Origin: a virus
Virus record (IMG/VR): IMGVR_UViG_3300012920_000126
Location: 1-34,305 of that record
Strand: one strand, 5' to 3'
DNA: 34,305 nucleotides
Shown: positions 1-34,305 of the stretch, in pieces
Position numbering within the stretch: position 1 is the stretch's first letter
How the letters are laid out: every line of letters starts with the position of its first letter
Notes under the pieces: generated by a model
Databases searched by the model: none
Seen by the model: only the letters and a program-made list of their open reading frames with translations
Told to the model about the DNA's origin: nothing
Translations under genes and position numbers: made by a program

Positions 1-26
1 CATTAGTGGTCTGTCCAAATTGTACT

Positions 27-623
27 TCAGAGTAAGAATAAGAGGAACAGCAAACCAACGCTACCAACGCCAGCCATTGTCTTTTGATCATTCGTCCATC
101 CTTCATCCTTTTCTACTCCTTCTTCAGGAATAGTATTTCCGTCTTCTGACAACCATGCTATACGAGCTTCTTCACCAATTAACCCATCATAAGGACATGG
201 AGTACCAGCGTTCATCATTGCGTCAAAGATTCGTTTATCTTGGCACATGACGGATACCGCAGCTACCTTCATACCCATATCATAGAGTGTCTTAGCATTC
301 TTCAAGCGTTCGCAATTTTTATCAGTTACCTGTGATCCCATTGAGATACCAAGTATCTGAGTCTGTACTGCTCCCGCAACTCCAAATGTACATAGGTCTG
401 AGTTCGACGTATTAATAGTAGGTGAGATCGCACTAGCAGGCGGAGACTTAATAACATTCTCTATCTTCCCGTTAGTGGTCACAGTACTATTAGTAGTGGA
501 CTCTGTTCTAATTACATCATCGACAGGTTCAGGTGTGCTACCACCGTCTTCCCCTGTGTCTTCTTGAGCATAAGCAAAAGAACCAATTGTCAATGCACTC
601 AAAACTAAAAATATTCTAAACAT
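27..623 (-). CDS. Secreted/membrane-tethered conserved phage protein
   Basis: A 198-residue protein with a clear signal peptide (hydrophobic residues 3-17, AYA|QE cleavage-type site near 20). An acidic, Ser/Thr-rich linker follows to about residue 75. The Cys-containing core (about 78-170) has Cys in DLCTF, KNCERL, VMCQD and TPCPYDG, and the C-terminus is very hydrophobic (GLLFLLFLL). I recognise the core as resembling hypothetical proteins common in marine myophages, but I know no function. The arrangement suggests export and re-anchoring in the membrane, or disulfide-stabilised periplasmic location. The ATG start at 623 lies about 40 bp downstream of a TATAAATA late promoter, so it is probably a late gene (virion, lysis or envelope role). 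The SD sequence is weak. Confidence 0.75.
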   Translation of the reverse strand: MFRIFLVLSALTIGSFAYAQEDTGEDGGSTPEPVDDVIRTESTTNSTVTTNGKIENVIKSPPASAISPTINTSNSDLCTFGVAGAVQTQILGISMGSQVTDKNCERLKNAKTLYDMGMKVAAVSVMCQDKRIFDAMMNAGTPCPYDGLIGEEARIAWLSEDGNTIPEEGVEKDEGWTNDQKTMAGVGSVGLLFLLFLL

Positions 624-664
624 AGTTAATATACCCTAATAGAGGCATTCGCCTCAGTTGTCTT

Positions 665-672
665 TATTTATA
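665..672 (-). promoter_or_regulatory. T4-type late promoter TATAAATA
   Basis: An exact TATAAATA on the minus strand, 41 bp upstream of the ATG at 623. This is the T4 late-promoter box recognised by gp55 with the gp45 clamp, and gp55 and gp45 are both encoded in this window. Confidence 0.7.
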
Positions 673-686
673 CAAAAAACGATTCC

Positions 687-708
687 AGCTGTCATTTTAT
701 TGACAGCT
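687..708 (-). terminator. Perfect 8-bp stem-loop at the end of the SGNH gene
   Basis: AGCTGTCA, a 6-nt loop, then TGACAGCT: a perfect inverted repeat overlapping the stop codon of the gene that ends at 707. On the minus strand a six-T run follows 6-7 nt later (675-680). The gap between stem and T run is longer than in a standard intrinsic terminator, so it could instead be an attenuator or an mRNA 3' end stabiliser. It separates the upstream operon from the late promoter at 665-672. Confidence 0.45.
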
Positions 709-1456
709 ATTTCATCTTTCTATATATGTCATGCAATAAGCGTGCAAATCCTTGGTGGGTCTTAACGCCGGGGTGTCCTCTAGGCATTAAGTCTTTGTAG
801 GTAAATGCGGAAAGACTGTACATATCTGTCCAGTGTCCCATTCCTAATTTTGAGGTGGGTTTCAAACATCTCAGATGATTTTCTATCTCATCTATGTAGT
901 CTTTGTTTCCGGTTTCTATCACTGATTTTAGGTTCTCATACATCTGCTTGTGAAATACTCCCTGAATTAGTTTGATACCTCTAGCATCACATATGTTCTG
1001 TACAGCAAGCATTTTACCTAAATCATGCAGTATTGTTGTGTGATGAGTGTATACATCATTATAATATTTGTACAATGTTCCATGCATATCCTCTTGAAGA
1101 TTTCCAACTCTCTCCGGAGAAAATTGAACCATACCATTAAACTTTAGAAGTTTATATGTTGGATCAATATCTCTATATTCAGGTTTCAACATTTCCATTC
1201 TTTGCCATGCAGTCCATATTATGACCATATGTGTAGGTTGTCTTTTCTTATCACGTTTTGCTAAGTAGGTCATAGTCTTTCGAAAGATCAAATCATTACC
1301 AGCGCCGGGCACGGCTAGATTAACATACTTTGGGAAATGCATTCTTTCTGCAAGTAAATGGGGAAAGGTCAAAGGTTGATGTGTTGCAGCCGGATGATCA
1401 TATGCGCCGGGCAACTCATCCCCCCAAACAAAACTACATCCATTAGTCAGTAACAT
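707..1456 (-). CDS. SGNH/GDSL-like hydrolase, copy 1
   Basis: A 249-residue protein. The N-terminus (LLTNGCSFVWGDELPG) matches SGNH block I, with Ser 8 as candidate nucleophile (GCS in place of GDS). Block II is NLAVPGAGND (about 47-56). The C-terminal GHPGVKTHQGFA (about 226-237) supplies the catalytic His of the usual DxxH block V. Family members are esterases, lipases, acyltransferases or sugar O-deacetylases; the substrate cannot be read here. It is a tandem paralogue of the next gene, which overlaps its start by 14 bp. The start is ATG at 1456, because the paralogues align from this Met. There is no signal peptide, so it should be cytoplasmic or virion-associated. Confidence 0.65.
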   Translation of the reverse strand: MLLTNGCSFVWGDELPGAYDHPAATHQPLTFPHLLAERMHFPKYVNLAVPGAGNDLIFRKTMTYLAKRDKKRQPTHMVIIWTAWQRMEMLKPEYRDIDPTYKLLKFNGMVQFSPERVGNLQEDMHGTLYKYYNDVYTHHTTILHDLGKMLAVQNICDARGIKLIQGVFHKQMYENLKSVIETGNKDYIDEIENHLRCLKPTSKLGMGHWTDMYSLSAFTYKDLMPRGHPGVKTHQGFARLLHDIYRKMK

Positions 1457-2294
1457 TTTCTAATCCTTGAAATATATCGTACAATTGATCTGCGTATGCT
1501 GAGTGTGTTCCTTCACATGGATGACCTTTCGGGTAGATAAAGAAATCATCATTCTCTCTTGCCATTGAGGTCATGTCTTGATAGTGACCTAAACCAACTC
1601 TGCATTCGGGTCTAAGGTATTCTAGATAGAATAGAACTTCATGATACCAGTGTGGATATCTATCTTTCTGCATCAAACATCTCTTAAGGTTTGACCATAA
1701 ATCTGGGTGTATCATTCCTTGAATTAATTTGATACCTTTTGCGTCACACATGTCTTGTATAATACACATGTAGTTAAGATGATGTAGAATAGGAGTGAAC
1801 ATCGTATAGACATGATTGACCCAATCACACGCTATCCGAACAATACGTTTTTCTTCTTCAGGGTTCCAGTCTAATTTTTCATCGTCTGTGATATCCCAAT
1901 GTCTTAGTCCGAAAGCAAGCGCTCTACTATAATGATCAGGTATAATCTGGTTCATGTTGGTCTCTTGCAACATGTACATTGATTTATCTTCGTTGGGATG
2001 AAAGTCTGTAACTACTTCTATGCGTCCCCATGATGACCATGTGAGAACTAAGTAGTCTACTTCTTTTGAGGATTGTTGAAAAAATGTGGTGGTGCGTCGA
2101 AATATCTTTTGATTAGACGAACCGTTGTGAGCTAGGTTGACGTAATCGACGCCTAGTTTTTCTGCAAGTTTGTGTGTGAATGTAAGGTGATGATGTTTGC
2201 CCTCAAGAATTTTTCCATTCTTATCCGCTCGTCGAGCGCCGGGCAACTCATCCCCGTATGTAAAGCTATCGCCGTTCGTTAGTAGTATTCCCAT
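1443..2294 (-). CDS. SGNH/GDSL-like hydrolase, copy 2
   Basis: A 283-residue paralogue of the gene downstream, sharing LLTNGxSFxxGDELPGA at the N-terminus, the LxxxWxxWxRxE segment, a C-DA(R/K)GIKLIQG block, the LG.GH..DM segment and a C-terminal GHP....TH motif. This copy keeps the canonical GDS around the candidate nucleophilic Ser. I place the start at ATG 2294 (MGILLTNGDS), which matches the paralogue start; a TTG at 2321 would add nine residues. The gene overlaps the stop of the DUF3310 gene by 29 bp. Tandem duplication followed by divergence is inferred; the substrate is unknown. Confidence 0.65.
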   Translation of the reverse strand: MGILLTNGDSFTYGDELPGARRADKNGKILEGKHHHLTFTHKLAEKLGVDYVNLAHNGSSNQKIFRRTTTFFQQSSKEVDYLVLTWSSWGRIEVVTDFHPNEDKSMYMLQETNMNQIIPDHYSRALAFGLRHWDITDDEKLDWNPEEEKRIVRIACDWVNHVYTMFTPILHHLNYMCIIQDMCDAKGIKLIQGMIHPDLWSNLKRCLMQKDRYPHWYHEVLFYLEYLRPECRVGLGHYQDMTSMARENDDFFIYPKGHPCEGTHSAYADQLYDIFQGLENVTD

Positions 2295-2775
2295 CTTCCG
2301 TATCATGCACATGTAAAGCAATCAACGCATAGTGCAAGACCTTCAACAAATCTTTACGATTGTATCCGCCTTTATGACCATAGCGTTGTGCGTATTTAAG
2401 GATGTTCCCTAAACAGAAACCCATCCCGTGTCCACCATCAATGATGAACTCAGTTGCTTGATATTTATTACGAGAATAATGTTCACCATATGTGTTGTCC
2501 ACATAGGTTTTCAATTCATCAATCAAACGATCTTCACTATATTTGTATTCAATACTCATATCATTACCAATTGTAAAACTGGGTACGTTGATCTCGTACT
2601 CCGGATCAAGGGTGATCTGGTAATCAGCATCGGTTACAAAGAGAGTCTCTCCGGAAAGTTTCTCAGACTCCTGAGTTTGCTTTCGTTTCTCTTCTAGATG
2701 TCTCCGATTCATTTCATCCCACTCTTGTGGAGTGATGTCATCAATACTTCCAGTTGGTTTATTTTTCGTTGCCAT
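2266..2775 (-). CDS. DUF3310-like phage protein
   Basis: A 169-residue protein with a charged, variable N-terminal half. The C-terminal domain (about 105-160) has the DUF3310 pattern: ATEFIIDGGHGMGFCLGNIL, KYAQRYG.K.GY.RKDLLKVLHYALIAL. This small helical domain is common in tailed phages and is sometimes annotated as nucleotide-kinase-related, but its biochemical role is not established. ATG start at 2775. It overlaps the adenylation-like gene by 17 bp and so is probably co-translated with it. Confidence 0.6.
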   Translation of the reverse strand: MATKNKPTGSIDDITPQEWDEMNRRHLEEKRKQTQESEKLSGETLFVTDADYQITLDPEYEINVPSFTIGNDMSIEYKYSEDRLIDELKTYVDNTYGEHYSRNKYQATEFIIDGGHGMGFCLGNILKYAQRYGHKGGYNRKDLLKVLHYALIALHVHDTEDGNTTNERR

Positions 2776-4213
2776 CGTAGTATCTCACTCTTCCTTCTTC
2801 AAAAGATTCAAATCCGTATTCGAACGCATTCTTCAATGCGAACCAATCACGATATCTGGAGTTCTCCAAACAGAATGCCATTCTATCAATTACTTCTATC
2901 TGTGTCAAGCCTAAATTGTCAAGAATTTTCATTGTCTCTGGTTTTACTTCCTCAAAGAGACAAAGATAGTTTCTACCATACTTTCTCAATAGGAAGAAAT
3001 CATCATGACCTAGTATTTGTTCTACTCGTTCTTGATATGGGTTGACATAAACCGATCCCATATGCATGTACTCACCGTTGGATTGTTTCTCTACTCCAAA
3101 CGATAGTGGATAGAAGGCACCGTCTTTATGTCCTCTCACGAACATAGTATGCTTCTGTGGACTGTACACACACTCATAATAGTTATCCAGAATGAATCCA
3201 ACTGACCCTTCGACGTAGTCACCTTTTATTGGTTTGATAAAAAGCGTTAGTGACTTGGATCGTGTTTCACCATAGAATAGACTACAATTGATTCCTTTCT
3301 CTTCTACTAGTTGGTGTAAGAAAGGTGTAGGTGTACTGAAAGGACATACGAATTGACAAGTCGAACCATCGAAATCTGATTTCTGCAATCCATTCAAACT
3401 TCTCTCTAGGGTCTCTTCATTCTTAAACCAGATAACTTTCTTCTCTGGTCTCTTGTATAGTTTCTGTAATGCCTTAACCATCTGTGGTTTCCACATGTTG
3501 AGTCGATCCCACCAGTTGACAAAGTAATGTTCTTTACAACCCATAAAGGCTGGAATAACTGCATTGATAAATGACATACAATGTACAGAATTAAATGTAT
3601 GGATACCTAACCCACCATAGTAGTTAAACATCTTGAACTGTCTATGTGCCAAAGACCAACACTCTTGATGTGTATAGTACTGGAACTCTAGTCCATCTTC
3701 GTGTTCACCATCCGCATGTGTGATCCAAAATGGATCGTCGGGAAACACTTCGGGTTGTTCGATCTCCATAGGTTCAGTGTAGTTCTCAATATCCACAGAG
3801 TCTACTTGAATCATCTCATATGGAAGATGGTCATCATAGTAATCTCTCTGGAGACTCTCAAGCATTCGAACCGCAACACTGTCCCACAAACCAACTTCTG
3901 CTTTAATAGTAGTAGCAGGATAATCTATCTTCGCATCTCTGTTCCATGACAGACTGGATGCAAATACCTGTACACCTAACTCTGCAAGTGCAAAGAGAAG
4001 TGCTGTTGTTTGTACATTGTTTTTTACTAGACCAATACCTACGACATCACCCTTACGCAAACCATACTCATTAGTAAGGTATGCTTTCCAGTTGTCGATT
4101 AGTTTCCAATATCTCTGTTTGTTATAAGGTTCTGGATCACCCAACATCTCATGCATGATGTTTTGTAGATAAAGGTCATCTCTATTCTGGATTACGTATC
4201 TATCAATAATCAC
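2759..4213 (-). CDS. Divergent ANL-superfamily (acyl-adenylating enzyme-like) protein
   Basis: A 484-residue protein. The N-terminal part (about 28-88: YNKQRYWKLIDNWKAYL...GLRKGDVVGIGLVKNNVQT, then LLFALAELGVQVFASS) follows the early N-terminal pattern of acyl-CoA synthetases and adenylation domains. A later FYGETRSKS (about 316-324) resembles the YGxTE motif A5. The Gly/Ser/Thr-rich phosphate-binding loop (motif A3) is not recognisable where expected (about 167-180, ITHADGEHEDGLEF), and I see no clear C-terminal A8/A10 lysine motif. It may therefore be a catalytically altered ligase or an acyl-binding relic. The start is GTG at 4213 with GAGG upstream. It sits between a 2OG-oxygenase-like gene and DUF3310/SGNH genes. 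Fold assignment is moderate, function open. Confidence 0.5.
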   Translation of the reverse strand: MIIDRYVIQNRDDLYLQNIMHEMLGDPEPYNKQRYWKLIDNWKAYLTNEYGLRKGDVVGIGLVKNNVQTTALLFALAELGVQVFASSLSWNRDAKIDYPATTIKAEVGLWDSVAVRMLESLQRDYYDDHLPYEMIQVDSVDIENYTEPMEIEQPEVFPDDPFWITHADGEHEDGLEFQYYTHQECWSLAHRQFKMFNYYGGLGIHTFNSVHCMSFINAVIPAFMGCKEHYFVNWWDRLNMWKPQMVKALQKLYKRPEKKVIWFKNEETLERSLNGLQKSDFDGSTCQFVCPFSTPTPFLHQLVEEKGINCSLFYGETRSKSLTLFIKPIKGDYVEGSVGFILDNYYECVYSPQKHTMFVRGHKDGAFYPLSFGVEKQSNGEYMHMGSVYVNPYQERVEQILGHDDFFLLRKYGRNYLCLFEEVKPETMKILDNLGLTQIEVIDRMAFCLENSRYRDWFALKNAFEYGFESFEEGRVRYYDGNEK

Positions 4214-4874
4214 TTTCTATTTCCTCAATCAATTGATCTCTAAGGTATATCGCTTGTTCATCTTCCAGACTTCCCTTACCTTTATTTACAAATTTATATG
4301 CAAGGGTAATACGTTCTCCACCAGCATAAGCGGCATGCCAACATATGTTTTCTGGTTCGTCTTCAGGCCCAAAGTAGTAGTGTCTACACTGCCATCCTTC
4401 TACGTCTTGAATGGTGACCACCTCATCTTTTGCGATATCGTAGTATCTAAAATATCCATTACCATCTGACCAAGTAAACAATACTTGATATGCAGTTGCG
4501 TCATAGTTGGTGTGCCATCCCACGAAACCGCCGGGCGGATAATAAGATAAAAGAGCACTGGTGTGTGCTCCTAACTCTTTTGCAAATTCATACTTCACCA
4601 TGTTCATATATGATTCCCAAATAGTTGGGTCTTCACGTACCATCTTTGCGATGGGTTGGGCAAAGTGTTTATCAGGTGCGCCTACGAGTTCACCCTTGAG
4701 AGATGTCTCTCTTAGGTACTCTTCACTCGTATACTTCTGACCTAGACTCTTATCCATCTCTGAACTATACACTTGGTATTTGGGATTATTGTATCCCTCA
4801 ACCATAAACATTTCATCTTTGAAATGGTCGAGTGTTTTTAAGAGTCCTTGGTTTCTTATCGTGACTTCAGACAA
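4203..4874 (-). CDS. 2OG-Fe(II) oxygenase-like protein, paralogue A
   Basis: A 223-residue double-stranded-beta-helix protein. YPPGGFVGWHTNYD (about 112-125) carries the first His (H121). The usual HxD carboxylate position is Asn (N123). The distal His is H180 (CWHAAYAGGER) and a 2OG-binding-type Arg is R188. The strand FTWSDGNGYFRYYD lies between them. It is paralogous to 32903-33529, with identical H-H (59) and H-R (8) spacing. I place the start at TTG 4874: it has AGGA seven bases upstream, overlaps the previous stop by only 8 bp, and its N-terminus (SEVTIRNQGLL) aligns with the ATG start of the paralogue (INIEIRNKNVL). Substrate unknown; the Asn raises the question of whether it hydroxylates at all. 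Confidence 0.6.
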   Translation of the reverse strand: MSEVTIRNQGLLKTLDHFKDEMFMVEGYNNPKYQVYSSEMDKSLGQKYTSEEYLRETSLKGELVGAPDKHFAQPIAKMVREDPTIWESYMNMVKYEFAKELGAHTSALLSYYPPGGFVGWHTNYDATAYQVLFTWSDGNGYFRYYDIAKDEVVTIQDVEGWQCRHYYFGPEDEPENICWHAAYAGGERITLAYKFVNKGKGSLEDEQAIYLRDQLIEEIESDY

Positions 4875-5139
4875 GCTGTAGTCCTGAGACTGCTTCACGA
4901 TATGCTTTCGCAAAGTCTGGGTTTGTTTCTGTCACATAGACATACTGTTGAAATGCACAATGTGTAGGATTCTCTGTACCTGTCATGCAGATACCACGAG
5001 CAAAACCAACACCTTGATCACCAGCAATCAACATACGAGGATCAGTGAGGTAGATAACTCCACTCTCTTCTTTCTCGTATTTACCGATATATTCACCACT
5101 CACAGTAACAACTGTTACTACATCATTTTTCTTCATCAT
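4867..5139 (-). CDS. Conserved small phage protein of unknown function
   Basis: A 90-residue protein beginning MMKKNDVVTVVTVSGEYIGK. The alternating beta pattern and Gly positions in the first 60 residues would fit a small barrel (SH3/Sm-like), but no family is recognised. Two adjacent ATGs (5139 and 5136) are possible; the second is better spaced from the AGGAAGG SD. It overlaps the AbrB-like mini-gene by 17 bp upstream and the TTG start of the oxygenase gene by 8 bp downstream, so it looks translationally coupled on both sides. Confidence 0.55.
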   Translation of the reverse strand: MMKKNDVVTVVTVSGEYIGKYEKEESGVIYLTDPRMLIAGDQGVGFARGICMTGTENPTHCAFQQYVYVTETNPDFAKAYREAVSGLQLV

Positions 5140-5293
5140 TCACCTTCCTAAAAGACCATTGTCCTGTAATGTCATTCTTTTCCCAAACGATGTTATCGCC
5201 CACCTTTAAATCAAGTGCGTCCATAAGTTCATCTGAAAATTCAAGACACTGATACCCATCACTGTCCTCAATAACACTACATCTATAAATCAT
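5123..5293 (-). CDS. AbrB/SpoVT-like swapped-hairpin mini-protein
   Basis: A 56-residue gene filling the otherwise empty space after thyX. Its ATG (5291-5293) overlaps the thyX TGA as ATGA, and its TGA (5123-5125) lies inside the next gene. The peptide has the pattern LEFSDELMDALDLKVGDNI followed by VWEKND..GQWSFRK. This is the typical AbrB-type layout: strand, two-turn helix, L.VGD.hhW, strand with a terminal basic residue. Such domains dimerise as swapped hairpins and bind DNA or act as antitoxin-like regulators. Assignment is by pattern only; the coding call is supported by the coupling at both ends. Confidence 0.55.
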   Translation of the reverse strand: MIYRCSVIEDSDGYQCLEFSDELMDALDLKVGDNIVWEKNDITGQWSFRKVNDEEK

Positions 5294-5979
5294 TCTAATG
5301 CCTCAACCACTTCAGGGAAGTGGATACCCACAAGTTCCCAACACTGTTCTGCAACACGGGTATGTTCTTTTTGAGTACCGTTACCCATACGTAGTTGACA
5401 ATAGTGAACCCACGAACGTAGACTCCCTGCCATATACAATGTTGTTTCAGTATTACCTTCTGGTAAAACTGCACGTGCTTGTTCTTTTGCAATGCCATTA
5501 TCTAGTGCCCAGTTATAGGCATGTTTGGATGCACGAATGACATCTGCTTGTTTTTGATTCCACTGTTCATAGAGACGTTCGTTATACGTCTTGTTACCAC
5601 CCTTACCAAAGTCTTCGATATCATCCAACTCAATAGAGTTCTGTCGGTTCTTAGGGTCTTGTAGTCTACACTCTCTAAATTTAAAGTCCGTTGCTTCTGC
5701 ATACCGTTGACTGAATTCTTGGAATGAGAACGAGCGGTGACGTAAGATTTGACGTGCAATGTCACGAGTCGTATTGATCTCTAGTGTCATGTGCACCATC
5801 TCTAACGGTGACCAATGGTCATTCTTAATAAGATACTTCAACAGTTTGGGTGCTGTCTTGTTGTTGTTTTGGTTATCGGGGTTGGATACTCGAGCTGCAT
5901 ATGCTACTAATTCGCTCGCAGTGAAACATCCGGTTTCTGCGTTTGGTTTACTAAGTGCTACCAGACGTACTGTGCTCAT
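5290..5979 (-). CDS. thyX: Flavin-dependent thymidylate synthase ThyX
   Basis: A 229-residue protein close to the normal ThyX length. It converts dUMP to dTMP using methylene-tetrahydrofolate, FAD and NAD(P)H. The ThyX signature RHRSFSFQEFSQRY (about 80-93) matches RHRxxSxxExSxRY, and later LPEGNTETTLYMAGSLRSW and the C-terminal LRMGNGTQKEHTRVAEQCW segments also fit. It provides thymidylate for phage DNA synthesis together with the dCMP deaminase and MazG-like enzyme elsewhere in the window. ATG start at 5979; overlaps the small membrane gene upstream by 29 bp and the AbrB-like gene by ATGA. Confidence 0.95.
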   Translation of the reverse strand: MSTVRLVALSKPNAETGCFTASELVAYAARVSNPDNQNNNKTAPKLLKYLIKNDHWSPLEMVHMTLEINTTRDIARQILRHRSFSFQEFSQRYAEATDFKFRECRLQDPKNRQNSIELDDIEDFGKGGNKTYNERLYEQWNQKQADVIRASKHAYNWALDNGIAKEQARAVLPEGNTETTLYMAGSLRSWVHYCQLRMGNGTQKEHTRVAEQCWELVGIHFPEVVEALE

Positions 5980-6163
5980 CTTCGTTTGCCTTCCTTATCT
6001 TAAGTTTACCTTCAAGTGTGAAATAATCATGTTCCATAAAGTACTCAATGGCATCTTGTATACCAAAGAGTTTACCAGATTTAAAACCATGATACTTACC
6101 TATGTAGTACGATGATATCATCACCGCCATTACATACATTGTGTGTTCCCATACATTGATCAT
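5951..6163 (-). CDS. Small single-pass membrane protein
   Basis: A 70-residue protein with one hydrophobic segment (about 8-22, TMYVMAVMISSYYIGKY) near the N-terminus and a charged C-terminal tail that reads GKLFGIQDAIEYFMEHD then KIRKANEDEH. No family recognised. ATG start at 6163 overlaps the helicase stop codon (ATGA), and its 3' end overlaps thyX by 29 bp, so it belongs to the gp41-thyX operon. Confidence 0.55.
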   Translation of the reverse strand: MINVWEHTMYVMAVMISSYYIGKYHGFKSGKLFGIQDAIEYFMEHDYFTLEGKLKIRKANEDEHSTSGST

Positions 6164-7548
6164 ATTTTGAATCCTCGAAATTTTTCCTGACCTATGCGTT
6201 CACCAGATGCGGAGTTATCAAACGCAGGCCCGTTATCCTCTTCTTCAGTTTCTATTTCTTGATCACAATCATACAGTCGCATCTTGGATCGATCTACACC
6301 CACAACAAAACGTTGATTGTATGTTGGATCGTTGTATCGATTCTTCAACTGTTTGACTAGAATCTTACCCTGTGCATTTAGTTCTTGGTTGGATATAAGT
6401 GCGAACATGAAGTCAGCGGTTGCGGGTAGTCCAAAAGATTCGGACGTATCTTCAAGCCCCACGTCATCATTAGAGTAACCAGAACGAGTCGTTTGTGTTG
6501 CAGACATGATCGGCACGTCGAATTCCACGGCAAGACCACGTAACTCTTCAGCAATAGATTTGATATACGTATACGAGTTAATAGCACCACCCATTCCTTT
6601 CATTCGGGAAGACGCACAGATGTTCAGATAGTCAATGTAGATAATATCTGGAACAAAGTTCTTCTTCAGTTTTAGTTCATTCAACAATGCACGAAAGTGT
6701 CCAGAGTTTGCCTGTCCTGTAGGATACTCTTTGACAATTAACTTACCTTGTGTTTTACGTGCAATCTCACCAACCCGATCACGGAACATATCCTTAGATA
6801 GATTCTCAAGTTGATCTATCGGGACGTTGAGTAGATTCGCATCGATACGTTCTGCAATTCGTTCTTCAGCCATTTCCATAGTGATGTAAAGGACATTCTT
6901 CCCTTGAGACAAGGCAGCTCCAGCACAATGACACATGAATAAACTTTTACCGACACCCGTACCAGCAAGTGCGATATTGAGGGTTTTATTAGGTAGACCA
7001 CCTTTAGTGATGGAATTAAAGTAATCAAGATCGAACGGAAGTCTTTCTTCTTTCTCATGGTAGAAGTCGTATCGTGCATCAACATTCTCCAAATAGTCAT
7101 GACCTATATTAGTGTCAAAGGTCACACCAAGTGCCTTAGTCAGTACATCCGGAATAGAACCTTTTGCAAGGGTCTTGTGTTTACCTTCAATAATATTTAT
7201 TGATTCCATGACTGCATTGAAGACTGCACGATCTTGACACCAAGCCTCAGTACGATCAACCAACCAGTCAAGATTAGTTTCTTCTTTTACAAACAAGTTT
7301 GGTAATATCTCAATTGCATGACGATACTGTTCATCCGACAGACGGTCACCTTCATCGATCTCAATCTTGAATGCTTCTTGTGTAGGTAGTTTGTTATACT
7401 TGGCAACAAACTTAGTAAACTCTTTGAACAGAGTTGAGTAGACACCTTCAAAGTAATCAGGTGAAATGAAAGGAACCACCTTGCGGGTGAATTCCTCATT
7501 TGTAATTAAGTTCTTAAGTACGGTTTGTTCTAAATTAATCTCCGGCAT
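6160..7548 (-). CDS. 41: Replicative DNA helicase (gp41, DnaB family)
   Basis: A 462-residue hexameric 5'-3' helicase of the DnaB/gp41 family that unwinds the lagging-strand template at the fork. The N-terminal helical domain (1-140) is followed by a RecA-fold motor with Walker A AGTGVGKS (195-202), an E-containing ITMEMAEERIAERIDAN segment, a Walker B-like IIYIDYLNI, and SATQTTRSGYSNDD (motif H3 region). The length fits T4 gp41. The C-terminal tail is acidic then basic (EIETEEEDNGPAFDN...EKFRGFKI). ATG at 7548; overlaps its upstream neighbour by 14 bp. Confidence 0.92.
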   Translation of the reverse strand: MPEINLEQTVLKNLITNEEFTRKVVPFISPDYFEGVYSTLFKEFTKFVAKYNKLPTQEAFKIEIDEGDRLSDEQYRHAIEILPNLFVKEETNLDWLVDRTEAWCQDRAVFNAVMESINIIEGKHKTLAKGSIPDVLTKALGVTFDTNIGHDYLENVDARYDFYHEKEERLPFDLDYFNSITKGGLPNKTLNIALAGTGVGKSLFMCHCAGAALSQGKNVLYITMEMAEERIAERIDANLLNVPIDQLENLSKDMFRDRVGEIARKTQGKLIVKEYPTGQANSGHFRALLNELKLKKNFVPDIIYIDYLNICASSRMKGMGGAINSYTYIKSIAEELRGLAVEFDVPIMSATQTTRSGYSNDDVGLEDTSESFGLPATADFMFALISNQELNAQGKILVKQLKNRYNDPTYNQRFVVGVDRSKMRLYDCDQEIETEEEDNGPAFDNSASGERIGQEKFRGFKI

Positions 7549-7864
7549 CTTTCCTCTCTTGTGCGACTAACCACCCTTCTGCGTTTGCAGTTGCAAGAAT
7601 ATCCTCAAGGATATCCGCACAATGTTCTTGAAGGGCAACAGTCTCAGTTGTTACATCAGGATCAGGAGTGTATATTACCATAAAGTTGAACGTAAGGCAA
7701 TCCCTACTTCCATCAAATGCAACATTACCATAACGAATCACAGTTTCGACAAACTCACCACGTAGGATACGTACATCCCACGCTTGGTCATTGGGTGAGT
7801 CTTCTACAGGAACTAATTTATAATCGACGCCTTCGGAGACTTTGTCTACATCAATTGTCGGCAT
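7535..7864 (-). CDS. Conserved hypothetical protein between uvsX and gp41
   Basis: A 109-residue acidic protein (MPTIDVDKVSEGVDYKLVPV) with a mixed alpha/beta pattern. Motifs such as VRILRGEFVETVIRYGNVAF and a C-terminal helix ILATANAEGWLVAQE are visible. No family recognised. The start is ATG 7864; TTG codons just upstream are less likely. It overlaps uvsX by 14 bp and gp41 by 14 bp, so it is locked into the recombination/replication operon. Confidence 0.6.
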   Translation of the reverse strand: MPTIDVDKVSEGVDYKLVPVEDSPNDQAWDVRILRGEFVETVIRYGNVAFDGSRDCLTFNFMVIYTPDPDVTTETVALQEHCADILEDILATANAEGWLVAQERKDAGD

Positions 7865-8906
7865 TGTCAACAATCTCTTCCATCTCTACTTGAGTAGGTA
7901 ATCCGATCTTGTATTGCTTCTCTAGGAAATCAGCGAAGTCGGTCAACTCAAATACAGGTGCCCAGAATTCTTCTTCTAGGGTCTGAGCCTGTCGAACTTT
8001 TGGATCGACCAGTTCTCCAGTTTCTTTATCCACACGGCAATACCAACCATTAGAAGGCTTAGCAACGTAACCACCAGCAAGAGCAGCGTCCAAAAGACCG
8101 CTAAAACGCTGTACGCCACCTTCCCAAGAAACTGAGATAGGTATCTTAGACTTTTCTTTAACATAACGTGATTTCTCCACGTTGATGACAAAGTGATAAC
8201 CTTTTATCTCTGTACCAACTTTGTCTTGTTGTCTACCCAATATCCAAATGTTATCGGCACTATAGTAGATTCCTGTGCCACCCCCGACTACATCTTTCGG
8301 GAACAATCCGATCTCTTTATATGTATGGTTTACGGCAAGCATAGGAATGTTTTTCATTGCAAGGTATGGTGTTGCCATACGGAACAAACCTTTGAGTGCT
8401 TTTGCACGTGACATATCTGCAACAGACTTTTCGTTGATTGCATCTTCGAGTTCTTTCTTAGATGCAAGGTTACCGATAGAGTCAATCACTACGATGACAT
8501 TGTCATCACGTCCCAACTCTTCTAACTGTGCAATCAGATCGAACTTGAGTTCTTCTACATTTGTGATAGGAGTATGCAGAACCCTAGAAGTGTCAATTCC
8601 AAACTGCTCGAAATAAGACTGGGGGGAACCAAACTCACTATCATAGAATAACATGACCGCATCTTCTTTCTCCCTTAGATATGCACCCGCCATCAATAAT
8701 GCAAATGACGTTTTGAAATGTTTTGAAGGGCCTGCAAGAACTGTAAGTCCCGGCGTCACTCCACCATTTATTGATCCAGATAGTGCCACGTTAACCATCG
8801 GCACATCTGTGGACACCATGTCCTTTTCAGTGAAGAATTTACTCTCCGACAGAACTTCTGTCGTTTTGATCTTTGAGTTCTTCCTCAGTTTGTCCATCAC
8901 GCTCAT
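7851..8906 (-). CDS. uvsX: UvsX RecA-like recombinase
   Basis: A 351-residue strand-exchange protein that forms filaments on ssDNA for recombination-dependent replication. Walker A-type GPSKHFKTS (59-67) is the UvsX variant. Walker B is VIVVIDSIGNLAS, and MLAVNHTY plus DVVGGGTGIYYSAD correspond to the L1/L2 region. The start is ATG 8906 (MSVMDKLRK), six bases after a GGAG SD; an ATG at 8912 and a TTG at 8918 are too close to that SD. The upstream UDP-glucose-dehydrogenase gene overlaps it by 68 bp, an unusually long overlap for this genome. Confidence 0.93.
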   Translation of the reverse strand: MSVMDKLRKNSKIKTTEVLSESKFFTEKDMVSTDVPMVNVALSGSINGGVTPGLTVLAGPSKHFKTSFALLMAGAYLREKEDAVMLFYDSEFGSPQSYFEQFGIDTSRVLHTPITNVEELKFDLIAQLEELGRDDNVIVVIDSIGNLASKKELEDAINEKSVADMSRAKALKGLFRMATPYLAMKNIPMLAVNHTYKEIGLFPKDVVGGGTGIYYSADNIWILGRQQDKVGTEIKGYHFVINVEKSRYVKEKSKIPISVSWEGGVQRFSGLLDAALAGGYVAKPSNGWYCRVDKETGELVDPKVRQAQTLEEEFWAPVFELTDFADFLEKQYKIGLPTQVEMEEIVDNADN

Positions 8907-9855
8907 TGTCATCTCCAAATTTAATATTATTTACTTTCTCTCGTTCGTCTAGTTCATAGTTCTTACGGTAACGATTGTTAACCTCAAGAACTTTTTCAAT
9001 CAAGTCAAACGAAACTTTCTCACCATTCTCAGTTTCAAATTCTGAGAACTTCAAAAACGCAGTCGTGTCTTTAGGTAGACATGCGCCACCAAATCCACGT
9101 TTGCGATCATACCCCGGCACACGAGTGTGTCCGATACCAACACGATCATCCATACCCATAACACGTGTAATAATGTTATAACTACATCCGAAAGCATTGA
9201 CAAGATCAAACAGTTGATTAAAGAATGTCACCTTGGTTGCAAGGAAACTGTTGATACCATACTTAACGAATGAAGCTTCTTGTGCAGACATCAGCATGAA
9301 TTCTTTTGATGAACACAAACTAAAGTAGTCGTAGATTTGAACTAACTCTCTAGTTGCTTCTGGTATACCACCAAGTACATGGAATGGTGCATTAACAAAT
9401 TGTTCTTCTGCACTCTTCTCAGTGAGGAACTCAGGGTTATATACAAACCTCTTGAGACCATCATCGAACATAGAGTTATACAGACGATCAATAATGTCTG
9501 GTGTAATTGTTGATTTAACAACAACAAGTGCTTCGGTATGTTCAATAAGTTGAAGCACTGCATCTTCTACAATAGACGCATCAACAAATCCTGTCTCAGA
9601 ATTCATTGGAGTCGGTGCACAGATAAAGACACACATTGGATTAAACTCCACCATGCTGTCAAGGTCTGCATCATACTTTGGATCGGTAATGTGCAGATCA
9701 ATAAGAGGATGCGTGAATGCATACTCTACTGCCTTACCGACAAACCCATGTCCTACAATTCCTAACTTAAAAGGATTGGTTGGACTAATGGGTGGTGGCC
9801 CCTGCTTCTCACCATCGGGTTGAGGCGGGTTAAATTTATCAAAATCATCAGCCAT
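8839..9855 (-). CDS. UDP-glucose/GDP-mannose 6-dehydrogenase family, C-terminally truncated
   Basis: A 338-residue NAD-dependent nucleotide-sugar dehydrogenase homologue (UDP-glucose to UDP-glucuronate, or a related reaction). After a Pro-rich leader (1-28) comes the NAD-binding LGIVGHGFVGKAV (31-43). Catalytic-site motifs follow: NPEFLTEKSAEE (140-151, Glu), SFVKYGINSFLATKVTFFNQ (195-214, Lys and Asn) and GGACLPKDT (256-264, nucleophile Cys 259). Family enzymes usually have about 400-450 residues; here the C-terminal UDP-binding Rossmann domain is missing and is replaced by a highly charged tail (about 298-338) that overlaps uvsX. ATG at 9855 overlaps the epimerase gene by 8 bp, consistent with a joint pathway. 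Confidence 0.8.
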   Translation of the reverse strand: MADDFDKFNPPQPDGEKQGPPPISPTNPFKLGIVGHGFVGKAVEYAFTHPLIDLHITDPKYDADLDSMVEFNPMCVFICAPTPMNSETGFVDASIVEDAVLQLIEHTEALVVVKSTITPDIIDRLYNSMFDDGLKRFVYNPEFLTEKSAEEQFVNAPFHVLGGIPEATRELVQIYDYFSLCSSKEFMLMSAQEASFVKYGINSFLATKVTFFNQLFDLVNAFGCSYNIITRVMGMDDRVGIGHTRVPGYDRKRGFGGACLPKDTTAFLKFSEFETENGEKVSFDLIEKVLEVNNRYRKNYELDEREKVNNIKFGDDNERDGQTEEELKDQNDRSSVGE

Positions 9856-10915
9856 TGGTTACATCTCCTAATTTCGGTATCCATTTCTTATACCAGTTAT
9901 AAAATCTCTTCACCCCTTCATCAATAGAAACTTTAGGATCATATCCCAAGTCTTGTAACTTGTCAGTATTACTCCAAGTTTCTTGAGTGTCCGCTGGGTG
10001 TTTCGGACATAGATTCATGATTGCTTTCTTTCCGGTTTCCCGTTCGATTGCTTTAATGAAATCCATAAGTTCCACTTGCTCTCCCCGTCCGATATTAAAT
10101 ATCTCACCAGACTGGATAGCATTCCTATCAAAGTTCTCTAACGTGAGAACAATTCCATCGATGATGTCATCAATGAAAGTGAAGTCACGTTTCATATTCC
10201 CATAATTATACACATCTATTTGTTGCCCGTCAAGTATTTTTTTCGTAAATTGAAAAAGTGCCATATCAGGTCTACCCCAAGGCCCATACACAGTAAAGAA
10301 TCTGAGTCCAACATTCTTTAGACCAGATATCTTAAACTGACATTCGTTCATGTACTTACTATAGGCATAGGCATTCAACTGGTGTGCCTGTACAAAATCT
10401 TCTTTCCATCCATTTTCAGTGATAGGTGTTCCACCATAGACTGAACTGGTAGATGCGTATATGATTTTTGGTTGTTCTTTCTTGGGAAGACTTTTAAAAA
10501 ACTCAATTAGAGTTTGTGTTCCATCAATATTGTTTGAATGGTATTCTTGTTCTTTACCAAATGAATCACGTACACCAGCATGAGCGGCTAAGTGAATGAC
10601 AAAATCAAAGTATGGATGATCGTCAACACCCTCTCCTTTATGATCTACAATACTATGCCACTTTTGAGTGTCTTGTATAGCTTCATGAGTATGTTTGTGC
10701 ATAAAATGCCAGTCATCGTTACTTCGGATATCTTTAGTATCCCAGACGTTTAACTTCATCTCATGTTTACGTGCATTTTTAAGAGTGTGTCTGTATAGGT
10801 GGTTGTTGAGGTTATCCATTCCGATAACATCGTGACCCTCTTCTATTAGTCGCACAAATAAGTGCGAACCAATGAATCCGGACGCACCCGTAATTAAAAT
10901 TCTTTTTTTCTCCAT
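9848..10915 (-). CDS. UDP-glucuronate 4-epimerase-like NAD-dependent epimerase
   Basis: A 355-residue extended SDR enzyme. It has the NAD-binding GASGFIGS (10-17), DNLNNHLY (34-41), HLAAHAGVRDSFG (108-120), STSSVYG (155-161) and catalytic Y183-xxx-K187. The RFFTVYGPWGRPDMALFQFT stretch (205-224) and the DNLN signature are characteristic of UDP-glucuronate 4-epimerases (UDP-GlcA to UDP-GalA) rather than GalE. About 25 extra residues lie near 62-100. It directly follows a primase-like gene (TAATG overlap) and precedes the UDP-glucose dehydrogenase, so the pair would make UDP-galacturonate from UDP-glucose. Confidence 0.82.
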   Translation of the reverse strand: MEKKRILITGASGFIGSHLFVRLIEEGHDVIGMDNLNNHLYRHTLKNARKHEMKLNVWDTKDIRSNDDWHFMHKHTHEAIQDTQKWHSIVDHKGEGVDDHPYFDFVIHLAAHAGVRDSFGKEQEYHSNNIDGTQTLIEFFKSLPKKEQPKIIYASTSSVYGGTPITENGWKEDFVQAHQLNAYAYSKYMNECQFKISGLKNVGLRFFTVYGPWGRPDMALFQFTKKILDGQQIDVYNYGNMKRDFTFIDDIIDGIVLTLENFDRNAIQSGEIFNIGRGEQVELMDFIKAIERETGKKAIMNLCPKHPADTQETWSNTDKLQDLGYDPKVSIDEGVKRFYNWYKKWIPKLGDVTNG

Positions 10916-11856
10916 TATCCGTTCCTGTAGATATATTCTAATGCCCGATCTGCTTCTTTTAACATGGGTCTGCTTTCATACCAGTTACCTGTCTCCGCAT
11001 CAAACTGTTTACACATATCTGCAATCTGATTTGCAGTGATAGGATATCCAGATTCAACTGCTCTGCCTGCCACTGCAATCATGATTTGATACATCTTGTG
11101 ATACCAACCAGTATTTGATATCTGTATGTATTCAGATGCTAACGATCTAGGCCAGAACGGACAGTCCTGATACGATACCCAATTGTAATTAGTATTCTGT
11201 AACTGACTCTTTCTGTGTTCGATCACTGCCTTCTGCATTTCAGGGGGTAGTCTATCTAGGAAAGTATTACCTGTCTTTTCTACGTAAGGATGTTTTGAAA
11301 TAAGTTCGGATACATTGAGTGCATCACCACCAGAATGAACAAAGAAAAACTGATTACTATTTGGATAACGAGCAGGGACATAATACATTCTTGCCAAGTC
11401 CTTAGTCTGCGGATCACCGATATCTCCCAACTCTGTGTTGAGAGCATACCAGAATTTTTTGATGCGTTCGTTTTCGATCTTCTCATCCGTACGAAATACG
11501 ATACGGAACTTAAGATACTCATTGCTAGAACTAGCAGTAGAGTATACAACGAAATCATATTTGCCAAACTGTTTAATAAGTTCATCTTTCAACTCATCCA
11601 GATCAGCAGAATAATCGTGGTCATCGACATCCACACAGCACCAGCCTGCCCAATACTTAGTTGTTTTGTTCGAACGAGTGCTACCGTCCTCAAACACAGC
11701 AGGACTAATAAGAGGGCTACTATTACTTCCACCTTTCTCTCCTTTCTGTTTACTCAGTCCATGCAACAAATCCACAAAAGAATCCCATGTACTCATGCGG
11801 ACTTTCTTGTGGGTCTTGTTATCAAACTGATTTTTGAATATAGTTAATTCATACAT
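10915..11856 (-). CDS. Archaeo-eukaryotic-type primase/PrimPol-like protein
   Basis: A 313-residue protein. WAGWCCVDVDDHDY supplies the DxD of AEP motif I. YSTASSSNEYLKFRIVFRTD has the S....hR(h)V pattern that follows in phage and plasmid AEP primases. DPQTKDLARMYYVPARYP matches the DPsRlfYlP block. The C-terminal helical part (about 245-313, with SGYPITANQIADMCKQF and DRALEYIYRNG) resembles a PriCT-type domain. It could prime with gp41; no gp61-type zinc/TOPRIM primase is seen in the window. Start choice is uncertain: ATG 11856 lies just after a promoter -10, whereas ATG 11877 would lie upstream of that -10. Confidence 0.6.
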   Translation of the reverse strand: MYELTIFKNQFDNKTHKKVRMSTWDSFVDLLHGLSKQKGEKGGSNSSPLISPAVFEDGSTRSNKTTKYWAGWCCVDVDDHDYSADLDELKDELIKQFGKYDFVVYSTASSSNEYLKFRIVFRTDEKIENERIKKFWYALNTELGDIGDPQTKDLARMYYVPARYPNSNQFFFVHSGGDALNVSELISKHPYVEKTGNTFLDRLPPEMQKAVIEHRKSQLQNTNYNWVSYQDCPFWPRSLASEYIQISNTGWYHKMYQIMIAVAGRAVESGYPITANQIADMCKQFDAETGNWYESRPMLKEADRALEYIYRNG

Positions 11857-11863
11857 AGAGGGT

Positions 11864-11893
11864 ATAATATCATACATCAAGTGTATGTGTCAA
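11864..11893 (-). promoter_or_regulatory. Host-type promoter for the primase-epimerase-UGDH-uvsX operon
   Basis: TTGACA (11888-11893), 18-bp spacer, TATTAT (11864-11869) on the minus strand. The whole promoter lies in the 3' end of the HNH gene. The predicted transcription start falls almost on the ATG at 11856, which would give a leaderless message. Confidence 0.6.
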
Positions 11894-12379
11894 GGACTCT
11901 TTTTTCTTTTTCTTACTTTCAGAATAAGCACGTGCATTTTCTTGAGGAGTCATCCACTCAAGGTTCTCTACCGTGTTATTGGTTTTGTTATGATCTATAT
12001 GATTTATGTGCATACAATCAATGATAATATCTTTTGCTCTCTGAGGCATGTTACTCCAGTCTTCCTTAGAGATACCAATGGTATGTGAGTATTCATCTAA
12101 AGGTAGAAATGCGTTTGCAACTAATCGATGTACTCTATGTTGTTTACCTTTGATAGTACACACAACATAACCCATGTCCATGCGTACTATCTTACCATCA
12201 ACTAATTTGGTGTTCTTATGTATTCGTGCCTCTGAGTCTGGATTCAACTCTTTACTCCAAACAGATTCTTCACGGTGCACCAGTCTACCTGTCTTGTTGT
12301 TCAGTACCTTGCCTGTATCACTAACATAGAATGGTTCTTCAACCAACTTCCATTGTTCACTACTATCCAAAAAATTCAT
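11870..12379 (-). CDS. Free-standing HNH homing endonuclease (NUMOD4 + HNH)
   Basis: A 169-residue protein. The N-terminal NUMOD4 module (about 9-50: [20 protein letters not shown]) is followed by a [20 protein letters not shown] segment and an HNH core, [20 protein letters not shown] then WMTPQENA. These proteins nick or cut a related intronless or insert-less locus so that their own gene spreads. It lies directly downstream of gp43 and overlaps its end by 17 bp. ATG at 12379 is preferred; a TTG at 12442 would lie deep in gp43. A basic tail (SKKKKKE) may bind DNA. Its insertion displaced whatever originally followed gp43. Confidence 0.88.
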
Positions 12380-14846
12380 CAAGTGTCGCCTTAGGTTCCG
12401 CAGTCCATCCGACTGCGTCCAGTATTGGTTCGAGCGGATCAAGGAATGTCTTCTCGAACATCATGTCATAGTTTACGTAATCGTGCAGTCCCAACTCACG
12501 TGGTAGGTTTAGGGGATACGAGATCACGTTCTCAGAGATTCGATTCGGTAACTTCAGGTACACGAACTTGATCTTCTCACCGTTGTGGATCATGAGATAT
12601 TTCTTTTCCAAGGCGTGCATCTTGACTGCTTCGTTGTACACGAGTGCACCACGCACATGGATCGGTGTTCCTTTCTTGTACACCATAGTGCGATCCTTCC
12701 ACTTGGTGATCTCCGACACACCACGAGGGAATGATACATCTTCGGGTGGTAGGTTACTGAACTCCGTACGGAAGTCTCGAACAAACTGTTGGGTATCTGC
12801 CTCTGTACCTTCCACGATCACACGGAAGATTTCTTGGAATCTATCACGGACGATCTGAGGTGTCGATGACTTGACTGCTTCGATACCCATCATCTTGAGT
12901 TTAGGTTTTGCGTACTGGACACCTTCGTTGTTGTGCACGTTGAGGATGTAACGTTTCTTCGCCATCCAGATACCACGATCCGCAATCACCTCACGTCCCA
13001 TCTCCATACGATTGGTATACGCACAAGTCATGTCCGCAAGTTTTTGGTACGCCTTGTCAAGTACAGGTTCGAAGTGTTCAGAACAAATCTTGTCCAGAAA
13101 CTTTACAGGATTCTTGGGAGAAAAATGATTAACGAGATTCCCCATCCTAATATAAACAGAATCGGTGTCAATTGCAACAACGTAGTCCTCATCTGTGTTG
13201 AGAAGTTTTTGCATCTCATTGTTAACGGCCCTCTCCGCCCACTTGATTGCGAGTTGTCCCGCAAGAGTAATAGACTCTGCGACACGTTGGTCAAAGTATC
13301 GGAACCACCGATTACCCAACGCACCATAGAGTGAGTTCATTAGAATCTTGATCGCCATCTGTTGGTTGTTCAGTGCGGTGATCTTGTTGTCTAGTTCCTT
13401 GGTGTTACCAGACTGTTGTTCTTGTTGTAAACGTAACATCTCTTTCTTGATGATTTTACGTTCATCATAGTATTGTCGGATCACACTAGGGATCACGCCT
13501 TCCTTATCGTGCGAGAACTTAACACCAGTAGGTGCGACTGAGAAACCCGCATTGTCTACGTTTAAGTCCCCATCCAAGTACCTTTCCACAGAAACATCGT
13601 TGTAGAACCCGTCTAAGACGGTCTCAGGGGACATATTGTACTGTACAATGATGTTTGGGTATAGTGAGTTGAGGTCAAACGAACAAACCCAATCGTGTGA
13701 TCCCACCTGTGGTTCCTTGACGTAACCGCCGGGATATGAGGTCTTGGGTTTCTCCACCTTTGGTGGTACTGCAATCTTCTTCTCGTTCAGGATACGATAG
13801 ATGATAGTGTCCCAGATGTTTGTGGTTCCAAGGGTGTCGTTGTAGTTCACACCACCACGATATGCCATAGTCAACACGAGAGAGATCAGGTCAAGTTTCT
13901 CATCCAGTTTCTCTACGAGTTCCACGTCCTTGATGTTGTAGTCAATGAACTTCTGGAAGTCAGTCTTGTACAAGGTGTACAACGATCCATGTTCTTCGTA
14001 GGATAGTTTACCCTCACCTAGTACCACATGTGCAATGTGATCTAGACGATAGGACTCTTGTTGTCCTAAAGTGTTGTAGGTAAACTTACGAAAGATTTCT
14101 AGGTAGTCGAGTTGTTCGACGCCTTCGAGTTTGTACTCTTGTTGTTTGATACCGTTGATGGTTGGGTTACCCTCACGCACCAGTCCCCAAGGTGAGAGTT
14201 TCTTGACCATATCTGCACCAATCGTTTTACCGATACGGTTGACCAGATAAGGGATATCGAAGAACCGTGTGTTCCATCCGGTGACAATGTCTGGTGTGTT
14301 GCGTGACCAGTGATCGACAAACTTCATGAGAAGTTGTGCTTCTGACTCGCACTTCTCATAGATCACATCCTCGCCTGCATTGTAATCATACAGACCCCAC
14401 ACATGATAGGGCGAGTTGGGTTGTTTCAGGGTGATCGAAATTACAGGATGGTTTGCCTTCTGTGGTTCAGGGAATCCTTCGTCGGATGCCACTTCGATGT
14501 CGATGGTACATACATCGACCCAGTCACGTCTAAACTGGATTGGTGTAGGAAACATCTCCGCAATGAACTGAGACACGAAGTTGTTCATGCCATAGATTTT
14601 GAAGTTGGGGATGTCCTCGTATCGTTTCTGGAATTCAGTTGCTTCCTTCATGGAGTCGAACTTCATAGGTTCGACATTGACACCGTCGATGCCAGTCCAA
14701 CCAGATTTCTTCTTGTCGGATTGCACATACAGTGTCGGTTTGTACGGTACTTTGGTTTGGATTTTTTTACCGTTCTCCGCATATCCACGGAACAGGAGAT
14801 TGTTCCCGTACCGGACAACGGATGTGTAAAACATGGGTTTGCTCAT
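12363..14846 (-). CDS. 43: DNA polymerase gp43 (family B)
   Basis: An 827-residue replicative polymerase with 3'-5' exonuclease. Exo [12 protein letters not shown] (about 114-124), Exo [15 protein letters not shown] (about 189-201), Exo [18 protein letters not shown] (about 303-317). Polymerase motif A is [10 protein letters not shown] (about 390-399), motif [14 protein letters not shown] (about 500-512) and motif [11 protein letters not shown] (about 558-567). The C-terminal TLDEFFG resembles the clamp-binding tail of T4 gp43 and would contact gp45. No intein or intron is seen. Start ATG 14846 with GAGG five bases upstream, rather than the TTG at 14861. Preceded by its own strong promoter. 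Confidence 0.96.
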
Positions 14847-14870
14847 AGATGCCTCAGTCAATTGTCATAC

Positions 14871-14899
14871 ATAATACACTATTTGACATCGTCTGTCAA
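14871..14899 (-). promoter_or_regulatory. Host-type promoter of gp43
   Basis: TTGACA (14894-14899), 17-bp spacer, TATTAT (14871-14876). The TGA stop of the upstream glycosyltransferase gene (14896-14898) is part of the -35 box. Expected leader about 18 nt, carrying the GAGG SD. Confidence 0.7.
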
Positions 14900-15690
14900 G
14901 GAATAATTTTCATATAGGGGTGTCGAGTCCAAGGTTCCTCAATGTGTCGGTCAATGTATCCGTGGTGATCTTGAGTCACGCACAGACTTTTAGATACTAC
15001 TTGCGTAGTTGGGTTGGGTACTGAATCGATTTTATTCGGGTCTCCGGTATTATAGGCCTTGAAGATATTTCTCCCAAAATAAAGGGTATCACAACCATTC
15101 CAAGGATGAATAACGATATTGTCTTTTCCATTATAGTCTCGTTTACTTAAGTAGTGTTCCACGTAGTTTTTAAAAAGTCTTTCCATGACTCCATAAGGCC
15201 CACCGTTGATCCAGAACTGTTGTTCTTGTAACAACTTATACATCCATCGAGCACACATGGTGGTCATAGTATAACAACCCATAAACAAACCTATGTTTGC
15301 ATACTCCGGTTGCTTGTTTTCGATATAAGCTAACAGACTACGAAACTCTCGTTCATGTTCAGGATACAAATACGTATCATGTTCCATGATCAGAAACCGT
15401 TCTTCAGACTGACCTTGACGTTTCATAAGTTCCCAGTGAGAACACATGCCCGCTTTTTCAGTGGGAGAATGATCATCCGGTTTTTTGGCATGATCCATGA
15501 TTGCCTCTGAGGGTAACCAATTGTAAAGAGAAATCTTGTTCTCAAACTCAGAGTGTTCTGGTGTGAAGGCCTCAAACGTATTAAAAGTTAGAGTACCATC
15601 TTGTATTAGGTTTTTGAAAGACTCTCTAGAAATATATGCATATTCCTCAGATCGTTCATCACCCTTCATTACAATTTGCCAAACTTTCAC
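14896..15690 (-). CDS. GT25-like glycosyltransferase
   Basis: A 264-residue protein. KAGMCSHWELMKRQ (79-92) followed by RFLIMEHDTYLYPE (98-111) matches the GT25 (LPS glycosyltransferase) layout GC..SH...w.......lIlEDD, with EHD in place of EDD as the metal/sugar-nucleotide acidic motif. MGCYTMTTMCARWMYKLL, then FWINGGPYG and a later DTLYFGRNIF fit the rest of the fold. It could use the UDP-uronates made by the enzymes at 8839-10915, but the acceptor is unknown. The start is GTG 15690 with GGAG five bases upstream, 16 nt after a 6-bp GC hairpin. Its stop is embedded in the gp43 promoter. Confidence 0.6.
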   Translation of the reverse strand: MKVWQIVMKGDERSEEYAYISRESFKNLIQDGTLTFNTFEAFTPEHSEFENKISLYNWLPSEAIMDHAKKPDDHSPTEKAGMCSHWELMKRQGQSEERFLIMEHDTYLYPEHEREFRSLLAYIENKQPEYANIGLFMGCYTMTTMCARWMYKLLQEQQFWINGGPYGVMERLFKNYVEHYLSKRDYNGKDNIVIHPWNGCDTLYFGRNIFKAYNTGDPNKIDSVPNPTTQVVSKSLCVTQDHHGYIDRHIEEPWTRHPYMKIIP

Positions 15691-15705
15691 ATCATCTCCA
15701 TAGTT

Positions 15706-15724
15706 GGGGGGACTTTCACCCCCC
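15706..15724. other. G6/C6 hairpin between two small genes
   Basis: Six G, a 7-nt loop (ACTTTCA), six C. On the plus strand it is followed by TGTTTTT (15725-15731), a good intrinsic terminator shape for plus-strand transcription. On the minus strand it ends 16 nt before the GTG of the glycosyltransferase gene and directly follows the 30-residue peptide gene, where it could instead limit ribosome access. Confidence 0.5.
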
Positions 15725-15729
15725 TGTTT

Positions 15730-15822
15730 TTACATTAGGGGTTGGAAAGCCGTGACCATGATTGCGACTACCCACAAACACATCACCGCCTCACCGACCC
15801 TTTCTACTAGGTCAGTTTTCAT
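15730..15822 (-). CDS. 30-residue single-pass membrane peptide
   Basis: ATG 15822 to TAA 15730, reading MKTDLVERVGEAVMCLWVVA then IMVTAFQPLM: a charged 10-residue head followed by a 17-19-residue hydrophobic helix. A GAGG SD sits five bases before the ATG (minus strand GCGAGGTAATTATG). It occupies the gap between hsp20 and the glycosyltransferase gene. No family recognised; it could be a small membrane modulator. The coding call rests on SD, size, helix pattern and position. Confidence 0.5.
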   Translation of the reverse strand: MKTDLVERVGEAVMCLWVVAIMVTAFQPLM

Positions 15823-15843
15823 AATTACCTCGCTGTTGATAGA

Positions 15844-16266
15844 TTAACTGATATCGATTTTGCGAGGTCTCTTCTCTTCGGGAAGTTCAAACTTCAATGT
15901 AATTGCAAGTATCCCATCCTTTAGTGAAGCACCGTCAACATGGACGTACTCCGACAGTCTAAAAACTCTCTTGAACTTTTTCTGCGAAATCCCTTTGTGA
16001 ATGTATTCAGATGGGGAATCTTCATTCTTCACTTTCTCACCACTAACGGTAAGAGTTCTTTCATCTTGTTCGATATCCAGATCGTCCAAAGTAAATCCAG
16101 CAACCGCTACTTCGATAAGATAATTATCTTCACTTACCTTCACAATATTATGTGGCGGATAAGTGTCTGTAGCATGTTTGGCAACCCAATCAAGTTCTTG
16201 AAACAGGTGGTCAAACCCTACAAACGAATTGCGTGGAAAGAGTGTATTAGCTTTAAGATTAGTCAT
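15844..16266 (-). CDS. hsp20: Hsp20-family small heat-shock protein
   Basis: A 140-residue ATP-independent holdase. The N-terminal arm (FDHLFQELDWVA) is followed by an alpha-crystallin domain (about 38-132) with PPHNIVKVSEDNYLIEVAVA, the G.TLDDLDIE..ERTLTVSG pair, FKRVFRLSEYV and LKDGILAITLKFE. A C-terminal basic tail carries an IxI motif (KIDIS) used in oligomerisation. Such genes are common in marine T4-like phages and are thought to protect scaffolding or virion proteins during assembly. ATG 16266 with a strong AAGGAG SD. Confidence 0.93.
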   Translation of the reverse strand: MTNLKANTLFPRNSFVGFDHLFQELDWVAKHATDTYPPHNIVKVSEDNYLIEVAVAGFTLDDLDIEQDERTLTVSGEKVKNEDSPSEYIHKGISQKKFKRVFRLSEYVHVDGASLKDGILAITLKFELPEEKRPRKIDIS

Positions 16267-16335
16267 ATGTTTTCTCCTTTTTTAAAGCAAGATTAATGTA
16301 GACCGGAACCTTCCGCATCTACTGATACTATATAT

Positions 16336-16343
16336 AATAAATA
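16336..16343 (+). promoter_or_regulatory. Possible late promoter (AATAAATA)
   Basis: A plus-strand NATAAATA in an AT-rich stretch 38 bp upstream of the ATG at 16382. It matches the relaxed late box but not the strict TATAAATA. The gene it would serve looks like a virion protein, which favours a late promoter. Confidence 0.4.
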
Positions 16344-16381
16344 GTACTGCAAAGTATAACATATTTAAGGATTATTTGGCA

Positions 16382-16846
16382 ATGGCTACTTATAAATTTG
16401 ACAGCGCATCTTTACCCGATAGTGGTGACGTATTAACATGGAACAATACAGCAAATAGAATGGAATGGCAATCTGCCGTTCTTGTTACTGTTCCGTTTAT
16501 GTTTAATGACTCTGATCAAGAAACAATTACATACACTCCCCCAAAGGGATCATACGTTGCTGGTGATCATCACGCAGATGTTTCTATGACTGTCTCTGGT
16601 GGTGGATTGTCCGGAACCTTATCTTTGAATCAAGGTGTGGTCGTTGGGCCTACAGACGGAACTCAGATTTCTATGGTGGGTGAAGCACACATCATTACAC
16701 TTACTGATTCAGATAGTACACACAATATACCAACAAGTCCGACAGACTCAGTCAATGATTCGGATACTGACACAGATACAGTCAGACTCAGAGTTCTTGA
16801 TAAGGTAGTTGTTCCTTCTATTGCTTTGGTAACAAGACCAGTCTAG
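16382..16846 (+). CDS. Lone plus-strand beta-rich, probably virion, protein
   Basis: A 154-residue protein, the only complete plus-strand gene here. The opening ATYKFDSASLPDSGDVLTWN followed by N.ANRMEWQS resembles short N-terminal repeats of phage fibre and structural proteins. The middle is Gly/Ser/Thr-rich beta (TVSGGGLSGTLSLNQGVVVG), and an acidic Asp/Ser/Thr stretch (DSVNDSDTDTDT, about 124-135) precedes the C-terminal strand. Acidic DSD/DTD runs can bind calcium. I do not recognise a family. ATG 16382, with AAGGA about 11 bases upstream. It is convergent with the next gene, and the two share the palindrome CTAG as stop codons. Confidence 0.6.
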   Translation: MATYKFDSASLPDSGDVLTWNNTANRMEWQSAVLVTVPFMFNDSDQETITYTPPKGSYVAGDHHADVSMTVSGGGLSGTLSLNQGVVVGPTDGTQISMVGEAHIITLTDSDSTHNIPTSPTDSVNDSDTDTDTVRLRVLDKVVVPSIALVTRPV

Positions 16847-17379
16847 AAATAGATCGACGGATCAGGATCACCTTCAACACCAAAACTAAATGTCACACGT
16901 GAAATACGTGGATAGATTTGATGATGGGTTCCTCTTGGAATCCAGACATAGTCGCCCGGCTTAAAATCAAACTCTTCGTTGTTGTTGAACCCTTCCACCT
17001 TCAAACCGATAGTACTAATAACTTGTACTAAGAACACATCCATACTATCTTTATGCCAAGGGTAACTGTCAGACTCTTGACCAAATCCGGTGAAAGCGAT
17101 ATTGGTAATGTGTCTGTTATGACCGTGTAACGCAAAGACATCTTCCATCTCTTCTACAATCTGTCTTGCAAATTCAGGAGCGGATGGTCTACTGTGAAAC
17201 GCATTCAATCCGATCCGCATCTTCTTTGAGTTGCAATCTACACTTTCAGACGGGTGTGAATCCAACATATCCATATGTTGATTCCAATCATAACTAAAAT
17301 CCCCTTCGGGAAGAGAGCCAAAAAAGAATTGCTTATTCGCAATATCTTCTTCGTGCCCCTCAAATATGTTGAAGTGCAT
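16843..17379 (-). CDS. JmjC/cupin-type 2OG-Fe(II) oxygenase-like protein
   Basis: A 178-residue protein. SYPWHKDSMDVFLVQV (105-120) supplies the HxD pair (H109, D111). GDYVWIPRGTHHQIYP (142-157) supplies the distal His (152/153) in a cupin-style PxGxxH context. This fits the JmjC/cupin_8-like oxygenases that hydroxylate protein, RNA or small-molecule substrates using 2-oxoglutarate. Unlike the paralogue pair at 4203 and 32903, its metal triad looks complete. Start ATG 17379 overlaps the regA stop (TAATG), so it is co-translated with regA. Confidence 0.65.
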   Translation of the reverse strand: MHFNIFEGHEEDIANKQFFFGSLPEGDFSYDWNQHMDMLDSHPSESVDCNSKKMRIGLNAFHSRPSAPEFARQIVEEMEDVFALHGHNRHITNIAFTGFGQESDSYPWHKDSMDVFLVQVISTIGLKVEGFNNNEEFDFKPGDYVWIPRGTHHQIYPRISRVTFSFGVEGDPDPSIYF

Positions 17380-17789
17380 TACTTGTTTCCGATATTGTAC
17401 TTAGGACACAACTCCCATTGATCCTTGTCTTTAAATCCTATGATTTTAATTTGACGCATTGGTGCACAATCTTCAGCAACCTCTTTGTTCTGAATCTCTA
17501 CTAGACCCCAGTCCTGAAGTAGAGTTGCGATTGTGTTACGTCTTTGCACATCTGATACTTCTAGGTTAGACTTCTTACCATCTAACATAAAGAGTTCTTT
17601 GAAGTGCACGATAAAGTATCTACCCTGTTTATGTAGGATATGACACGATTGAAATAACTTGTTTTCTTTACGAGAGGCAACTCCGATACGAGTCAAGGTT
17701 TCTCTCACTTTCAAAAAGTCATCTGGTTCTGATAGAGTGACTTCCAACATCTTTGTTGGATTCCATTCAACGATATTATTTTCTTCCAC
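17379..17789 (-). CDS. regA: RegA translational repressor
   Basis: Up to 136 residues. From residue 14 it aligns closely to T4 RegA: MLEVTLSEPDDFLKVRETLT, CHILHKQGRYFIVHFKELF, MDG-like MLDGKK, RRNTIATLLQDWGLVEI and a C-terminal WELCPKYNIGN. RegA binds early mRNA initiation regions and represses their translation, including replication genes. Two starts are possible: GTG 17789 (14-bp overlap with gp62, GGTGA SD) or ATG 17750, which matches the T4 N-terminus exactly but has a weak SD. It lies downstream of gp62, as in T4. Confidence 0.93.
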   Translation of the reverse strand: MEENNIVEWNPTKMLEVTLSEPDDFLKVRETLTRIGVASRKENKLFQSCHILHKQGRYFIVHFKELFMLDGKKSNLEVSDVQRRNTIATLLQDWGLVEIQNKEVAEDCAPMRQIKIIGFKDKDQWELCPKYNIGNK

Positions 17790-18171
17790 CTTTATTCACC
17801 TTATTCTTTATAAATTCAATTTGGTCGGAAGATAAGAGAGATACTGCTTGACGTGCCTTTTCATTGCTATAGCCATAGTACTCTTTTATCAACTCAACAT
17901 TGCTTTCCAAGTCTGCCTTTGCCCACTTGGAGAAACGTTTCCGTTTCCTAATGATATTTATAAAAAATTCATATTGTAGGCGGTTGTCAATATGGTGGTG
18001 TACATTCATCGCATTCGCAAGATGTACGGTGTCCGGAAAGTATGATAAGGATCGATTGATCACGAAGGGAACATATGCGTTCTCTTCTTCCGTATCAACC
18101 ATTACATTCTTTTTACTGAGGTTGATTGTATTTAAAAAGTCAAATGGACTAAGCTTCTTCTGTCCAGCCAT
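17776..18171 (-). CDS. 62: Clamp-loader small subunit gp62
   Basis: 131 residues. AGQKKLSPFDFLNTINLSKK, then INRSLSYFPDTVHLANAMN, a hydrophobic LQYEFFINIIRKRKRFSKWA, and KEYYGYSNEKARQAVSLLSS follow the short gp62 of exo-T4 phages (T4 gp62 is longer, about 187). It works with gp44 to load the gp45 clamp. In T4, genes 44 and 62 are adjacent; here six other genes and a small ORF lie between them. ATG 18171 follows GAGG with eight-base spacing; a GTG at 18186 is less likely. Confidence 0.85.
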   Translation of the reverse strand: MAGQKKLSPFDFLNTINLSKKNVMVDTEEENAYVPFVINRSLSYFPDTVHLANAMNVHHHIDNRLQYEFFINIIRKRKRFSKWAKADLESNVELIKEYYGYSNEKARQAVSLLSSDQIEFIKNKVNKGGRK

Positions 18172-18862
18172 AGTTGTAATCCTCACGGTAAATACGCATT
18201 ATACCATGTAATTGGTTTTCAGTCAATGCGGATTTAGGGCCATAATGTACAGGTGCAGTTTCATTCTTGTGGATCATAGATAAATCTACTCCAGCTCTTG
18301 CACCAAGGAAAGCAAGAACATTACCGAATTTACTCATCGGAAATATTCTATTATATTGGGCACGATTGCCCATGAAATCTACTTGTCGGAAAAAGTGAGA
18401 GTTATATATCTCACCACTCCATACACCATCAATAACGTCATCAAGACTATCTGGTAGTTCACAAACGTCTGAAGTTTTCTTGGGGTCTTCTCCAGTGTGA
18501 TTACCAGATTTGATATACTCACACGCAGATAAGAATCTTTCTACAGGATCACGAACAACTGCGACTCTATAAGCACCTTTACGGAAAGGTAGAATATCAC
18601 GATCACCAAACTTACCGATCTCTTCCATTCTATCTCTTTTAGTCCCAACCTGAAGTAAATCAAATTTATCTCCTTCACGTCCTAGTACTCTCATGAGAGC
18701 AACTTTCAAACTAGTCATTCCATTCTTAGGACATAGTCTTATGTCAATTGCGTTCGGGAAATATAAAATATTATCTGTGAATGTGGTAACACCCCATGCA
18801 CGATGTCTTACGACTTTGCGTAATTCTTGTTGGTAGAGTTCTTGTTCTGTTAATTCTGTCAT
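18149..18862 (-). CDS. Sulfotransferase (PAPS-dependent, Sulfotransfer_2-like)
   Basis: 237 residues. RLCPKNGMTSLKVALMR (about 42-58) matches the PAPS 5'-phosphosulfate loop (xxPKxGtTsl). YRVAVVRDPVERFLSACEYI (about 98-117) matches the 3'-phosphate loop (hhRdPheRhhSay). A later central IYNSHFFRQVDFMG segment and a C-terminal HKNETAP with basic surroundings fit carbohydrate-type sulfotransferases. It would transfer sulfate from PAPS to a sugar or protein acceptor. The start is ATG 18862 because it overlaps the dCMP deaminase stop (ATGA); an ATG at 18889 is possible. Confidence 0.78.
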   Translation of the reverse strand: MTELTEQELYQQELRKVVRHRAWGVTTFTDNILYFPNAIDIRLCPKNGMTSLKVALMRVLGREGDKFDLLQVGTKRDRMEEIGKFGDRDILPFRKGAYRVAVVRDPVERFLSACEYIKSGNHTGEDPKKTSDVCELPDSLDDVIDGVWSGEIYNSHFFRQVDFMGNRAQYNRIFPMSKFGNVLAFLGARAGVDLSMIHKNETAPVHYGPKSALTENQLHGIMRIYREDYNYGWTEEA

Positions 18863-19272
18863 TTTATCTGTACCGTTGGTATATGGCATTTATTAAGGAA
18901 ATCTATTCCTTCTGTTCCTTTAGTATATTTATCAGAATAGAACACTTCAACTATACCTGATTGGTAAATTAATTTAGCACAATCTATACAAGGTGCCATA
19001 GTAACATATAAAGACGATCCATGACTTGATTCAGGAGAGGCCGCTACTTTTGCAATAGCATTGGTCTCTGCATGTAACACTTCATGTTTAGTAACGTTGT
19101 CTTCTTCGCAAATGTTACTCCAACCTGAAGGCATTCCATTGTACCCAATAGAAATGATTCTATTGTTTTTTACAATGACACATCCAACTTTGGCACGTTC
19201 TGCCCAAGATAATTTTGCGTATACATGGGCCGCTTCCATGTGGGCGTGATCCCACTTAGTCAAGGATTCCAT
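18859..19272 (-). CDS. cd: Deoxycytidylate (dCMP) deaminase
   Basis: A 137-residue zinc deaminase converting dCMP to dUMP, the substrate of ThyX. Zinc/catalytic motifs are HAE (67-69, in VLHAETNAI) and PCxxC (94-98, in MAPCIDCAKLIYQSG). The substrate loop GYNGMPSGW (43-51) is typical of dCMP rather than cytidine deaminases. ATG 19272. It overlaps DUF2061 upstream (17 bp) and the sulfotransferase downstream (ATGA). Confidence 0.93.
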   Translation of the reverse strand: MESLTKWDHAHMEAAHVYAKLSWAERAKVGCVIVKNNRIISIGYNGMPSGWSNICEEDNVTKHEVLHAETNAIAKVAASPESSHGSSLYVTMAPCIDCAKLIYQSGIVEVFYSDKYTKGTEGIDFLNKCHIPTVQIK

Positions 19273-19477
19273 CTTTCTTTACTCCGTAACTGATAGATGT
19301 ATACCATACTCTTTCGTGTGCGTAGTAAAGAGCGAACTTAATAATCATATCTGCAATGAATACAAATCCTATTGCTTTAGCAGGCATACCAAATGCCCAT
19401 GCAATAGCAGCTGTAGTGCAAGATGCGATCACTCTCCATGTAACTGCTTTCAATAAATGTCGTTTCTTACTAATCAA
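19256..19477 (-). CDS. DUF2061 small membrane protein
   Basis: 73 residues. KKRHLLKAVTWRVIASCTTA, then an IGFVFIADMIIKFALYYAHE core and ERVW, matches DUF2061 (K.l.KaisWR....T......G....A......E...K..lYy.HERvW). Two transmembrane helices are likely (about 12-30 and 34-53). Function is unknown, although the family occurs in many aerobic bacteria. The start appears to be TTG 19477, overlapping the MazG stop by 8 bp; no ATG lies near the domain start. Confidence 0.75.
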   Translation of the reverse strand: MISKKRHLLKAVTWRVIASCTTAAIAWAFGMPAKAIGFVFIADMIIKFALYYAHERVWYTSISYGVKKDGILD

Positions 19478-19880
19478 GGTCTAACGCTTCTCTTATTTTT
19501 GGTGGAAAGTATGTATCTGGTTTTAGTATCTTGCCTGATACAGGGTCTTTGATAATCTTTCCGTCTTCTAGTTTACTCATGTTGGAATCAAATACTGCAT
19601 TCCAAACCCTGTAGAAGTCGATACCCAAAGTGCTACACAGTCCCATGATGACCCACACCATGTCTGCAACACCGTCTGCTACTCCTACAATATCTTTCTC
19701 TTCGAATGCTTCCTTGGTTTCTAAGAACTCTTCTTCAACCAAGTCCATGTACAACCTTGTCTGATCTTCATCAAACATGGTGTCCGCATCTTTGAGAACT
19801 TCATACCGCAAAGGTTGTCCTGCTACGGACATGAAGACATCTACGTCTTCTTGCGGTTTAAATCCTTTTTCATCCTTCAT
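19470..19880 (-). CDS. mazG: MazG-like nucleotide pyrophosphohydrolase
   Basis: A 136-residue all-alpha NTP-PPase. RLYMDLVEEEFLETKEAFEE (about 43-62) gives the EExxE metal-binding helix, and DIVGVADGVADMVWVIMGLC (about 64-83) the ExxD-like D...D helix. FYRVWNAVFDSNMSKL and a PDTYFPPKI tail are typical of phage MazG proteins. It hydrolyses nucleoside triphosphates; in phages it has been proposed to alter nucleotide pools or (p)ppGpp signalling. ATG 19880 with GGGA seven bases upstream; overlaps the PsiE-like gene by 11 bp. Confidence 0.85.
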   Translation of the reverse strand: MKDEKGFKPQEDVDVFMSVAGQPLRYEVLKDADTMFDEDQTRLYMDLVEEEFLETKEAFEEKDIVGVADGVADMVWVIMGLCSTLGIDFYRVWNAVFDSNMSKLEDGKIIKDPVSGKILKPDTYFPPKIREALDLD

Positions 19881-20277
19881 CACGAATCCCTATTTTCTCT
19901 AAACTGAGTTTGTCCTTCAGGGACATCAAGTATGCTGATCCTGAAAGAATTGCAATTGCACCGGCCTCTGCGAGTAGTTGTAACTCTTCCATCTCTTTAC
20001 TATGTAGTATAATTAAACGACATAGTGCCGTAATGGCAATGATGATTGGTAGTGTTACCGGAATACGTGCGGTACTATAGAACGCACCAACCATTCCTAA
20101 AACCTCTGCAAAGATAAACAACATAAAGAGATCAGCCAACTCTACACTACGTAGTAGGAACATCTCGTATACGTATTCTGCGGATGCGATTACAGTCAGA
20201 CATCCAATAATACCCAGTAAAACTTTTTCTGACAACAAGGTTGTCCAGTGTAACTTTCTATCTAATTTAGTGTTCAT
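19870..20277 (-). CDS. PsiE-family (phosphate-starvation-inducible) membrane protein
   Basis: 135 residues with four predicted transmembrane helices (about 19-38, 48-66, 73-91 and 101-118). The segment ARIPVTLPIIIAITALCRLI followed by LHSKEMEELQLL matches the conserved PsiE loop and helix (R.P....l.IaiTAlaR.li...k). PsiE is induced by phosphate starvation in enterobacteria, but its biochemical role is unresolved. ATG 20277 overlaps the stop of a short upstream ORF (ATGA). Its position next to AOX suggests the two act on host membrane energetics or stress. Confidence 0.7.
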   Translation of the reverse strand: MNTKLDRKLHWTTLLSEKVLLGIIGCLTVIASAEYVYEMFLLRSVELADLFMLFIFAEVLGMVGAFYSTARIPVTLPIIIAITALCRLIILHSKEMEELQLLAEAGAIAILSGSAYLMSLKDKLSLEKIGIRDEG

Positions 20278-20402
20278 CCTTCATTCTCCAAATCCCAAAC
20301 ACAACGGGCATTCTCCCGTGGTTTAGATTGTGTGAACCTTAAGTTCACTTCTTTCTTAGAATCCCGCAAGGCGGTGATTAACTTTTGAATGCTTCTTTTC
20401 AT
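20274..20402 (-). CDS. Possible 42-residue basic peptide between AOX and PsiE
   Basis: ATG 20402 (MKRSIQKLITALRDSKKEVN) to TGA 20274, which overlaps the PsiE-like ATG as ATGA. It overlaps the AOX 3' end by 47 bp and fills an otherwise 78-bp gap in a genome with almost no gaps. SD is weak (GAGAAG directly before the ATG). No family. The ATGA coupling is the main support; it could be only a translational-coupling leader for the PsiE-like gene. Confidence 0.35.
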   Translation of the reverse strand: MKRSIQKLITALRDSKKEVNLRFTQSKPRENARCVWDLENEG

Positions 20403-20922
20403 CTTCTCGTACATGATATACCATATCCCATAAAGTTGCATCTTCCGACATACCATAATAATCTATGGCAATTTTCGGAGCGGGTACGTTTTCAATCTCT
20501 CCCGCAGATATCATAGTCAGATATTCTGTATAAGACCTTACTGCTTCTTCCTCAAAGTATGCGATCATCTTGTGTGCAGTGTTAGGTGCAAAGACGTACA
20601 TAATAAAGTAGAAGTTCCAAAAGATGCCTTGTGCAAGTAACACTAATAATCTTTCAAATAGATTAGGTTTTGCAATCTCAATAAAGAACATCAAGTGCAT
20701 CCTTTCGTTCTCTGCTTCTTCGAGCAGTTCTCGTATGACAGGGCCGTATCCTGTTTTCATTTGACGTAGACTCTTTAGATGAATCCACATACCTGCCACC
20801 ATGCCGGGGACTCCCGCTATTGTTTCCAAAACAACAGCACGATGTCCGTATCTTTTTGCAAAGAATGTATCGGCAATGAACCTAAAAAACTTAGTCATTC
20901 CCTGTGCAATTTTGTCCCTCAT
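20356..20922 (-). CDS. aox: Alternative (ubiquinol) oxidase, AOX
   Basis: A 188-residue di-iron monotopic membrane oxidase that passes electrons from ubiquinol to oxygen without pumping protons. All expected ligands are present: E33 (VVLETIAGVPGM), E73 and H76 (LEEAENERMHLMFF), E124 (YFEEEAVRSYTEY) and E175/H178 (REDEKKH). Tyr 131 matches the redox-active Tyr. The EENERMHL-type motif and ENVPAPKIAIDYY are those of mitochondrial/proteobacterial AOX, not the plastid/cyanophage PTOX. Slightly shorter than bacterial AOX at the N-terminus. ATG 20922 with GGAG SD; overlaps the gp44 stop (ATGA), so it is expressed with the clamp loader. Confidence 0.92.
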   Translation of the reverse strand: MRDKIAQGMTKFFRFIADTFFAKRYGHRAVVLETIAGVPGMVAGMWIHLKSLRQMKTGYGPVIRELLEEAENERMHLMFFIEIAKPNLFERLLVLLAQGIFWNFYFIMYVFAPNTAHKMIAYFEEEAVRSYTEYLTMISAGEIENVPAPKIAIDYYGMSEDATLWDMVYHVREDEKKHSKVNHRLAGF

Positions 20923-21857
20923 TTGATCTCCACGTTTGCCATGACTTCAGTCATACAGGCAACTAAGTTAAGTTCGTGATCTGCCACGAATGCATTCTTG
21001 TATTGATAATCAGCGAGGATCAATACGAGTTGAGGAATCGATTGTGGTTGTACATGTTCATTCATGACATCATAGATTCCACGGAATACTGTTGCGGGTT
21101 CTACGTCCATATTGTTGACAACCCAAGAACGCATCTTCTTGAAGTCCTTGTCCTTGAGTGCCTTGAACAATAGATTGTAATTACCATCTGCGTCATTCAG
21201 GATTACTGAAGTCTCTAGTTGTCCAGAGATACTGTGACGTTGCAACTCATTGAGTACACGTCTCCAGTCTGGTGCATGACGCATGATAACCTGTGCAAGT
21301 GTATCTTTGTTGTAGTTCACCCCCTCGTCAACAAGGATACTACTTGCACGATCCATAAACTGTGCACAAAGTTGTGCTTGAATCTTCTTGGTAAAGTTGA
21401 ACTCGTAATTAGAACAACGTGAGTGTAGGGGTTCGATCACTTTGTTCTTGAAGTTACAAGTTAGAATGAATCGACAGTTCTTACTGAACTCTTCAATAAA
21501 ACCACGCAGTGCGGGTTGTGTCGATTGTGGATTAAGGTAGTCCGCCTCATCAAGGATGACTACTTTGTAGCCTCCTGAGAGAGAGATTGATGAGGCGAAC
21601 TGTTTTATCTTACCACGTAGCGTGTCGATGTTCCCCTCTTCAGACCCATTAATGACAATGTAATCCAATCCAAGTTGGTCACAGATTGCTCGAGCGACAG
21701 TTGTTTTACCAGTACCAGCAGTACCAGAAAATAACATGTTAGGTATTTCGCCACCGTCTACAATCTTCTGAAAGGTATCCTTCAGATTGCTGGGTAAGAT
21801 AGTAGAAAAAACGTCACGAGGACGATACTTTTCCACCCATAGGAATTCATCACGCAT
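20919..21857 (-). CDS. 44: Clamp-loader large subunit gp44
   Basis: A 312-residue AAA+ ATPase of the RFC/gp44 type. DEFLWVEKYRPRDVFSTILP opens the protein. Walker A is SGTAGTGKTTVA (about 45-56), Walker B KVVILDEADYL (about 98-108), a sensor 1 region is RFILTCNFKNKV and the arginine finger is LHSRCS. It loads gp45 with gp62. ATG 21857 with GGAG eight bases upstream matches the usual start of the family; a further upstream TTG/GTG extension to 21917 would overlap its promoter and is rejected. Confidence 0.94.
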   Translation of the reverse strand: MRDEFLWVEKYRPRDVFSTILPSNLKDTFQKIVDGGEIPNMLFSGTAGTGKTTVARAICDQLGLDYIVINGSEEGNIDTLRGKIKQFASSISLSGGYKVVILDEADYLNPQSTQPALRGFIEEFSKNCRFILTCNFKNKVIEPLHSRCSNYEFNFTKKIQAQLCAQFMDRASSILVDEGVNYNKDTLAQVIMRHAPDWRRVLNELQRHSISGQLETSVILNDADGNYNLLFKALKDKDFKKMRSWVVNNMDVEPATVFRGIYDVMNEHVQPQSIPQLVLILADYQYKNAFVADHELNLVACMTEVMANVEIK

Positions 21858-21883
21858 AATATACTCTCCGTCAATTTGTTCAT

Positions 21884-21913
21884 AATATACACCATTAGTA
21901 TGGAGTTTGGCAA
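21884..21913 (-). promoter_or_regulatory. Host-type promoter of the gp44-AOX-PsiE operon
   Basis: TTGCCA (21908-21913), 18-bp spacer, TATATT (21884-21889), each one mismatch from consensus, 27 bp before the gp44 ATG. It would drive gp44, AOX, PsiE-like, MazG and genes beyond. Confidence 0.55.
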
Positions 21914-21952
21914 GCAAAAGATGACTGGGGATGCGAACACCCCCAACACAAT

Positions 21953-22225
21953 CTACTTAAGTTCGATCTTTTCAATGATCTCTGCTTTACGCATACGTGA
22001 CGATACTAAAATGTCACGTTCTTGTGCGAGTGCAATCAACTCTTTCTTAGTCATGCCCATGAGTTCGACATCAGCGACTTGTACGCCGAGCGCCTCTTCG
22101 ACTTCCTTGACTTTGCCTGAGGCAGTGTCAGGAACAGACTTTTCCAGAGATGAGATCACTGTGTATCCTAAAAAGACAACAACAGCGGCACCAATTAAAA
22201 GCAGTACAACGTCTATCTCACTCAT
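21953..22225 (-). CDS. Single-pass membrane protein with SAP/Rho-N-like tail
   Basis: 90 residues. An N-terminal transmembrane helix (about 4-24, IDVVLLLIGAAVVVFLGYTV) is followed by an acidic linker and a C-terminal helical hairpin: LMGMTKKELIALAQERDILV, SSRMRKAEIIEKI. That hairpin has the SAP/Rho-N/HeH pattern (L....L..LA....I......K..lI..I), which usually binds nucleic acid. It sits beside the wall hydrolase gene; a lysis accessory role or a membrane-tethered DNA-binding role are both possible. ATG 22225 with GGAG six bases upstream. Confidence 0.55.
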   Translation of the reverse strand: MSEIDVVLLLIGAAVVVFLGYTVISSLEKSVPDTASGKVKEVEEALGVQVADVELMGMTKKELIALAQERDILVSSRMRKAEIIEKIELK

Positions 22226-22251
22226 TTCATTCTCCATTCATTAATGAACGA

Positions 22252-22863
22252 TCATCTATAAAATATATGACGATCAATTTTGGTGACCACTTCGAAATGA
22301 GGCGCCCACCACGGTTTGACATATTCCGCATGATAGTACAAACTACCATCCGTTATGTCTACTGTATCTAGGTACAAAATATCTGTTACTAGATTCAGAA
22401 TCTCTTCGTAAGTTTCCAAGTCAACTGGTATATCACTCTTACCGTCACACCACCATGAGAAGTGGCATTGATGTCTGACTGGTAGAATGTTACCTTTCCA
22501 ATTCTTGTAGGTAGGCCCTTGTTGGACTACTCCACAGATTGTATTCGGAAACCTCTCGTTATTTAATCTGTTTATGACTACTTGCGCTACCGCAACTTGT
22601 CCTGCTTTTGATTCGCCTCGTGATTCGAAGTACGAGTTTAACGCAAGACATTCGATCTCACGTTCACTATAAAAAACCTCTTCCGGTTCCGGAATAGGTA
22701 AGTCTTCCCCTGATTGTGCCTCAAGAAGAGGCGGAATAACTTCCTGTATAACTTCCGGTTCCGGAAGAGGTAAAACCTCGACCTCAGGCGTTCTTGTAGT
22801 AAATGCGTAGATAACATACGCAATTACAATTAATGATCCGTATGCGATTAAGTTTCTAGCCAT
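22252..22863 (-). CDS. SleB/CwlJ-type cell-wall hydrolase with N-terminal membrane anchor
   Basis: 203 residues. An N-terminal hydrophobic helix (about 6-22, IAYGSLIVIAYVIYAF) is followed by a Pro/Glu-rich stalk (about 27-65) that contains a direct repeat (LP(L/I)PEPE). The catalytic SleB domain (about 68-203) has ECLALNSYFESRGESKAGQ (Glu 78 or 81 as candidate catalytic residue), VAVAQVVINRL, FPNTICGVVQQ and HQCHFSWWCDGK. It cleaves peptidoglycan and probably acts in lysis as a signal-anchor-release-type endolysin; I infer the export mode from the helix. ATG 22863; overlaps the next gene upstream by 16 bp. Confidence 0.85.
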   Translation of the reverse strand: MARNLIAYGSLIVIAYVIYAFTTRTPEVEVLPLPEPEVIQEVIPPLLEAQSGEDLPIPEPEEVFYSEREIECLALNSYFESRGESKAGQVAVAQVVINRLNNERFPNTICGVVQQGPTYKNWKGNILPVRHQCHFSWWCDGKSDIPVDLETYEEILNLVTDILYLDTVDITDGSLYYHAEYVKPWWAPHFEVVTKIDRHIFYR

Positions 22864-23105
22864 AACTTAGTAGCTCCTAGATGTTCGTTAACTTGTTCCC
22901 ACGTTAACCATCCTATAACATCATCGCCAGCGTCACTGAATATTTTCTGAGTCAACCACTCTCCGTCTTTGTCCCAGACTGCAATTTCCCAAAGACCTTG
23001 TTTACTACCGTAACTACCATCGTGTTTTATGGCAGAGAAAGTGGTTTCTTTATTTAGGATTTGTGTTTTTGCAACACCGTTAAGGTGTTCTCTCGTATTC
23101 CACAT
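22848..23105 (-). CDS. Conserved hypothetical protein, 85 residues
   Basis: A Trp-rich soluble protein (nine Trp), opening MWNTREHLNGVAKTQILNKE with a beta-rich centre (GLWEIAVWDKDGEWLTQKIF) and a C-terminal helix. No family recognised. It is joined by TAATG overlap to the gene upstream and overlaps the SleB gene downstream by 16 bp. Confidence 0.55.
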   Translation of the reverse strand: MWNTREHLNGVAKTQILNKETTFSAIKHDGSYGSKQGLWEIAVWDKDGEWLTQKIFSDAGDDVIGWLTWEQVNEHLGATKLWLET

Positions 23106-23608
23106 TATGCGGCCTCCGGAGCATACACCTCAAACCATGCACCAAGGTCTTTGTATTGGATAATCTGACCGTTGATCATCTCAAAGGATGATTCATACTT
23201 GTCACGTTCACCGTTGTTCAAAACAAAAGTCTCGTACTTCTTTGCGATCTCTTTTCGCATGTAACCATACTCTTGGTTGTTAACAGTACGGTTTGCACGA
23301 AACTCACCATTGTCATCAATGGAGATGTAGCAAGGTGATTCCCACTCTTGCACGTGGTCTGACTCCACGAAATCGACATCGTCGATTAGTTCGGAACCAA
23401 TGATGTACTCCTCAAAGTACTCTGACTTCGACTCAATCGAAGATTCTAGAGCTTTCCAGAAATCACGATCCTGAGCGGCACGAAGGGATACCTTCGTAAT
23501 GTAGGTGTCACCACCCTTGAACTTCCAGTACTGAGGGCATTCGCCCTTACCGTCCCAATCATGGGCACCGTAGTTCTCACGGTGTTGAGTTTGGAATACA
23601 ATATACAT
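23105..23608 (-). CDS. Conserved hypothetical protein, 167 residues
   Basis: The N-terminus MYIVFQTQHRENYGAHDWDG and following KGECPQYWKFKGGDTY are distinctive, and I believe they recur in phage and plasmid hypothetical proteins, but no function is known to me. The central region is acidic (SELIDDVDFVESDHVQEWES) and a beta strand precedes the C-terminus. ATG 23608 overlaps the upstream stop by a single base (TAATG). Confidence 0.55.
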   Translation of the reverse strand: MYIVFQTQHRENYGAHDWDGKGECPQYWKFKGGDTYITKVSLRAAQDRDFWKALESSIESKSEYFEEYIIGSELIDDVDFVESDHVQEWESPCYISIDDNGEFRANRTVNNQEYGYMRKEIAKKYETFVLNNGERDKYESSFEMINGQIIQYKDLGAWFEVYAPEAA

Positions 23609-23901
23609 TACACTTTCCCCTTATAACCAAGTTGCTTCATCGCCTGAACCGGACTAGATTCTTTCTCCAGTTTGACGTACTCTTCAACAGAAACGTTCTT
23701 CACTAGGAAGTTGACCCACGCCTTCCAAGGCTTGTATGGCCCATACTTGAACCTTGCGATAAACTCAGGTTTTGGTTTACCAATCCAAGATGGGTGACAG
23801 TTAGGTCTTGCAACTTCCATGTTGACAGACTCTTCGTGTCTGCCTCTATACATGAGGTACATACCGTCCCAAACGAACTCTTCTTTAACAAATGCAGTCA
23901 T
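23608..23901 (-). CDS. Conserved hypothetical protein, 97 residues
   Basis: A basic, aromatic-rich protein (MTAFVKEEFVWDGMYLMYRG, a KYGPYKPWKAWVNFLVKNV centre). No recognised domain. It is the first gene of a small operon (23901 to 22252) with its own promoter just upstream at 23932-23960. ATG 23901; SD GAGAGG about seven bases upstream. Confidence 0.55.
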   Translation of the reverse strand: MTAFVKEEFVWDGMYLMYRGRHEESVNMEVARPNCHPSWIGKPKPEFIARFKYGPYKPWKAWVNFLVKNVSVEEYVKLEKESSPVQAMKQLGYKGKV

Positions 23902-23931
23902 AATTTACCTCTCTCATCAATTTATGTACCC

Positions 23932-23960
23932 ATTATGACATAAACTTGGTATGAAGGCAA
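23932..23960 (-). promoter_or_regulatory. Probable host-type promoter for 23901-22252 operon
   Basis: TTGCCT (23955-23960), 17-bp spacer, CATAAT (23932-23937). The two boxes have 4/6 and 5/6 matches. It lies in the 82-bp space between genes, directly after an A/T-run region. Confidence 0.45.
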
Positions 23961-23983
23961 GCGTTTTTTGAAAAAAAATTTAA

Positions 23984-24142
23984 TTATTTTTTGGTAATAT
24001 TTAACTTCTTTTCGAGATTTGCAACTGTCTTTTCCTTGGTTTTCAACCAAGATTCTTCGGTTCTCTTCCCTTTTGGGAAGAACTTGGACGCAAGAAGGCG
24101 CTCATATGCACCCTTCTGTCTTTCTACAAGACCTTTCTTCAT
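23984..24142 (-). CDS. 52-residue Lys-rich small protein
   Basis: ATG 24142 to TAA 23984. It reads MKKGLVERQKGAYERLLASK, then FFPKGKRTEESWLKTKEKTV and ANLEKKLNITKK. The ATG overlaps the upstream gene's TGA (ATGA), which supports translation. The sequence is strongly basic and predicted mostly helical, so binding to nucleic acid or ribosomes is possible, but no family is recognised. Its 3' end runs into an A/T tract (minus strand: eight T after AATTAAA) that might end transcription, although no adjoining hairpin is clear. Confidence 0.55.
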   Translation of the reverse strand: MKKGLVERQKGAYERLLASKFFPKGKRTEESWLKTKEKTVANLEKKLNITKK

Positions 24143-24327
24143 GTCAGTTCCTCTAGTTTAACAACTGTGGTTTTGATAACATCTTCCCACTCACCATTAT
24201 CTAACTTAACAACCCAACGGTCATTGGTAGGGTTGTTCAGGTTTTTGGGTAAGGTTCCTTCTACTACAAGTGTAACTTCTGGTTTCTTCCAGTGCTTGTA
24301 TGTGATCCTAACCTTACGCACCGTCAT
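24139..24327 (-). CDS. Small beta-rich hypothetical protein, 62 residues
   Basis: MTVRKVRITYKHWKKPEVTL, then VVEGTLPKN and RWVVKLDNGEWEDVIKTTVV: alternating strands typical of a small barrel, basic at the N-terminus. No family recognised. ATG 24327 overlaps the upstream cupin gene by 14 bp and its stop overlaps the next small gene as ATGA. Confidence 0.5.
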   Translation of the reverse strand: MTVRKVRITYKHWKKPEVTLVVEGTLPKNLNNPTNDRWVVKLDNGEWEDVIKTTVVKLEELT

Positions 24328-24742
24328 AGTTCAAATCGTGATTGGGGTTACCTACGTGATCTTCGTGAGCATCAACGTCTAGTGCATGTCCTTGGGTTCG
24401 ACGTACAATGTCGTTAGCGTCAAACTCTGCCCAATACAATTCGAAAGCGACACCATCTTCAACACCAACGAATTGATGCCACTTGCCGGGAGCTACCTTA
24501 TAGTACTCTCCTGCTTTCAAGATGGTTTGATCACAGATAGTCGGACGTGCATCATTAGGTCTTTCACCATCTGACCACGTACGAACCATAAGTTTACCAG
24601 ACTCAACATAGAATCCGTTCCACTTAGTTCTGTGATAATGTTCACTGCAACAGTGATTTGATTTAAACTCAATTCGATGAAACTCGAACGAAGGGGTATG
24701 TTCTATGAGTTCTGTATTACCCCAAACCTTTCCTGATTTCAT
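24314..24742 (-). CDS. Cupin (mannose-6-phosphate-isomerase-like) protein
   Basis: 142 residues. SNHCCSEHYHRTKWNGFYVE (about 28-47) carries the cupin motif-1 metal His cluster (HYHR..). KAGEYYKVAPGKWHQFVGVE (about 77-96) supplies motif 2 with PGxxH. AFELYWAEFDANDIVRR follows the type II sugar-isomerase cupin pattern (ElqwG...eeDIvR). It may act on a phosphosugar or nucleotide-sugar precursor, but the active residues do not fix the substrate. The last 25 residues are His/Asp-rich. ATG 24742 is immediately after the tRNA-Gly. Confidence 0.68.
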   Translation of the reverse strand: MKSGKVWGNTELIEHTPSFEFHRIEFKSNHCCSEHYHRTKWNGFYVESGKLMVRTWSDGERPNDARPTICDQTILKAGEYYKVAPGKWHQFVGVEDGVAFELYWAEFDANDIVRRTQGHALDVDAHEDHVGNPNHDLNYDGA

Positions 24743-24755
24743 TTGTTCTCCAAAT

Positions 24756-24829
24756 TGGAGCGGAGTGATGGATTCGCACCACCATCGCAGTACTGGGAGT
24801 ACCGTGTTTTACTTTTAAACTAACTCCGC
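24756..24829 (-). tRNA. tRNA-Gly (anticodon CCC)
   Basis: Folds as a complete cloverleaf: acceptor GCGGAGT/ACTCCGC, D stem GTTT/AAAC, anticodon stem CGGTA/TACTG with loop CTCCCAG (anticodon CCC, codon GGG), T stem GGTGG/CCATC with loop TGCGAAT. CCA is encoded at the 3' end. Confidence 0.88.
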
Positions 24830-24837
24830 ATGATTGT

Positions 24838-24914
24838 TGGCGCACCTGATAGGACTCGAACCTATAACCTACAGCTTAGAAGGCTGTTGCTCTATCCAGT
24901 TGAGCTACAGGCGC
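24838..24914 (-). tRNA. tRNA-Arg (anticodon TCT)
   Basis: Cloverleaf with acceptor GCGCCTG/CAGGTGC (one G-T pair), D stem GCTC/GAGC, anticodon stem ACAGC/GCTGT with loop CTTCTAA (anticodon TCT, codons AGA/AGG), T stem ATAGG/CCTAT with loop TTCGAGT. Discriminator G and encoded CCA. It lies 8 bp from tRNA-Gly, likely co-transcribed. Confidence 0.93.
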
Positions 24915-24920
24915 TCTGAA

Positions 24921-25148
24921 CTACTCAGAGTCGCCGGCAGCTTCGGATTGAATACCTTCTACCAACTGAACAACGTTCATTGCTTGGTCACGTAATTGAC
25001 CAATGGTAGAGAGTTCCTCTCCTTTAAATCCGCCACGCTGTACCACAGTGTCAATAACTGCGATAGTCGAACGGGATACCCTATTTGCCAACTCAACGAG
25101 TTGTTCCAAATCGGGATTTGGTTGTGGTGCTTCTGCTTGTTTTGCCAT
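24921..25148 (-). CDS. Small conserved protein next to gp45
   Basis: 75 residues. A Pro/Ala-rich head (MAKQAEAPQPNPDLEQLVEL) is followed by two predicted amphipathic helices (LANRVSRSTIAVIDTVVQRG and TIGQLRDQAMNVVQLVEGIQ), suggesting a small coiled-coil or bundle. No family recognised. ATG 25148 with GGAG nine bases upstream; it starts four bases after gp45 ends and is followed directly by the tRNAs. Confidence 0.55.
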   Translation of the reverse strand: MAKQAEAPQPNPDLEQLVELANRVSRSTIAVIDTVVQRGGFKGEELSTIGQLRDQAMNVVQLVEGIQSEAAGDSE

Positions 25149-25152
25149 AATA

Positions 25153-25830
25153 CTATTCTCCAAACGTAGATGATTTTTCTAAAGCAATAAAATATTCAAT
25201 ATCAGATTGAACAGACTTGAACTGAGAGATTAACTTCTTAGAGATGTTCACCTCAAAGTCCTCGTTGACAATCTTCAAATTGTTCACATTCAAAACAAAG
25301 TTGAAATCAACTCCGTCTGTATACGAACCGTCAACATCGATTGTAAACGCATTTGACGTTGCATCCTTAGTATCTAGAACAGAGATTTGAATCGATCCGT
25401 TGTTCGGACGAATAGAAATCTCATTGTGTCCAAGAGCTGCAGCTGCACGCTTGATACGTCCCAATGTCCCATTATCTAGGGAAAAGTTAACTTCAAATTC
25501 AGGAAGGTTGATATCCTTCGAGGGAGAAGTCAACATGTCAGGGTCAGAGTAAAAGTACTTGACCTTTGAACGTCCAGTAGAATCACCCACGACCACATAG
25601 TCTTTCTCAAACGAGAGTACAGGTTTATCAACCAGACCCAAGACATTCAAGAATTCATTTAGATCGTAGATACCAAATCCAACTGGAAAGTCTTCTGTTA
25701 CAGTAGTACGTGAGAACACGTTACGTGCAACCGAAACGGTACGAAGATTGTTCCCTTCTGTGAAAACAATGTTCGGGTTAATACTTGCAAAGTTCTTAAG
25801 AACTCCCAAGGTACGATCAGATAATTCCAT
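25153..25830 (-). CDS. 45: Sliding clamp gp45
   Basis: 225 residues, the size of the T4 clamp. MELSDRTLGVLKNFASINPN opens the first domain. The body has two clamp-fold repeats, with ILNVNNLKI-like strands late in the protein and a C-terminal YFIALEKSSTFGE. The trimeric ring tethers gp43 and also activates late transcription through gp55 (and gp33 in T4). The start is ATG 25830 with an AAGGTGA SD; a GTG at 25839 is too close to that SD. Confidence 0.85.
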   Translation of the reverse strand: MELSDRTLGVLKNFASINPNIVFTEGNNLRTVSVARNVFSRTTVTEDFPVGFGIYDLNEFLNVLGLVDKPVLSFEKDYVVVGDSTGRSKVKYFYSDPDMLTSPSKDINLPEFEVNFSLDNGTLGRIKRAAAALGHNEISIRPNNGSIQISVLDTKDATSNAFTIDVDGSYTDGVDFNFVLNVNNLKIVNEDFEVNISKKLISQFKSVQSDIEYFIALEKSSTFGE

Positions 25831-25858
25831 AATATTCACCTTTGATTAATATGTGCGT

Positions 25859-25888
25859 ATCTTAACATAACGTGTATACCCATGTCAA
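25859..25888 (-). promoter_or_regulatory. Host-type promoter of gp45
   Basis: TTGACA (25883-25888), 18-bp spacer, TAAGAT (25859-25864; 4/6). The TGA stop of gp46 (25885-25887) lies inside the -35 box. Confidence 0.5.
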
Positions 25889-27609
25889 GCCGCATTTTTA
25901 ATTTTACTAAAGTTTTTGTCTTTGACGAATTCGATCCTTCTTTCGAAGGCGGCATCTTCAAGTTCTGCTTTATGCGAGATGACAAATACATTAGTTTCCT
26001 CACCCAACGTATGAATGATCTTCATAAGATTATCCACACCCTCATCGTCCAGAGACGAATCAAATGTTTCATCAAGGATCAGTAGATTGGTTGCTACTGA
26101 GTTCTTCATCTTAGCGATCTGTCTCCAAGTAAATAATAGGGATAGATCGATACGTTGTTTCTCACCTTCACTGAAAGAGTCATACGAGAAGTTGTCACGG
26201 AAACGTGAACGGATAGTCTCGTTGAAACTTTCATCCAAATCAAAATGGACAAAGAAGTCTAGGATTTGTAAGTACTGGTTTGTCAGTTGATTGATCACAG
26301 GTAGATATTGTCTAATGATCTTAGACTTGATACCCGCATCCTTTAGTAGTTCTGCACTGACTTGATTGTATGAGTAGTTCTCATGCAACTTATACTTTGT
26401 GTCTTGTTTTAATTCTAAGTCTTTACTGAAGTCTTCCAGTTGATCATTTGCTTCTGCAAGGTCACTGTTGTTTTCTGCTAGACTATCTATCTCTGTTTGT
26501 ATTCTTTGGACATTACGGTTCAGTCTAGTAATAGTCTGGTTATTATTGTTGACTTCATTTTGTAGATTACGAACCTCTTCTAGTTCCTTATTAAGTTCAG
26601 TCAACTGTGTTTCAAACTCTGACATCTTATCATTAGACTCTGTCATTACCTTAGATAGTTCAGACGCACGAGTCTTGCTTTCTTTGATCTTAGACTGTCG
26701 TAGATCATCATCAATGTCTTGATCACATGTAGGACAAATAGCATTATCCTCAAAGAACTTAGATTGTTTTACTACAGATCGAATCTCAGTTTTAAACGAA
26801 GACTGGTAGTCTAATAACTTCTCACGTGATGTCTGTACCTTCTGCAATTTAGAAGTTACTGACTCAGAACGATTGATTGCATCTTGCATATTCTTATCGT
26901 TGAAGTCTTGTAGTTCTGTGATCTCTTTATGGATCACTTTTATCTCAGTCTCTTTCTCTTTGCGATGGGTGGCGTTCAATGCAGACAGATCACGCAGATA
27001 CTTTTTGTGACCATTGATCTTGGTCTTTACCACTTCAATATCGTGTTCATTACTCTTGATATCTTCTTTCAATACAGACATCTTTTCTTTCAACAAGGCA
27101 TTCATCTTACTGAACATATTGATGTCAAGTAAGTCTTCGATCACCTCACGTCTGTTGTTTGTTGACAACTGCATGAAAGGTATAAAAGAACTAGAACCCA
27201 ACACAACAATCTGGTGGAAGGACTTGTGGTTCAACTTTAGAATATTGCGCTCAAGTATTTGTTGATACTCTTTTGCATGTGAGTTTTGGTTAATCATATT
27301 GTCGTTCGCCCATATCTCAAACTTGTTAGGTTTGATTCCACGTACGATTTTATAATCAACACCGTTGACATTAAATAGGACTTCTACCAAAGTCCCTTTC
27401 TCATTTACTGTATTGATCAACTGCGCCTTGGATATCTTACGGTGAGGTTTACCAAACAACCCAAATGACAATGCATCTAGAATTGTAGACTTACCCGCAC
27501 CATTATGTCCGACTACCAAAGTAGTAGGCGTTTTCTTAAAATCAATTTCAGTAAAGTTGTTTCCGGTAGATAGAAAGTTCTTCCACCGTATCTTTTCAAA
27601 TCTAATCAT
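25885..27609 (-). CDS. 46: Recombination nuclease ATPase subunit gp46 (SbcC/Rad50-like)
   Basis: 574 residues. Walker A VGHNGAGKSTIL (33-44), long coiled coils (about 180-290 and 300-410) and a zinc-hook CPTC (292-295) at the turn. ABC signature SFSEGEKQRIDLSL (about 474-487) and Walker B NLLILDETFDSSLD (about 507-520). With gp47 it resects DNA ends for recombination-dependent replication and degrades host DNA. ATG 27609; overlaps the small zinc-ribbon-like gene by 8 bp. Confidence 0.95.
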   Translation of the reverse strand: MIRFEKIRWKNFLSTGNNFTEIDFKKTPTTLVVGHNGAGKSTILDALSFGLFGKPHRKISKAQLINTVNEKGTLVEVLFNVNGVDYKIVRGIKPNKFEIWANDNMINQNSHAKEYQQILERNILKLNHKSFHQIVVLGSSSFIPFMQLSTNNRREVIEDLLDINMFSKMNALLKEKMSVLKEDIKSNEHDIEVVKTKINGHKKYLRDLSALNATHRKEKETEIKVIHKEITELQDFNDKNMQDAINRSESVTSKLQKVQTSREKLLDYQSSFKTEIRSVVKQSKFFEDNAICPTCDQDIDDDLRQSKIKESKTRASELSKVMTESNDKMSEFETQLTELNKELEEVRNLQNEVNNNNQTITRLNRNVQRIQTEIDSLAENNSDLAEANDQLEDFSKDLELKQDTKYKLHENYSYNQVSAELLKDAGIKSKIIRQYLPVINQLTNQYLQILDFFVHFDLDESFNETIRSRFRDNFSYDSFSEGEKQRIDLSLLFTWRQIAKMKNSVATNLLILDETFDSSLDDEGVDNLMKIIHTLGEETNVFVISHKAELEDAAFERRIEFVKDKNFSKIKNAA

Positions 27610-27811
27610 TCGCTTGGTCTTCTGTTAGTCCACACCAATTACAAGGTGCCCCAGATTCTACATCTATAGGTTGATCATCTACTATACAGTAATGAGACCA
27701 GAATGTCAAGCTTTCTTTTTTCTTGAATATCTTGTCCCATGCATCATAAAACTTTTCACGATCTTTAATGGGTCTGGGTTTACTACCCTTGCCACCATGC
27801 CACTGCGTCAT
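27602..27811 (-). CDS. Small CxxC protein between gp47 and gp46
   Basis: 69 residues, MTQWHGGKGSKPRPIKDREK at the N-terminus and APCNWCGLTEDQ at the C-terminus. Only one CxxC pair is present; the single Cys at 42 or nearby His could complete a metal site. The WHGGKGS.PRPI opening is familiar to me from marine T4-like phages, without known function. ATG 27811 overlaps the gp47 stop (ATGA) and its end overlaps gp46 by 8 bp. Confidence 0.65.
   Translation of the reverse strand: MTQWHGGKGSKPRPIKDREKFYDAWDKIFKKKESLTFWSHYCIVDDQPIDVESGAPCNWCGLTEDQAND
27681..27709 (-). promoter_or_regulatory. Intragenic host-type promoter for gp46
   Basis: TTGACA (27704-27709), 17-bp spacer, TATAGT (27681-27686; 5/6), inside the small CxxC gene and 72 bp before the gp46 ATG. 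Confidence 0.45.
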
Positions 27812-28869
27812 ACAATCTCCATTTGTTGTGCCTCAGTCATCAACGCAGATATCTCCTGTTTGATCCTGTTCTTATCAAGATCAGTGTTGACGTTATCGAT
27901 GTAATCGTATACTAAGGTCTCAGTATCTTCTACGCCTAGTTCATCGGTTACATTCTCACCAATAAACTCTTTAAAGTCTTCCATGACTTTGAGTTCATGT
28001 ATCTTCTGTTGTTGTACACGATCCAGAAATCTTTCGAACTCATATGTATCACCCTTGTTGACTACAATCACCTTGACAAACTTGTTATCAAGATATCTCA
28101 TATCTTTGAACTTGAAGTTGCCCATCTTCTCGTGATCATAATAAATCTTTTCGTAGATAGTAACGGGGTTGTGTACAGGTTTCAGTTCTCTTGTTTCAGT
28201 ATCAAGTATATGGAAATACTTTTTATCATTACAATCATTCCAGAAGAACTCCATCTGTGCACCAAGATAATGAATGTTGTTTTGACTAGACTTCGCATGG
28301 AAGTGTCCGGTCAGAACCATCTCAAAGTTTTCAAAGTGTTTAGGTGACATACCATCATGACATGGCATACCTCTCTGCATATCAAACCCTTGTAACTCTA
28401 GGTGTGCACCAACGATAGGCGCTTTACATTTAGATAAGAACTTCAGGGTCTCCTTCTCGTTTTCATCATTTATCCAAGGGATCAATGCAACGTTTAAACC
28501 ATCGTAGTTAACAACGGATGGTTCCATAATCAGGTTCACTTCATTCATATAGTGACCCTGAAGTTCTTTGAGAGAATTCAGTTCGTTTGTATTCTTGAAG
28601 TACGTGTCATGGTTGCCGGGGATGATATCCATCGTGATACCATACTCACGTAACTTCTCAAGAAATATCTTACGGTTGTGACTCAACGCCTTGAAGTTGA
28701 TTGTCTTACGGTTGTCGTAGTAATCACCAAGGTGTAAGATTTGTTTGATATCATTTTCTATCAGGTACGGGAAAAACACGTCCCTATAGAAACGTTCTTG
28801 ATAGTCCATAAAAATGTCGGACGAATTACGGATACCGCAATGGGTATCATTCAATATTGCTATCTTCAT
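27808..28869 (-). CDS. 47: Recombination nuclease subunit gp47 (SbcD/Mre11-like)
   Basis: A 353-residue calcineurin-type phosphoesterase. Metal motifs: LNDTHCGIRN (5-14), ILHLGDYYDNR (about 44-54), IIPGNHDTYF (about 82-91), VGAHLELQG and LTGHFHAKS (about 186-194). The C-terminal part (about 230-353) is the capping and gp46-binding region. It forms the nuclease of the gp46/gp47 complex. ATG 28869; preceded by its own strong promoter. Confidence 0.95.
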   Translation of the reverse strand: MKIAILNDTHCGIRNSSDIFMDYQERFYRDVFFPYLIENDIKQILHLGDYYDNRKTINFKALSHNRKIFLEKLREYGITMDIIPGNHDTYFKNTNELNSLKELQGHYMNEVNLIMEPSVVNYDGLNVALIPWINDENEKETLKFLSKCKAPIVGAHLELQGFDMQRGMPCHDGMSPKHFENFEMVLTGHFHAKSSQNNIHYLGAQMEFFWNDCNDKKYFHILDTETRELKPVHNPVTIYEKIYYDHEKMGNFKFKDMRYLDNKFVKVIVVNKGDTYEFERFLDRVQQQKIHELKVMEDFKEFIGENVTDELGVEDTETLVYDYIDNVNTDLDKNRIKQEISALMTEAQQMEIV

Positions 28870-28898
28870 AAATTACCTAAATTTAAGATAATGCGAGT

Positions 28899-28928
28899 AG
28901 TATATCACATCGTTTGCTTTCTTGTCAA
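28899..28928 (-). promoter_or_regulatory. Host-type promoter of gp47
   Basis: TTGACA (28923-28928), 18-bp spacer, TATACT (28899-28904; 5/6). The upstream oxygenase gene's TGA stop (28925-28927) is inside the -35 box. Confidence 0.7.
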
Positions 28929-29488
28929 GCGAAACTTAAATTACCTGCTACTGTGATTCTATGCATCTCTGGGTTTGAGTAAAACGGATATACTGCATGT
29001 TTCAATTTCGCATCAAACATAAACATCGTATCCTCAAACGTTTGGTCTACGGGTAACATACTATTTACAATCCCCCCGTATGGGTTTGTATATTGAAACG
29101 AAAAGTGTCCCGCACACGATCCGCCGTTTACATCTGGATACCTAGACATCTCATGTTCTATAAGATAAGGTATCTCGTGGAATATAACAAAACTTAAATC
29201 TCCACCATGTGAGTGCGGGGGATTAAACTCCCCCACCGCCTGATAATTGACCCATAGGTCATTCAGTTTTGTGGGTTTGGCCTTATATGCCCATGCTGTT
29301 GCAACAACAAAGTCCTTAACACTTTCTCGACATTCTCTTAACACATACTCTTGTTTGATATTACCGGAAAGTTTATGGTTGTAACGTTCTTCGGGTATAT
29401 CAAAGAATACTTCGGATCGAATATCTTCAGTTACTTGTTGTGGTACTGAGCAGTGCCAAAAATTACACTCACTTAGAACTTTTTTCAT
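28925..29488 (-). CDS. 2OG-Fe(II) oxygenase-like protein (Oxy_5/TIGR02466 type)
   Basis: 187 residues. LWVNYQAVGEFNPPHSHGGD (78-97) matches the family's W.N....G..n.pH.H. pattern (H92, H94). LSFVIFHEIPY follows, then a distal FDAKLKHAVYPF (H164) and HRITVAGNLSF (R177, 2OG-type Arg). Such proteins are frequent in marine phages; substrates are unknown, with protein or modified-base hydroxylation among the candidates. ATG 29488 overlaps gp55 by 20 bp. Its stop codon forms part of the gp47 promoter. Confidence 0.68.
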   Translation of the reverse strand: MKKVLSECNFWHCSVPQQVTEDIRSEVFFDIPEERYNHKLSGNIKQEYVLRECRESVKDFVVATAWAYKAKPTKLNDLWVNYQAVGEFNPPHSHGGDLSFVIFHEIPYLIEHEMSRYPDVNGGSCAGHFSFQYTNPYGGIVNSMLPVDQTFEDTMFMFDAKLKHAVYPFYSNPEMHRITVAGNLSFA

Positions 29489-30077
29489 CTACTAGGAAAT
29501 CCGTCAAGTCAGAGTCAACCTTTACGGTACGTCTCTTTCTTTTCTTCTGTTCATTTACGTACTCTTTAAAGTCTGCGTCAGCGCCTTTGACCTGATCGAT
29601 CCTTTGACGAAGTACGTCAACAAATGGAACTACATTTGAGAAGTCTGCTTCATCATCTGGATGTCCATCCAAGAATGCTTCAACGCCTGCTTCAGCAATG
29701 TACTTCAGTTTGATGTCCTGTTGTTTCTTTTCTTTCTGGATTCTACGCAGAAAGGCATACCATGATATTTGTGTAAAGTATGCAAAAGCGTTAGGTGTTC
29801 CTGTACGTGTCGCTGTCTTGATATCATAGTTCTCAATCGCCTTGAGACAATTCTCGACTGCGTCCATAACCATCTCTTCACGATAGGTATAACGTACAAA
29901 GTTTGCCTTGTGGGACAATCCCTCTGCGATCTTCAGAAAACATTCTGCCACGTAATTAGGTACAACGGGTTTTGGTTTCCCCTTGTCTTTACATTCAAGT
30001 ACGTGTTCGCAATATTCAACAACAGCTTCAGAAAACTGCCTGTTGTTTACGTAATGGGGTTTCTCTTTTGGTTTCAC
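29469..30077 (-). CDS. 55: Late-transcription sigma factor gp55
   Basis: 202 residues. KPHYVNNRQFSEAVVEYCEH and PNYVAECFLKIAEGLSHKAN near the N-terminus, YREEMVMDAVENCLKAIENY then NAFAYFTQISWYAFLRRIQK (sigma region 2-like core, about 72-130), and an acidic then basic C-terminus ending TDFLVDEKSSK. It directs host RNA polymerase to TATAAATA promoters, three candidates for which lie in this window. The start is GTG 30077, six bases after a strong AGGAG SD. Confidence 0.9.
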   Translation of the reverse strand: MKPKEKPHYVNNRQFSEAVVEYCEHVLECKDKGKPKPVVPNYVAECFLKIAEGLSHKANFVRYTYREEMVMDAVENCLKAIENYDIKTATRTGTPNAFAYFTQISWYAFLRRIQKEKKQQDIKLKYIAEAGVEAFLDGHPDDEADFSNVVPFVDVLRQRIDQVKGADADFKEYVNEQKKRKRRTVKVDSDLTDFLVDEKSSK

Positions 30078-30100
30078 TTTTTACTCCTAAAATTTCACCT

Positions 30101-30130
30101 ATTATATAACATCTAGGGTACTCATGTCAA
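30101..30130 (-). promoter_or_regulatory. Consensus host-type promoter of gp55
   Basis: TTGACA (30125-30130), 18-bp spacer, TATAAT (30101-30106): both boxes perfect. It lies in the 3' end of the nucleotidyltransferase gene, whose TAA stop (30102-30104) is within the -10 box. Confidence 0.8.
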
Positions 30131-30557
30131 GATCATAATGCGCTTCTGCTACCCTTTTTCGCAGATCGCTCGTCGAAAAACGATGATCTCTTTTATTATA
30201 ATAAATCTCAATACCACGAGAGGCACATGTCGCCCTTCCCGTGAATGTCTTGTCCTTGTACTCCGACCCTATAATACGTAGATCGATGTTGACCATCTTC
30301 AGAATATCTTCAAGGTCTTCTTCGGTTTGATAGGGGATGATCTCATCGACATACTTGATGCCGTGAAGTTGTGTGTAACGTTCTACCAAAGTTTGAACAG
30401 GTGGATTCTTTTCAGGACGATCCACAGAAGGATCGACTTGTAACCCACAAATCAAATAATCACACTGTTCTTTTGCTTCACGTAGCATGGACACATGTCC
30501 AGCGTGTAAGAGATCAAATGTGCTTGCCGTAAATCCGACTAAATTTCCGCTTGCCAT
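30102..30557 (-). CDS. Cytidylyltransferase-like nucleotidyltransferase (TagD/RfaE-C type)
   Basis: 151 residues. VGFTASTFDLLHAGHVSMLR (7-26) has the HxGH nucleotide-binding motif (H18-A-G-H21), and DHRFSTSDLRKRV (about 124-136) the ..(R)xSTSxLR motif. DRPEKNPPVQTLVERYTQLH is the substrate-loop region. The family activates glycerol-3-phosphate, sugar phosphates or similar with CTP/ATP; glycerol-3-phosphate cytidylyltransferase annotations are usual in marine T4-like phages. It could feed envelope or glycan chemistry. ATG 30557. Confidence 0.8.
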   Translation of the reverse strand: MASGNLVGFTASTFDLLHAGHVSMLREAKEQCDYLICGLQVDPSVDRPEKNPPVQTLVERYTQLHGIKYVDEIIPYQTEEDLEDILKMVNIDLRIIGSEYKDKTFTGRATCASRGIEIYYNKRDHRFSTSDLRKRVAEAHYDLDMSTLDVI

Positions 30558-30612
30558 AATGCAAAATCCATGTTATAATAAGAGCTCCTCTGCCGAGGGT
30601 TGAATATACCTT

Positions 30613-30972
30613 TTAGTGAACGATAGGTTTAAATGGAATAACATTATCCATAGCACTATCAAGGAAGTCTAATTCATCGGGAATCGCAACTTCCTCACCA
30701 TTCGAATACATTTCATCCAAACCACGTCTCCACTCTAAAATCAAATCTTCGGGCGGGTTCGCATAAGAAACCACGTGATCCGCACGAATGACCTGAATAG
30801 AATCGGGGCGATCTTGGTATACCATAAAATTCTTAAACGTATAGAACTTCATGCCGTTGTGATTTCTCTGAACCAATTTAAGAGAGTTTCTGATAATAAC
30901 TTCAAACTCACCGTCTTCGATCACTTCAGCGAGTATTTCGTCACCTGTGCTTAGTCTAATTTGTTTAATCAT
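30613..30972 (-). CDS. Conserved phage protein with Sm-like N-terminus
   Basis: 119 residues. IKQIRLSTGDEILAEVIEDG followed by FEVIIRNSLKLVQRNHNGM is the pattern of an Sm/Lsm-type or similar small barrel (LSTGDE.l.AeV). The rest is acidic and ends PDELDFLDSAMDNVIPFKP. No firm family. ATG 30972. The 55 bp between it and the nucleotidyltransferase gene (30558-30612) contain a weak CCTC/GAGG inverted repeat and an AT-rich stretch but no clear promoter. Confidence 0.55.
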   Translation of the reverse strand: MIKQIRLSTGDEILAEVIEDGEFEVIIRNSLKLVQRNHNGMKFYTFKNFMVYQDRPDSIQVIRADHVVSYANPPEDLILEWRRGLDEMYSNGEEVAIPDELDFLDSAMDNVIPFKPIVH

Positions 30973-30980
30973 TTCTTGTC

Positions 30981-32462
30981 CTATTTGAGGTCTAATGGGT
31001 AGACCTTATATTTAAATCCTTCTCTACTATATATCTTTATTCTTTCAGCGGAATGTTTCAGTGTGAAGTTCCTATAACCTCTACAATGTAAATCGTCTGA
31101 TATATCAAAAAGGTTAGTAGTAGACCCATCGTCACTTTTTCGTAACCCTCTACCGATAGACTGAAGTACCTTAACCTGTGATTTACTTGGAGAAGCAAAT
31201 ATAATATTATGCAAATTCCGTATGTTAATGCCAGTAGAAAAAGTTCCCAATGATGCAACAATGATTGCATTTTTCTGTCCTTCTACGATACCACGTATCT
31301 GTTCTCTGTCTGAGGCATCGACCTCACCGGACACATAAAATACTTTTCGATCTTTCTCAGATTCTTTTTGTATTAAATCATAAAGGACTTTACCATGCTT
31401 CTCTACAAACTGAAACAAGACCAGAGTGTTCCCCTTCTGATCTAAAGTCAAGTTCTTTATGAACCTGTTGCGTTTTTCATTGGTTACTATATATTCTAGT
31501 TCTTCCTGATAGGTGCTCCCCTTCAGTCTGACACATTCATCATTATGATATCGCAGTAACATCACCTTGATGTCTAGGTCTGCGAGTTGTTTCTTTTCCT
31601 GAAGTTTTACTGTACGGGTAACCGTGAAAACCGGCCCGAACAAACCTTCAAGGACAAGTTTATTCGTCTCTGTACCGTCAAGCGTACCTGTCGTTCCTAT
31701 ACGATAGTTCGCATTGACACACTTGTCCATAAGAGTATTTAGTGACTTTGCTTTGAATAAATGCACCTCATCACCAAATACACATTTAACATCTTCAAAC
31801 CATTCTCGACTAAACTTGTATATAGACTGCCATGTAGAGATGATTACACGTTTACCTGTATTCTTATCTTTACCAGAATAGATCATGTGACAATGTTTTT
31901 CTACATCAAAACCGTAGTCTTTAAAGTCTTTATACATCTGTTCTACTAGTGAGGTTGTTGGTACGACAACAAGAATCTTTCCATCCTCGTTCTTTTCGAT
32001 CCAACGCATAACATTGTATATAATAAATGACTTACCGGAACCTGTCGGTGATAAAAGGATTGCACGTTTGTTTTCGATACTATGAGATATCGCATCATAC
32101 TGATAATCATGCGGTTCGAAAGGTGCTTTAAGATTTGCAAGAAACTTTACCAAGTCCGGCGGCGATACTTTGTTCTTTGCATTAGGTGTGCCCCACTCAT
32201 ATTCATCTATGATCTGTAGGGGGTAAAAACGGTCTGCACAAAACTTACGTAACTGTTCGTACAAACCAACATGGATTTGTTTGGTGACTTGGTTGTACAG
32301 TTTGATCTTACCATCCCACTGTCTTCTCTTGAATGCGGGCATAAACCTGTAGCCCGGCACAAAGAACGAGAAGTACTCACGTAGTTCTTGTTCCTGAGAT
32401 GCGTTTGATTCAACTGCCATGTAAGAGTGGTTTAACATCCCCACTCTGATCTTGTTATCCAC
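30981..32462 (-). CDS. uvsW: UvsW helicase
   Basis: A 493-residue SF2 helicase. N-terminal DNA-binding region (FFVPGYRFMPAFKRRQWDGK), motif I SPTGSGKS (about 138-145), Ib VVPTTSLVEQMY, motif II FGDEVHLF, TGTLDGTE, and motifs V-VI (FSTGINIRNLHNIIF, VLQSIGRGLRK). UvsW rewinds DNA and resolves stalled forks and R-loops, shifting T4 from origin- to recombination-driven replication. I place the start at GTG 32462 (VDNKIRVGMLNHS), which lines up with the T4 N-terminus MDIKV and overlaps the uvsY stop by 8 bp; a TTG at 32486 would add eight residues. Confidence 0.93.
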   Translation of the reverse strand: MDNKIRVGMLNHSYMAVESNASQEQELREYFSFFVPGYRFMPAFKRRQWDGKIKLYNQVTKQIHVGLYEQLRKFCADRFYPLQIIDEYEWGTPNAKNKVSPPDLVKFLANLKAPFEPHDYQYDAISHSIENKRAILLSPTGSGKSFIIYNVMRWIEKNEDGKILVVVPTTSLVEQMYKDFKDYGFDVEKHCHMIYSGKDKNTGKRVIISTWQSIYKFSREWFEDVKCVFGDEVHLFKAKSLNTLMDKCVNANYRIGTTGTLDGTETNKLVLEGLFGPVFTVTRTVKLQEKKQLADLDIKVMLLRYHNDECVRLKGSTYQEELEYIVTNEKRNRFIKNLTLDQKGNTLVLFQFVEKHGKVLYDLIQKESEKDRKVFYVSGEVDASDREQIRGIVEGQKNAIIVASLGTFSTGINIRNLHNIIFASPSKSQVKVLQSIGRGLRKSDDGSTTNLFDISDDLHCRGYRNFTLKHSAERIKIYSREGFKYKVYPLDLK

Positions 32463-32901
32463 CGGCTTCCAATCTTCTCCAATCAATAATATTTTTGATA
32501 GTGGAATGTCTCCACCTCAATGTCTGAATGATTTCTTCAAGAGTATCTATAGTAGTTTTAAGATACGTAATTTTTTCTTCGGACTTCTGTATGTCCGTAT
32601 CGGCATCTGCCATTTTTTCTTTCAGTGCCTTGGTAGGAATGTTTCCTTGGAATGGATCGTACTGCCAGTTCTTATCGTTAATCTCTTCCTGAGACATCTT
32701 ACCTTCGTAGTACATGAACTTATCCTTGAACAGGACTCTCTGCGAATGTTCTGCCTTCTTTAATCGCAACTTAGTTAGGGTCAAGTATTCAAGATACTTG
32801 GCGTGTAACTTTGCGGTTGCAATAGAAGTATCGTCCAGTTTATGTCTGTCGATCTCTGCATCGGTTTTCCATTCTTTCAAAATTGACTCTAGGTCTAACA
32901 T
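32455..32901 (-). CDS. uvsY: UvsY recombination mediator
   Basis: A 148-residue helical protein. MLDLESILKEWKTDAEIDRH, then K.HAKYLEYLTLTKLRLKKA, FKDKFMYYEGKMSQEEIN and the C-terminal TLRWRHSTIKNIIDWRRLEA-GG ending follow T4 UvsY (which ends IKHIQDMRAFEAGK). It helps load UvsX on gp32-coated ssDNA. ATG 32901 with AGG SD; it begins directly after the stop of the upstream oxygenase-like gene. Confidence 0.85.
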   Translation of the reverse strand: MLDLESILKEWKTDAEIDRHKLDDTSIATAKLHAKYLEYLTLTKLRLKKAEHSQRVLFKDKFMYYEGKMSQEEINDKNWQYDPFQGNIPTKALKEKMADADTDIQKSEEKITYLKTTIDTLEEIIQTLRWRHSTIKNIIDWRRLEAGG

Positions 32902-32902
32902 A

Positions 32903-33529
32903 CTATTCCTCACTTATAACACTTAAACAATCATTCCAATATTCTTCGTCGAATCCTAACATCCAACTCCAAGTCATTCTCCAACATTCAGTAGCGGCAC
33001 AATGATACACTAATTGATCATCATGGTATCCACCGAAATATCCTGCTTTGAGAGTCCATCCTGCCTTATCACGTATTGTGACATTCTCTTTACGGACTCT
33101 GTCATAATATCTAAACCAACCATCACCAGTCTCACTCCACGTAAAGACTAGATTATATGATGGCGCATTAGCATTATTATGCCATTCAATAAATCCGCCG
33201 GGCGGATATGCTATTGTCAATGCAGAACAGGAGAGTCCTAACAACTCTTTCATCTGATTGTCGAAAGACAATAACTCACTCTTATATCCTTGATCGTCAT
33301 CTACAGGATGTTTCAAAAGATATCCATGACCTAACTCAGCATGACCTTCATGAGATGTTCCCATACTCATTACTTTGTCACGGTATTTATCTGAGATATA
33401 AGTCATTATATCTTCTGGGTTACCTGTACTACGGCACTTCTCAGATATTTGATATTTCTCAGTGTAAGTATATCTTATTTTATCAAGTATGTCAAGAACA
33501 TTCTTGTTCCTGATTTCAATGTTAATCAT
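32903..33529 (-). CDS. 2OG-Fe(II) oxygenase-like protein, paralogue B
   Basis: 208 residues, paralogous to the product of 4203-4874. It shares the N-terminal I.IRN...L..LD, YPPGGF..WH.N, FTW....G.FRYYD, E.VTI.D..GW and a terminal H...R. Here the metal-site candidates are H117, N119 (Asn again at the usual Asp position), H176 and R184. ATG 33529 follows the tail-tube stop by one base. The 5' coding region contains a strong early promoter (33467-33495), so a shorter product from ATG 33406 is possible, but the aligned N-terminus supports the long form. Confidence 0.62.
   Translation of the reverse strand: MINIEIRNKNVLDILDKIRYTYTEKYQISEKCRSTGNPEDIMTYISDKYRDKVMSMGTSHEGHAELGHGYLLKHPVDDDQGYKSELLSFDNQMKELLGLSCSALTIAYPPGGFIEWHNNANAPSYNLVFTWSETGDGWFRYYDRVRKENVTIRDKAGWTLKAGYFGGYHDDQLVYHCAATECWRMTWSWMLGFDEEYWNDCLSVISEE
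33467..33495 (-). promoter_or_regulatory. Strong host-type promoter inside the oxygenase paralogue B gene
   Basis: TTGACA (33490-33495), 17-bp spacer, TATACT (33467-33472; 5/6), starting 34 bp inside the coding region. It would give uvsY and uvsW early transcription independent of the late tail-tube gene upstream. Confidence 0.6.
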
Positions 33530-33530
33530 A

Positions 33531-34031
33531 TTAAACTATTTCATATCTCTCGAATCTAAAACTAGAGGTGAATACTAGGTAGGTTTGGTTTTGACTTGCG
33601 TTCATTTCTATTGATCCAACGTTTGTTGGTATGCAACCAAGGTATTTGATACGCTTGTTTTTGTTGTTATGACTAGTAAGGATGTTAACCGTGATATCTG
33701 CTTCCGTTGCAATCTTGCCTTCTTTCAGTGATTCCGCACCAGATACATGACCATCGTTTACCATTCTTTCTAACCATGATTGGATTTCTAGATAAGACTT
33801 CATGTCTTCATCTAAGATAAAATCTATCTGAACTTCACCATAAGTAATCTTATCACCCGCAAATGGTAGTGACGTAATCCTTCTGCCGGGCAGTTCAACT
33901 GGGTTGACAGAGGCGCCGGGATGTGTTATACTTTGTGCAAAGTATTGTAAATTCGGATAGTTTTTCCTGTCAATAGAGACAGAGAATCCGGTTGGTTGTA
34001 AATAATTCTTGTTTTCAGTAAGAGTTGCCAT
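33531..34031 (-). CDS. 19: Tail-tube protein, gp19-like
   Basis: 166 residues (T4 gp19 has 163). LQPTGFSVSIDRKNYPNLQY, a SLPFAGDKITYGEVQIDFIL strand pair and IKYLGCIPTNVGSIEMN near the C-terminus parallel T4 gp19 (..INVAGD.., ..GLWPTNVGELQLD..). It would polymerise into the inner tail tube. It could be a related tube-fold baseplate protein such as gp54, but length and the PTNVG motif favour gp19. ATG 34031 lies 23 bp after a perfect TATAAATA late promoter. Confidence 0.7.
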   Translation of the reverse strand: MATLTENKNYLQPTGFSVSIDRKNYPNLQYFAQSITHPGASVNPVELPGRRITSLPFAGDKITYGEVQIDFILDEDMKSYLEIQSWLERMVNDGHVSGAESLKEGKIATEADITVNILTSHNNKNKRIKYLGCIPTNVGSIEMNASQNQTYLVFTSSFRFERYEIV

Positions 34032-34054
34032 CGTGTTCTCCTATATCACTCTTC

Positions 34055-34062
34055 TATTTATA
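34055..34062 (-). promoter_or_regulatory. T4-type late promoter TATAAATA for the tail-tube gene
   Basis: An exact TATAAATA on the minus strand, with the ATG 23 bp beyond its edge. It is separated by only 3 bp from a divergent host-type promoter on the plus strand. Confidence 0.8.
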
Positions 34063-34065
34063 CGC

Positions 34066-34095
34066 TTGACAAACCCTATTTGAATGTTATATAAT
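34066..34095 (+). promoter_or_regulatory. Consensus host-type promoter, plus strand
   Basis: TTGACA (34066-34071), 18-bp spacer, TATAAT (34090-34095): both boxes perfect. It drives the rightward gene starting at 34118. Confidence 0.8.
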
Positions 34096-34117
34096 ACTTG
34101 TTAAATGAGAGGACTAC

Positions 34118-34305
34118 ATGATTTTATCTAAACAAGACGCATATTACGCCGCTGGCGTATTCGATGAGTTCTTTGCGAACTTTAATCGAATCGATGATTA
34201 CATGCGTAAAATTAAACTAGAACGTATGGAGAGTTTTCCATACAGTTTGCCGGGCATGGGCCCTGAGAACGATCTGTTCGACAAGTTCGACGTGCATCCA
34301 CACGA
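34118..34305 (+). CDS. Rightward early gene, partial (runs off the window)
   Basis: ATG 34118 preceded by GAGAGGA (34107-34113) and a perfect promoter. The visible 62 codons begin MILSKQDAYYAAGVFDEFFA and continue with a helical, acidic sequence (NFNRIDDYMRKIKLERMESF, LPGMGPENDLFDKFDVH). No family recognised. Its divergent orientation and early promoter indicate the start of a rightward early operon beyond the window. Confidence 0.7.
   Translation, partial: MILSKQDAYYAAGVFDEFFANFNRIDDYMRKIKLERMESFPYSLPGMGPENDLFDKFDVHPH

Follow-up and report, generated by a model that had tools for sequence, protein, structure and literature searches.

A degenerate protein of predicted ANL fold in a marine T4-like phage and its possible catalytic-looking partner

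An overlapping gene run and the predicted fold of P0001

Can a protein built like an acyl-activating enzyme take part in such chemistry after losing its phosphate-binding loop, and do the genes translated beside it belong to the same activity? The question is posed by 34 kb of DNA from an uncultured marine T4-like phage (the window; all 34,305 nucleotides of IMG/VR record IMGVR_UViG_3300012920_000126), for whose flanking genes phage C48C1 (Kyanoviridae) is the nearest annotated relative. On its minus strand, downstream of DnaB-like helicase and ThyX genes, five overlapping genes follow one another in the order 2OG-like, ANL, DUF3310, SGNH, SGNH. The overlapping frames bear out the translated run described in the initial annotation, including the 484-residue open reading frame (P0001), and the end coordinate proposed there, 4874, coincides with the preferred TTG start of the 2OG-like gene, as homologues start only at residues 12-16 of the longer frame. 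The features of the run are as follows:

707..1456, minus strand: SGNH-family gene 2; Ser/Gly/Asn/His blocks conserved; overlaps SGNH-family gene 1 by 14 nt
1443..2294, minus strand: SGNH-family gene 1, from ATG 2294 (a longer frame runs from TTG 2321); Ser/Gly/Asn/His blocks conserved; overlaps the DUF3310 gene by 29 nt
2266..2775, minus strand: DUF3310 gene (Pfam PF11753, E 1.2e-10); its start covers the last 17 nt of the ANL gene
2759..4213, minus strand: P0001 (ANL-1), 484 aa, GTG start; predicted degenerate ANL fold
3260..3274, minus strand: A5-equivalent YGETR of P0001, residues 314-318, Arg318 replacing the Mg-binding Glu (coordinates from residue numbers)
3683..3721, minus strand: position of the lost P-loop (A3) in P0001, residues 165-177, THADGEHEDGLEF (coordinates computed from residue numbers)
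4203..4874, minus strand: 2OG-Fe(II)-oxygenase-like gene (P0002 family); its end covers the first 11 nt of the ANL gene

Searches with P0001 alone gave no match in Pfam, three weak matches in NCBIfam, every one of them to an acyl-CoA synthetase, and nothing or weak matches only in PHROGs, the PDB, 50,697 phage records and viral contigs. A six-sequence profile returned only chance matches in the PDB (ATLF-like, lipase A). Homologues were reached with the 2OG-like neighbour as bait: among 80 loci fetched, 16 (L003-L018) carry one at the same place, with identities of 57-59% and 36-37%. A PF00501 search of the long contigs behind the 2OG loci then yielded a second ANL gene, ANL-2, in two phages (G003, G005). 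P0001 aligns with ANL-2 over residues 17-351 by BLASTP (E 3e-16) and over residues 26-400 by hhalign (probability 99.5%), and these matches, together with the 16 positional homologues, indicate that its reading frame is more than a product of chance. Scores against PF00501 (AMP-binding) form a gradient, from no direct match for P0001 through E 0.023 for its relative P0010 to 3e-10 for ANL-2, the ANL-2 members P0012 and P0013 lying above the Pfam cut-off. The combined and ANL-2 alignments recruited further viral contigs, giving 71 relatives and later 145, 80 of which were kept.

AlphaFold2, applied to P0001 with a 34-sequence alignment and no template, produced a model with a pLDDT of 85 and a pTM of 0.86; the alignment includes ANL-2 rows, so that the model is not wholly independent of the homology argument. 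A model based on six close sequences reached a pLDDT of 45 and was set aside. In a Foldseek search with the retained model, ANL enzymes made up 50 of the 50 matches listed (probability 1.00, E 3e-18 to 2e-15), including EntE, ACSM2A, MatB, AasS and MenE. This rules out the unrelated fold that the initial annotation had named as a possible outcome of structure prediction. The TM-scores by query are moderate (0.55-0.62), which may reflect divergence and differing lid positions. The predicted domains are an N-domain of about residues 1-390 and a lid domain of about residues 390-470. By predicted fold and by descent, P0001 is thus placed within the ANL superfamily of class I adenylate-forming enzymes (acyl- and aryl-CoA synthetases, NRPS A-domains, luciferase), to which it is linked by this domain arrangement and by sequence continuity via ANL-2. 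It differs from them in its low identity (9-15%), in the loss of the P-loop and of four catalytic invariants, and in being known so far from viral contigs only. ANL proteins are already annotated in phages: two "AMP-dependent synthetase/ligase" entries of uncultured Caudovirales (BFVD A0A6J5L571 and A0A6J5L563) share the ANL fold (E 2e-20 and 2e-14) and, compared by fold and identity alone, are 12-15% identical to P0001.

Lost catalytic residues and three viral ANL classes

Motifs were tabulated for 65 representatives across the ANL classes. The P-loop of a functional class I adenylating enzyme takes the form [YT]-[ST]-[ST]-G-[ST]-T-G-x-P-K; the A3 position of P0001 reads THADGEHEDG, in agreement with the earlier failure to find a phosphate-binding loop. 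The YGxT-like motif that had also been noted is YGET at the A5 position (Y314-G-E-T317), followed by Arg318 where the Mg-binding Glu is expected, and this arginine is invariant among the P0001-type members of alignment A1. The A7 Asp and A8 Arg are absent, the columns reading YPLSFG and YMHMGS, as is the A10 Lys (LENSRYRDW; ANL-2 has TK). Among 374 class I adenylating enzymes, Glu328, Gly384, Asp418, Arg433 and Lys524 of Thermus thermophilus LACS are invariant, and all but Gly384 bind AMP, Mg or substrate (PMC6122825). In P0001, all four of the non-glycine invariants are replaced, as is the P-loop. Judged by these residues, it is almost certainly not a conventional adenylating enzyme, and the earlier idea of acyl activation, applied to P0001 itself, is not supported.

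The acid-binding side presents a different picture. The A4 His that contacts the acid, His207 in CBL, is 65% conserved (PMC6122825), and the A4-position His211 is invariant in all 65 representatives, the truncated class included. From motif order, His211 of P0001 appears equivalent to CBL His207. An invariant His211 alongside lost ATP-site residues suggests that the substrate side has been kept and the ATP side lost. The catalytic motifs were lost stepwise within ANL-1, the L127/L168 type being intermediate: it keeps TSG (THTSGYSGDD), FGETD and GR, and has Arg at A10. The dN/dS ratio is about 0.15 for the close ANL-1 pair L003/L005, similar to that of ANL-2, which argues for purifying selection on ANL-1; together with an open frame in all complete copies, it rules out a decaying pseudogene.

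As far as known from viral contigs, P0001 and its relatives appear to form a virus-only ANL family. In a tree from a quick search, with some long branches, three classes separate: ANL-1 (SH-aLRT 100), ANL-3 (SH-aLRT 100) and ANL-2. The ANL-1 proteins, of the P0001 type, are degenerate and 472-489 aa long; ANL-2 proteins have about 395-445 aa and keep most catalytic residues; ANL-3 proteins are degenerate and truncated, at about 300-335 aa with some longer. The P-loop STSG[ST]T occurs in 33 of 33 ANL-2 sequences, and [YF]GS[IV][DE]T, the A7 Asp and the A10 TK are present in every complete member. Where A5 Glu is expected, L127 and nearly all ANL-2 have Asp (Glu once), and a short tail, QDTK[LIV]N..QLRG, occupies the place of most of the lid. 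The reading of its TK as A10 is supported by the L143 type, in which a longer lid precedes the same tail. With Asp for the invariant A5 Glu and most of the lid missing, ANL-2 activity is not assured.

The genes preceding ANL-2 are nrdA-nrdB and one of GIY-like type (all named by eye); ANL-3 is usually adjacent to ANL-2 or overlaps it. Two ANL-3 forms bear a methyltransferase-like C-terminal domain, one in L152 (2853-4364, 503 aa; PF13578, E 2e-4, below cut-off) and one in L137 (2910-4370, 486 aa; assigned by similarity). In part of the ANL-2 clade without ANL-3, the gene directly before ANL-2 (L100 5323-5934, L106 5412-6032) encodes a PP-loop protein that by eye resembles QueC, with SGGVES and a C-rich tail. 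The longer-lid ANL-2 of L143 (4986-6299) lies away from the nrd locus, and ANL-3 was not seen there. Scanning the genomes of 84,980 species of bacteria and archaea with the ANL-2 alignment, by a pattern-based method that finds near relatives only, returned no relative, so that a host origin could not be traced; a sequence-profile search of solved structures with ANL-2 gave none either.

Alternation of ANL-1 and ANL-3 beside ANL-2

ANL-2 without ANL-3 is a feature of the L163 and L143 types and of the G003/G005/L226/L234/L235/L106/L110 clade. All five contigs on which ANL-1 and ANL-2 are found together (G003, G005, G032-G034) lack ANL-3, and no ANL-1 was found on the contigs bearing ANL-3. In G003 the two proteins are the L006 ANL-1, which does not differ from the one in L003, and P0012; in G005 they are P0010 and P0013. 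By sample, ANL-1 accompanies ANL-3-less ANL-2 in 12 of 29 cases, against 0 of 55 for ANL-3-bearing ANL-2 (p 5e-7; samples non-independent). Records that have both a 2OG locus and the nrd region carry either both ANL-1 and ANL-2 (4 records) or neither (7 records), with a Fisher p of 0.003 by record and 0.012 by lineage; two of the four, G032 and G033, were counted via nrdAB-like genes beside the same ANL-2 in L165. The L012-type phage G004 lacks the nrd stretch and therefore carries no information on this pairing. In the tree, ANL-3-less ANL-2 with a known ANL-1 partner occupies two lineages apart from each other, and the ANL-1 type differs between them; the independent lineages with both genes on one contig number only three. 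For the L143-type ANL-2, L106 and L110, no partner was seen. As a pattern of co-occurrence across contigs, samples and records, this indicates that, in the role of degenerate partner to ANL-2, ANL-1 probably takes the place of ANL-3, and the catalytic-looking and dead forms suggest that these phages have an active/inactive enzyme pair of their own.

A virus-only family with alternating catalytic-looking and dead classes was not found in the open-access papers searched, PHROGs, the 50,697 phage records or the 84,980 species genomes, the pattern-based scans covering near relatives only and entries close to the window being possibly withheld. The papers searched likewise yielded nothing relevant on a phage ANL-SGNH-2OG system, and no pseudo-ANL/ANL heteromer of the kind considered below in phages. 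If true, the family would give one of the best-studied enzyme superfamilies a branch specific to phages. Its members would form a natural series, from catalytic-looking ANL-2 by way of the partly degraded L127 type to P0001, the dead form, whose role can be tested directly thanks to the gene-pairing pattern. The family would also give a predicted fold and a likely partner to marine phage contig genes that are blank in Pfam and PHROGs, and point to acyl-activating chemistry not seen among the cultured phages searched.

Neighbouring genes and the weighing of explanations

The window and three further ANL-1 lineages share the order 2OG-ANL-DUF3310-SGNH(-SGNH), one of the four having a single SGNH gene. 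A second locus, in one clade, again unites ANL with an SGNH gene of this family and with a 2OG gene, PhyH. The five-gene module of the initial annotation is partly supported by these arrangements. Strict dependency among the five genes is ruled out, since 64 of the 80 homologous 2OG loci lack ANL, mostly with DUF3310 and SGNH following the 2OG gene, and the L127-type ANL has no SGNH. Many ANL-2 loci have neither an SGNH nor a 2OG gene, and several ANL-2/ANL-3 contigs are without any SGNH (G025, 99 kb). The set is real but loose, and a chemical link of the SGNH and 2OG genes to ANL is plausible but loose. In phage C48C1 (L002), a NifU-like gene (15675-16046) stands between 2OG and SGNH, replacing ANL and DUF3310, and in L127 a cell-wall hydrolase gene (4396-4926; PF07486, E 2e-22) lies between the 2OG and ANL genes.

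The identification of two SGNH genes is upheld. All 12 members of alignment A7 match DUF6071 weakly (best E 9e-10), the scores of the SGNH proteins P0004 and P0005 falling below the curated cut-off, and Ser, Gly, Asn and His are kept at 98-100% in 70 unique homologues, the Ser of P0004 being Ser19. These residues are common to the phage genes and to the DUF6071/SGNH (GDSL) hydrolases, whereas the phage genes are without the Asp of the DxxH block; a sequence-profile search of the PDB gave no relative. The same SGNH family accompanies ANL-2 in L139, L149, L152, L154, L157, L250-L253 and L257, overlapping ANL-2, ANL-3 or both, and in G027-G030 the ANL-2-associated gene is the sole copy found on the contig.

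The 2OG-oxygenase-like label is weak. Five of 12 members of the P0002 family match a PHROG 2OG-Fe(II) family weakly (best E 3e-4), Pfam gives no match, and a sequence-profile search of solved structures found no relative of the family. H134-T-N136, H193 and R201 are invariant in 45 of 45 sequences of the P0002 type (numbering of the longer frame), so that HxN stands in place of the HxD of the iron triad, as it does in the paralogue P0007 (window 32903-33529); a phage genome holds up to three members. The PhyH gene between ANL-3 and ANL-2 in L137 and L152 (PF05721, above cut-off, E 1.2e-10) belongs to a 2OG subfamily other than that of P0002, with its HxN motif. SGNH and PhyH join ANL-2 in one clade, amounting to about one independent event.

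These observations are most readily accommodated if P0001 is a full-length ANL-fold pseudoenzyme that has kept its acid-binding side and most likely works with catalytic-looking ANL-2 in trans, a tentative reading held with somewhat less than even confidence. ANL-2, encoded after ribonucleotide reductase genes, would adenylate a carboxylic acid, while ANL-1, or ANL-3 in other lineages, would bind, present or gate the acid or the acyl-adenylate; alternatively, ANL-1 or ANL-3 might regulate ANL-2 as a heterodimer. In some lineages the SGNH proteins might act on the acyl group by transfer or hydrolysis, and the 2OG enzyme might hydroxylate the acyl product, both being weaker links. That the acylation target is a glycan is no more than a reasonable guess, prompted by nucleotide-sugar genes near the run, one UDP-glucose dehydrogenase-like (8839-9855) and one epimerase-like (9848-10915), named via syntenic C48C1 annotation. 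A fuller scheme, speculative and rather doubtful, would make this a virus-only two-protein acid-activating system, in which a compact ANL-2, its lid cut down to a TK tail resembling A10, and an obligate dead partner (ANL-3 in cis or ANL-1 in trans) supply SGNH acyltransferases and 2OG hydroxylases, and these in turn modify a molecule on the surface of the phage or the host.

It is also conceivable that P0001 acts without a partner, as a sponge or decoy sequestering a host carboxylic acid, acyl-adenylate or similar compound. Retention of the A4 His211 despite the lost ATP site and purifying selection on ANL-1 would both be expected of such a protein; however, the presence of ANL-1 where ANL-2 occurs without ANL-3, and its overlap with operon genes, are left unexplained, and this role is considered unlikely. 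The data are better matched by a dead partner of ANL-2 than by such a binding role, which the initial annotation had offered as its second option. The main idea of that annotation, a self-sufficient acyl-modification module in which P0001 activates the acid via unusual residues, draws on the overlapping gene order that the window has in common with three further ANL-1 lineages and on the reunion of ANL, 2OG and SGNH at the second locus. It is nevertheless very improbable, given that the P-loop and four residues invariant in 374 class I enzymes (PMC6122825) are replaced in P0001 and that ANL is missing from 64 of 80 related 2OG loci. Finally, P0001 could be a passenger in a variable slot between 2OG and DUF3310, with an unrelated role such as anti-defence and neighbours that matter for expression only. 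The slot lacks ANL in most related phages, holds the NifU-like gene in C48C1 and, in L127, has the cell-wall hydrolase beside ANL, but a passenger would not be expected to show alternation of ANL-1 with ANL-3 or the recurrence of same-family SGNH and a 2OG gene beside ANL-2 at another locus; its probability is put low.

Elsewhere in the window, a sulfotransferase-like open reading frame was judged by eye at 18149-18889 (CPKNGMTS...VVRDPVERFLSA), a JmjC/cupin-type protein above the Pfam cut-off is encoded at 16843-17379 (PF08007, E 8e-8), and an additional 2OG gene lies at 28925-29488 (phrog_81, E 6e-21).
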